From: Plumapathes pennacea | Taxonomy: Eukaryota; Cnidaria; Anthozoa; Antipatharia; Myriopathidae | DNA length: 64,000 nucleotides | Direction: 5' to 3' | Assembly: GCA_964036295.1 (NCBI GenBank) | Contig: OZ038465.1 | Coordinates: forward strand, 8,556,667-8,620,666 | Part shown: one piece after another, positions 1-64,000 of the stretch | Position numbering within the stretch: position 1 is the stretch's first letter | How the letters are laid out: every line of letters begins with the position of its first letter | Notes under the pieces: generated by a model | The model's input: only the letters and a program-made list of their open reading frames with translations | What the model was told of the DNA's origin: nothing | The model's database searches: none | Program-made: the position numbers and the translations under genes

Positions 1-340
1 GGTTTGGGCCCTGGTTTATAGCCAAAACATTCCCACTGGGGCTGTTTCAACAAACATGCTCTAGTTTTGCGGAGCCATTTCAGTCCTGTTCCAAATCATT
101 TCAGCACCCCAAAAATCCATTTTGACCCCTCCATTTTCCAAAATGGCACCCACAAGGGGCTCTTTTAGAACACCTGACAGGGCCAAAATGACCCTAAAAT
201 TAGGGGTTGGAACAGCCCCAGCCAAGTGGGCCAAAATAGACCCAAAAATAGGTTCTATTTTGGGATCACCGTTTTGGCCCCATTTTTGGGGTCAAAATAG
301 ACCTTTTGAATTTACAGTTCTATAGAACGCCGCTATTCGG
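1..340. repeat. Inverted-repeat-rich edge sequence, likely transposon remnant
   Basis: The first 330 bases repeat short words such as CCAAAATAGACCC and its complement GGGTCAAAATAG in both orientations (around 230-300), so the strand can fold on itself. No splice-compatible coding segment is visible. It is probably the end of an old transposable element cut by the window edge; the family is not recognised. Confidence 0.35.
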
Positions 341-1158
341 GAAAACCGAGCAAATTATGCGTAACGGAGAACAAACGCGCACACGCTTGTGGGCATATTA
401 AAATATCAACAGACAAGCTGGCTCTTGACAACACTAAGAAATATAGTCAAGCAATGAAATGTTAGCCTAAATAATATTCAGTGAAAAGACGAACTTTTGC
501 ACGGACAGTTGACCTATCGTTCGAATTTCTTACTTCGCGCGCTGGACGAAACTTGGTCTTGCTGATGCTGCTATCACGGCAAAGCTGTACACATCGAAGC
601 ATCTACAGAAACACGTTATGTCGCACAGAGGTACAGTATTCCAGCCAAGCTACCCTGCTGCTTTTAGGTGGCCAATTAAGTCATGAAAAATACGAACATC
701 TGAAAGATATACAGGAAACTGAAATAGCTAGCGGACCAAAATCCTCACCGGACGGACAGCAAATCCTTTAGTCTCTTCAGCAAGGCTTTTGCGATCTGGG
801 TTACTCGCTTTGTTTTGACCCTTTGCCCGACGTCAGCGTTTCGTTCAAATTCGACAGGAACGAAATTTCGGATTTAGAAATAGAAGGTGATAACCTGGGC
901 GATTTTCGGAGTGTCGTGGGCCGTATATGTGGAAATTGCCACTGGAGTTTGCGGAGTTGTTTCCAAAAGCGCGCCAACATCGTCAACTCTTCCCGCCTCG
1001 AGATCTACACCATGTAGTTGACATGCTCCCTCGTAGCAACGGAAACCTTTAGAACGGAAGAAATTGTCTCCAACTTCATAAATAAATTTTCTTCATTAAG
1101 TGAAAACGATTCTTACAAAGGACAAGCGTTCAATAAAATTTTGTAATTTGTTTTTTTC
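341..1158. other. No recognisable gene
   Basis: A 96-codon open frame (481-771, plus strand) and shorter frames on both strands are present. They show no recognisable domain, no paired splice sites and no repeat of a known family. I see nothing here that can be supported as a gene. Confidence 0.4.
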
Positions 1159-1159
1159 C

Positions 1160-1456
1160 TAATTTCTGCGTTCCCTTTCCAATTCCAAGTTCCTGTTTCC
1201 CAGATTCCCAGATTCCTGATTCCCAGATTCCTGGTTCCCGGTTTCCCGTTCCCAGATGCCGATTCCCGCTTCCACGTTCCAGATTCCCGGTTCCCGGTTC
1301 TCAGGTTCCCGGTTCTCAGGTTCCCGGTTCCCAGGTTCCCGGTTTTCAGGTTTCAGGTTCCCGGTTCCCAGGTTCTGGGTTCCCGGTTCCCGGTTCCCCG
1401 TTCCCGGGTTCCCGGGTTCCCGGGTTCCCGGGTTCCCGGGTTCCCGGTTCCAGGTT
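1160..1456. repeat. GGTTCCC minisatellite
   Basis: About 300 bases consist almost entirely of variants of GGTTCCC and GGTTCTC (plus strand), with diverged copies at 1180-1290 (TTCCCAGATTCC) and very regular CCCGGGTTCCCGGGTT copies at 1405-1445. The regular end suggests recent expansion from that side. Open frames through it on both strands (Glu-Pro-Gly-Asn repeats on minus, Gly-Ser-Arg-Phe repeats on plus) are by-products of the repeat. Confidence 0.9.
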
Positions 1457-1864
1457 TTAAACATAGCCTCGACGAGCCAAACAGCTCGAGTTTTGCTCGA
1501 TACTCATCCCTGGCGTCTTTGGGGAAAAAAATACGCAATTTCGCCGCCAATAATACCGCAATATGAACGGCATAAATTCCACTTGATCAAATGATCAAGA
1601 GGTTGACCGAAGACGAGGATGAATAACAATTCAGACCATGCTTCACGGTAATTCAGAGCAGCACTTAAATTTTGGCGCAAAAGCGCGTAACAGTATACGG
1701 GGGTCGGCGATAAGCTCTAATTTCAAGTCATGTCAATACTTCAAAGCCAAAGCTGTGTGCGTTGATTGACTTAGACTGCGTTTCTATGCCAACACCGGAA
1801 ATTCGAACAGGCTCCTGCAGCGCGCTTTAAAGTTGCATAAAGCTCCGTCATGCATCCGTGGGAG

Positions 1865-2112
1865 TAATACCTCGTTCACACCAACGCTTAAACCTGTTTA
1901 AAAGGTGTTTAATAAAACTTGTTTAGTTTGGTCGGCCGTTCACAATGAGCGCACGGCAAAAGTAAACTGGTTTAAAACCCGTCCAACTAAACAACCTGTG
2001 CGAGGTGGTGTCAAATATTGTGTAATTAACACAAATCAAAACAGGTTTCAGAAAACGTAGTCTAGTAAAGTTGGTTTAATTAAACAGGTTTAGTTGGTGT
2101 GAATAGAGTATA
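1865..2112 (-). mobile_element. Miniature inverted-repeat transposon, TTCACACCAA family, copy 1
   Basis: The element of about 248 bp begins TAATACCTCGTTCACACCAA and ends TTGGTGTGAATAGAGTATAA, imperfect terminal inverted repeats of about 20 bp. The interior is made of AAACCTGTTTAA-like words. A second copy lies in opposite orientation at 34400-34648 with the same termini and matching interior. It is too short to encode a transposase, so it is non-autonomous. A TA or TAA target duplication is possible but ambiguous. Confidence 0.8.
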
Positions 2113-2174
2113 AGTTAGTTATTAAACACGAATTCCGGCCAAAAAGGATTGCCATGACAACGAGCTCAAGTTTG

Positions 2175-5100
2175 TCAGTAGACTTTTTCCAGCGACTTTC
2201 GTTCCAACATCTCGAAGTATTCGTGCAACTGTCGCAGCATTCTTTTCCCTTGTTCCAGATCTTTTTTCAACTCTTCGCCTGGATGTTGTTGAACTGTCAT
2301 TTCTGTGGTGTTTTCCATTCCTAAGAGAAATTGTGGTACGTGGAAGACGGTGGATTAAGGCTGCTGTACAAATTCAACTGATCAGCCGGACCACAGCGTC
2401 AGTCATTTCATTTGGTCCAAAGTCACTTAAAATATTTAGTAGTAATTAAGATTAAAAGTTGTATGAGTGCACAGTTTTCCCGTTATTATTATTACATTTA
2501 CCTCAAAGAAAGCAAACCCACAGTTTTATTCTCAAATTGCAAAAAAAAAAAAAAAAAAAAAAAATTGTTTCTTTTGGAAAAATTGGCCTCACGAAACCTC
2601 AAACATTAGATACCGCAGAACCAAAGCCGGTGACAACCTCACGAATACTAGCCACACGGCAAACGAATAGACGCAGTTATGACAGAAAACAAATGAGAAA
2701 CCTATACATGTTTTCACGATATTGTCACTCTACCTGAATCGCTGGCGATTGTGGTTCCTGGTTTCTTGTGACAAAACAATTCCCATGCTGCACCTGCCAA
2801 TATCATTGCTGCCAGTATCCCAGAAAGTATGTAGAGCCCCCGGTGCATGGCAGAGTGATCATGCAAATTGACTGGTTTGGGATGTTTCTGATAGGGCTCC
2901 TGTAATTGATACGCGCTGATAAGTGTTTGTTTTAACCCTTTCACGTCTTTAGCGTAGCTTTTTTGTTAAATAAATAGGTTATTACACGTTAGGAGTGCAA
3001 TGCAGCGGAGTACGAGTGCAATTTATTTGCACTCAAACATGTGAATCCGTATATAATTGAAAGAAAACAGCTTTCTTGGGTGGGAAACTGAATATTACAA
3101 CGAAAAGAACAGTGGAATACTTTGTAAGTAGAGGCGATCGCGAAAGCGTCTTGGCGTATGGAGATTTTCCTGTTCATCAAGCACGCGACTATTCGACTGT
3201 GTTCCACCATGGAAGTTAGAACAAAGCCAACGCCGGCCGTGAGAGGAATGTGATCTGACGTGACGGTGCTTGTTCGGTTCGACTGTCCGTCCTGGCTCAG
3301 GTAGTAATAGCCTGAAATTCGGTCCACTAATATTCCTGTGACTTCGTCCGACTCGAAGGCATCCATCATCTTTTTGAATGTATCGAACACTGCAAACAGA
3401 AAGTTGCAAACGTAAATAGAAGATTATAAGACAATGCCGTAATTCGGTCAAGCAAAGAACTAAAAGGGGTGGTCTCTTTCCGCTTTATGCCATCCATTTG
3501 ATCAAAATAATTCTAGCTGTTACAGTTTTCGTTTGCCATCTCGGGCCTCAACCATGCCGTTGGAATTAGTGATTTAGAAGCGACAAGCTTTGAAAACGTT
3601 TTAAGAGCCCGTTCACATTCGGTCTGAGGTCGATCAGGCTAAGTACGAACCAACTGCAGAACAGTCCAAGATTGATTTAAGTGATTTTTCGACAGTCTGA
3701 ATGCGCGCCAATACTATCTCGGTGTATATCTCAGCACCGATTTCGAATCAATCTCATTTTGGCGACCCCAGATGTGTGAACTCGCGTCACAAAAAGTAGT
3801 GGTGTCAACTTTGTTCTATATCTAAAGTAATGAAAAAACACGAATGAAGCTAATAAATAGGTCTGCAATGCATACACTTCTACTACGAGGTACTTGAATC
3901 AAGCCTTCTCGCCGACTGTAACAGCAGTTAGCTCGTTTCTTATGATTGGAGCAGTTGTGATTGGGCACGAGCAAGTATCGATTTGACTGGCCTCTTATTG
4001 ATAATTTAGCACGGTTTGTGTCTATCTGCGCATATTCAGTAGGCACATAAAGAGAAGTAAAGTAAAAGGAAGTGAAGTGCCTGTGGTCATTTCTGCGCAT
4101 GTGAAAATGGAAAAAGCAATTATAGAAAGAGATAGCAGGTGTCTGTGCTGGCAGTTTGCTGATCACCTTTGGGTTTGGCTCCGGATTCAAGTGCAAGCTG
4201 ATACTCTGTTCCGTTTCCCAAGACAGCAACCTGGTGATTTCAGAAACGTTACGTTCTCATTTCATGGCAATAAATAGTAATTTGATTCGATTGTGCAGTG
4301 CTGAAGAATAAACATAATTACATCAACAGAAAATAATTTTGCAATAACCTAAATTTAAACGGACAAGTGAACATCTATACAAACAAACAAGGTACAGTTG
4401 AGCAAAACACACAACAACAAAGAAAATGACAGAAGAAACAAACAAAAACGAAACAACATAGAGAACAAGAATCTCAAAAATTAACCCTATCACTCACAAG
4501 CTCAAAATGCAGATTCTCGACTTGTGTTGAGAATTGATATTTTAAAAAGTTTTCATCTATACAAGGTATCAAATGCTAGGTTCTTCCGTCTGTATGACAT
4601 ATCTCTAGTGAGAGGCAGAAAGAAAAATTTGAGAGTGAAAGGATTAATAAGCAGACAAAGTCTCGGAGTTTTGTTGTTGTTGTTGTTCTGCTTGTTTTTG
4701 TTTTTTCAAAGAAAGTATAATACTCTTGCAGTGTAACTTGCCTGAGGCTTCACGCCGTCTTTTCTTACCGTACTGCCGTATATGTCTGTTGTCTCTGGCC
4801 CCAGCGTGACGGACGTTAATGCAGTCGTAATAACGCTTGTGTAAAATGCCATGGCGATCACACCAGCATGAATCCAGATAACGGCAAATATACGACTAGG
4901 AATAGATCTGGGTGACTTGTCTCCATACCTGAATATAGAGCCTAATATGTTGAGTAATTTGGCGAGGGAGTGAGTGGGTACGCGACTACTTGATCGAGGA
5001 ATGAGGGAGTCAGTAATAGGCCTTTTCACTTACGCTTTGTTTGAGTGCCGGAAATGGGAAGAGCGTGAAAAAATGCGTCACAGCATTTATAGATCGAATT

Positions 5101-8029
5101 TGGCAGCATTTTGAAATTCACAAATTTTAAAAAGATTTGTGTGAGAAACTGTTGCTGGGACGAAAGCCACCCCGGACGATGATAGGTGATAAATGTTCAG
5201 TCACGTGGGGGATTTTGGTCATGTGACAAGGACTTTTTGGATGAGTGATTGCGAGGTGGGAAAATGAATGAATGAACGATAGAGTGAGTAAGCAGTACCG
5301 GCAACAGCAATGGGTATAAAAGCGAATAAAAATGCTCGAGTTGAGTAAGTAAGTGTGTTAGTGAATGATCGGATGCTTTACTGGTCAAAATGCGCTAAAT
5401 TTACGTACTTCTCGTCCTATCAGGTACTCACCCAACTGTTGTCATGGAAATGAAAGCCCACCAGAAACCTTCCCATGATCCTCTGAAGAACGAGCGAGGA
5501 AACTCCTGTGGGTTGATGACTGTGTCCTGATGGAAAAGCGGTAAGTTTTGGTGCTTCACACAATACTGTTCACGTTTGCACGTAAAATATAAAGTTAGTT
5601 TGCAGCTTGTTAACCTAATATTGAAGCAAGCCAAATAATCAACTAACGTTTCGATGGTTAATTATCTCATCGCAAAGGAGTGCTCCAAGGGTAAATACCC
5701 TAAACTCTCTTGTTGGAAATGAAACCTGACACCAATTAGACCAGCCTTTGATTGATTAAGGTGATTCCGGTGTTTTATCGGGCGCACTCGTCCATGACAA
5801 ACTTTGGATCATAACATTTTTGGCTTTAATGCGATTACTATAAAACTTTGAGGAACGTTGCAGCTATGATTCAGCAATATAAAAAATATAGAAACACATA
5901 GAAAATATAAAAATATAGCAAAATTCAAGGCTAAATTTGGCGGATTAATGAATAGCAAGCCATTTCCATTCGACTTGCTTTTGAAAAATATTAGTTTCTT
6001 TTGATGTAAAAGTGCTCCTAACCTATTTCAATTCTTTTGATTGGTTACGTTCTTTCGTGTTAGGAACCAAATTTATAGCCTTGGATTTTCTAGATGTAAA
6101 TAAAAACATTGAATTGGCTCCAGGGCGAGAAGACATCTGCAAATATCGTATTTCTAGTATGAAAACCTACGGAATCCATGGCGATATTTCCTATTATTAT
6201 ATGGCACTGATACTACGCACGCTACGATTGGTTGATTTACCGGTCCATACTTTCCTGTACGGACCGCAAATTGATTTTACGCACGTTCTGATTGGTCAAT
6301 TTTACCGGTCCATAACTTACTGTACGGACCGCAAAATCAGTTTGCACATGTGGATCGCAAATGATTACTCGAAAAGTTGCTAAACGTTTGTCATAAAAGG
6401 CCCAGAAGTGCAATGGGAAGTTTAAACGTTCGGGATACCCACTGTTAAGTTATGATGATCGGGAAAAGTTTACAATCTTGGAAAATGACCGTTACGAAGA
6501 AGGAAAACATCCGAGGAAAAAATTGCTTGCGACCTCAGCCGTCATTGACAACAAATGCTGCAGAGTATGGAGGGTTGTTTCACCCCTGTGTTAAAATTTG
6601 CACACTTGCCAGGGAGAAGGTGCAAAGCGAACAATCACCGTGAACAGTTATGACTAAAATCGTGCAAGAATCAAGTTTTGCAGACATGTTTGCTCGTCAT
6701 GGCGCACTGTGAGGACTGTAAATATATTTTTCACAATGCACGAGAACTCTGTATTTCGAAATCATTGATTCGGACAAAAACGCCGTGGTGATTTGAGGAT
6801 GTTTATTTTGCTGGAAGAAACCTAAACGCTCCACGAGGAGGCAGGAAAATTAAGCGGTGAGTTTTGAATAATATAGCTTTCAACGATGTGTCGGGCGCAG
6901 TTTGTGATGAAATGATTTTCTTTTAGTGCCAGTTTGCCTTCTACATTATTGTATGCGTAAGAAACTTATTCAAAAGAATAAAAAATACTCTGAGTTACAA
7001 AGCAATTTCTTCTGGAAAGAGATAAGACTGCAGTTTTTTTAAATCTTTAGTGAGCGAGCAAGGGCGAGTTCGAGTCGTTCACCGAATAAAGTTCACTGCA
7101 GTGCCGTTGTTTGACATACGCTATCGGCCATTTCATTCAGCTCAGAACAAATTAGTATTTATCAAGGCAGTTGGTTTGACAGACGCTTATTTTCTTTCAA
7201 GATTTTCAAATCGGTAGAATTATAAGCTGTTAACTGAATTTGTTGTGAAAACAAACGTGCGTAAATTCATACCTGATCGCGATTGATGTTGTTGAATGAA
7301 CGAGACGAGTACTCGTTGGGGCCTTGTTTTGTGTTTGCCGAAAGATCTAAAGCCATATAATAAATATCTTATTAACCTCGTTTGCTTGGTCCGTACCGTA
7401 AGTTATGGATCCTCGTTTTTTTTCGTCGCCTTATGGCCCTCGCGCGAAGCGCGCTCGGGCCATAAGGCGACGAAAAAAACTCGGTCCATAACTTACTGTA
7501 CGGACCGCGCGCTCGGTTAATAAGATCTATGTACTATGACGTGACATCTTACCAAAGCCCAGATGATGATCCCAGCGATCATGGTCAAAATGAGTGTAAT
7601 GGCTAGCAGTGGCCACGTGCTAAACATTGCGTTGGCAGCGGTCTCCAAAAGCTTTTTGGGCTTTTCCTTGATGATGAAATCTGCCCCTGAATACTCGAGC
7701 ACATCAACGAATGAACTCCCTTCGTACGTGGAGGGGTATTTTCCTTTCACAACCAAGGGTCCTCCCCCCTGCACCTCTCCACTCTTCAGTTTTTCCAAAA
7801 TGTCATTCTCGTATTTCACACGAACAGTTTCAAAATAGCCACAAGTTAGTACTTTTTTCTTCAAGATGTCGTACAAGATTCCTTTAAATTCAGTCGTCGA
7901 GCGATTTTCAAGATGTTTGGTCGTGTATGGGGGTCTTTCTACCCAAGCTAGTTTGAACGGTGACGATAGCGCAAAGACACAAAGAAGGATAATGTAGAAA
8001 AGAATTGAAACAGATACCAGGCTACCCAT
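2175..8029 (-). CDS. Ionotropic glutamate receptor-like channel with K+ selectivity filter (paralogue A)
   Basis: Seven coding exons, minus strand: 8029-7553, 5526-5432, 4928-4769, 4230-4167, 3389-3121, 2899-2734, 2320-2175. All junctions are GT-AG and in phase (0,2,0,1,0,1); total 1377 nt, 458 residues plus TGA. Domains seen: signal peptide 1-22; S1 ligand-binding half with WVERPPY (29-35) and FKGILYDIL (48-56); M1 about 139-159; re-entrant pore loop GFWWAFISMTTVGYGDK (179-195); M3 about 204-228; S2 with VAVLGNGTEY and GILVDRISGYYYL; M4 376-397; cytoplasmic tail with KDLEQGKRMLRQLHEYFE. The order S1-M1-P-M3-S2-M4 is that of ionotropic glutamate receptors. No amino-terminal domain is present. 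The filter is that of potassium channels, as known in bacterial GluR0 and rotifer AvGluR1. The M3 SYTANLAAF gating signature is absent. K+ conductance and the ligand are inferred and untested. The start is the first Met after a probable 5'UTR splice acceptor. An intron-free copy of no exon is seen, and no frame is broken. Confidence 0.88.
2541..2564. repeat. Poly(A) tract in last intron of channel A
   Basis: A run of 24 adenines on the plus strand lies in intron 6 (2321-2733) of the minus-strand channel gene. No retroelement body is recognisable beside it. Confidence 0.8.
4481..4647. mobile_element. Short inverted-repeat element, TTAACCCTTTCACTCCCAAG family
   Basis: The element starts TTAACCCTATCACTCACAAG and ends GAGAGTGAAAGGATTAA, so its ends are imperfect inverted repeats. 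It sits in intron 3 of channel A. Related copies occur at 14301-14468 (channel B intron 5) and, more diverged, at 11965-12126, near 25525 and inside the repeat at 39222-39420. All are about 165 bp and non-coding. Confidence 0.7.
6241..6334. repeat. Two direct copies of a CGGTCC...GGACCG hairpin unit
   Basis: The word CGGTCCATA...TGTACGGACCGC occurs at 6241-6267 and again at 6306-6332, each foldable on itself. The second copy is essentially the same sequence as the right arm of the large palindrome at 7362-7530. Both lie in intron 1 of channel A (5527-7552), so this intron has taken up several pieces of one family. Confidence 0.7.
7362..7530. mobile_element. Long palindrome (hairpin-type miniature transposon)
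   Basis: Arms run from TATCTTATTAACC through GGTCCGTACCGTAAGTTATGG and a TTTCGTCGCCTTATGGCCC segment to a GC-rich centre (CGCGCGAAGCGCG, near 7441-7453), then return in reverse complement to 7530. The right boundary is 23 bp from the end of coding exon 1 of channel A (7553), inside intron 1. No coding capacity. Such near-perfect arms imply a young insertion or hairpin-based transposition. Confidence 0.8.
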
Positions 8030-8052
8030 GTAGCCACGATAAGGTGTAATTC
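8030..8052 (-). other. 5'UTR piece and splice acceptor of channel A
   Basis: Immediately upstream of the start codon, the minus strand reads TTTCTGCAG, a good splice acceptor, then 23 untranslated bases and ATG. Channel B has an acceptor exactly 23 bases before its own ATG. The matching distance supports both starts and implies a non-coding first exon further upstream that I could not identify for gene A. Confidence 0.6.
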
Positions 8053-8436
8053 CTGCAGAAACAATACGAAGAAAATATTGACATACTAAATATTACATAG
8101 CAGATGTCTGTCTTGGCATAAGTTCATGGTAAAGCCGAGTTTAGTGTGGACTTCTAAATGTTTCACATAAGGATTTCATAAACACCTAGGACATACGTTT
8201 TTTCTTAATTTTGTAGTTCAGTGTAACGCTCGTACGTAAAATAACTCAAGACTTAGCCAAGAAACTCAATACTAGGACTTGTTACTTAAATGTTAGTTAG
8301 TTCAATACATTTTCTATAACATAAGTTGTGCCCAAGAACGAAGAACAATAAATAAAACAATAAATATTGGCCGTAGATATATTGGAAGTTATGACTGTTT
8401 CCATGCTATAGTACTCTTCAACTGTTTCACAATAAG

Positions 8437-8560
8437 AATGACCTTTGCAGTTATGAAGCAACTAAGCAGTTGCAAGGATAGTCCAGGAGAAAAATCGATG
8501 GGAGTTGAACCCATGCATATTGTCGTTGAAGCCAGGCTATCCTTTCAACTGCAACAATAT
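8437..8560. repeat. Dispersed repeat, GCAGTTATGAAGCAAC family
   Basis: The segment AATGACCTTTGCAGTTATGAAG and the following GCAGTTGCAAGGATAG words recur at 29450-29500 (GTGACCCTCGCAGTTATGAAG, then GCAGTTGCAAGGATAGCC). On the minus strand GGGTTCAACTCCC resembles a Pol III B box, so a tRNA-derived SINE fragment is possible. Two copies only in this window; full boundaries not determined. Confidence 0.5.
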
Positions 8561-9771
8561 GAGCGAAGGTTGTTCTTATTGTTATTCTCAGTCCGCAGTT
8601 CCCACATATATGTATTTATCATATGCAGATCATATCATTGTTACTTAGATTGTTATATATACATAGATTGTTATAAATATAAATGTAAATATAAATAATA
8701 AATAATAAATATTAATATATATAAATAATAAATATTAATTTATTAAAATGAATAATAAATATTTATAAATATTAATGCTTCAGCAAGTGCCTGACTTTTG
8801 TCCTTGCAAATGCTCGACGAATTCTGTCGCTTTCAAGAATAAATATATTTTTATATTGTCAATTTCCTCACGTGGTTATATAGAGGTACCCCTCGAAGTT
8901 ATAGAAAGCCGCACATAACATAAACAAAACCAGAACTATATTTTATGATTGTTTCATTAAATATTAAGGATATGAGACTTTCAATCATTTTATGAATTTA
9001 CACGTATCTCTGCGAATACTTTACACAAAAGCTAACTAAAATGATTTCTATCAAGGACTATCTAAATTTCGGAGCGATTTTTTTTTCTTTTTTGCCGTAA
9101 GCCCTCTAGAATTATTTCCACGTGAAAATGAGGCTGTTACAAGACATATGAGGATTTTATAATTTGTATTCAAAACCCTTTGTTAGTTTTAGTACTGATG
9201 TCGTGGTTCAGATAAAAGGCAAACCGCGCTTCTGAAATTTAAATAAATTTCACCAATAAACCAAAACACGTTTGCACTCTATGTTTTCGATGTGAGTTAC
9301 CAACTACAATGTTAATGTAAATTTTAGTTCCTTGAGCACAGTTTGTCAAAGGCAACGTTGTTTCGTTTTTTTAATTTCGGTCCTTTGGCTTTTCCAAAGT
9401 ATATTTTTCTGTCCTGAAACAGGCTTGTAATCGTTTGATCAATTATTAAACTGCGAAAGTAAAGATATTACTTGTATTTGCACTTAATATGAAATGAGCG
9501 CTCATGCAATACTGTCAAATATTTCCACTGCCAAAGGAGTGTGACCTAAAAGTGTGATCCCTCAAAAGCTGCAGTATATAACCACATTCTAATAATAGTG
9601 TTCACATTTTTGGCGAGCGAAACTCGTGTTTGCCTTTCATTTTCCAGTTTTATTTGGGGTAAAGGAGTTAAATTAATTTTCAAGCAATTGATGTTGTAGA
9701 GGGATGAATGGGTGTTGTGGTCGCTATTGGATATACGATAGAAACCTTGTTTTAGTTGCTTGAGTTATATG

Positions 9772-9895
9772 TTAGGTTTCTAGTGTTAGGCTCTGTGTTA
9801 GGTTCTATACGTTAGGTTTCTAGTTGGAACCATATTCAGTGGTTAGAGCGCCGATATCGCAATGGTAGTGGGTTCGATTTCCGATGAAGCCCGTT
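9772..9895 (+). repeat. GTTAGGTTTCTAG repeats followed by a tRNA-like remnant
   Basis: Three or four imperfect copies of GTTAGGTTTCTAG (9772-9824) precede a segment with an A-box-like CAGTGGTTAGAGC (9837-9849) and a B-box-like GGGTTCGATTTCC (9870-9882), ending in a T-rich tract. The acceptor arm does not pair and the anticodon arm is not recognisable, so this is at most a tRNA pseudogene or SINE fragment and not a functional tRNA gene. Confidence 0.35.
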
Positions 9896-10248
9896 TTTCT
9901 TTTTCATGCTACACCTTTACAATTTCTTAATGCTTCATAACTGCGCAGATCTCTTTCGCCGTCACTGAGTTCTATGTGCAGTTTGTGAAGGCGATGTTGC
10001 ACTTTGTGTAATCGAGGTAGAATTTTTAAGTATGGTAGTGTGTAGAAATCACGCACAGAAGCTAGCAAGCTTAGAAGATCTTTCAACATACGTGTTAGTA
10101 CCTTGTTATATCTGATGTTCAGTACTTGGAAGCGATGCGATATTAACTCCAGTCAAATTTATGATTGAACCTGTAGGGTGTCTTTTATTATCCTGTTGAG
10201 TTTGTTTGCATCATCAGGCGGCTGAACCATGGTGATCATTTGTTTACT

Positions 10249-10655
10249 TAGAGCGGTTTCCGGATGACTGTCGAATAGACTATGATCGTGCAATTGCTTT
10301 GGTTTTGGGTTTGCTTTCGTTTTTGGAAGGGTCTAAACAAGTTTAGTGCCCGCATTCTTGGCCAATCAGGAACAAAAGCAAACCCCGATTGCGATCTACT
10401 GACAAGCAAGTAGCGATGGCGGTAATGTGCCGCACTGCTAACTTAGGGCGAAATTAAAACACGATTGCGACCTTCTCACAAAAACAAGCAAGTGGCGATG
10501 GCGTTCCCACACCCCGCTTATTGGCGTCTTCAAAGTAAAACCTAGCGCAGTTTCTTTGGTATCTGGTTTGGTTAAAGTGTTTTCCAACAGCTTCGATTGG
10601 CGCTGTAATTACTATTGGTGTTGGTTTTCGACAGTCACCCGAAAACTGCCCTCTG
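10249..10655. mobile_element. Miniature transposon, TAGAGC-GTTTTCGGATGACTGTC family, copy 1
   Basis: The left end TTAGAGCGGTTTCCGGATGACTGTCG matches the right end read in reverse (GGGCAGTTTTCGGGTGACTGTC). The interior has the family's GATTGCTTTGGTTTTG, AAGCAAGTGGCGATGGCG and ATTACT...TTGGTTTTCGACAG words. Other copies lie at 14046-14300 (truncated), 15265-15922 and 43041-43599. TA flanks in the better copies suggest Tc1/mariner-type mobilisation. No protein is encoded. Confidence 0.75.
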
Positions 10656-10692
10656 TCTTGGTAAGATTGCATCTATTGTCTGTACACGAATT

Positions 10693-11190
10693 GAAGTGCA
10701 GTCAAACAAACCATCAAGCGGACAGCTTTATTAAGCGGACATTTGTCAAAGTCCACGAAATTTACTCACTAAGATACTCTACCTCTACTAGCGGACATGG
10801 ACATCCTACGTGCAGTCCTAATGGGCACTTTTTAAAAATTGTTTTGTCCTGTGTTATAGATTCGTGTGATTTTTGCTTACGACTGTCACACGCGACCTCC
10901 TTACCGCACGAATTCTATATTGTAAAACTGCTTTACACGATGCTATTCGTGTCGAAACGATTGTAAACAAAGCGCCTTTAAACTGACAGCCTAATTTTTT
11001 TAGACACTTTCCTTGCCCGAAATCAAACGAAAATAAAACGATAAACACTAAACTATAATTCGTCGTTATTGTAACCAGTACATTACTTCAGTAAAGTGTA
11101 AGTCTGATCACACCCAAATTTCATCGGTTAGCGGACCTGTATAATTAAGCAGACACCGGCTCTGCTTACTACAGGCTTGACTGTACAACG
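10693..11190. mobile_element. Non-autonomous pogo/Tigger-like element
   Basis: The left end reads GTGCAGTCAAACAAACCATC followed by AAGCGGACA repeats; the right end read in reverse gives GTACAGTCAAGCCTGTAGTAAG with AGCGGAC-like words. CAGTCAAACC...TTAAGCGG termini are typical of pogo/Tigger-type elements. The 500-bp interior carries no transposase domain. Confidence 0.6.
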
Positions 11191-11964
11191 GGCGTCTGAT
11201 ATTAAGCACTGGTCAAATAACTACATTTTGCTACATGTTGTTACAAAGATTTTGTGCAAGTTCCTTATATCTCGCGTCCTGTAAGATATGTTAATGAATA
11301 GATAAATGAATGATCAAACAAATCAATGCATTGTGTTTTAGCAACAAATGAGTCGACTCAATCATTCTAAAAGGGGTATAACAATCTTCACCCCAAAGGG
11401 TTCTAGAATGTCGCAAGTAAATGGTTTGGTTGTTTTGCATTTGCAACGCTTTTTCGTTGGTTCATTGAAGCATGTTTTGCAAAATTCTCGGCTATTGCAT
11501 TGCTGATTAGTCTTCTTGTTCAGGCTAAAACCAGTCGGGAATAACTTCGAAAACCTCTATTAATCTCCAACTCTCGCTTGCGTTTTAACAGCACCTCTAT
11601 TCTTTTTATTCGTCTCTAATGTGAGATACCCCAAGGCTAGAATCAGCACATTACTTAAAGAATTCCCAAATAAAAAATAACCTGTGTTCTCGCGCTCTCT
11701 TTATTCATTCCTGAATCTATTGCTCTGATAGTTTCCCGTAAATTGTACACTAGATGCTTTTTGTGGACCGATTCTCCCGGCCAAAACATGAAGATATTTC
11801 GGGCACCGTCATTTTGGATCTTATGAAGTCATACGATTTCCCCTTTTGCAACACAGTAAAATAGGTCATCAGTGTATTGAGAACACAGATTATTGTTCAG
11901 TTGAGGATCTCTTTGACAAAGAATGAATTGCCCTTGCGACATATGCCGTAAGGAGAATGTCAGT

Positions 11965-12126
11965 TAACCCTTTGATTCCTGATGAACTTTTCTCCCACTC
12001 TCTTACCATAGATATATAATCGTAAGAGCAGGGAGAAAATTGGATACTGATAGCTTTTTCAGAAATGATAGAATAATGAATTTGCACATTATCACATTTC
12101 CTGAACACCTCAGAAATTAAGGGGTT
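11965..12126. mobile_element. Diverged copy of the TTAACCCTTT element family
   Basis: Begins TTAACCCTTTGATTCCTGATG and ends AGAAATTAAGGGGTTAAG, an imperfect inverted-repeat pair of about 16 bp, with length like the copies at 4481 and 14301. It lies 34 bp beyond the stop codon of channel B and may form part of that gene's 3' untranslated region. Confidence 0.5.
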
Positions 12127-12159
12127 AAGGGAAATGTTACAGCTGGCAGACCATAGTCA

Positions 12160-15100
12160 CTAAACGTTCGCTTTAGTTTTGTTTCCCTTGTGATAAAACG
12201 TGTCTTGTGATCTCCTCTCTATTTTCTCAAAGTATTCCAGAAACTGCTGCAACAACTTTTTTCCTTCCTCGAGATCCTTCCTGAGCTCTGACTCGCCCGT
12301 CTTTCTTTCGAGGAACATGGCGAGATGATCACTTTCTGGAAAAAGAGTTCAGAAAAGTAGAATTTGAAGGATGTATGTATGGACAAGCGTTTCATTGATA
12401 GTGGAGACCTTAGAACTAAGGTTAACTCACCCGTTTCACGCCTTAGTGTATGCTTGATTAGGAAGCAGCCTAAACCTTATGACGTGAGCAGGGCCGAACG
12501 GATCAAATATAAATATACACACATGTTACTTGAATTTATATGTTCATAGGAGTCTTTATAGGAGAGTTTGTATGTTTATAGGAGTCATTATAAGAGAGTT
12601 TGTATGTTCATAGGAGTCTTTATAGGAGAGTTTGTATGTTTATAGGAGTCTTTATAGGAGAGTTTGTATGTTTATAGGAGTCTTTATAGGAGAGTTTGTA
12701 TGTTTATAGGAGTCTTTATAGGAGAGTTTGTATGTTTATATGAGTCTTTATAGGAGAATTGGATGTTCATAGGAGTCTTTATAGGAGAGTTTGTATGTTT
12801 ATAGGAGTCTTTACAGGAGAGTTTGTATGTTTATAGGAGTCTTTATAGAAGAGTTTGTATGTTTATAGGAGTCTTTATAGGAGAGTTTGTATGTTTATAT
12901 GAGTCTTTATAGGAGAGTTGGATGTTCATAGGAGTCTTTATAGGAGAGTTTGTATGTTTATAGGAGTCTTTATAGGAGAGTTTGTATGTTTATAGGAGTC
13001 TTTATAGGAGAGTTTGTATGTTTATAGGAGTCTTTATAGGAGAGTTTGTATGTTTATAGGAGTCTTTATAGGAGAGTTTGTATGTTTATAGGAGTCTCTT
13101 ATAATTCCAATGTCAACAACTGAAAACAAGATAGATTCTTCACTAAAAATTTGCACTTGCGCTACTAATCGCGACACTTCTCGCTATATCACAATTATCA
13201 AAATATATCCCAGTTTCGCTCTCGGGCAACTGTTCGCTTCTCGGAACAGATAATATCCTCGGACAATTATCCGTGCATATTTCCGAATCCAAAAGTAGTT
13301 TATTGTTTATATACCACGCGGCACTAAGAGGCCCATCTGTCACCCGTGATTCGTCACAATAAGTCAATCAAGGTGGTAGGTTTCGGCCGAAAAGCTGTCT
13401 TGAAACAATGCTTATATCGAACACTTATTCTGCTGTAAATAGGTTTTCTGAAGTTACCAGCAAGGAAAATAATTAATAGTCACAACATTCCGCACACAAA
13501 CCTATTGGGAACCCTCCTGCGGGGCATGGGGATATCTGAGAATATCGTATTTCTAGTTAAGGATTTAAAGCAGGAATCTTACTTCGTTTGGTGAAAGACA
13601 TCCTAAAGCTTTGCCGTCTGTCCTTGGAACGGTTGCGGATAAAGAACTCCCACACAGTCCCTAGCACCAGCAGCACCCCCAGGATTCCCAAAGCCACCAA
13701 TGAAATGGTTTTTACAGGTCCGTTAGTGTCATAAATAGTACTGGGTTCTGGGGGCGTCGGTTGTCTTGGTGCCTGGGTCAGCGGACGCAAACATGATATT
13801 AATTTATGTAGGGACAAAATGTTTAGAGCAGATTGGACTTTTCTTTAAAGTAAAATTGATCGATTGAAAGTGTTTTCGTACAGCCTTTGTGATTGACGCT
13901 GAAGACAATAGAGACGCGATCTCACCAAGTCGCATTCTGACCAAGCTTCAGCAAGTTCTCATAAGACTAATTTGTTACCAGATTTTTTTTCGCAATGAAA
14001 ACAGTGTGGTTTACAAATTTCAATTTGTATACTTTATTCTTTTTAGATGACTATCGAAAGTAATCATATGATTGCCTTGGTTTTAGTCTATGTTATAGCT
14101 GTGCTTTTGGATTGGTCTAAAAACGTTTGGCAGCATTATTGGCCAATCAGGAAGAAAAGCAAAAGCCGACGATGGTATTTCTCGCACTGCTGATTGGTCT
14201 CTTCTTCAAGGTAAAACCAATCGCAAATTACTTCGGATTCTGCTTTGTTGAAAGTGTTTTGTTCTTACAGCCTTTGTAATTGGCGCTTTGGTTTTGGTTT
14301 TAACCCTTTCATTCCCAAGCTCAAAATGCAGATTCTCCCAGAAAAGAAAAAAGAGTGATGGAATGAATACTGGTTGTAAAAAGTCAAGTTCTCCATACTG
14401 TGATATATGTCTGGTGAGAAGGTGAAGGAGAAACTTGAAGTTCTTCACTGCTGGGAGTGAAAGGGTCAAGAGAATTATCTGGAAACAACTCTTTGTCTAA
14501 AACGTACTTTGTAACTTGATATGATGGTTCCTAACGCTTTCTTGACCGGAGTTTTTAGCATTTCGAGACATTCAGTCAGTTCTTCTGTCCCTTCTGCAAA
14601 CACCAGCCCCACGGTTGCACTCTTTTCTATATGTTTTGACGTCATGAGGGGCACGTTTGTGTGGTTCGACTCCCTGATGTAGTAGTATCCAGAATAACGG
14701 TCAACCAGTAGACCTTCCACGTCCCCATCCACGACAGCTTTTACCATTTCGTCAAATGTTTGGAACACTGCGGGGAATGATTCACAAAGCTACAATCCCA
14801 GTCAAAATTGTGATGATGGCACCTGGGAGTCCTGTTGGGCTTCATAGAAAATTTCACCCATTTGACATCAATTGTGTAGAAATTATGATTTTTTGATTTT
14901 TTTGCCCCATTGAATGTATTTTTACAATAGTGTTACCATTATAGTTGCTAGATACGAGCAGCCGGATCTCTGAGGATAATAACCCTTTTGTGCTTTTCGA
15001 GGGGTACAGCCCTTGTTAACCATATATTGCTAATAGCCTGTTGGTTTTCTAGATGTGATCAATCTATTATGTTTACGACATTTACCAACATGCATGATCG

Positions 15101-17147
15101 ATCAGTGATACGAACACAATACTGCAGTATACCTATTGGTTTGGCGCCTTCTTCTTCAGCTATTCCGTATTCTGTTCCATTTCCCAGCACAGCCACCTGT
15201 GGAACAAGGCAACAGTGGTTCAATAGTACTAACAACCATTGATTGTCAGACAAGCAGTTCAGAATAGAGCTGTTTTCGGATGACTGTCGAAAGTAATTGT
15301 GTGATTGCTTTGGTTTTGCGTTTGCTTCGCTTTCGGATTGGTCCACACGAGATTGTCAGCATGTTCAGCCAATCAGAGACAAAACCAAAACCAAAACCAA
15401 ACACTTCTCACGCAAGCGATGGCGTGTACTCGCACTGCTGATTGGAAAGTAAAACCAAACGCAAGACCAAACGCGAATTACTTTTGCTTCCAATTGGCTG
15501 ATTAATAAATTTCCACTGGTTTGCCGTGGTGTGGACTCTTATTTACCACGATTTACGTCATCACATGGTCAAAATGTTGTGGACTCACGAGGCGCTTCGC
15601 CGAGTGGGTCCGCAACTAATTTTGACCATGTGATGACGTAAATCGTGGTAAATAAGAGTCCACACCACGGCAAACCAGTGGAAATTTGTTTTTTACCACA
15701 ACATTTAGAAATATACAGGAAAGTTTCGTTGTATTTCGCTGCAAAACGTGACATGCTGGCGTCAGCATCGTTGTCTGGACTCTTATTTACCACGGTAAAT
15801 CAACCAATCAGAGAGCGAGAAACTAGTGTGTTGTGGTAAAAACTGTTTTCTCTCAGTCTCTGTGATTGGCCTGTATGATTACTTTGGTTTTGGTTTTCGA
15901 CAGTCATCCGAAAACGGCTCTACCTCTTGTTGTAAGCATTTATTTCCACACGAACTGAGGTACAAAATCTGCACTTGAATCAACAGTTTGTGCTGATCAG
16001 CTGACCGCTGACTCAAAAATAGGATGACCGCACGGCCGAAACACGTGGTGTCTGTCTGAAAACATTTTTCAAATCTTTTACCTCTAGGCCACTGATACTC
16101 TTACTGTAAGGCTCCAGCTTCATTGATGTCAGCGCGCTGGTGATATTTGCCATGAAAATGGCCATAATGACAAGTCCGGTCAGGATCCACACCATTGCGA
16201 AAAGCCGACCGAAGATAGACCTGGGCGCTTTGTCACCATAGCTGGAAAACCGGCAACAGTAAGTAAACTAAATAGGATATTCGAAGATTTTTCCTTCCTG
16301 CAGAATCAAAGCATGACTTTCGAACCGTTATATAACTTACCCGACCGTTGTCATGGAAATGAAGGACCACCAAAAACCTTCCCATGAGCCTCGAAAAAAT
16401 GTGCGGGGAAATTCTCTTACGTTCCATATGGTGTCCTGAGGAAGATAATAAACAGCACACCGTTAGTTACTTCATGTTAGCTTCATATTAGCGCACATGC
16501 CGGGGCATTGCGTTCTTTGACTTTGTTGCGCGATGAAGTTGGAGTTGCAATAGCCGCATCGCGATTAACTGCAGACCTATGTGATGTGCGACTGGAAATG
16601 AGAATAAGCAGTTCACTTCATTACTAACCAAGGCCCAAACGAGAATTCCCGCAATGGCCATCATGATAGTGGTCACCATTAGCAACGGCCAGGACTTGAG
16701 AACCGTTAATGTGACAACAGTTCCTGGATTTTTCACATCTGCCACAGTTATAAAGTCCGCCCCAGGATATTCCACAAATCCTGTAAAGTGTAAATCTTTG
16801 TACAAGACAGACTCCCTTCCGAGGCTGGTAACGGGAAGCCCCACTAAAACTTCACCACTTTGCAATTTTCTCACCATCTCGTTCTCGTGGCTTACTCGCG
16901 TTTGGTTTAATTCGGAGCTCATGTCACAGCAGATGCCGCTGATAAAGGATACAAGGATATCTTTGAACAGCCCTTGTAGATCATTTTGAGCGGAATCGTC
17001 ACTTAGGCGAGTAGAGTACGGCGGCTTCTCGACCCAACTGATGGGCACTGTAGGGGGACACGAAGATTCGTTACTCTCTCCAAACGATAGCTGCACTTGT
17101 AGACTTACGAAACACAGTGCCAAAGAGAGAGCTGTCCTCACAGACAT
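12160..17147 (-). CDS. Ionotropic glutamate receptor-like channel with K+ selectivity filter (paralogue B)
   Basis: Seven coding exons, minus strand: 17147-16629, 16435-16341, 16241-16082, 15196-15133, 14767-14508, 13772-13583, 12335-12160. Phases are identical to paralogue A and exons 2, 3 and 4 have identical lengths (95, 160, 64 nt). Total 1464 nt, 487 residues plus TAG. Seen: signal peptide 1-23; S1 with WVEKPPY (38-44) and LQGLFKDIL; M1 about 153-173; pore loop with TTVGYGD at 202-208; M3 with NITSALTSMKL where glutamate receptors carry SYTANLAAF; S2 with VAVLGNGTEYGIAEEEGAKP and GLLVDRYSGYYYI; M4 about 388-410; basic stretch, then tail KDLEEGKKLLQQFLEYFE that matches paralogue A. There is no amino-terminal domain. 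It is probably a plasma-membrane K+-permeable ligand-gated subunit; tetramerisation with paralogue A is possible. Ion selectivity and ligand are inference. Its introns are full of miniature transposons but all exons are intact. Confidence 0.9.
12541..13103. repeat. 32-bp minisatellite in last intron of channel B
   Basis: About 17-18 tandem copies of a 32-bp unit built from two half-repeats, TTTATAGGAG and TTTATAGGAGAG, with GTATG joining them. Most copies are identical; two variants (GAGAATTGGATGTTCATAGG and GAGAGTTGGATGTTCATAGG) recur about 156 bp apart, showing block duplication. It lies in intron 6 (12336-13582) between the M4 exon and the final exon. Confidence 0.95.
13249..13313. mobile_element. 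Half of a palindromic element (partner at 42205-42329)
   Basis: AGATAATATCCTCGGACAAT and the following TGCATATTTCCGAATCCAAA / AGTAGTTTATTGT match the right arm of the palindrome at 42205-42329. The left arm here is replaced by diverged sequence, so this is a decayed or partial copy in intron 6 of channel B. Confidence 0.6.
14046..14300. mobile_element. Truncated TAGAGC-family miniature transposon
   Basis: Has the family's GATGACTATCGAAAGTAAT left part, ATTGGCCAATCAGG, CGCACTGCTGATTGGTC and GCGCTTTGGTTTTGGTTTT, then stops where the TTAACCCTTT element (14301) begins. The second element appears to have inserted into this one or replaced its right end. Both lie in intron 5 of channel B (13773-14507). 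Confidence 0.65.
14301..14468. mobile_element. TTAACCCTTTCATTCCCAAG inverted-repeat element
   Basis: The ends TTAACCCTTTCATTCCCA and TGGGAGTGAAAGGGTCAA are inverted repeats of about 17 bp. The interior shares CTCAAAATGCAGATTCTC and TCTGGTGAGAA words with the copies at 4481 and 39222. It ends only 40 bp from the S2 exon of channel B. Confidence 0.75.
15508..15688. mobile_element. Near-perfect palindrome with about 69-bp arms
   Basis: The left arm starts AAATTTCCACTGGTTTGCCG and continues through GGACTCTTATTTACCACGAT to CATGGTCAAAAT; the right arm is its reverse complement, practically without mismatch. The centre (GGACTCACGAGGCGCTTCGC and the following bases) is an imperfect stem-loop. No coding capacity. 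It can extrude as a cruciform or fold as an RNA hairpin when the channel gene is transcribed. Confidence 0.85.
15690..15840. mobile_element. TTTTACCACAACA-ended element, copy 1
   Basis: Ends are TTTTTTACCACAACATTTAG and GTGTTGTGGTAAAAAC. The same element occurs in opposite orientation at 31545-31690, sharing AAATATACA, GCTGGCGTCAGCATCG (as complement) and AACCAATCAGAGAGCGAGAA. It is non-coding and about 150 bp long. Confidence 0.75.
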
Positions 17148-17170
17148 GGCGCCAAAGTTGCCACGGAATC
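17148..17170 (-). other. 5'UTR piece and splice acceptor of channel B
   Basis: The minus strand reads CTAATTTCAG, then 23 untranslated bases, then GCCATGTCTG with the chosen start. The acceptor and the 23-base distance match channel A. A candidate donor for an upstream non-coding exon is GGACGTGAGT (complement of 17373-17382), unconfirmed. An in-frame Met further upstream lies across the acceptor and is therefore not preferred. Confidence 0.6.
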
Positions 17171-17224
17171 CTGAAATTAGATTTTTAGACATTTCAGCTT
17201 TTCTCCATTGTTTATACAAAGTTA

Positions 17225-17289
17225 CCTGCGAATACAGCCGTCTCAGGCGGCTCAAAAGCTGCCCGATTGGAGACGGATGTATTCGCAGG
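17225..17289. mobile_element. Short hairpin element, CCTGCGAATACAGCCGTCTC ends
   Basis: CCTGCGAATACAGCCGTCTC at the left is mirrored by GAGACGGATGTATTCGCAGG at the right, with a 25-base centre holding a smaller AGGCGGCTCAAAAGCTGCCC stem. It lies 55 bp upstream of the channel B 5'UTR acceptor, in its probable first intron or promoter region. Confidence 0.75.
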
Positions 17290-18439
17290 CTATAGACGAG
17301 GGCCTCGCGCTTAAAACTCTCATCCCAAGCTTTTCGGTCGCCGACCTTCCCGTGCGTGCTTCCAGTATGGTACTCACGTCCACCCTTTGGACGTACTTAC
17401 AAGTTAATAGTAGTCAAGCGATGAATGGTAAAAATGAAATCAAGATATTGAAATCGAAAATTGGTAAGGAAACAATGGAAAACTACAAAGGCGACAGTCT
17501 CACAAGAAAAAACAAAAGTCAACTTCAAAAACGAAGACAACAAGCATGCACGTGAGCAAGACTGCGATCATTTTTAATTTGCCATTTATTTGGGCGAGGG
17601 AACATTTGTGAACATTTCACTTCTAGTCTATCTAAGTGGTTACAGCGTTCAGCTTATCAACATGAACTACTGATATTGACCAATCAGCTTTTAACATTTA
17701 GATAGTTGTTGCGGTCTTCTGCAAAAAAAAAGGCACCTGCGTTTACACGGATTCAGTTCAAGTTTGATACGTTTTCATCTCCAATCCACACGAAACAATC
17801 GAATTCGGCAATCTAAACGCATCGAACTGAAAATGCAGCCAAACGTGGATTGTTTCCGAAATGCTCTGGTTTCTGTCTGTTTGTGTAAATGTAAACGCTA
17901 AAGCATGCAACAGATGCCCAGTGCCTGTGAGAGCGCAATTCAAAAACAAAAAAATAAAGATAAAAATACAGTGAATTGGTTCGAGTGAGAAGTTTACCGC
18001 AGTGCACCGGCGAAGCGATAACACGTTCGACTGTCAACTATGTTCGTTTAAGGGTGATTCACACATGTTAGGGAAGCGCAACGCCAAGCAATGCTCACAC
18101 GTCAAATTTGTGAAGCAAGCGCTGGAGCATGGAAGCTGTTCCGTTCACCTGTGCTTGTTTTACACGTGTGAATTATCTATCTTTAGTGTATCTACGCGAT
18201 TGATACTGACATTAAGCAAAAATGTTTCATACCTTGCATCGGGAACATAGTCCTTCGAATTTGATTACGGAATCTATCTAATGTCGGCTCATGCAGTAAG
18301 TATTAATATATATATTACTGAACTCGGTAGTAATGAATTATAGAAGGTACAGGTGCCACCTGATGAGATTTACACCATCGTAAGCCTTTCCAATTTTTGT
18401 GACGCCAAACCTCCAAGAAAGAGCTTCCCTTTGTGGTGT
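17290..18439. other. No recognisable gene; upstream region of channel B
   Basis: Contains an open plus-strand frame (17208-17555) with a lysine-rich end but no domain. A weak inverted pair, GATTCACACATGTTAG (18056) and TTTTACACGTGTGAATTATC (18159-18178), suggests a small old transposon at about 18056-18178. The first exon and promoter of channel B probably fall in the proximal part; no TATA-type element can be assigned. Confidence 0.4.
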
Positions 18440-19740
18440 ATTTTCATACATTGAGATGTTGTAAAATGTCTTTAATGGTTCACATTCAACAGTATGGTTT
18501 TAAGCTAAAGTTTCGTTGGCTTGGGGCTGATGAAGTGCATAGGAAATGTTGTTTTAACAAGGAAACTGCTATTATAGTTCGGTTTTCATCAACAAAATTT
18601 TGAAGCAAAGTTACACAGAGGATTATTACAGTGCTATTAAAAATGCAGATGCAAGCGAGTGGGGATTGGTTTGTAGAAGGTGTCAATTTCATGTGAAACG
18701 TGATGTTTTTACGAGTAAGGCTCCGGTCGCACTCGTAACTTTAACGACATTAATATCGACATTTGCATCATTTGAAGTGCAAACAGCGCTTGTCATCAAA
18801 TACATATGTCAGCAAGTTGCTACCAAACATTGACGAATCCGTCGTATTGCTCTCGATGCTGAGTTATTATCGACTGAACTGCCCAGTGCGACCGGGCTCA
18901 AAGACATCAGTATTGTAAGTCAAATGTTCTGAGGTAGCTCATTGGTTCAATGCAACAACGAGCTTGTAAGGAACGTTGTAATTAAAAAAAGCAATTTGGA
19001 AATGTTTTTCTTCACCATGAAGTGGCTTAATGGTGTAGTTAGGATTCAAAATGATTACAGGAGAATTTAGTGTAAAAATGTAAATGCAAGTGAAATGTCA
19101 TAATTTAATGGCTCAGCATTCAACAAGAAGTATTTAGACCAAAGTTGCACTGGGCTTGGGGATGATTACAGTGCAATTAATTGTCATTACTTCAGGACAA
19201 CTACTTCTTTGACTAGAATTTCGAGGATATTAATCACAGTGCAATAAAGATTATAGATGTTTTGGGATTCGACAAGAAAGATTTTAATTTAAATTTCGGT
19301 GATATTGTGACATGAAATGTCCTTTCGATATCACGCGTTTCTAAATGAAATATTGTCGAATAGTTCCGGTGTCAACAACAGGGCTTTTGAGAAGTTCCGG
19401 TGACTTTGCGGATGTTTATAGATCATTTAAAGTTGCAGATCCAAGCGAAATACTATTCTAGCAATAACGTTGTCTTCTACTTGTAGGAGACAGATAATAT
19501 ACGATATAGTTTCAAGTGAAATGTTGTATTTACCCTAAACTGGCTGAATGATTCCGAATTTAACAACAAGGCTTTCGGATAAGCTCACTGGCTTTGGAGT
19601 CATTACAGTACGCAAGTGAAAATGTTGTTTTCACCTTAAACTTGACTTAATGGTTCAGAATTTAGCGACAAGGCTCTTGGCTAAAATCGGGGCCATTACA
19701 GTGTAATTAAAAATGTAAGTTCAAGAGAGATGTTTTAAAC
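18440..19740 (+). repeat. Ancient degenerate tandem array
   Basis: The words TTAATGGTTCAGAATT, CAACAAGGCT, GATTACAGTGCAATTAAAAA, TGCAGATGCAAGCGA and AATGTTGTTTTCACC recur in the same order at about 18470-18700, 19010-19190, 19350-19470, 19530-19640 and 19650-19740. Spacing varies, so it is an old tandem array of roughly 100-200-bp units eroded by mutation. No coding frame persists across units. Confidence 0.6.
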
Positions 19741-22700
19741 ATAAAATGAGTTCGTGCCCAAAGTAGTTAGAGTATTCATTTATGGGGCTTTGAGGCTATG
19801 TTCACGCACGAAGGTTTAATGATGGTTAATAATACATTACACCCAAAAACAAAAAAATATGTAAAGCAACCTTAAATTGGCATTCGTTTCGAAAAATCGC
19901 CGCACAAATTTATTCATGCACTCTTCATCAAAATGGATATTTACAGTGTGTGGTGATTAGATAGTCGGAATAAAAAATATCTCAATTCAAAGCCAGCGAA
20001 TATTAACATCAAAACACAAAATCAACATTTAAACACAAACTCTCCCATGGTTATATTTTGTTTCTCGTACATCGAACAAACATTTGCGGACGCGTTTTTG
20101 AGAGACCGAGAAAATGTAAGGCAGAAAAAAAATTAAAATTTAACCTAAAGACCTCTGTTTTGCTTTGTCTCTGTTGTTACATCAGAAAAGGCTTTGGCCA
20201 TATTTAGCTTTGGTTAAATTATGGCTTAAAATATAATCTATCAAATATTTTGTTCGGTCAACGATGCGTCCATAGTTCGTCTTTAGACCGTCGTTACTCG
20301 GAAGTCAATCTTAAATATTACATGAGAGTCTTAAATGGCACAAAGACTTGTTGCCCTTCATTTGCTTTTTTAACGTTCTTGCAGTGTACGATAGACTTGA
20401 GACTTGAGCTAAAATGCTGATAAAAATGATTGTGTCTTCGGGCAGTAAAGAAGATTCATTTCAATTAGAACGACTTGAGATGAAATATTTTAAGGGTAAG
20501 CCACTGATGCGGTTGTTTGTTTCAAATGAGAATAATATTAAATGTTATAGCCTTGCGTTCGTTTCAAATAACAAGGAAATATTCCATATTCGTAGGCTAC
20601 TTTATTTTGCGAACGCTCTTCAAAAGAATGGCACCTGTCGTTTCAATTCTTTCATGGTTATCTACCAAAATATCTCATCACAAAGGAGGCCGATTCAAGC
20701 ACAATCAAACAATACAGAATAAGAAAATTAAACTTACGCCTTCCTATCGGCGAGACTTGTGGTCGATATTCAAAACGAGTTGGTTAAAAACCAAAAGCTC
20801 TCATCTTTACTGAAGAGCTGTTCATCTCGCTGTTGTTTTGGCCTTAACTGTTCTTCCTTGATACGACAAGATTTTAATTTACAATGAGTACATGATAGCG
20901 CTCACGCCAAATAGTAAGCTTCTGTTAATTAAAATTTGGATCACCAGTATAGTTTGACGTAAGTGATCCATTAATGATCTTAATTCACTGAATTATAGTG
21001 AAGTTACATCTATTGAGTCTGGCAGCAGGGTATTGTTTGTGGTGATGTTACGAAAATATTAATGGAAAAATAACGACGGCAGAGACCTATGAAAAGGAAT
21101 GACAAAGTGAGGAATCGGATGGTAACACGTGGAATTGGTCGATGTTTTAACTGTCAAGTGAAAGGGGCGGCCACTCAAATGCAAGTTTACAGTATTGGTG
21201 TCATTAATGAGCGGAATTAAATAATGCTTTTTGCATTTGCAAGTCGAGTATTGACGGACCGACAGGTTAAGGGAAAACAATTGTAACTAAAGTTTGCCGC
21301 AGAAACTTGATTTAGTAGCTCACTGCTCACAACGAAGTCAATCATGCTGCTTATAAAATACTTTACACTTTTATATTTCATTCTCTTTGGCTAGGCCCTC
21401 CGCGCTCGCCCCCATTGTGATGATTCTCGTGCTTAGAGACAAGGCTTTGATTCGTCAATGCAAATGCATGAGGTCATTACGAACTTAACTATAATTTCTT
21501 TTTCAGTTTCTTTTTAATGACATCTTCTGTGATGCAAACCGAACTTAATATCGGGGGATTAGTATCCCCAGAACCCGACTGTTACCATCCCTTGCCAAGC
21601 CTCTCTCTCTGGGGACAGGCCTGTAGGATGGGGATTTGCAATATCTCAACTACTGTGCCTGATTGTTGCGATGCATAAATGCTATAAACCTTATTTCAAA
21701 CCTTGTAAGTCAGGTGTGCCGCGCTTGATAAGCATGACTGTTTTAAGTTCTCTCTATTATTTACTTGGTAGCTATATCTGGCATACCACCTGACCTAAAC
21801 AGAAAATGTCGCAAAAGTCTGACAGAATATGCTATTGATATATACGATACTGTCTCGTTTATTTTCCATTGAAATTTTTGACAGTGTTAATGACATGTTA
21901 ATTGTGGGTGAAAACAAGCGAGAAAGCATTATTGGCGGTTCGGATAGACTCTAATGAACTGAATTAAACATGAACATGAGCATGAGCGTCGGAAAGCAGT
22001 AAAAGTCGGTTTGTAGTTGTATTGTTTGCTCTTACTTTGGACAGACTTTGATTGACCCGTTCAAAGTTTTAAGTCTCGAAACGATGTAAACAAAAGTTGA
22101 CCCGAGTACCCGGGTTACATATTTGTTGTTATGGTATCATTAAATTGCACTCAGTCCAATTAAGATTTTAAATTGCATAAATAAACTAACGATTAACTTG
22201 ATTACTCTCAGCCAATCAGGTTGCAGAAATTTTTATAGTCATGTGATTACCATTGTAATCGCGAGGACTTGCCTTATCTCTTACCCAAAATGGCGCAGGT
22301 TAGCGAGGAAGCAAAACGCCTATCTCTGGTAAAAAAAAAAGCTTGAACAAATCTGCTTTGGATTAGTACATAATCGTTTTCGTTCAAAATTGTGATAAAA
22401 AATGCCAGCACTCGCCAAAAAAATGTTTTTTTTTCCTGGTTTGAGACAAAACATCTCGATAAAATTCAAGAGCTTGACAAATACGAAATCTTACCCCAAC
22501 TGAGCTCAAACATTTGTCTGACTAGTTCATCAGCAATTGAACACAGCTCACAAATTAACAACTGCTTTTGAGTCAACATGTTTCCATTTATTCTTGTTTT
22601 TTCAGTTTTTTCAGTTTTTTTTTGTTTTTTTGTGCTCAGACGTTTTTAGAACACTGCTGCTGGTAGCGCTTTGTCTTGTTTACTCGGCTTGCCTCTTAAT

Positions 22701-25700
22701 CTCGTTGTTTTCGTTTTTTTTTTTTTTTTTTTTTTGTTTTTTGTTTTTTGCTTTTGGCTGGACGAGAACACTGTGTAGCAATAACAAAATCTACTCTTGC
22801 GCAATACGTGTTCACCGCTTGGACAAGCCGCAATGAAAAAGTAGAAATATAAAGGAAAAATTCATCTTGAATAAAAACGACTCAATTACAAAACCCTTTT
22901 ATCAAATGTGGTAGTTGCAACCAGAGGTAAATGGAACGATTCGTGTCTTTTGTAAGTCGCGTTTTATTTTTCTCGATTAAATGGCCACACTATTTTGTGC
23001 GTGTCTTCTTCGCCGACCTTAAGTTTTTCTTTAACGTGACCTTCCCGTGTCGATTTTTCTTTTTTTCAAGTGCAATTTGTGCGGTACATCCGGTCAGAAG
23101 CCGCAACTGGCCGGGTGGATAAAATTTAGCTTTGCTTCGACTTATAAAGAATGAATAGAAGCTCGTGCGATATCGCTTGCTCACTTGGACGTTCAAGAAC
23201 AACAAAGCGAAAATTGCAGGCCCTTCCAATTAACTCTGACTCGAAAAACGGAAGGATTGAAATGATTGCCCAGGTGAAAAAAAGTCTGAGCGGGCAGCAC
23301 GCACTCACTGGTTTGTGTGTTGCTTCGTTCGCTCCTTCGCCTTCTGATACATCACCAGTTTAGTGCACATATATACATAAAAAGAAGGAACACCACTCAC
23401 CTAAAGAAAAAGTCCAAACAAACTTTTCTCTACGGGTCATTTCACGAATCTTTGTATTAATGTCTTCTAAATAGAAGGTTTACTGTTAATTCACCGCTTC
23501 CTATTGGCTAACTTTACCAGTGCTATCATTAGGAATCGCGGCAGGTGCGACCTCGTCACCACTGTAAATAATTAGCATAAACGAAATGTTTGGATAGCTT
23601 GCTTTTCGATGGTTTTTTTTTTTACTTTCTGTTACAAAACTATCCCACGCCGAAGCAACAGCCATTGGCTGGCAACAACAACTAGTTAGTCTTGTTAACT
23701 TGTGTCACCGGGTTTGAAGCAAGATCTCGTTAGTATAAGCGACTCTCGGGTGGAAGGATGTCTTATTACTATCATACAGTCACGTAATGAGTGGATTTCT
23801 ATTGCTCTCCCAACGCGTTCTGATGGCGGGAAAAACATTGAAATTTTCGTGCGACAACTCTTCAAAAACTCCCTCCGTCGACTGAGGAAACTGTTTTAAG
23901 TAAACTTGACTTTCAAGTGGAAGAATATCTTATCACTTATCAACGTAATAAATGGATTCTGTTGGCCTACCAACGCGTTTTAATACAAGAAAAGAAGGTG
24001 TTCGTTTCGTAGTCGTACCAAACAGTACGAACATTCTTTTAAATATGTCTTCGCCGACTGAGGAAGGCGGTGTTTGCTCCGTGAAAGCAGCGTTATATGT
24101 CGAGAGAAAAGCAATATATTTGTCGTGTATACGAAAGTTGTATGCCCCTTATGCCGGCTGGCTTTCCGTCCGCACTAAAATGGAATGGTGAAGTTTAGAT
24201 ACAGAAGTACAAACACAAAGGTGTGTCGTACTCCTTGAATGGAAAATGGGTTTAACACTCAGGAAAAAAAAAGCTATGTAAGCTGACTTGCTGACCAGCA
24301 TTCAAACCTTATGCTTACCAATAACACTGATGTGGATCGCTGTGTTGACGGCAGTGCCTTGATGGTATACAGATTATTTCCAAGATGCTTACATTTTATA
24401 GCTATCTCATCTTTATAAACCTTGCTCGGGGGTATGGAAATAAGCTTGGGGGGACCCTTTGTAGTTTGCCGGCAAGACTCCAGCCCCCTGGCCTTAAATT
24501 GGTACTTAGATTTCAGAGTGATATCGACACTATTTAATTATTAATACAAATAATAATTGTGCTATGTCGTGTTTTGCGAGAGTCAGCCACAACGATGTTT
24601 CTCAAATGTAAAATGGGTTTGAAATTAGCAAAATGGACCTCTGCTGGAGAGTGAAGTGAAGAGTGTATTTAGGATGAAGGACAACGCCTGCTAATGTACT
24701 TTAAAGGAGACATCTATTATGCGGCACTCAAAGACTGAATTTCCTGATAAGCATCGTTGTTTGTATAACTGACGATATTGTAATGAGTTAACACTTACTT
24801 CGCCTTGGTAGAGTGTATTATATATATATAAACAAAGAAACATTTGAAATGTCTAAAAGTAAATGTTTACGTTGCTGTGGTTATAGGAAGGCTTCACTAA
24901 CTTATAAATCTCAAAAGCAGCTTTTCCTGTACGAGGATCATACTCTGGATAGGAAGTTCAGGTATCCACACATTTTCCGGGATTCTGTATACAAACTTAA
25001 ATCCTGTTCATTTGTGTCTCTTTTTTTGTGGTTGCTGGTTGATAAGGATGTTTTTCAAACTGTTGAAAAGGGTACCTGTTTCTGTTTCTTAAATTCATCC
25101 AACCACAAATACATACCCTGGTGGGGTATGGAAACGTTTTATCGCAAACAAGTTCAGTTGATAATAAGTTCCTTTTCCGCTTTTCTCTCCTGAAGTGCTA
25201 TGAATTCAAGAACATTTGTCATAGACACAGTTAAATCAGCTTTTTGCTGGTTTTAAGAACCCGAGCTAAGACGCAATACCGAAAATCGATTTTAAGGATT
25301 TTTGAGACGTGACTTGTGGTTTTTGGCGAATATGATACGGAGGTTTTGTGAATTGCTTTGTGCTGGTCGAGTAAAATAATGTGATCTCAGTATCGATTAA
25401 AGGTCGAAGGATATGCGATGAATGAAGCGTCAGAAACTTCTGCTTTTTTTTTTCCTCGTATAATTGTTTTGCTATTCTATTCCAACTAAAGAAAATAATA
25501 TTTTGGACAGGCTTATGTAGAGTTTAAGCCTCTCAATCCCAAGCTCAAAGTTCATAATCTCCCAACCTTTTAAAAAGAAAAGGTATGGGTGAGAGTTTAG
25601 TCGGCTTTCATCTGAACAAGGCCAGTTATGTTGTTGTTGTTGTTGTTGTTGTTTTTGTTTGTTCCTTTTTTTGCTGTAAACGACATACGGTCTAAGAGAC

Positions 25701-28003
25701 GTGCATTTATTTCCTAGAGGCCTGCAAAGGATTATGGTCCGTCAATTGTCCCTCGTCCAGACTTGATTGATTTCTGTTTTTTCAAGTGTCTAAAGTAAAG
25801 ATGTTGTACGAAGCTATCCGGTCGATTAGTAAAATTCCCTAGTATTGCATATAATAGAAGTCCAGTAAACAATTTATACATGGAATAAAATTGATCTAAC
25901 CAGTTTTAGTTGAGGGATGAAAATAGAGGACATAGAGAGATAGACGTCTAGACTTGCAAGAGTGTGATTCTGAGGCTAATGTATCAGTTTGTGGCCACTG
26001 CTTGATGTTTTCAAGTCTCAGACTGTTTTTACTCTGGATGGGTTCGTTTGACGGAATGAATAGTTTTACTTGATGTTTGTGTTTTTTATTGATTATGGAT
26101 TTTCTGGTAGAGTGGCAAAGAGCATTTCCAATCAATATGACTACACTGTTTGATTCTTACTTTACGTTACACAAGTGTATGCAGACTACGATCATCCACA
26201 ATTTAAATGCAAAGGTGGCACCCGATTTATTTTATACTCATTAATATTCAGGCATGGCCACTAAGTGATGATCATCAATATTTACAAGTTCTTGATAACA
26301 TAAGTGAAATTTGGGCTAAGGTAAACTTATGACATTGCATTTATATTTTTTTGTTTTTAAATTCGTAATATGTTGCTTTTTGGTACATATCCTGATTTTT
26401 GTTTGAACCTTTTTTATTTGATTAAGCCCATGTGTTTGATATAGCACTCTTCACGAAACCTCTTCAGACAACCTTGAAGATGGCTTTCGCGCAAGTAGTC
26501 TAACTGTCAGTCATCGACAACTGTCTTCTTGAAGACTACTCTCACGTGGATGATCACAACCAACCTACTAAGGTTATTGCAGGTCGCTAGTACCTATCTG
26601 AAGAATCGCCAAACTTTTGCATTTTTAAATTATGTATAGTCACTCTAAGGTGCAAATAAACTGCACTATTTCTGTTTGCAATAAAAGAAAGACTAAAACT
26701 AAGAGAGCCTATCCCTGTCACCAATGTCAATAATTCAAAATCATTTTTTAGATTTGCTAAGACTTAGTATGCCCTTCGCCTAAACCAGGCCTACTGCAAA
26801 GCCTGTCTTACAAAAATTAGCTGGGACTCGTTTTGAAAGAGAGGCAAAATGGCGTATAGACCAATTTCTCGATGGTTTTCGTTTTGAATGAATTAATTGA
26901 AATGCAATTTTGAAAGATTCGGTTTGGAACAAGGGTTTGCTTGGGAAATCGACTCTCATTCTTCATCCTTCATTTGTAGTGTCGATAATATTATAACTGC
27001 AATTAAAAACTTTCACCATTTTTCTGCATATAGCTATATTTGAATTGTATCGACACATCTGAATAAGCATGATCGTCAACGAATCGATTCTTTGCCGTGC
27101 ACATGCAAAGCGCTTGTTGCTTGGCTTCAGGGCAAATTTATTTTAATTTTAGCTTTCCAATACAGTCTTTGCTGTGCTCAATAATTATACAATTCAAGTG
27201 AATTATCTTCTGAATGATTTCTACTAAAAAGCTCGATTCGAAGCTTGAACCTGGCTTGCCAGAGATTGAATATTTGGATTGTCGTACAAACATTTTCTGC
27301 AGTTTTATAATACATCAAAAATACGTTTTTAATTTTTAGTCGGGTACTGCGACAAAACCTGATTTAAGATTTGCTGATCTACTTGTTAAATTGGTGTTTA
27401 AATTGAGCCTAGGTACATTTAAACCTGTCATACCTTGGTTTTCCATCGACGTTTCGTGAAGTATTAGAGCGCACCGACCGCCGAAGTACGCATTTGATTA
27501 ATACGTTGGTTTCTATGGATATCTTTTTGAACTGATACCGCTCACCCCTTGGGTACGCAGAATGGCATTAGTTATAATACGCGCGATTTCATTGGTAGCG
27601 CTGCTTGTGATATAAAGAAATAAAGTACTTGTCAGTCGATGTGCCTTATCTGGTATTCTTACAACTTCTCTCGTGTTTCTATAGCAACACCCAGCATAGG
27701 GTGGTTTGCATATAGTAGAAATACAATATTCACAGATGTCTCCTCGAATTTACGATTTTTGTCTGTTTTATTTAGAGAGAGAAAAAGAGATAAGCCCTCA
27801 GGATGTCGTTTACGATCGCTGAAGAAAAGGAGTGGAGCGATCCTTCCGATTTCGGTCTCTGACTGAAAAGTGTCAATCCAAACTGTCCGTTCAGTACAGG
27901 TGAAAATGGCATTCAGGCTGTCCGAGGTGTCCGCATTTTTTCGGGACTTTGACAACTGTCCACTGAATAGAGTGTTTCTGCTTAATATGGGGCCGTTTAA
28001 TAC
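19741..28003. other. Long gene-poor stretch
   Basis: Eight kilobases of AT-rich sequence with homopolymers (T-run near 22718-22735) and no convincing exon series. Scattered open frames, the largest 126 codons at 24813-25193 (plus), have no recognised domain. One segment worth noting is 22290-22328, where ATGGCGCAGG opens a 13-codon frame (MAQVSEEAKRLSL) directly followed by GTAAAA; it could be a first coding exon but has no identified partner. A remnant of the TTAACCCTTT family lies near 25525. Confidence 0.5.
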
Positions 28004-28378
28004 AGAATACTGCACAGTGTGCTGGTAAGCTGAAGCCACAGAAAAGGGCACAAAGGCCACGGTGGTAGCGGGCATTACCCCTTGATCTACCAAAAAAAAA
28101 AAAAAAAAAAAAAAACACACAAAAATTGTGAGCCCAAGTAATAGCAGCCATGGACAGCTGTTTCGGCCTTTTTGGGCCTCGTCAGCATGGCATAGCTATA
28201 CTTGGACTCGGGTTCCCACATTCAGGTAACAAGCTGTAAAATCGTAAGGCTTGTGGGATGTGGCTTAATTACATAATCAGAATACTGCACTGTGTGCTGG
28301 TAAGCTGAAGCCACAGAAAAGGGCACAAAGGCCACGGTGGTAGCGGGCATTACCCCTTGATCTACCAAAAAAAAAAAA
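28004..28378. repeat. Duplicated ~105-bp sequence with poly(A) end
   Basis: CAGAATACTGCACAGTGTGC and the next 80 bases, ending GGCATTACCCCTTGATCTACC plus a run of A, occur at 28004-28115 and again at 28278-28378 with one or two differences. Each copy ends in its own A-run (about 25 and 13 A), as retroposed sequences do. The source RNA is not recognised. Between them lies unrelated sequence of about 160 bp. Confidence 0.8.
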
Positions 28379-28379
28379 A

Positions 28380-31300
28380 GGATTTTACGTTTAATACAGG
28401 TTTGACTACAGTGTGAGAAAACACTGCCATTGCAATGTTTGTGGTGAAAATAAAACAAAAACAAAAACAAAACCATAACAAAAGTGGAATAGTCTAAAAG
28501 TAAAAATTGTGTCTCTGTCTTTGTCGGAAAATACCTATTCAAGGCTGAGTTTTGTCTATTGCCGACCTCCCCGTCTCGATAGCATCAGTCTGTTTACGAG
28601 GAACTATAAACAGAGCATGCACAATTGTCTTAATTAAATTAGCTCATTTTAGAAAGCGCTATTTAAACGCTGGTACACTTTCCGGCCTTTTTGTAGCAGA
28701 AATTCTTGACTCCATTTCACTAATATAGGGCGGCACCGTCTGATGTTGACTTGACCAGCTCAAACCAGAACCGATTGGGGTTCCTAACCCGCGAATCTGA
28801 AAGATCGTGCTGGTAGAAGAGTAATGTGGCTTGTGGTGAAGACGAATTAGCGCTGATCAAAAAATCGAAGTGTTTTGTCATGTTATGTTAATCGATTTAT
28901 GAAATATTGCGAGAAATGTTAATGTAAAAAGCTTAATTTGTCGAAACGTTTCCTCTTAGATTTCATCTCCAAGTCTTGATGTGCTTAACTGGGGGTTCAT
29001 GCATAAGTGACAAATACAATATGTGCTTCTCATGTAGTTTAATGCTTTTTGCCACGCTGACGGAGCTACTGGAGTTGGAAGTACTGTATTTTATTAATAG
29101 CCAAGATCTTTCCACTGTATGAGACATTTCTTGTGAGAAACTCAAAGAGAAATTTGAACTTGATCACACCTGGGGATGATAGTTAATCCCTCTCGCAGGA
29201 AAGGTAACGGCAATTAAATCCTGCGGCTAATTTATCTACTGGTCTTGCATTTCGTCAAAACTCTTTTCTGTAGTATAGGTTGAAATGTGTGGGATTTGAC
29301 CCTGACAGGAAAATGACCCAAGTGTGCCTTGACCACACGACATCCGACTGAAAATTCCATTTTTGGTCAACAGTTCTGAAAGTGATATGGTAATTTACAC
29401 GATGAATCACATATATTTGAACGACGGAACATAGAATCATGATAGTGAAAGTGACCCTCGCAGTTATGAAGCAACTTTGCAGTTGCAAGGATAGCCCGGA
29501 AAAACCCTGCGATCACCATATTTATCGAGTCAGCGGTCATTACACGAAAATTAGGAAAGACAGCAGATTCGAGCTCAGTTCTTAAAAGTCAACGCTTGTA
29601 TAAAACCTCTTGATTAGCCAGGATGATCAATGCGTGGTGTAGACACGATCAAAATAAGCTACTTCGGTATATTTACTACACAGAAAGTCGCACTGTCCAC
29701 AAATGAAAATGGAATTAGAGAAGAGATTTAAATGCGATGAGCGCTGATCATCAAGATCACAAGAACGGTCGAAGTTGTGTCAGCTAGTTACTTTATGTTT
29801 AGTGTGACAAATCGTTGATATGGAGGAGTTGTTTCTACGCAGTCCTATGTGAAGCAATATACTCAGTCTTGCTCCGCCCGACGTAAACTACTCCATCGAC
29901 TTTTGGATCCAGATTCCAGTGATCAATCGATTGAACACATTTTAACTTGCCATTCAGTGCCCCGGCCTTTTAACTTTTCTTGCTCCCTAATCATCTAATA
30001 TTAGAACTTCACATCGATGTTAGAGCTTCTCGAAAGTTCGAAAGTTCCGTGGATATACTTTAGCGATCGGCCGTTTCGATTGCTTTGTACTTTGAGAAAA
30101 ACGTACTTAAGATTTTCCACTTGCCTTGTTGCATAAAAACTAATAAGCAATCTGGCGAAAACTTAAAAGAAACCGCTTTCACTTTTTAAACATATAATTC
30201 TTAATTCAGCCTTTTCTTGTGAATTAGAAATAATAATTTAGTAGTGAGTTGGTGTCAAATATATAGGAAATGGATAGAGAGCGAATGAGATGCCAACAAA
30301 TGTTTGTTCTGCAATTTTTCTGAAAGGTGCCTTAATGTAAATGTACTTTCCATTGCTGCATGTATGATTACTCACCGGCTTTGTGTAGCAGTATCATCGT
30401 TTTTCAGTCGCGAAATTTTCAACGAAACACCTTTTGTCCAATGCATCGTCTTTTTTCACGGGTTGCTGTGCTGAAGTGGAAAGTCTTATCTTTCTCCATG
30501 CGTAGTTGCATGGGTAGATTTTGAATACACTGAATGAGACTATCGAAATCCCCAAACAGTAAATTATTTCGTGACCCAATTATAGCTATTAAATGCAAAT
30601 GGTGTGAGACGGGTGTTCTTAAACCTCCGTGCTGGTTGAAATTGAATAAACGTGTTGTCTTTAGACATTTAGTGTAGTTTGCCCTGTCTAAGAAATTCGG
30701 CCAAATTTCAGCTGAAATGCTGTGTTTTGCGTTGGTACTTTGTTCGTGTTAGTGGATTAGTCTCTTTCAGGTGTCACAACATCAACTCATCTATAATAAA
30801 ATACCCGCAGAGCGTTAATTAGCTTTGACTTGGATTTACGTAATAAAACCACGGCGAACACGACATGCCTCGTTCATTCATTAACTGTAAACCACAAAAT
30901 ATCCAGCATTTGATAAGATCACCAACGTTTCATTGTCTCTTGAGGAAGTTCATCCTCTTTCTCAACAGGAAATTAAAGCCGGGAGACCATCAGCGCCTAA
31001 ATACATTATTGTAATCGTTATAATGAAATGTCGCATCATACATCACCCGGGTTACTGTAGATTTGCGTAGATTTTCGAAAAAGCATAGAGAATCAAAAAA
31101 ATGCATACAGTGCTTTGAGAATTGAATTAGCATAGTAGTGGAAAGAGCCAATAATTGGAAAAGGTCTGTGTTTGAGTTTGTGTTTGCAATTCACAGTCTT
31201 TTTGTTCTTTACTTAATTTAGCGCAAATTTCTTGTCCTTTGACTATGGTATTGGATCTTACTGAAGGAAAATGCGCAGCAAACGTTCTTTATTTTTCGTT

Positions 31301-31540
31301 TATAACTGACGTCATGGCGGCCTAGTTGGAGGAACTTTAACAAAAGATTGCCCATTAACCTCTATTGTACTTGAAACCAACATCTTCCAACATGGCCGCC
31401 GTTTTATTTTTGTATTCTGAGTCTCCAGGGATTGATTGCAAACCAAGAATGCTACTCATGTTTGCAATTTCGTCTCCGTGTGCCAACTAACCAATTAACA
31501 TTGCGTTTGTTTTTTATCATTTTGTGTAATATTTAATTTT
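28380..31540. other. No recognisable gene
   Basis: Contains a partial GCAGTTATGAAGCAAC repeat at 29450-29500 (see 8437). Open frames are short and lack domains. Nothing else can be supported. Confidence 0.45.
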
Positions 31541-31544
31541 TGAC

Positions 31545-31690
31545 CACAACTCACTAGTTTCTCGCTCTCTGATTGGTCGATTTACCGTAGTAAGTAAGAG
31601 TCCAGACAGCGATGCTGACGCCAGTATGTCATGCTTTTTAACGAAATACAACCAAATTTTCTTGTATATTTCTAAATGTTGTGGTATTTA
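31545..31690. mobile_element. TTTTACCACAACA-ended element, copy 2 (inverted)
   Basis: Runs from GACCACAACTCACTAGTTTC through CGCTCTCTGATTGGTCGATT, GATGCTGACGCCAG and GTATATTTCTAAATGTTGTG to GTGGTATTTATCC, the reverse complement of 15690-15840 with modest divergence. Confidence 0.75.
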
Positions 31691-34245
31691 TCCACGCAGT
31701 GTGCTTTGTGAAGCAAAGCAAGGTTTTCCTAGTTTTGAGTGCTGACTCAGGCCTGGTTCAAACTCGAACTTCTGCCCTGTCAGAATCAACCACAACCGCT
31801 GACCATATTGCAGTTCCGTATTTAATTCAAGATATCACACTTGCCGACCAAGTCAATACGTTATCTCTGTCAGCTCCGACAATGACAGTGCTGCTCTCAA
31901 AAGTCGCCAGAAGACATCGTTAATTATTCAGTGTATGTGGCTGCGTCAACTTACCTAGTCCTGCTCTTAACCAATACAGCACAATTTGTAAATTTCCAAC
32001 GCATTTAGCTTTATTTGTTGATGTGATCATCTGGATATGAGTCGCCAATTATGTATGTTCAGCCCAGTCACTACTCGTATTAAATAGTCTGTCTAAGAAT
32101 TAGGCGTAAAAATGTAAACATTATTTTCGTTCGAGTGCCTTGTCGCATCTTTTAATAGAGGTTTAATTTACAGTTCAGGTGTTCGAACCTTTCTACGTTA
32201 ATGGGTGTGATAACCGAAAGTGTGGATTTAATTTTTACCGAAACAATAATTGCTTGAATTCTTGCGCGTTCCCACAAAGTAACTACGAGCAACATAGAAC
32301 GTATCATGTTTGCTATTAACAAACAAGCGGTCAGTGTTATTACCAAAAGTGTTTTTTTCTAACTATCTGATAGAGTAGCAGTCGCTGTGTGCTCATTTCC
32401 ATAGCTTTTAGCCCATTCTTTTTTACCTTCAGTATAGCGAGTATCTCCGCGCCCGGCACGTCTCCGATTGTATTAAAAACACCCCAAATGAATAAACGTC
32501 GAAATACATCGGCATTGGTGCCGTTGAATTCGGAAAGTGGAAGCAAAAAATGGCTCCCGCGCAAGAATCTTTCGCGGGGTGAAGCTTTTTTTTTCGACTG
32601 ATTCAGTCCGACATTTGTTTGCTGGTTCCCTCTTACCACCTGCAACAGCCTCAGTTTTATCAAGGGTCGACCACGTGGATTTAAACAGCGAAGCGGAAGT
32701 TCGAGTAATGATTTTTTGGCGGATCGAACCGGCCTCAAGCGAATTAATTGCTTAATGTTAAGACTGACAGAAAGAGGTAGGATGTGCGGCAGGTGAAGAT
32801 GAACGTCGTCTAAGAGACGAACAAAGGCAAAGTTTCCGTTTGAAAGCAGCCCAAAAATGCGTTTGATTTTAATCCAATTCGTCCATACAAGTGAATAATA
32901 GAATCGCACAGAAAGGCAGCATACCTTCCAAGTTACACGCTTCGACGCTCTGCACTTGAGTACGTATGTATGTGCAATGTGGGAGAGCTTGATCCACATA
33001 AGACCCATGCAACTTCCCTCCCTGAATTGTAACTCTTAGTTTCCAAGCTGGGTTAGAAAAAGGATTTGGAGCACCCTGAAGAAAACGACGATCGCAAACT
33101 AAGAGGATCATTCCCAGCTTGCGAATTAGAAATGCTGTCAGTTGAAGCTGCGTTTATTTTCTTTTCATTGGACTGCGACTTTGGGCCTCTGGTCTTCACC
33201 ACTGAGGCTCAGTTTTACGTTTAACCGCACTTATAGGAATTAAATGCGAATATGTTACTTACCCAGCAAAGTTCGCATGTCGACTCTTGTATATCGCGGT
33301 GACAGATCGTACCGAGGCAGTGGTAAGGCAAACTCGCTGAAACTACAGACTGTGTCAGCACTGCTCGTGGAGCTTGTTAGCTGCCAAACCCAGGTTTTCC
33401 TTGCGGTCTTTATAAAGCTTGTGTCGCACTAGTCAGCCCAATGTTTGTATGCATGCAGATTCGAATCATACAGCACGGAAACCAGCTTGATCGACAATTC
33501 TGGCAGCTGGCCGTTATTTTAACGAGAAAAATGGTAGCTATTTAATACGCATCGCCCGAGGGTACCAAGGTCTGCCAAAAAGATCTATCGTCAGGGCTAA
33601 CCTGGGTAAAGGCAATATTTTATAAACATTCCAAGCGTAAAAAATGTCCGTTTTGCGGGGTTTATTTTTTGAGGGCAGAAGACTTTTTCCTCATAAATGT
33701 AGTTTATTATTCTTAGAGATGGTTTGTTTGCTGATACCCCGCTGGTTTTAACTCAATAATTATAAACAGAATGCAAAAAAGATGTCACCATACCGAATTT
33801 TCCCATCAAAACATTGCCCTGCGCACTCCCTTTTACAGCAGGTGTTCTGTTAACACCACCAGGAAAAAAAAAAAATGGAAAAAGGCGCGCATTCTTCACT
33901 GTGTGCGCTATTTTAATAACATTACTTGCGTTTGTTTTTCTGCCCGTCCATAACCCCATCATTATAGTGTTTGTTTATGTACTCGGTTGGTAAACATTGG
34001 GTTCTTTTAAGCATTGCTCTGTTTAAATATTCACAAATTGACATATAAACATGACTTTCAACAACACGAACGCTTCCCCAAACGAATTAACGTCAATTCA
34101 AAGGATTTTTCAATGCCGGCTAGTTCTTCAACTAAGCCAACCGGAACGATCTGGGACGACTGAAAACAGTGCAGCCGTTACTTGGCGACCGGCGGAAAAT
34201 GACTAATTCTGCCGTTTGTGAAACAAACTTTAATACATAGAGGAT
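31691..34245. other. No supported gene; a long minus-strand frame of doubtful status
   Basis: A 222-codon minus-strand frame (33008-32340) and a 64-codon hydrophobic frame (32346-32152) are unusually long for this AT-rich spacer. The first is Leu/Arg-rich without a recognisable domain; the second has two hydrophobic runs that could be membrane segments. Codon composition looks unlike the real exons and no good splice pair joins them. I treat them as unassigned. Confidence 0.3.
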
Positions 34246-34384
34246 ATTACACGGCGGCGCGAAGATATCAATTTTATTTTCGAGTGGTAAAAACAATATT
34301 TTACGAACGAGCGCTTCGCGAGTGAGTAAAATATTGTTTTTACCACTCGAAAATCAAATCCATATCTTCAAGCCGCCGTGTAAT
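34246..34384. mobile_element. Palindromic element, ATTACACGGCGGC ends
   Basis: Arms ATTACACGGCGGCGCGAAGA ... TTTTCGAGTGGTAAAAACAA / TATTTTAC and their reverse complement surround a centre GAACGAGCGCTTCGCGAGTG. The left arm carries a few mismatches. It lies 16 bp from the second TTCACACCAA element, so two families meet here. Confidence 0.8.
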
Positions 34385-34399
34385 TTTCTTTTTATTATA

Positions 34400-34648
34400 T
34401 TATACCCTGTTCACACCAACTAAACCTGTTTAACTAAACCAAGTTTACTAGACTGTGTTCTCTAAAACCTGTTTTGATTTTGTGTTAATTACACAACATT
34501 TTACACCACCTTGCACAGGTTGTTTAGTTGGACGGATTTTAAACCAGTTTAGTTTTGCCGTGCGCGCATTGTAAACGGCCGACCTAACTAAACAAGTTTT
34601 ATTAAACACCTTTTAAACAGGTTTAAGCATTGGTGTGAACGAAGTATT
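34400..34648 (+). mobile_element. Miniature inverted-repeat transposon, TTCACACCAA family, copy 2
   Basis: Starts TTATACCCTGTTCACACCAA and ends TTGGTGTGAACGAAGTATTA. The interior aligns along its length with the reverse complement of 1865-2112, for example CCGTCCAACTAAACAACCTG (reverse) and AAACACCTTTTAAACAGG. Similar length in both copies (about 248 bp) shows they descend from the same deleted element. Confidence 0.8.
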
Positions 34649-35133
34649 AGACACGAGTGTTTTACGAGAAATTGTACAAACAACCGTGCAAAAGGGGGAA
34701 ATGATGCCAACGATATCCTCACTAGTGAGGATATGGAAAATACGCCATTCGGGTCCCGGATGTAGTTTTGTATGGATTTTACGCACGGTACATTTTCCAG
34801 TAAAACACTCGTGTCTATATAATAAAAGTACACAAAAAAACAACCGATACATTCCGTCTCGGCGTGATACGCCTAATGACTGAGGAACATGCAAATGAAA
34901 ATCCGCTTATATCAGATCAACTCCGAAAAATTTGATTTACCTCAAGCTTTTTGGCGTGGGTACGTAGAGATTTTTTACAAAAATTGTACCTGTCTTGTAC
35001 CACGATTAAGCCCTTATTCGTAATGAACCGCGCGAGAATCCCGCGCGGATCATCTCGTGCTTGGAGAAAGGGACTGGGATCCTTCCTTCTCATTCCCCCT
35101 CGGTCGCAGGGAAGCGGATAAGTCGCAGTCAAC

Positions 35134-35438
35134 ATGATCGGCGTTTTGGTCGCGATTGCTGCAGTCATTGTGTGCATTTTTCTAGGCCTGGCAACGTTCA
35201 GAAGGTTTGAGCCAATTTTCCAGTAGTATCATACTGTACTATGTTATTACGATGTATAAAATCGTAGAGAACGGATAGCTAATATGATGATGATCATGTA
35301 GAATTTGTGTCAACCGCGCTTGGCTGTGTGACTTCTTTTGTTAGTTGTGTCTTTTGAGTCGATTTAGGGGTGATTTGGGACTGTTTCCCTTGCCTCTGGG
35401 TTTTAGGTTGATGCTCCTTAGCCCAAAATCACCAGAAA

Positions 35439-35482
<44 letters not shown>

Positions 35483-38400
35483 ACAGTTAGAAAGTTTCAG
35501 AATAAGCTATCAAATACAGACGAAGAAATACGGAAAAGAGGAAATTTCCCCCATTTTGACTTCTTAATTAGAAATAGCTCAAATTACAGAATTTCCCACG
35601 CTCTCACCCTGAAAACATTTTTATTTGTTTGACTACTAGTAGTACTTCGATATAAAGCCCTTTTGGATACTGATCTCGTGAAATCACATTCAAAAAAAAG
35701 AAAAAAAAAAAAAAACTTTGACCAAAATTGTCAAAAATAGCCTTCAGGAATACCTTAAGAATAAGATAAACAACTCATGTTCATGCACTATGATTAGCCG
35801 AGCTGACACAACGGCCCAACGACACGGACGTGAACCAAGACAAGAAGAGGTTTATTGAGACAATTCATCTGGTTTTGTACAGTTTCGGTCAATAATTAGC
35901 TGTATCCGTTTACAATCAGACAACCAGACAATCAGACAACTAGGAGATTACATAATTATCTCAACATGGCACACATTACAATATTGTTTTATGAGGGTGA
36001 AGGATTCAGTCATCATGTAAAATTGCTCAGGTAGTCGTTTTTGGTAATTTACACAGTTCTCGACATTAAGGTTTTAGGTTGGTTGCCCTTCAGACTGTAG
36101 ATTGACTTCAAGCAATAGAAAGTTTCATAATTTCTAGTTGCCCGGCCCAGAATTTACCTGCCCGACCAAAAGTTTTGGTTGCCCTGGGCAAGCGGGCAAC
36201 CGTTAATGTCGAGCGCTGACAGTAACTCCTGAAGTACATGTACACATAACTGACATAACAGGTGATGTTTGATAGTAATTTTTCTCCTGAACTCATAATA
36301 TACATGCAATGTAAATTCTCCCACCCACTAAGTGTGATGATCATAATTTCTTTGTCATTTGAGGGAAGCAGTATGTCAAATGCCAAATTATCTTGAGAGA
36401 GAACGAAAGAGAGCAATGATTGGAAGTTGCACGATCTGTACTGTACTCTCAGAGTCAAAGGGAATTAATGGACTGTTCCATGACACTTATTGAATTCTTC
36501 TTTAATTTGCATCAACAGGACCCGAATCCAGTGCCCTGGACCTCAGCCCAACTGGTTGCTCGGCCATTTATCATACATCGCAGATCCCATAAAGAGACCT
36601 GTTGTTCTTCAAGAGCTTTCACAGCAATATGGAAGAATTTTCTACTTCCAGTTTGGCCCTGCCATTCTGGCAAAACATGCTTTTGTTATTTCTGATCCAG
36701 ATTTATGTGAGAAAGTCCTAAGGAGTGACAAAGCCAGCTACACTGTCTCCCAATTGACCAGTAAACAATTTACAGCTGGCATTGGGAAATTCTCAATGGT
36801 TTCTTTGGATGGGGAAGTGTGGAAGAAGCACCGCAGGATGACCCAGCCTCTTTTTCATTCAGACTTTCTTGGCTACTCTGTCAGTATCATGGCACAGGAA
36901 ACTAGATGCTTTCTTCGGAGTCTCAAAGCTTTGCCTTCAGGGTCCCCAGTCGAGATGTACAGTTTTGTCAACAATCTGTTCCTTGATATATTTGGTTTGG
37001 CTGGCTTTGGGTATGACCTGCAGGCCCAAGAAAACCCCACTGGTCCTCTTCCCCAGGTTAGTGACCTGGTCAAATTTCAGTTTACAGCAATAAAATGTAT
37101 GTCCATCAATCATGCTTGTTGCATGTACAGTATTGTATACTGCACAATACACTTTGTTGCCACTTTGTATATTGTGTGTCAATTTTTTTATTGATCACAA
37201 CTACCAAGCACATCTTCCACTGCTTGCAGTCACTGTGTCGAGTTTGTAATGATATCTGGTTGACTACTTCCGGTAAGGACTTATGCTCAATAAGCAAACA
37301 AATAGGGTTTTAAATATTCTCTTTTCCTGGTCAACCTGGTGACCCAAAATTGGCTATGTTAGGGAAATCTCTGGAGGGCAAGGCTTTCTATGGACCTAAA
37401 ATCCTATACATTTTTTGATGCTTTGCTCGTTGGGGCGTAGCCCTGACGAGCTTAGGATTGCACAGCATGTCTTCATTGTCGTGTTATTAGTTTTTTTCTG
37501 GGTTACGAATCAGCACACAGTGATTGGTTCACATTGCCACGTGATATGTGATGACGTAAGGTGACTTTGTGAACAACTTGAGATGTAGTTGATTGAATTG
37601 TACATTAAAGTGCCTATAAGCCTTCAGACGTTACGTTTTTATATGAAAGTAGGAAGTAATCTAAACAACTTATGGCCAAAGGAACTTCGCTCCGAAGCGT
37701 TTTTATATATTTTTCCGCCCGGCAAACATGCGATTTTGACCGCCATTTTGAATCTGACGCAAAGTTTTTCGATCGAGAGCCTGGGTTATGACGTCAGAGG
37801 AGGGATTCGTTTCTTGTCAAACAAAACTTTCACACAGATTTTGCAGTTGGCGAGGTGAGAATTATGCCTCATAGATGTGTTGTCGAGAAAAACGTAACCA
37901 AGGGAAAAAAAAACTAAGGTAAAGAGACGCCAAAGCGATGCCAGTGCCTTCTCTGACGTCACAGACCCAGTCTCCCATGTCGCTCGGTCAAGATTTCGGA
38001 ATTCTGAGTTCAACCGCGTGAAAAAAGTATAAGAACGCTTCGGAACGGAGTTTCTTTGAATATAAGTTGCTTAGATCACTTCCTACTTTCATATAAAAAC
38101 GTAACGTCTGAAGGCTTATAGGCACTTTAATGCTTGTGTATAAACTAAGTTATCTGTATCCCATCCAAACTCAACACCGTTTGGCTTTGTGGAACATGCA
38201 CGGATAAAGAAGATTTGGCTTGCATTCTTAAGTTCACCGTCATAGCTGCAAAAAAATGTTTGATTGATTCGATTATGTTGGCTACCGCTACAGAATTGCA
38301 AATATTTAGTCTCGACGAACTTTCTGTGGCGACAGGAAATACTTCTGGGAAGATATCAGGCTGAAAACGGAACACCAAAGCCATGACGAACTTTAGCTGT

Positions 38401-41400
38401 AAACAATGATGATTTATGCTTTACACTGTAAATGACATCTGTTGCCTCCCACATACTGTAGCTGTTTTGTAAAGTTTTTTCGCCGAAAGCATATCCGTTT
38501 TTGAGATGAAAATATTCATTCTCAGGGCTTAAGACTCGACTAATGCATCTCTGTGAATATATTACATGTGTTATGCTCCGCACGAGCATGACAGTTGTCA
38601 AAATGCTTCGGCTTATCGTACAGTGCATGTTGAAATATTTCTTCCATTCAATCAAGTAGCCTTTGTTTCGCAGTGGCATTGTATACTAGAAATGAAAAAT
38701 ACACCGAAATAGTCTTGAACATTGAGTTTGTTAGTCACAAATGACTGAACACGCTGTGAACAATAATATTGTAAACAAGTCTAGTGTTACATTCCTCGCT
38801 TTCAATTTATATTTGTTACAGAGCGCGAAAACTCGAAAGCCTCACAGAAGAAAAGCATTCAGTAAAAAATAACATAAGTATTGAAGCGAAGGCTACAATC
38901 CTGGCCAAAAGTCATGGGACACTTAGCTTTTTATCTGAAAATGATGACACTTTCACACTTCCCACCCCCCCTCCCCCCATACAATGTTGACTGAGTGTGC
39001 TCAAAGTGCACACTCTTTAAGCAACATTGTATGGGGGGAGGGGGGAGCCGCTTTTGTTGTTGAACAAGAGTGATGGTGAAAAAATAGCATTTTTGCAGAG
39101 TGTCCCACATACTTTTGGCCAGGATTGTAGGTTATCATGGCCTCTGATTAAAGTGTTCAAAGTCAAACTATCAAAATCAACTGTGCATGAAAAGATAAGT
39201 CACGCATTACTCTTTTCTTGCTGGCTAACCTTTCCACCCCTAAGCTCAAAATGCAGAGTCGCTCAACCTTTAAGAAGCAAGTGTATGAGTGTTGTAATGA
39301 CAATTTATAGTAATAGGTTTCATTTGAGTAAGGTGTCAAAAGTAAAGTTCTCTATACTGTGTGATAATTTTCTGGTGAGAAACTGAAAGTCTCTTTTGCG
39401 AGTTTCACTCTTTGTCGCTTGTTACAGAACACGAAAACTCAAAAGCCTGATGGAGAAGAAACGTATTCAGTTAATAAAAGAAAACACAAAAGTATTGAAG
39501 CAAAGGCTGGATTAATCGTGGCCTCTCGTTAGAAATAAGAGTCATAGTCAAACTGTCAAAAATCAATTGTGCATGAAAAGATATGTCACGCATTCTCAAA
39601 ATGCAGGGTCACTCAACCTTTAAGAAGCAAGTGTATGAGTGTTGTAATGACAATTTATAGTGTAATAGGTTTCATTTGAGTAAGGTGTCAAAAGTAAAGT
39701 TCTCTATACTGTGTGATATTTTTCTGGTGAGAAACTGAAAGTCTCTTTTGCGAGTTTCGCTCTTTGTCCCTACTTCTTTCCAGTTTAGTTTCATCTGGTC
39801 TCGACCCCACCCAACGAGCTCACTGGCAATTCCAGTCTTGTATTTTTATTTATGGTGCTCAAAAACAAATTCTCATTAACAATGGTTAATTGTGGGTTAT
39901 GTGAAAACTTTGTTGAAAAAGGCCTATTGCTGCTGATCATTGCAAGGGCTTATTTGATTTTTTTCAGGCAATCAATGCTGTGCTAGACTATTTTGCCAAC
40001 TCCTCTTTCAGCCTTGGGCTCTGGTTTCACATGCTGTTGCACCCTCTGGACACCTGGCAGAGACGAAGACATAACCAAGTGTTTGATGACCTCATCAGTT
40101 CCATGATTAGCAAGAGGCTCAAAGACACAGACACTACCCAGCAACAGAGAGATCTGCTTTCCCTGATGTTGTCATCAACTGACCCGGAATCTAAGTACCC
40201 CCTGTCTTTTGATGAAGTGCGTGATGAGATTGTGACCTTCCTGTTTGGTGGCTTTGAAACTGGTGCTGGAACACTGTGTTGGTTCTTTTATCACATGGGT
40301 ATGCATAAATTGAGTCCAAAATATAATATTGTCTAGTGGATATATTGGGATTTATCCCTGAGTGCATTTAATTTTAACTTGTGCTTGGCATGCATGTGCA
40401 GCAGATAGTACATGTTCTGGGGCCAATTTAATGAACATTTTACAATACAGTGTGATTTTGCAAGTTGGACCATTTAGCATACCAACACTACCAAACGGAC
40501 TCTAATCTGACAAAAGCCTGCAAAACGTTACAGACACAAGTCTCAAATGCATAACTGCAACAGTACTGGACTTCCAAATAAAACTAAAGTATTTACAGTG
40601 CCCATTACAAAGATAAACACTTTCTCAACCAGCCAAAACCACATAAATTACAGCCAATCACAGGAGCTGCAAGGAAAACACTTTCTTGGCCAATCAAAAC
40701 CATGGAATCACAGCACCAATCACAGAAGCTGTAAGGAAACATTTTCGACCAACCAAAGCCACTACAGTAGTTTTACAGTGCCAATCATAGAAGCCCTAAG
40801 AAAACACTCACTAAACCTGATCCTTCCCAAACGTGATGAAATTTTGTAATTATGTATAAATAAAGGTCACTGATTGTCTGATTGACATGGGTCGGTTTAT
40901 AAAGACCGCGTTCTAACCGTGGGTTGATAAGCATGGACATTGTTCAGACCTTCTTTAGAACAGGACTTTCTTTTAAACCGCAGTCCAAACCTTGTTCAAA
41001 CAATCGGTCCCATACTGAAAGTTTAATGTACAAATTAATATACACTATTTGTTGATTTTGTCGTTGTTGTTGTTGATGATGTTACTGTTGTTTTGTTGCG
41101 TACGGAGCTGCTAGGCTGAGCTGTCCCTTTATTTATCACAGCACAAAATCCTGATATTCAAGCCAAAGTCCAAGAAGAGCTTGACGCCGTTCTGGGAGAG
41201 GAGGTGACGTTTGAGACAATCCAGAAGCTGAAGTACCTTTCCAACTGCATCAAAGAGTCGCAGAGGCTCATTCCTGTCGCTCCGATATTTTTACGTGACG
41301 CGCGGGAAGATACAGAGCTTGCAGGTACTGTACGGACTTGGCAGTCATGTTACACAAGGCAATTTTTTTCCTTGCAACCACAGGGAACAGAGAAGTTCGC

Positions 41401-43043
41401 TTGCTTTCCATCATATATAGTATGGATGAAGTATACCGCTGGACGACTTCCCCGCGGGCGCGCAAAAGACCATTTTAAAACTTGCAACGCAGACCTGTTG
41501 CTGCACAAGTTGCGGAAGAAATTGAGCGTGACACCTAGTCCTTGCGACTTGCAACGCAACGGAAATTGCGGGATAAGAATTCTACTTTTCGCAGCGTTGC
41601 GTATTGTTACAACGTGTGATTTGCTTGTCTTACAATGCTGGGCTTTTCTGCTAGTCCACTAAACAAGTTTGACAATATCCAAACTAAGCAAAACCCAATT
41701 GCGACATTCCCAATTAATCCTTTTCCTTTTATTTCCGATTGTTCCTTGGTATCTCACAAAAGACACCAAGCACTTGTCAGCGTACTATGTTGAGTTAGAG
41801 CTCTCGACAACGGCAATGCCAAGCAAAACGGTTCCTCAACCCAATTTCCACAACGGCCACGGAGTGAACAACTTGTTCACGAACTGATTAACTGTTCGGT
41901 TAAGCAAAAAGTCGCGAAGCTCAACCTGTGTCTGGTCGGGTCCTAAGGTGGCCGTTGAGCGAGGTTCAGGTGTAATAAATGGACGCGGAAATCAGTAATT
42001 TTTTGCTCACGTGACATTTTACCTCCAATTAGAAGTTGCAGTCGAACCCTGCTATTTCGAAGTCGCACGGGACATGAAAGAAAGTTCGAAGTAGCCGATA
42101 GTAAATGACTGAAAAAATATCCAAGGGGATTCGGCTTGACTTCGAAATAAGGGGGACTTCCTATTAACCGAGTTCGAAATAGCGAGGTTCACTTGTATAT
42201 ATAAACAATAAACTACTTTTGGCGAGGAAATATGCACGAATAATTGTCCGAGGATATTATCTGGATAGACAGATAATGTCTAAGGACAATTATCAGTGCA
42301 TATTTCCGAAGCCAAAAGTAGTTTATTGTCTTTTATTATCCTTCAAATATTTCCTTTCGCAGCGCAAATAATGACGCAAGGACTGTGATGCTTTTTGGTG
42401 CTTTCTGGAACTGCTTTTTCAATAAATGAAATGATATCCTCCTCGGTAGTCATCTCGTAATGTTTTTTTTTTTTTCTAATTAAATGTATAAAACTGTGTT
42501 TGGATATTGTCAATAAACAGCGATAGTTTTCCAGGCGGGGGTTATTCACGAGCGGACGTTATTCGGTCACGTGTCACGATTCTACCAATCACGCGCGGGA
42601 GGAAATATTTGATTGGTCATAAACAGTAGTAATGGGGACTAACGCTGACCACTCACAAGTGACGTCAAGAACGTGTTTCCGCGGTGTCTAACAAATGTGA
42701 ATTATTTCTCTGCACAGGTTACTTCATTCCAAAGGGCTCGATGATCTTCATAAACACATGGACGATGCACCATTCAGAGAGCATCTTTAAAAATGCACAG
42801 AAGTTCGACCCTTCACGCTGGGATGACAAGAGCTTCAACCCGTCTTTCTCTTACCTTCCCTTTGGAGGTGGTAACCGACGTTGCGTTGGGCTGTCCTTTG
42901 CACAAGCTGAGCTGAAGACCATTAGTGCGCTGTTGCTTAAAAACTTCACCTTCAGACTGGACGAGACCAGGCCTGTCACCATCGACTGGAAGATCACCTA
43001 CAGTCCGCGTAAGGTGTTTTTTCACCTTATGCCAAGGAATTAG
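35134..43043 (+). CDS. Cytochrome P450 monooxygenase, complete five-exon gene
   Basis: Exons 35134-35204, 36519-37056, 39968-40298, 41142-41324, 42718-43043; all GT-AG, phases 2,0,1,1; total 1449 nt, 482 residues plus TAG. Seen: N-terminal membrane anchor 2-20; Pro-rich hinge CPGPQPNWLLGHL (29-41); C-helix WKKHR (125-129); I-helix oxygen-binding stretch FGGFETGAGTL (296-306); K-helix ESQR (352-355, the ExxR motif); FDPSRW (404-409); haem loop FGGGNRRCVG (423-432) with Cys430 as the thiolate ligand. All catalytic elements are present, so it should be an active haem monooxygenase anchored in the endoplasmic reticulum. Length is normal for the family. The substrate and CYP family cannot be told from these motifs. 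Exon 1 was found by its ATG, hydrophobic segment and phase-2 donor AGAAG|GTTTGA, which is the weakest junction. The stop codon coincides with a transposon end (43041). Confidence 0.92.
35441..35478. repeat. (CA)n microsatellite
   Basis: About 19 uninterrupted CA dinucleotides followed by an A-run, in intron 1 of the P450 gene. Likely length-polymorphic. Confidence 0.95.
36059..36213. mobile_element. CTCGACATTAA-ended miniature element in P450 intron 1
   Basis: Left end CTCGACATTAAGG...GGTTGCCC is mirrored by GGGCAACCGTTAATGTCGAG at the right, with TTGCCCGGCCC and GGGCAAGCGGGCAACC words inside. It is about 155 bp long, sits 305 bp before exon 2, and encodes nothing recognisable. Confidence 0.7.
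37605..38130. mobile_element. TTAA-flanked inverted-repeat transposon (526 bp)
   Basis: Flanked by TTAA on both sides (37605-37608, 38127-38130). The ends AGTGCCTATAAGCCTTCAGA and its complement continue as inverted repeats for about 55 bp, through ACGTTACGTTTTTATATGAA, AGTAGGAAGT and beyond. A TTAA target is characteristic of piggyBac-type transposition. There is no transposase. It sits in P450 intron 2. The matching site in the repeat copy at 50830-50850 lacks it. Confidence 0.85.
38894..39129. mobile_element. TA-flanked Tc1/mariner-type miniature element with internal palindrome
   Basis: TACAATCCTGGCCAAAAGTC (38894 on) and ACTTTTGGCCAGGATTGTA (ending 39129) are inverted repeats, followed inwards by GGGACACTT / AGTGTCCC. 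A second, inner palindrome built on CCCCCCATACAATGTTG / CAACATTGTATGGGGGG lies at about 38960-39045. Two uninterrupted copies of the host repeat (near 39508 and 50475) show the empty site. Confidence 0.9.
40600..40815 (+). repeat. Imperfect ~60-bp tandem repeat in P450 intron 3
   Basis: Three to four diverged units share CCAATCACAGAAGCTGTAAG, GAAAACA and CCAATCAAAACCA words (40652, 40709, 40779 and an earlier partial). The unit resembles the CCAATCAG-rich ends of miniature transposons. It lies inside the intron (40299-41141). Confidence 0.6.
42034..42200. mobile_element. pogo/Tigger-like miniature element in P450 intron 4
   Basis: Left TGCAGTCGAACCCTGCTATT (TCGAAGT) and right GAGTTCGAAATAGCGAGGTT (CACTTGTA) form inverted repeats of about 28 bp. 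The CAGTCGAACC...TTCGAA terminus is of pogo/Tigger type. It abuts the palindrome at 42205 within 5 bp. Confidence 0.7.
42205..42329. mobile_element. Palindromic element, ACAATAAACTACTTTTGGC ends
   Basis: ACAATAAACTACTTTTGGC, AGGAAATATGCAC and ATAATTGTCC on the left are mirrored by GGACAATTATC, GTGCATATTTCC and GCCAAAAGTAGTTTATTGT on the right, with a central AGATAATGT/ATATTATCT stem. A half copy is at 13249-13313. It lies in intron 4 of the P450 gene (41325-42717). Confidence 0.85.
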
Positions 43044-43599
43044 AGCGCTTTTCGGATGACTGTCAATGTAGTCGTTATGTGATTATTTTTGTTTTTGTTT
43101 TGTTTGTTTTGCGATAGCTGTGCTTTTCAGCTAGTCCACCAATCAGGATTGAGATCTGCCCATTCAAGCAAGCAAGTGGCGATGGCATTTTCTTGCAGTT
43201 CTGATTGGTCTCTTCTTCAGGGTCCGGCTGTTCAAAGCCCGATTAAGCTAATCCAGGATTAGCCAATTTTTCCTTCGTCCTATTGGCCAATAAACTGCAC
43301 GATTTTGTTCAAAGACCAACTGAAAACCTTCGTTTCGGCTTAAAACCTATCAAGCACTCTAAATTCTGAGCGAAACCTTCCCGTTTTTCAGACTTAAAAA
43401 TGATAAAACGTCTGCCGCTAATCCAGGATTAGCCTAATCGTCCTTTGAACAGTCATGCCCGGGGTAATACCAAACACAAATTACTTTGGTTTCTAGTTGT
43501 TTGGAAGTGTTTTATTTTTGTTTTATTTGTGAGCCTTTGTGATTAATGTAACTATTGAATTGGATTTTGATTTTTGGCAATCATTCGAATACCGCTCTA
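43041..43599. mobile_element. TAGAGC-family transposon starting at the P450 stop codon
   Basis: The TA-flanked ends are TAGAGCGCTTTTCGGATGAC and (reverse) TAGAGCGGTATTCGAATGAT. The first TA plus G is the P450 stop codon TAG. Directly after the right-hand TA the sequence is ACTTC, so the uninserted site would read GGAATTAACTTC, also a stop (TAA). The element therefore supplies most or all of the proximal 3'UTR. It contains a nested element at 43224-43462. Confidence 0.85.
43224..43462. mobile_element. Nested element, CCGG-CTGTTCAAAG ends
   Basis: CCGGCTGTTCAAAGCCCGAT (with TAAGCTAATCCAGGATTAGC) at the left and (reverse) CCGGGCATGACTGTTCAAAG (with GACGATTAGGC) at the right are inverted repeats; both sides are flanked by GGT. 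The comparable position in the copy near 14208 reads CTTCTTCAAGGTAAAACC without interruption, so the empty site is known. Confidence 0.8.
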
Positions 43600-44320
43600 A
43601 CTTCAAAGTCGTCTTCCAAGCGACGTGCGGTAAGAAAACAATAATTTTATCTGCACGTTAGAAGTGAGCACATTGTCACAATTATTTAACCCATATGCCT
43701 ACAGAGTCTACAGAGCTTACAGTTTTAGTGTGAACTGAAGCCGTTGTGAACTTTAATGTACAATTAGGATGTAATGCAGTAGGCCCACATCAGCAAATGG
43801 CTGCCTGAATTTTATTCTGCTTTATAAATAAAGTATGTATATGCATGTATATTTATGTATGTATGTACTATGTAACTTTTATGTAATAAAAATATGAGGC
43901 ATGACTTTCGTGTGTCGAAATTTACTGCATGTCTACAATAAAGTCAACAAAAGTCGACATATCTTAAGGGTTTTCAGTCCCGGGCGGCACATTCCCACCT
44001 AAAATTTTGAGGAGTAGCCCCCTAATATTCAACTCCTTGTGTTACGAACCAAATAGACTATACTCACGTCTGCTAATACCTACTGTAGAGCAGTAGGCAC
44101 ATGCACCTTTTAGGTACCTATTTTTTTAGTTATATGGCGGTGGCCGTTTACTTATAACCCCAAATAACCCACCCCACTATCCCGCGCGCTGTTTTGTTCA
44201 TGCGTCCCATGTGTATGAAATTAAGATGCCGACAAGCGTGCCAAGACCGGCTTGACTGCATTTTTCACACCTTTCGTTCCATCGTGCACAGAAGCCATTT
44301 GTGAGAAGACTCTGACGAAG
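43600..44320. other. P450 downstream region, no gene
   Basis: Holds AATAAA at 43828-43833 and further A-rich signals that could serve P450 polyadenylation, and a TATGTATGTA microsatellite-like stretch (43836-43866). No coding segment is supported. Confidence 0.4.
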
Positions 44321-44641
44321 ATGGATGTGTTTGTGAGAAGAGATTTGAAAACCAAAAATGGTGGAGCAAGCGAAAGTCAGGCTTTCTGGTGAGTCTTACT
44401 GAGTTGAAACTTGCGACGTACGAACGAACGAACGAAACGAACTTACGCTTAGCTTTATGCCTGTCTTTGAAACATTCCAGGTTATTTCTCTCTTTTCTCG
44501 CAGAGCTTTCACACCACGCAGCTTTCAGGACAGTGGAAAAAAAGCATGGCACATGGACTTGACTCAAAGTTTACAAGGAATTTTTGGCTGGAGATGGCTT
44601 CAAACGGAAGACGAATGTAGAAATGTATTGAACGGAAAACC
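44321..44641 (+). other. Possible two-exon coding fragment, unidentified
   Basis: A segment ending at 44388 with donor CTG|GTGAGT can splice to 44504-44641, which begins after TTTTCTCGCAG and ends at ACC|GTAAGC. One compatible frame reads ...KRKSGFL|SFHTTQLSGQ... and stops at TAG 44617-44619. Another, using the ATG at 44321, needs a slightly different acceptor. The splice signals are good but the frame is not settled and no family is recognised. It may be the start of a plus-strand gene or a non-coding RNA. Confidence 0.25.
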
Positions 44642-47600
44642 GTAAGCTCTGATATGTTAATGCTATTCTACAGTCATGATGATGTTATTTACTTTGTCTT
44701 TGAAAGAGGTGTTGCAAAACGTCAGTTCAATTCGCTCCAAGACTTTCTTTTTCTTTAATTCGTGAGCAAGAATGATTTGAATTTTTTTCACTGCACTAAT
44801 TCGGACAGAAACCTGATTTGCTGTCTGTCACATACGTGTGAACAGCATATTATTGCAAGAGAAGGTCGTTATTTCTTTACTAGATGGCTGCGTTTGATCC
44901 AAAATTTCAAAAATTTCCAAGTCCGGTATCGATACTATGCAGAAAAATCCAATATTATAAATTATGCAAACATAGATATTGGCTGCTAAAAAAATGATGT
45001 CCAATCAATTTTTTACAAAGAATTCTAGTCTTGCTCGTGTTAATATTTTTATTGTTGTTTTTGCACTTGTTTTTTGCGCGTAACTTTGTTCTTCGTTGTG
45101 GAAACGCTGTAGTTACGCAGGTGTCGATTTAAAGTTTTTATTGTGTCTACTTGTACTAAATTTATCGTTCTCTTTCTCGACGGTAGAAAAAGCAACGCTG
45201 AAGTTCCCTCACAGAAAGGTTGTTTTCGCTTACTTTTATGGTGTTTCTCTTCTTCGAAAACTGATGTATTTTTAGTCGCCCTCGCGTTAATCTTGGCACA
45301 AATTTGTACAATATTTCACCTGCCGCTCTCAAATTTGGATACGGCTTGATAAATAGTGTTGGACATGTTAGATTTTGCTGTGTACAATTTAGTCACTACC
45401 CGATAGGTTTATTTGGAACACCTCAAGTTCTTCTTCTTTTTGTTTTTGTTTGTTCAGTTTTTGTTTTTTTTTTTGCCATATGCTGCTGCTAGTTATATAC
45501 TCTTCAGAAATTGAAAGTTGCACACTGTTTTCCAGCAAAGGAATTTTGTGAAATTATTTTTTACGAGAACAAAACACTATTTTGATTTGGATATTTCTTA
45601 GCTTTTTAAGGCAAACGAAGAATATTTCGCGGCAGAAATATTACAGTTGTGGCTGTTTGCGCAAATTTACAGCCATTTGTTTCGTGCTGTTTATATTTTT
45701 TGAAGGGTATATCTTTATCTGGTACGACCTGAAAATTTAACTCGCAAGATTCAAATGGACTTTGCCTTTCTCAAATAGGAACAATTTTACGCTGAAACGT
45801 TGCTCGGAAGCAATTAACAGTTTTGTATCTTCTCTGATCCATTTGCGCCACAATTTCGGTGGCCTGACTAAATTGTCTCCGAGGTTTGTCCAGATTGTGG
45901 CTTTTTCTTCGAATTTTCAGCTGTACCAGAGTTTAGGTTTGTGCATATCCTGAGTTAAAACTGTTTGTGGTTCTGTTAAGTTGGGATAGTTGGAAGAGAA
46001 TTGCGCGCTGTCTTTTGTCTATTGGATTGGGAAGTCGTTTTGATTCCGTCGCACAATTTTCATCTGCCCTCGGTTGTAGAATGTCGCGATGTCAAGTATT
46101 ATTCTTCAACGTTAAATTTACCGAAGCTGACGCGGTTCAATTTCAAGTGAATGGCTTAATTACCAAGAGTTTAATTACCATTACATGTAACCTTTTATCA
46201 TTTTCAAATCCACTTGAAATATTTTAAAGACTTCATCTGTGATATTGTATTCGATTTTTGTTGCAAAAACTAATTTATTCATTATCATTTGCGAGCAGTC
46301 CGCATTTCTCTTCCTCCATCCTGGTTTATCGGACGATCCCTTCGGATTGGCAGCAACTTGTGATAGTCTGTTTGTGGGTGCGTCACATGTAAAAGTTATC
46401 TCATACCTCAAGATAATTTGCTTTCACTGTCGAGGGAAGTAGATTCACTGTTTGCATTTTCAGTAGAGATTTGGCGAATTAGAACCGCGGGAACTGAACA
46501 GCAATTCCGCACCAAATTTTATTGAGGCATGATGTACCTTTACTTGTGATGCATTGCATTTCATATATACACCGTCCATTTGGCGCGCGCTTCTTAAACT
46601 TTACATGGCGGGAATTATTGCACGGAGCAACTGATACAGGCAATCGGTGTCTGTTTTCTTTCGCGAAGGCTTTAAAAGCGTAGTCGGTGTATTTTGAAAT
46701 GTTTGTAGCCTTTAACTTTTTAGTGAAGGACTTCTAGTTTAATGTGCGAAGACTTGATATGACGTACATGAATATGTAATATGCAGTATAACCTGCAAAT
46801 CTTGTTTTATAATTAAAGATGACATAAGACCATAAACTATGGTCATTTTTTTTGGCTTACCTAATGAGGTTAATGATCGGACTTTGAAACAGCAACAGTA
46901 ATAGAGTTGTACTAATTCTGTAGTAGTACTCTTGTACTACTACACTGTTACAACTACTATTACTATTACTACTTCAAAGCCCATCCGCGAACCTAGTAGT
47001 TAAGCAAAGTAAATTTAAGGAGAGGCTCTGAGAAACGGAAAGCTGATAACGCGAAGGAAACAGATTGATAAAAATTGGGATATTCAACAATGTTCGGAGG
47101 CAAAATAATCTTTTGCATTGCGTCCGTTCATGAAAAATTCGGCGCATAAAGTTGGCATAAGTCTTCAGCCAAATCAAAAATATCGGAGCCAACATGAAAG
47201 ACGTTTCTCAGAGCCTCCCGTTGCAAATACTTTTCGAAATAAACACGCACAATATGGGATATGGTTGTTGAATCACTAGAAAATCATAAAAGTAGAAGTT
47301 TTAGCTTCGCACCAAATTGTTCAAATGACTGTTATTTAGCCTGAAAACCCGAAGTCGTGTTCCAACTGACCATCGCAAAGATCCATTTGAAGGTTCCTAC
47401 TTCGAACGCAAATTTACATTTGAAATTTGCCAAGATAAAAATTGTCCTAGCTTTCTCGCTTCTATTTTAGCATCGCAACGTTCCATTTGAAATTTGCAAT
47501 TAAATCTTCAGTGATTCGAAAGAAACAACCTTATCCCATTCAATACATGCACAGATCAAGCATACTAAAATGACTGCAATACCGTTGACGCGAAATTGAA

Positions 47601-48612
47601 CACGATAAGAAAAAGATGCGGGTTTTGTATTCGTTTCGCAAGAGAAAATCGCACGAGAAACCGTTTCGTAAGAAAAAAGAAACTTTGTTCGCTCAGTTTG
47701 CATCAGATACTCTAGCTCAGTTAAACTCTGTATTTACACATTTCTTGTAAGAGGACAGTTCCAGTGTACCGTAAATTATAGGATGGTACATTTAAATTTT
47801 GCGCTCGCTAACTCGAGATTCAAGAAAGATGAATAATTTTTATCAAGAAACAATAGGTTGAGAATCTCCGAGGAAAACTTTAGTTCGCAATCTGTAATGT
47901 TCACACGTTGTACGAAACCGGTTTGTGTAGAAAACATCCGTTTGAAAATCTATCCTGTTCTTTTTAGTAACGGCTTGTTTGCAGTAATTTAAAGTAAGCT
48001 TAGCTAACTAGGAAATGAGGTGTCTCGATAGAAAGTATACTTGAAGCACTGACCAAATCAAACCAAATCTTCTGACTCGAGAAAAAACGCGAACCCCGAA
48101 AAGTTATCGAAACACCTCGACTCGTGCCATAACGAATATACAAGGCTGATAGGTTCCATACATTATCAAATAACTGTCTGGAGATAGGCAATTTGTTTGA
48201 AGTGAAGAAACGACGGGAAGCTCCGTTTTGAATAATAAAATCCAATTTGTTGACAGAAGTATGGTCGGTAGTTTTATCAGTACGGAAATGCATGGTATCG
48301 ATCAGCCTCAATAAATCTGCATCAAATTAATCACAGTAGTACAGCACAGCCCTACTTTGCTGTAGTCTAGCACTTGTGTCCTTGCAGGAACCACTGCTTG
48401 TTACTATCCATGGCAATCCACTTCAGTCCATTCCAGTCCACTGCAGTCCATTTTTCAATTCCATATTGATCGTCACTTGAGCTCTGTGTACAAAGAAACG
48501 CATAATTCTGTAAGCTAACAATGTCTTTTGGCTGGGTTAAATGTAGATGTACCGTATTGACTGAGATGAAACTTTGAACCTATAATGCGGAGGCGGTGAA
48601 CTCGGAACTCAC
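44642..48612. other. No recognisable gene
   Basis: AT-rich sequence with short unassigned frames (for example 103 codons at 48000-48311, minus strand). A local CAGTCCATTCCAGTCCACTG cluster is at 48420-48450. No domain, RNA gene or transposon family could be named. Confidence 0.4.
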
Positions 48613-48958
48613 CGGCATAATTTGTCTCGAAGCTTGACAGTGTAGTTTCGCTCTGTTGCCGTCTATTCTGCCACTTTATCTTTGCCCGAAGTCAAAGAGC
48701 ACGTTCGGTCAGCTCACCCATCTTCTGGGCAAAACAAACAGCAGGAATGAACACGAAACGTACCGAATACTTCGACATTCGACAACAACAACGTGGAAAT
48801 AATGATATACAGAAGAGAAAGGTGTGAAAAGATTCTTGCATGCTTTAATTACGTCACAGTCTAGTACACAGACTCACCGGAGGGAAGGGGAGGGAATGCC
48901 GTGATGTTGTGTATGCGCTGTTGGAGGACTGAGCGAGTGGCTTCACTGGCGGATGGAC
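48613..48958 (-). other. Two exon-like segments of an unidentified minus-strand gene or pseudogene
   Basis: Segment 48958-48878 follows TTATTTCAG and ends at CCG|GTGAGT; in frame it reads PSASEATRSVLQQRIHNITA and FPPLPS. Segment 48724-48613 follows TTTTGCCCAG and ends at GCCG|GTGAGT; it reads MGELTERAL, an in-frame TGA, then LRAKIKWQNRRQQSE. Both have textbook splice sites, but the phases do not join (1 against 0) and the second has a stop. This looks like a decayed or unusual gene; identity unknown. Confidence 0.35.
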
Positions 48959-50224
48959 CTGAAATAAATATCGGAAAAATGTTAACGCTTTTTTCACCAC
49001 TTTGTACTACAGTGTATTTAACAAATGACTTTTCGAGTTGACATAATATTGCAAGCCTCAAGTATAAAAATGGGTATAAAAAGGATTTTTTTTATTTTTT
49101 TATTTATTTTATTTTATTTTTTTGTATTTTAAAGAGTCGGCACTAAAGGCTGGACTAAAGACTAAACGTATATAAATATAATGGTCAAAATTTCGACCCC
49201 AAAGGAGGTATTTTAAAAGGCAAGGTTCCCGCCCACCTTGGGCCAAATAATTATTAGCCAAATTCCGATATATAATAATTTTTATAAATTATAGGGTTTC
49301 TGACCAATATAACGAACACATTTTCCCAGTCCCTTGCAATTTGTTACACTGTGCATGCATATCGGGGTTCCACTGTACATGCAGGCTTTGTAATGTGCCA
49401 TTTTAAGAGTGATTGTCTGTGAGAATCAATCAACCTCCAGCACAATTTAAAACATAGATTTCCTCTAAGCGAAATGAAGTACGGTTAGTTTTCGGAAAGA
49501 GTTCTTCCTGGATATTATAGGGGGAAAAAGGGGTTATTACACTGGAAGGATTGCAATACAGCAGAGTATTTTTATGAGTCGGTTATATAGTTTTTTCGAG
49601 CCTGCTTCAGGTCATTGTACGTATTTCTTCGACAAATTATTACATACTGTACAGTACATATAACATCTGGAAACTATTTCATCTACAGCACGAGATAATT
49701 TTAAATGCGAACGTACTGTACCATTTTCAGATTTTTCTTTCCCTAATTTGACCACAAAACAAAGGCGATGTACATATACTGTAGCTGTGTGACAAATTTA
49801 AAGTTCATCATTTGACTTTATGAAGATTATTTTGGTGCTTTATTTGTTATAATGTCACAACAAAAGTCTGGGCAATTTATTTCAACTACAGTACCACTCT
49901 CAGCAGCCCTGGTGTTTTCACCTACAATAGCAAGAAAACCTACGCATCAATTTGTGCTCTTTTGTTTGAAAAGGGTGAACTCTTAGGCAATAATTTGCTT
50001 TTATTATTCACCATCCGCTCTATATTAGATCAAAAACATGTCCAGGAACATGTCCTGAAAGTTTCATGTAATTCTGAGATTAGGCTGAGACTGTACTCCA
50101 AATTTGAGATTCGGCCAAATGGCCATCAACCACACATGATAGTACAAGACTGGATTGCCAGTGAGCTCGCGGTGTGAGTTGCATCGAGACCAGAATATAC
50201 TAAAATGGAAAGTAGGGACAAGAG
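48959..50224. other. No recognisable gene
   Basis: Contains a T-rich low-complexity run (49085-49130). At 50053-50085 the text GTCCTGAAAGTTTCATGTAA / TTCTGAGAT resembles the core of the 348-bp satellite (CCTGAAAGTTTCATGCGATT / CTGAGAT), so a diverged stray satellite unit may lie here. Confidence 0.35.
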
Positions 50225-51360
50225 TGGAACTTCCAAGAGGGACTTCCAGTTTCTCACCAGAAAAATATCACACAGTTATAGAGAACTTGGCTGTTGACAC
50301 CTTGCTCAAATGAAACCTGATTAAACTATAAATTATCATTACAACACTCATACACTTGCTTCTTAAAGGTTGAGCGACCCTGCATTTTGAGAATGCGTGA
50401 CATATCTTTTCATGCACAATTGATTTTTGACAGTTTGACTTCGACTCTTATTTCTAACGAGAGGCCACGATTAATCCAGCCTTCGCTTCAATACTTTTGT
50501 GTTTTCTTTTATTAACTGAATACGTTTCTTCTATCAGGCTTTTGAGTTTTCGTGTTTTGTAACAAGCGAGGAATGTAACACGACACTTGTTTACGTCAAT
50601 ATTATTGCGGTTTTGTTCACAGTGTGTTCAGTCATTTGTGAACTGCAAACTCAATGCTCAGGACTATTTCGGTATCCATCAAACATTTGTTTACGGCTAT
50701 TCTCAAAGATTCCGCGGTGAACTTAAGAACGCAAGCCAAAATTGTTCCCTAAAATCCAGTTTATCCGTGCATGTTTCACAGAGCCCAATGGTGTTGAGTT
50801 TAGATGGGATGCAGTTAACTTTTACACACAAGTAACGAGCAATTCACTGGCCACATCTCAAGTTACATACATACATAAATATTTTTATTGATGCTCCCCT
50901 CAAGGGGCTTTTCAGCAATAATTTGGCTTCGCCATATTACTGTGGAATACAGGCACTGAGGGTGGTCACTGCCAGAGATTTGTTTACGTGATCAGTGGTT
51001 CTTTTACGTCCCCCCTCTCATCAAGTATAGAAGTATAGGGAGACGGGACCGCCATTTTACGTAGTCAGCCGAGCCAAGTGAAGATCTTACCATCTGCTGT
51101 TAGAAACAAAGGCAGCATCTTCTCTTCAGTTATTTTAAGACCCTGAGTGCTGGTCCGGCCGGGGTTCGAACCCGCGACATCCCGCACGAAAGACCGGCAC
51201 TCAACCAACTGAGCCAGCTGGGCGGCGGTTTACATCATCGCATATCACGTGATCATATGAACCAATCACCGTGTGCTGATTCTCGACCCAGAAGAAAAAA
51301 AATTCCATTTTTAAGCTCGCCAGGGCTACACCCCGCGAACAATAATATTGAAACCACACT
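50225..51360 (-). repeat. Long dispersed repeat, copy with SINE insertion
   Basis: Reverse-complement partner of 37420-39800. It lacks the two transposons present in that copy but carries a SINE (50865-51228) where the other reads continuously from ATGTGATGACGTAAGG to AACTTGAGATG. Landmarks on the minus strand are AATCAGCACACGGTGATTGG, CATCTAAACTCAACACCATT and ACACTGTGAACAAAACCGC. Confidence 0.75.
50865..51228 (-). mobile_element. tRNA-derived SINE
   Basis: Minus strand. The head has Pol III A box TGGCTCAGTTGG (51216-51205) and B box GGGTTCGAACCC (51173-51162) in tRNA spacing. The body of about 290 bp has no open frame. The 3' end is AGCATCAATAAAAATATTTA followed by a TATG repeat. About 364 bp in total. 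It depends on LINE machinery elsewhere. The head is tRNA-like but extends into unrelated sequence, so it is not a tRNA gene. Confidence 0.85.
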
Positions 51361-51459
51361 TTAGAAAAAAATACTCAATTTTAACCCTTGGGCATTCACA
51401 CAAAGTTCTATTCCAATCACATATGGTGGAGGAAGGGGTAAGCTCTGGTGAAAAATCCT

Positions 51460-52225
51460 TGCAGGATCCTACTGTAAGAGGATCCTGCCTAAATTATTTT
51501 TGACTAAGTTTTAAGGATCCTGGCAGGGCAAGAAATGCCAGGATCCTTGCAGGATAAACATAAGATGATCCTGCCTACATCCTGGCAGGATCTGATTAAG
51601 ATCCTCTTAGATCTTCACAGGATAAACACAACAGGATCCTGGCAGGATCATTCTTGGATAAACATACTGTAGCTAGATCCTGTTAAGATCCTTATGGGAT
51701 CTTCTTAAATGTGAGTGCTCACTATACATAAAATGAGTGCTTCCTAGAGAAGATGTGACTCATTAGGCCTGGCATGATATCAGCGTAACTACCCTGGTGA
51801 AAATCCTTGCAGGATCCTCAAGGATCCTCAAGGATCCTCAAGGATCCTGCCCAAATTTTTCTTGACTACAAGGATCCTGCAAGGATCTTGTAAGGATCCT
51901 GGCAGGGCAAGATATGCCAGGATCCTTCAAGGATCCTTCAAGGATCCTCCAAAGATCCTTGCAGGATAAACAAAGCAGGATCCTGTTAAGATCCTGGCAG
52001 GATCCTGGTAGGATCCTGTTAAGATCCTGTCAGGATCCTCATAGGATAAACACAACAGGATCCTGGCAGGATCCTAACAGGATCCTAACAGGATCCTTGT
52101 TAGATAAACATAGCAGGATCCTGTAAATATCCTGGCAGGATCCTGTTAAGATCCTCTCAGGATCCTCATAGGATAAATACAACAGGATCCTGGCAAGATC
52201 CTGACAGTATCCTTGTTGGATTAAC
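51460..52225. repeat. GGATCCTG-rich minisatellite
   Basis: Several dozen copies of AGGATCCTG-like 8-16-bp words (CAGGATCCTG, AAGATCCT, CAAGGATCCT) organised into longer units that each end in GGATAAACA(CA)ACAGGATC, recurring at about 51560, 51620, 51965, 52040, 52100 and 52165. GGATCC is its own complement, so the array is locally palindromic throughout. Open frames (Asp-Pro-Gly-Arg-Ile-Leu repeats) are a by-product. Confidence 0.9.
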
Positions 52226-52489
52226 ATAGGAGGTATGCTTGTAGCTGGAATGAAATGCCAGTGAGCCTTGCAGGAAAAAAGTATAACAAGACGGATTTAG
52301 AAACATGTTTGTACAGCTTGCACATATGAAATTAAACTTGTGAAGTAAAAATGTCCACGATTATCAGCAATTTTTCAGATTGACTAACATTGTCTGCTGC
52401 GCATACGCAGTAGACACAAAAAGGAAATGCACTAGACACATGCACCTCTCAGGTGCCTATTTTTAATTTTAGCCAAAAAATGGCCGGTT
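52226..52489. other. Short spacer before the satellite
   Basis: No gene, transposon or clear repeat recognised. Confidence 0.4.
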
Positions 52490-55400
52490 TTTGAAGAAAT
52501 GGTAAGGCTTATAGCCTTGCAATTTTACTCGAAAATGGCCATTGAAAACTCTAGAAACTTTCAGGAAACTTCCCTAAGACTATAACAAGACTTTCTGCAA
52601 TAAATTAGCCCTATATACCTTCAGTCGTTGATGAGATATAGCAAAAAAAACCACGTAAAACGTCAGGCTCCTTTGTTCGAAAGTGTGATATTTTAGTCGA
52701 TAATTTGGTCTACGCTCTGTATGTATGCTAAATGAATGACAAGTTTTGCGTCTGTTGCTTCCGTACAAGAGGAGTAAAGCGCGAAATTAAATTACCTTAA
52801 AAAAAACTTCGAAAGGAAAAAATAAGAAACACATTTGAAGCTTGCAAGATGCTAACCACTTTCAACACTTACCTTTACTTGATATTAATGGACTCGGTTC
52901 TAACTTCCTTTAATTTCTCACGACGCGCGGGTTAAAAATTTACAAAAACTATGCAGAAACCGTCGGCGTAGTCCAGAGAATGTTTCCTGAAAGTTTCATG
53001 CGATTCTGAGATGGTTGAAAAATCTTGGAATTTTGACAAAATACTAAGGCTATAGCACAGGGTTTTTTGCCGATTTTGGCCAAAAATTGAAAACTCTTGA
53101 AACTTGTAGGAAAGCTTCTCTGGACAATAACAAGACTTTTTGCAATACATATGCGTTATGTATCTTCATCCGTTGGCGAGATATAGCAGCTTAAACTCTG
53201 CTCCTTTGCTCGAAAGGTGTGATGTTTTAATTAGCGCATGATTTCCTCTAATTTGCTCTAATTTCTCACGACGCGCGGGTTAAAAGTTTACAAAAACTAT
53301 GCAGAAACCGTCGGCGTAGTCCAGGGAATGTTTCCTGAAAGTTTCATGCGATTCTGAGATGGTTGAAAAATCTTGGAATTTTGACAAAATACTAAGGCTA
53401 TAGCACAGTGTTTTTTGCCGATTTTGGCCAAAAATTGAAAACTCTTGACACTTGTAGGAAAGCTTCCCTGGACAATAACAAGACTTTTTGCAATACATAT
53501 GCGTTATGTATCTTCATCCGTTGGCGAAATATAGCAGCTTAAACTCTGCTCCTTTGCTCGAAAGGTGTGATGAATTAATTAGTGCATGATTTGCTGTAAC
53601 TTCCTTTAATTTATCACGAAGCGCGGGCTAAAAGTTTACAAAAACTATGCAGAAACCGTCGGCGTAGTCCAGGGAATGTTTCCTGAAAGTTTCATGCGAT
53701 TCTGAGATGGTTGAAAAATCTTGGAATTTTGACAAAATACTAAGGCTATAGCACAGGGTTTTTTTGCCGATTTTGGCCAAAAATTGAAAACTCTTGACAC
53801 TTGTAGGAAAGCTTCTCTGCACAATAACAAGACTTTTTGCAATACATATGCGTTATGTATCTTCATCCGTTGGCGAGATATAGCAGCTTAAACTCTGCTG
53901 CTTTGCTCGAAAGGTGTGATGTTTTAATTAGCGCATGATTTCCTCTAATTTGCTCTAATTTCTCACGACGCGCGGGTTAAAAGTTTACAAAAACTATGCA
54001 GAAACCGTCGGCGTAGTCCAGGGAATGTTTCCTGAAAGTTTCATGCGATTCTGAGATGGTTGAAAAATCTTGGAATTTTGACAAAATACTAAGGCTATAG
54101 CACAGGGTTTTTTGCCGATTTTGGCCAAAAATTGAAAACTCTTGAAACTTGTAACTCTTGAAAGCTTCCCTGGACAAAAACAAGACTTTTTGCAATACAT
54201 ATGCGTTATGTATCTTCATCCGTTGGCGAGATATAGCAGTTTAAACTCTGCTCCTTTGCTCGAAAGGTGTGATGAATTAATTAGTGCATGATTTGCTGTA
54301 ACTTCCTTTAATTTCTCACGACGCGGGGCCTAAAAGTTTACAAAAACTATGCAGAAACCGTCGGCGTAGTGCAGGGAATGTTTCCTGAAAGGTTCATGCG
54401 ATTCTGAGATGGTTGAAAAATCTTGGAATTTTGACAAAATACTAAGGCTATAGCACAGGGTTTTTTTTGCCGATTTTGGCCAAAAATTGAAAACTCTTGA
54501 AACTTGTAGGAAAGCTTCTCTGGACAATAACAAGACTTTTTGCAATACATATGCGTTATGTATCTTCATCCGTTGGCGAGATATAGCAGCTTAAAGTAGG
54601 CTTCTTTGCTCGAAAGGTGTGATGAATTAATTTGTGCATGATTTGCTGTAACTTCCTTTAATTTATCACGAAGCGCGGGTTAAAAGTTTACAAAAACTAT
54701 GCAGAAACCGTCGGCGTAGTGCAGGGAATGTTTCCTGAAAGTTTCATGCGATTCTGAGATGGTTGAAAAATCTTGGAATTTTGACAAAATACTAAGGCTA
54801 TAGCACAGGGTTTTTTTGCCGATTTTGGCCAAAAATTGAAAACTCTTGACACTTGTAAGAAAGCTTCCCTGGACAATAACAAGACTTTTTGCAGTACATA
54901 TGCTTTATGTATCTTCATCCGTTAGCGAGATATAGCAGCTTAAACTCTGCTCCTTTGCTCGAAAGGTGTGATGTTTTAATTAGCGCATGATTTCCTCTAA
55001 TTTACTCTAATTTCTCACGACGCGCGGGCTAAAGGTTTACAAAAACTATGCAGAAACCGTCGGCGTAGTCCAGGGAATGTTTCCTGAAAGTTTCATGCGA
55101 TTCTGAGATGGTTGAAAAATCTTGGAATTTTGACAAAATACTAAGGCTATAGCACAGGGTTTTTTGCCGATTTTGGCCAAAAATTGAAAACTCTTGAAAC
55201 TTGTAGGAAAGCTTCTCTGGACAATAACAAGACTTTTTGCAATACATATGCGCTATGTATCTTCATCCGTTGGCGAGATATAGCAGCTTAAAGTAGGCTT
55301 CTTTGCTCGAAAGGTGTGATGAATTAATTAGTGCATGATTTGCTGTAACTTCCTTTAATTTATCACGAAGCGCGGGTTAAAAGTTTACAAAAACTATGCA

Positions 55401-56673
55401 GAAACCGTCGGCGTAGTGCAGGGAATGTTTCCTGAAAGTTTCATGCGATTCTGAGATGGTTGAAAAATCTTGGAATTTTGACAAAATACTAAGGCTATAG
55501 CACAGGGTTTTTTTGCCGATTTTGGCCAAAAATTGAAAACTCTTGACACTTGTAAGAAAGCTTCCCTGGACAATAACAAGACTTTTTGCAATACATATGC
55601 TTTATGTATCTTTATCCGTTGGCGAGATATAGCAGCTTAAAGTAGACTTCTTTGCTCGAAAGGTGTGATGAATTAATTAGTGCATGATTTGCTGTAACTC
55701 CCTTTAATTTCTAACGACGCGCGGGATCAAAGTTTACAAAAACTATGCAGAAACCGTCGGCGTAGTCCAGGGAATGTTTCCTGAAAGTTTCATGCGATTC
55801 TGAGATGGTTGAAAAATCTTGGAATTTTGACAAAATACTAAGGCTATAGCACAGGGTTTTTTGCCGATTTTGGCCAAAAATTGAAAACTCTTGAAACTTG
55901 TAGGAAAGCTTCTCTGGACAATAACAAGACATTTTGCAATACATATGCGTTATGTATCTTCATCCGTTGGCGAGATATAGCAGTTTAAACTCTGCTCCTT
56001 TGCTCGAAAGGTGTGATATTTTAATTAGCGCATGATTTCCTCTAATTTGCTCTAATTTCTCACGACGCGCGGGTTAAAAGTTTACAAAAACTATGCAGAA
56101 ACCATCGGCGTAGTCCAGGGAATGTTTCCTGAAAGTTTCATGCGATTCTGAGATGGTTGAAAAATCTTGGAATTTTGACAAAATACTAAGGCTATAGCAC
56201 AGGGTTTTTTGCCGATTTTGGCCAAAAATTGAAAACTCTTGAAACTTGTAGGAAAGCTTCTCTGGACAATAACAAGACATTTTGCAATACATATGCGTTA
56301 TGTATCTTCATCCGTTGGCGAGATATAGCAGCTTAAAGTAGGCTTCTTTGCTCGAAAGGTGTGACGAATTAATTAGTGCATGATTTGCTGTAACTTCCTT
56401 TAATTTATCACGAAGCGCGGGCTAAAAGTTTACAAAAACTATGCAGAAACCGTGGGTGTAGTCCAGGGAATGTTTCCTGAAAGTTTCATGCGATTCTGAG
56501 ATGGTTGAAAAATCTTGGAATTTTGACAAAATACTAAGGCTATAGCACAGGGATTTTGCCGATTTTGGCCAAAAATTGAAAACTCTTGAAACTTGTAGGA
56601 AAGCTTCCCTGGACAATAACAAGACTTTTTGCAATACATATGCTGTATGTATCTTCATCCGTTGGCGAGATAT
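52490..56673 (+). repeat. 348-bp satellite array, first block
   Basis: About 11-12 head-to-tail units with a period of 348-353 bp. The most diverged unit is the first (52490-52840). Landmarks in each unit are TTTACAAAAACTATGCAGAA, GAATGTTTCCTGAAAGTTTC, GGCTATAGCACAGGG, GCCGATTTTGGCC and ATCTTCATCCGTTGGCGAGA. Units differ in a linker: type A has GATGTTTTAATTAGCGCATG, type B has GATGAATTAATTAGTGCATG. Minus-strand frames of about 72 codons repeat in every unit but shift with the length of one T-run, so they are not a conserved gene. Confidence 0.97.
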
Positions 56674-57804
56674 TTAACAAATAAACCAGCTTCAAGCGTG
56701 CTCCGTTCAGAAATAAAGCACGCAGCAAGTGACGAAAGCACGAAAGAAGTGTAGGGAGAAACGCGAGCCGAAGGCGAGCGTTTTTCCCCACTTCTTGAGT
56801 GCTCTCGGCACTTGCTAAGTGCTTTATTTCTGAACGGAGCACGCTTGAAGCTGGTTTATTTGTTTTATAACATAGAACTTCAAAACTTTCACAATAAAAC
56901 TGTCTTCATTCATCAAAAATGTTGGAATGCTAACAGCGATGAAAAAATAGATTCTCCTAAACGGCTCGGCGGTCCGAATTGCCAAGTCAGTACAGTTTCG
57001 CTTCAATTTTTCAACCAGCCCGTTTGTTCTATAAAATTAGACAACATCTCACAGTAAAGAACTATATTTCCTGTAGAACTTTGGACTACAAGTACATGAA
57101 ATCATACAGGCGGCTAGTGCATAAAATGCAAATTTGAAGGGAATCAACAAATGCTCCAACGGCCGACTCGAAAATTGTGTGAATGAAAACTTACCGATTT
57201 CTTGACTCTACCTCGTAGTACAATCATTTGAAGTCCGTCCGAAAATTCTTCAATCATTTTTTTCAGTCACATCGTGGGAAATTCTTTCTCTTGCATCACT
57301 ACAAACACGTCTGTTCGTCTGTCTTCGCCGTTCATGTTCAGTGTTGCTCACGGCTGATCTTCTTCAACTGAATGATTTGCTCTCTCCTTCCTTGTTGAAG
57401 CATTCAACTTCATTCAAACAACCCACTGATGTAATTGTGACTCCCAAATATGCTGTACTTAGGGACAGTGCTTAAACCGAGTCGCTTTCCACGACGCTGA
57501 CAAGAAACTTGCCGTTCTTCGACATAGATTTTCCCTCTCCAAACTGTTGAAGTGCTTTTTGATGAGGTCACGTTCTTTACCGATTCACGGTGAACCATAC
57601 TAGCCGGTGTCTTCACTTAAAGCCAAATTTTATCTCGAAGTTGGGCATTGGTGACTCCATTCTCGCATTATTTTCTTTTTTTTGCCAGAGGATGACGTAA
57701 GCGTGGTTTATAACTTATAAACCACGGGTAAGTGTGGTTTATACTCTGGCAAACCACGGTTTTCGACCAATCAGCGCGCGGCTTGTATCGTGGCTATGTT
57801 ATAA
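56674..57804. mobile_element. 1.13-kb insertion interrupting the satellite
   Basis: The satellite reads GGCGAGATAT up to 56673 and resumes at AGCAGCTTAAAC from 57805, with nothing of the unit missing. The insert begins with the palindrome at 56676-56864, has about 830 bp of non-repetitive sequence without a recognised gene, and ends with a region of GTGGTTTATAACTTATAAAC hairpins (57704-57800) next to ATGTTATA. TA at both junctions is consistent with a TA target duplication. Confidence 0.75.
56676..56864. mobile_element. Palindromic element, AACAAATAAACCAGC ends
   Basis: AACAAATAAACCAGCTTCAA and GCGTGCTCCGTTCAGAAATA (then AAGCAC) return as exact reverse complement at 56819-56864. The centre is a GCGAGCCGAAGGCGAGCG stem. 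It forms the left end of the insertion in the satellite. Confidence 0.85.
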
Positions 57805-60800
57805 AGCAGCTTAAACTCTGCTGCTTTGCTCGAAAGGTGTGATGTTTTAATTAGCGCATAATTTCCTCTAATTTACTCTAATTTCTCACGACGCGCGGGC
57901 TAAAAGTTTACAAAAACTATGCAGAAACCGTCGGCGTAGTCCAGGGAATGTTTCCTGAAAGTTTCATGCGATTCTGAGATGGTTGAAAAATCTTGGAATT
58001 TTGACAAAATACTAAGGCTATAGCACAGGGTTTTTTACCGATTTTGGCCAAAAATTGAAAACTCTTGAAACTTGTAGGAAAGCTTCTCTGGACAATAACA
58101 AGACTTTTTGCAATACATATGCGTTATGTATCTTCATCCGCTGGCGAGATATAGCAGCTTAAATTCTGTTGCTTTGCTCGAAAGGTGTGATGTTTTAATT
58201 AGCGCATGATTTCCTCTAATTTGCTCTAATTTATCACGACGCGCGGATTAAAAGTTTACAAAAACTATGCAGAAACCGTCGGCGTAGTCCAGGGAATGCT
58301 TCCTGAAAGTTTCTTGCAATTCTTAGATGGTTGAAAAATCTTGGAATTTTGACAAAATGCTAAGGCTATAGCACAGGGTTTTTTGCCGATTTTGGCCAAA
58401 AATTGAAAACTCTTGAAACTTGTAGGAAAGCTTCCCTGGACAATAACAAGACATTTTGCAATACATATGCGTTATGTATCTTCATCCGTTGGCGAGATGT
58501 AGCAGCTTAAACTCTGCTCCTTTGCTCGAAAGGTGTGATGTCTTAATTAGCACATGATTTCCTCTAATTTCCTCTAATTTCTCACGACGCGCGGGCTAAA
58601 AGTTTACAAAAACTATGCAGAAACCGTCGGCGTAGACCAGGGAATGTTTCCTGAAAGTTTCATGCGATTCTGAGATGGTTGAAAAATCTTGGAATTTTGA
58701 CAAAATACTAAGGCTATAGCACAGGGTTTTTTGCCGATTTTGGCCAAAAATAGAAAACTCTTGAAACTTGTAGGAAAGCTTCCCTGGACAATAACAAGAC
58801 TTTTTGCAATACAGATGCGTTATGTATCTTCATCCGTTGGCGAGATATAGCAGCTTAAATTTGGCTTCTTTGATCGAAAGGTGTGACGAATTAATTAGTG
58901 CATGATTTGCTGTAACTTCCTTTAATTTCTCACGAAGCGCGGGTTAAAAGTTTACAAAAACTATGCAGAAACCGTCGGTGTAGTCCAGGGAATGTTTCCT
59001 GAAAGGTTCATGCGATTCTGAGATGGTTGAAAAATCTTGGAATTTTGACAAAATACTAAGGCTATAGCACAGGGTTTTTTGCCGATTTTGGCCAAAAATT
59101 GAAAACTCTTGAAACTTGTAGGAAAGCTTCCCTGGACAATAACAAGACTTTCTGTAATACATATGCTTTATGTATCTTCATGCGTTGCGGAGATATAGCA
59201 GCTTAAACTCTGCTCCTTTGCTCGAAAGGTGTGATGTTTTAATTAGCGCATGATTTCCTCTAATTTGCTCTAATTTCTCACGACGCGTGGGCTATAATTT
59301 TACAAACACTATGCAGAAACCGTCGGCGAAGTGCAGGGAATGTTTCCTGAATATTTCATGCGATTCTGAGATGGTTGAAAAATCTTGGAATTTTGACAAA
59401 ATACTAAGGCTATAGCACAGTGTTTTTTGCCGATTTTGGCCAAAAATTGAAAACTCTTGAAACTTGTAGGAAAGCTTCTCTGGACAATAACAAGACTTTT
59501 TGCAATACATATGCGTTATGTATCTTCATCCGTTGGCGAGATATAGCAGCTTAAATTTGGCTTCTTTGCTCGAAAGGTGTGATGAATTAATTAGTGCATG
59601 ATTTGCTGTAACTTCCTTTAATTTCTCACGAAGCGCGGGTGAAAAGTTTACAAAAACTATGCAGAAACCGTCGGTGTAGTCCAGGGAATGTTTCCTGAAA
59701 GGTTCATGCGATTCTGAGATGGTTGAAAAATCTTGGAATTTTGACAAAATACTAAGGCTATAGCACAGGGTTTTTTTGCCGATTTTGGCCAAAAATTGAA
59801 AACTCTTGAAACTTGTAGGAAAGCTTCCCTGGACAACAACAAGACTTTCTGTAATACATATGCTTTATGTATCTTCATGCGTTGCGGAGATATAGCAGCT
59901 TAAACTCTGCTCCTTTGCTCGAAAGGTGTGATGTTTTAATTAGCGCATGATTTCCTCTAATTTGCTCTAAATTCTCACGACGCGCGGGCTATAATTTTAC
60001 AAACACTATGCAGAAACGGTCGGCGAAGTGCAGGGAATGTTTCCTGAAAGTTTCATGCGATTCTGAGATGGTTGAAAAATCTTGGAATTTTGACAAAATA
60101 CTAAGGCTATAGCACAGTGTTTTTTGCCGATTTTGGCCAAAAATTGAAAACTCTTGAAACTTGTAGGAAAGCTTCTCTGGACAATAACAAGACATTTTGC
60201 AATACATATGCGTTATGTATCTTTATCCGTTGGCGAGATATAGCAGCTTAAATTTGGCTTCTTTGCTCGAAAGGTGTGACGAATTAATTAGTGCATGATT
60301 TGCTGTAACTTCCTTTAATTTCTCACGACGCGCGGGTTAAAAGTTTACAAAAACTATGCAGAAACCGTCGGTGTAGTCCACGGAATGTTTCCTGAAAGTT
60401 TCATGCGATTCTGAGATGGTTGAAAAATCTTGGAATTTTGACAAAATACTAAGGCTATAGCACAGGGTTTTTTGCCGATTTTGGCCAAAAATAGAAAACT
60501 CTTGAAACTTGTAGGAAAGCTTCTCTGGACAATAACAAGACTTTTTGCAATACATATGCGTTATGTATCTTCATCCGTTGCGGAGATATAGCAGCTTAAA
60601 CTCTGCTCCTTTGCTCGAAAGGTGTGATGTTTTAATTAGCGCATGATTTCCTCTAATTTGCTCTAATTTCTCACGACGCGCGGGCTAAAAGTTTACAAAA
60701 ACTATGCAGAAACCGTCGGCGTAGTCCAGGGAATGTTTTCTGAAAGTTTCATTCGATTCTGAGATGGTTGAAAAATCTTGGAATTTTGACAAAATACTAA

Positions 60801-63049
60801 GGCTATAGCACAGGGTTTTTTGCCGATTTTGGCCAAAAATTGAAAACTCTTGAAACTTGTAGGAAAGCTTCCCTGGACAATAACAAGACCTTTTGCAATA
60901 CATTATCGTTATGTATCTTCATCCGTTGCGGAGATATAGCAGCTTAAACTCTGCTCCTTAGCTCGAAAGGTGTGATGTTTTAATTAGCGCATGATTTCCT
61001 CTAATTTGCTCTAATTTCTCACGACGCGCGGGCTAAAAGTTTACAAAAACTATGCAGAAATGGTCGGCGTAGTCCAGGGAATATTTCCTGAAAGTTTCAT
61101 GCAATTCTGAGATGGTTGAAAAATCTTGGAATTTTGACAAAATACAGGGTTTTTTACCGATTTTGGCCAAAAATTGAAAACTCTTGAAACTTGTAGGAAA
61201 GCTTCTCTGGACAATAACAAGACTTTTTGCAATACATATGCGTTATGTATCTTTATCCGTTGGCAAGATATAGCAGCTTAAAGTAGGCTTCTTTGCTCGA
61301 AAGGTGTGACGAATTAATTAGTGCATGATTTGCTGTAACTTCCTTTAATTTCTCACGACGCGCGGGTTAAAAGTTTACAAAAACTATGCAGAAACCGTCG
61401 GTGTAGTCCAGGGAATGTTTCCTGAAAGTTTCATGCGATTCTGAGATGGTTGAAAAATCTTGGAATTTTGACAAAATACTAAGGCTATAGCACAGGGTTT
61501 TTTGAAAACTCTTTAAACTTGTTGGAAAGCTTCTCTGGACAATAACAAGACTTTTTGCAATACAGATGCGTTATGTATCTTTATCCGTTGGCGAGATATA
61601 GCAGCTTAAAGTAGGCTTCTTTGCTCGAAAGGTGTGACAAATTAATTAGTGCATGATTTGCTGTAACTTCCTTTAATTTCTCGCGACGCGCGGGCTAAAA
61701 GTTTACAAAAACTATGCAGAAACCGTCGGTGTAATCCAGGGAATGTTTCCTGAAAGTTTCATACAATTCTGAGATGGTTGAAAAATCTTGGAATTTTGAG
61801 AAAATACTAAGGCTATAGCACAGGGTTTTTTTGCCGATTTTGGCCAAAAATTGAAAACTCTTGAAACTTGTAGGAAAGCTTCCCATGATAATAACAAGAC
61901 TTTTTGCAATACATATGCTTTATGTATCTTCATCCGTTGTCGAGATATAGCAGTTTAAACTCTGCTCCTTTGCTCGAAAGGTGTGATGTTTTAATTAGCG
62001 CATGATTTCCTCTTATTTGCTCTAATTTCTCACGACGCGCGGGCTAAAAGTTTACAAAAACTATGCAGAAACCGTCGGCGTAGTCCAGGGAATGTTTCCT
62101 GAAAGTTTCATGCGATTCTGAGATGGTTGAAAAATCTTGGAATTTTGACAAAATACTAAGGCTATAGCACAGGGTTTTTTGCCGATTTTGGCCAAAAATT
62201 GAAAACTCTTGAAACTTGTAGGAAAGCTTCCCTGGACAATAACAAGACTTTTTGCAATACATATGCTTTATGTATCTTCATCCGTTGGCGAGATATAGCA
62301 GCTTAAACTCTGCTCCTTTGCTCGAAAGGTGTGATGAATTAATTAGTGCATGATTTGCTGTAACTTCCTTTAATTTATCACGACGCGCGGGCTAAAAGTT
62401 TACAAAAACTATGCAGAAACCGTCGGCGTAGTCCAGGGAATGTTTCCTGAAAGGTTCATGCGATTCTGAGATGGTTGAAAAATCTTGGAATTTTGACAAA
62501 ATACTAAGGCTATAGCACAGGGTTTTTTGCCGATTTTGGCCAAAAATTGAAAACTCTTGACACTTGTAGGAAAGCTTCCCTGGACAATAACAAGACATTT
62601 TGCAATGCATATTCTTTATCTATCTTCATCCGTTGGCGAGATATAGCAGCTTAAAGTAGACTTCTTTGCTCGAAAGGTGTGATGAATTAATTAGTGCATG
62701 ATTTGCTGTAACTCCCTTTAATTTCTAACGACGCGCGGGATCAAAGTTTACAAAAACTATGCAGAAACCGTCGGCGTAGTCCAGGGAATGTTTCCTGAAA
62801 GTTTCATGCGATTCTGAGATGGTTGAAAAATCTTGGAATTTTGACAAAATACTAAGGCTATAGCACAGGGTCTTTTGCCGATTTTGGCCAAAAATTGAAA
62901 ACTCTTGAAACTTGTAGGAAAGCTTCCTTGGAGAATAACATGACTTTTTTCAATACATATCCTTTATGTATCTTCATCCGTTGGCGAGATATAGCAGCTT
63001 AAAGTAGGCTTCTTTGCTCGAAAGGTGTGATGAATTAATTAGTGCATGA
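57805..63049 (+). repeat. 348-bp satellite array, second block
   Basis: About 15 units in the same orientation as the first block, ending abruptly at GTGCATGATT (63049). From 58500 to 60700 types A and B alternate, so a dimer of about 697 bp is the working unit. Two units are shortened: 61140-61155 lacks the ACTAAGGCTATAGCA segment, and near 61500 about 29 bp including GCCGATTTTGGCC are missing. Confidence 0.97.
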
Positions 63050-63165
63050 TTCAACAATTCGTCCAAAAGCTGATAAAATAAAGCAGGCACACTCTTTCGT
63101 TTGAACTTGTTTTTGTATTTCTGTAGTTTGCTGTATTTTTGAATTTCTTATTAGACATGTCCTGA

Positions 63166-63679
63166 TCATTTCCTTACGTAATCAAACACTGTCGCCCTGC
63201 GGTTTTGACTGTCTGTATCGCTACTGTTACCGCTGCTGTCTTGACTAACTGCATTGTCGCTGTCACCACTCCGGTCATGACTGTCTGCACTTCTACTGTC
63301 ACTGCTGCTGTCTTGACTGTCTGCATCGCTACTGTCACCACTCCGGTCTTGACTGTCTGCACTTCGACTGTCGCTGCTGCTGTCTTCTCTGTCACTGCTG
63401 TTGTCGCTACCATCTTTGCATTTTTCTACAACTTGGCTATTTTTCGGTATACTGTTTTCACTGCTGTCTGGACTATTGTCAGAGCTACTGTCTCTGTTAC
63501 TGTCTTTGCTACTTTCTTCGCTACTGTCTTTGCTACTGTCTCTGTTACTGTCTCTATTACTGTCTTTGCTACTTTCTTCGCTACTGTCTTCACAACTGTC
63601 AATATTACATTGGCTGTCTTTTCTTCTTTCTTCACCTTGGCATTCTTTTAGGCTGCTGTCTGATTTACTGTCCTTTGGT
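63166..63679 (-). CDS. Ser/Asp-rich acidic repeat protein, 3' exon (partial)
   Basis: Minus-strand exon following the acceptor GTTTTGTGTCAG; phase 2, then about 170 residues to TGA at 63166-63168. The sequence is dominated by Ser, Asp, Glu, Asn and Lys: tracts such as KDSNRDSNRDSSKDSSEE, and a 24-residue repeat present twice plus a partial (SSSDSRSADSQDRSGDS type). It has no folded domain and ends basic (RRATVFDYVRK). Most Ser lie next to Asp or Glu, good acidophilic-kinase sites. Dentin-phosphoprotein-like and coral skeletal acidic proteins have this composition, but so do unrelated nuclear or secreted disordered proteins. A signal peptide would be in missing upstream exons, so secretion cannot be judged. 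A donor-like TAC|GTAAGG lies 12 bases before the stop, so a downstream exon is possible. Confidence 0.6.
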
Positions 63680-64000
63680 CTGACACAAAACAGAAAGCCA
63701 CGAGTAAATATCAGTTTAGCAATGAAGGATTTAATCCACACATTTTATTCCACGGTGCAAGAAGTAAAGTAAGCTTTGTAAAGAATATATAGTTATTTTT
63801 ATTGCCGGTTGAATTCTACTGTATAATTTTTTTTCTTTCAAAACAACCAATGTCATATTTTGTTTTTATAACCCTTTAATTTACACCAATGATCAACTTA
63901 AATTTTCTCATTTAGTTTATTACCAGAGATATATCATCATACAGTAGTGAGATCTTGGCTTTTGATACCTTGCTGACAGGAAAGTTGATTAGCCTATCAA
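63680..64000. other. Probable intron or upstream region of the acidic-protein gene
   Basis: On the minus strand this precedes the acidic exon. No further exon is recognisable before the window ends; an open frame runs 21 codons upstream through the acceptor to an ATG at 63741 but contains the polypyrimidine tract and is probably intronic. Confidence 0.4.

Follow-up and report, generated by a model that had tools for sequence, protein, structure and literature searches.

The genome of Plumapathes pennacea carries a multi-exon gene whose product combines the selectivity filter of a potassium channel with the predicted fold of a glutamate receptor. This gene, termed paralogue A, is located together with a second copy, paralogue B, in the window analysed here, a stretch of 64,000 nucleotides (C4:8556667-8620666) of a 290-Mb animal assembly of 24 contigs. 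Paralogue A is not one odd receptor; it belongs to an animal family represented by 55 or more such pore exons in this single genome and by related proteins in several groups of cnidarians. Paralogue A is probably a subunit of a tetrameric, K+-selective and ligand-gated channel of the ionotropic glutamate receptor (iGluR) fold, one of many cnidarian copies with diverged binding lobes.

The known precedents for glutamate receptors with a K+ filter are GluR0 and the rotifer receptor AvGluR1. Two reviews cite such receptors as a bacterial precursor and one rotifer receptor (PMC12332018, PMC12226733). In work from 2026 on inhibitory signalling in cnidarians, the Nematostella iGluRs are described as considered cation-selective and excitatory (PMC13335744). 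No description of cnidarian receptors with a K+ filter was found in the literature searched, which comprised open-licence papers, and one may therefore exist elsewhere. The words potassium, GluR0, selectivity filter and AvGluR1 are all absent from the main text of PMC6307864.

Gene models and the split filter

Reading of the splice sites and of the frame gives paralogue A seven exons on the minus strand (window 8052-2175), coding for 458 residues, and paralogue B six exons on the same strand (window 17170-13557), coding for 437 residues (Table 1). The six introns between the coding exons of paralogue A are all of the GT-AG type, the weakest donor being the GTATTC that follows exon 5. Exon 2 ends with ACA GTT GG (T-V-G...), followed by GTGAGT, and exon 3, with ATATTCAG just upstream, begins with G TAT GGA GAC AAG. 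The TTVGYGDK motif arises by the splicing of GG/G over a phase-2 intron in the first glycine codon of GYG (the slash marking the intron). The filter of paralogue B is split at the same codon, GG/C TAT GGT GAC, also by a phase-2 intron, and the exon borders of the two paralogues correspond up to M4. The original prediction had proposed this split TTVGYGDK, with a pore exon ending in GG and the next exon opening with G TAT GGA GAC, and the reading confirms it; the coordinates and the length of 458 residues that it gave for paralogue A are likewise correct on the re-derived gene model. An alternative end of exon 3 at a GC donor, reading STVRKDGVKPQ, was ruled out: the GT donor at 4769 matches the length of the exon in paralogue B.

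Hydropathy of paralogue A reveals a signal peptide, M1, M3 and M4, and nothing else. Both paralogues display a signal peptide followed by the S1-M1-P-M3-S2-M4 architecture, which is the order found in the iGluR superfamily. A tail like that encoded by exon 7 of paralogue A is present in most of 19 aligned relatives and absent from paralogue B.

Two repeats lie in or close to these genes. Intron 1 of paralogue A contains repeated pieces such as GGTCCATAACTTACTGTACGGACCGC, at 6214-6335 and at about 7385-7510, which resemble a short mobile element. Just downstream of paralogue B, a 32-bp tandem repeat of about 18 copies with 94% matches occupies window positions 12535-13103.

Table 1. Exons of paralogues A and B and the filter intron of paralogue A, in window positions
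Feature	Position	Strand	Content	Evidence
Paralogue A exon 1	7553..8052	-	start codon, signal peptide, S1 lobe (PPY...GPLVVKGKYPSTYEG...GADF), M1 helix; Lys in place of the glutamate-binding Arg	splice sites, frame, M1 hydropathy
Paralogue A exon 2	5432..5526	-	pore helix and first half of the filter, 3' end TTV + GG	same exon end in 55/55 pore exons read
Paralogue A phase-2 intron within the first Gly codon of GYG	4929..5431	-	GTGAGT ... ATATTCAG	
Paralogue A exon 3	4769..4928	-	rest of the filter, (G)YGDK, plus the M3 gate helix (YTSVITTALT)	splice sites, dN/dS
Paralogue A exon 4	4167..4230	-	start of S2 lobe (VAVLGNGTEYQ)	80% identity to paralogue B across 20 residues
Paralogue A exon 5	3121..3389	-	S2 lobe with conserved acid (GILVDRISGYYY)	splice sites, family alignment
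Paralogue A exon 6	2734..2899	-	end of S2 and M4 helix (ILSGILAAMILAGAAWELF)	splice sites, hydropathy
Paralogue A exon 7	2175..2320	-	cytoplasmic tail, heptad-like helix (EELKKDLEQGKRMLRQLHEYFEML), stop codon	splice sites
Paralogue B exon 1	16629..17170	-	signal peptide, S1 lobe, Arg kept (PVTSLGRESVLYKDL), M1	
Paralogue B exon 2	16341..16435	-	pore, 3' end TTV + GG	
Paralogue B exon 3	16082..16241	-	(G)YGDK and M3 (FMANITSALT)	
Paralogue B exon 4	15133..15196	-	start of S2	
Paralogue B exon 5	14508..14767	-	S2 with conserved acid	
Paralogue B exon 6	13557..13772	-	M4, short tail, stop codon	

Copies in the Plumapathes genome

A search of the genome with the pore-to-S2 part of paralogue A returns at least 140 exon matches, among which are long open frames of the ordinary K+-channel type. 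Pore exons were read at 55 places: nine in a tandem array at C4:8.454-8.574 Mb, paralogues A and B included, four at other loci of the pore-to-S2 search, three at further loci, and 39 in pieces of 400-500 bp. All 55 display GG and a GT donor inside the filter, and since paralogue B and these exons show the same split, it is not a matter of chance. The residues ahead of the break are TTVG in 42 exons, STVG in nine, TTLG in three and KTVG in one. The downstream exon, beginning with G, A, C or T and then YGD, was located for 26 of the 55; for the other 29, it lies beyond the fetched piece or has no match to the motif. Full gene models are those of paralogues A and B only, and some of the 55 may thus be pseudogenes.

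One more fetched piece (L081) contains no pore exon by motif. Three loci (L039-L041) were considered as K2P genes, which was ruled out by the same filter-split pore exon in all three and by an S2 lobe in L039; they are members of the present family. In one array copy (L031, C4:8514290-8514388), MKTVG instead of MTTVG is found just ahead of the split filter.

Relatives in other cnidarians

A single-sequence search yielded 105 proteins, and a profile search based on 72 sequences yielded 135, with 120 among the matches listed. Many rows of both lists name no organism; among the matches listed, the eukaryotic rows with a named organism are all cnidarian, and the remaining named organisms are bacteria. 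The named sources are stony corals, a soft coral (Xenia), two anemones (Nematostella, Actinia), two hydrozoans (Clytia, Hydractinia) and a jellyfish (Rhopilema). Candidates were pre-filtered by shared words and length, and the profile search scored the best 8000 by words; large receptors bearing an ATD are therefore largely out of reach, and the cnidarian-only list is no proof of absence in other animals. Most named rows are labelled "uncharacterized", "hypothetical" or potassium channel, and the source name of one Rhopilema protein (P0048) is NMDA receptor subunit 1-like.

Among 121 family proteins examined, the filter is TTVGYGD in 118, TTLGYGD in one, TTVGFGD in one and none of these in one, in a count that excludes P0001, P0091, P0093-P0105 and P0137-P0200 (bacterial rows, K+ channels and the broken prediction P0001). 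These relatives were all retrieved with queries including the pore, so that the uniformity of their filter is in part a selection effect. Thirty of the 105 proteins are frames of at least 400 residues with an unbroken filter (29 TTVGYGD, 1 TTLGYGD) on contigs shorter than 4 kb. Such frames would fit cDNA assemblies and may lend indirect support to splicing in the relatives. In P0001, an automatic prediction from Porites, TTVGWQK and TTVGMII stand at the filter places of its two halves, and the protein reads as if the filter intron had been mis-spliced; annotation can thus hide the filter. Some relatives (P0023, P0115, P0117, P0121, P0123, P0128) possess precomputed Ig, CUB, EGF or fibronectin domains beside the channel part, which suggests extracellular partners.

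Fold and topology

With Pfam, paralogue A scores 48.4 bits on Ion_trans_2 and 27.2 bits on Lig_chan, under the cut-off of 30.8, and paralogue B scores 42.9 bits on Lig_chan, above it; no ligand-binding domain is recognised by Pfam in either paralogue taken alone. The Lig_chan match was rejected as a proof of iGluR membership because two bacterial Kv channels score on it as well (27.8 and 19.2 bits). NCBIfam returns for both paralogues nothing but weak K+-channel matches, far under the cut-off. When paralogue A alone is compared with the PDB, K+ channels come first, the best being Kv1.3 over residues 146-225, and an NMDA receptor entry (5un1, residues 106-227, E 4.6e-5) ranks below many of them.

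The profile of the family, built without bacterial rows, aligns in the PDB with GluN1 across M3-S2-M4 (42 bits), with an amino-acid-binding protein on S2 (47 bits over two repeats) and with K+ channels on the pore; the GluN1 alignment reaches about 55 bits when two bacterial rows are included. Profile-profile comparison relates the family S1 to the S1 of bacterial GluR0 (E 2.7e-6) and of animal iGluRs (E 5.7e-4), and the family S2 to that of bacterial GluR0 (E 1.2e-10), the controls being at E 0.19-0.51 for four shuffled profiles and E 0.01-0.57 for four S1/S2 cross-pairs. The canonical animal alignment used here retains 34 of 49 rows, 15 having failed the motifs. Against animal iGluR S2, the family S2 does no better than the controls in hhalign (E 0.061, and 0.0096 for the lobe alone), and neither family lobe matches the single receptor L001 (E 0.16 and 0.033). 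At E<1e-3, an HMM of the S2 lobe with M4 trimmed detects 26 of the 66 bacterial receptors; the 119 canonical animal receptors and the reversed sequences give no hit even at E<0.1. The S1 HMM is weak (best E 0.0036), with four bacterial receptors, four canonical ones and no reversed sequence at E<0.1. With these shuffled, cross-pair and reversed controls, the family profile identifies S1 and S2 lobes resembling periplasmic binding proteins. Downstream of S2, 70 of 72 family rows, including A and B, possess an M4-like helix, which none of the 65 bacterial receptors has.

Judged from sequence, fold and topology place the family in the iGluR superfamily; its lobes are closer in sequence to those of GluR0, and like the eukaryotic receptors it has a fourth helix. 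The link of S2 to the canonical animal receptors is carried by the GluN1 alignment, by S1 and by the topology. The original prediction of a K+-channel filter in a protein of glutamate-receptor fold, encoded by a real multi-exon animal gene, is supported. A profile placing paralogue A outside the iGluRs did not clearly emerge, but the case is close: Pfam alone calls it a K+ channel, and the family profile recovers the binding lobes and M4.

Binding site and constraint

Binding positions were set against the contacts of GluA2 and GluN1, in which an arginine and an acid bind the alpha-amino acid. The proline that opens the S1 contact strand is found in all 72 family rows, and the S2 acid in 63 of them (Asp in 59, Glu in four), paralogue A possessing Asp. 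An arginine occurs 5-9 residues past the proline in 25 rows; in the other 47, including paralogue A, no arginine is found in the tested stretch. The codon at the glutamate-Arg position is AAA (Lys) in paralogue A versus AGA (Arg) in seven out of seven array copies, and paralogue B has Arg too. The glutamate-contact residues Pro, Thr, Arg, Thr and Asp are all retained in paralogue B; paralogue A has Val in place of the S1 Thr, and Thr is present at the start of its S2 helix. Carrying Lys for Arg, paralogue A probably does not bind glutamate in the usual manner. Glutamate is not supported as its ligand and is probably not what it binds, which makes the label "glutamate-gated" doubtful for this paralogue.

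Conservation is unevenly distributed along the protein. Mean pairwise identity in the family amounts to 0.73 for the pore helix and filter, and to 0.22 for each of the S1 and S2 lobes. Between paralogue A and the array copies, dN/dS is 0.08-0.35 for the pore exon, 0.31-0.39 for the M3 exon, 0.39-0.42 for the S1-M1 exon and 0.79-0.86 for the loosely constrained S2 exon, as obtained by simple counts on short exons in an array where gene conversion is possible. The M3 gate region is kept in the aligned relatives.

Proposed mechanism and alternatives

Paralogue A would form one subunit of a tetrameric channel of iGluR fold in the plasma membrane. Its extracellular two-lobed S1/S2 domain would close on a small ligand and pull on M3, thereby opening a pore whose TTVGYGD filter would let K+ pass; the open pore would drive the membrane to the K+ potential, and the cell would be hyperpolarised or shunted. 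The filter and the fold make K+ passage likely, and the fold suggests gating by a ligand. It belongs to a cnidarian family of such putative channels, with a strongly kept pore, diverging binding lobes and many copies in the genome. Members that keep the Arg, as paralogue B and array copies do, may have retained glutamate or a different alpha-amino acid as ligand, and paralogue A and its Arg-less relatives have probably changed ligand or act as partner subunits.

Alternatively, paralogue A could be a constitutive or partner-regulated K+ leak channel, in which the pore works and the lobes no longer bind a ligand. Its Lys for Arg, the loose constraint on its S2 exon, the lack of a binding domain recognised by Pfam and the 47 of 72 rows without Arg in the tested stretch are all consistent with this. 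It is nevertheless quite unlikely in view of the constraint on the S1-M1 exon (dN/dS about 0.4), of the S2 acid, which A shares with most rows (63 of 72), and of the kept M3 gate region. Decay of paralogue A into a non-functional gene, amid array copies that work, is very unlikely: seven open exons, GT-AG introns and a pore exon with dN/dS of 0.08-0.35 stand against the weak GTATTC donor after exon 5, an S2 dN/dS near 0.8 and the lost Arg. A reading of paralogue A as a glutamate-gated inhibitory K+ receptor has in its favour the fold, the filter, the conserved acid, the Thr at the S2 helix start and the contacts kept in paralogue B, and is highly improbable given the Lys for Arg and the Val for the S1 Thr.

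If the ligand-gated K+ channels work as suggested here, they may let cnidarians answer a chemical signal by quieting cells rather than exciting them. It would then become testable whether animals have retained a receptor pore of the GYG type, and by what means inhibition was achieved in early nervous systems.

Comparison with known receptors and channels

The S1-M1-P-M3-S2 order and the TVGYG filter are common to the cnidarian family and to GluR0 of Synechocystis and the bacterial receptors of its type, whose lobes are detectably homologous to those of the family. The bacterial receptors are devoid of an M4-like helix (65 of 65 rows), whereas the cnidarian family possesses one (70 of 72). A further difference concerns the Arg: paralogue A has lost it, and 47 of 72 family rows show none in the tested stretch. 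GluR0 is described as K+-selective and glutamate-gated in PMC12332018. AvGluR1, from the rotifer Adineta vaga, has a eukaryotic architecture with a K+-channel filter and is selective for K+ over Na+, according to two reviews (PMC12332018, PMC12226733). It resembles paralogue A as an animal receptor with such a filter, by description and not by sequence, and belongs to a different phylum. In paralogue A, the S1 lobe directly follows the signal peptide, which leaves no space for an ATD-like domain at the N-terminus.

The animal AKDF, NMDA and epsilon receptors have an M4 topology like that of the family, as reflected by the GluN1 alignment across M3-S2-M4. The GYG filter is absent from the five receptor frames read in the same genome (L001, L005-L008). 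Kv and K2P channels share with paralogue A the filter and the WW pore helix; in contrast to them, paralogue A has no voltage sensor, a single P-loop, and S1/S2 lobes. A pore borrowed from K2P channels, an idea prompted by the intron that both might carry in the filter glycine, is spoken against by the N...F....G...G.WW pattern ahead of the filter, which the family shares with three bacterial receptors.

Arthropod ionotropic receptors (IRs) have a short N-terminus, diverged binding lobes, lost glutamate contacts and many copies, and the cnidarian family is like them in all four respects, by description only. A GYG filter is not known from IRs. The high copy number, the tandem array, the kept pore and the diverged lobes, by their resemblance to IRs, allow the tentative reading of the cnidarian family as expanded, K+-selective "variant ionotropic receptors", possibly chemoreceptors through which chemical cues silence cells directly. 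The binding lobes would have diversified, often with loss of the glutamate Arg, and the K+ pore would have been kept. If true, these receptors would be an inhibitory counterpart of arthropod IRs, which derive from iGluRs according to PMC11526382, and would provide a fast inhibitory system alongside the cnidarian glutamate-gated chloride channels.

Origin of the family

How the family arose is a separate question. A quick tree was calculated on a chosen subset of the rows (35 from the family, 40 bacterial, 12 canonical), leaving aside NMDA, epsilon, plant, protist and AvGluR1 rows. In this tree, the 35 family rows lie on one side of a branch with a support of 100, and the 12 canonical rows on one side of another. 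When the family and the canonical receptors are constrained to group together, the likelihood rises by 6.6 units, with a p-AU of 0.62; as this joint grouping is not rejected, retention in animals and transfer from bacteria are both compatible with the tree. Branching inside the AKDF, NMDA or epsilon clades and a non-GYG P-loop, the marks of membership in these groups, were not found, the former in a tree whose canonical rows comprise no NMDA or epsilon receptors; the family has GYG.

Transfer of a bacterial GluR0 gene to an early cnidarian, with M4 added later, is unlikely compared with descent together with the other animal receptors. In its favour, the S2 HMM at E<1e-3 detects 26 of 66 bacterial and none of 119 canonical animal receptors, and the family stays out of the canonical clade in the free tree. 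Slow-evolving bacterial sequences, however, can look alike without closer kinship, and both the M4-like helix (70 of 72 family rows, none of 65 bacterial ones) and the higher likelihood of the joint grouping argue against a transfer.

Other features of the window

A cytochrome P450 gene on the plus strand is represented by two exons at window 36487-40333 (Pfam PF00067, 60 and 61 bits), and the frame at 41120-41662 looks like a continuation of this gene, as a candidate exon. On the minus strand, window 63166-63744 harbors an open frame of 192 residues, very rich in Ser/Asp/Lys repeats (SSDSRSADSQDRSGDS), which could represent either a repeat or a matrix-like acidic protein.
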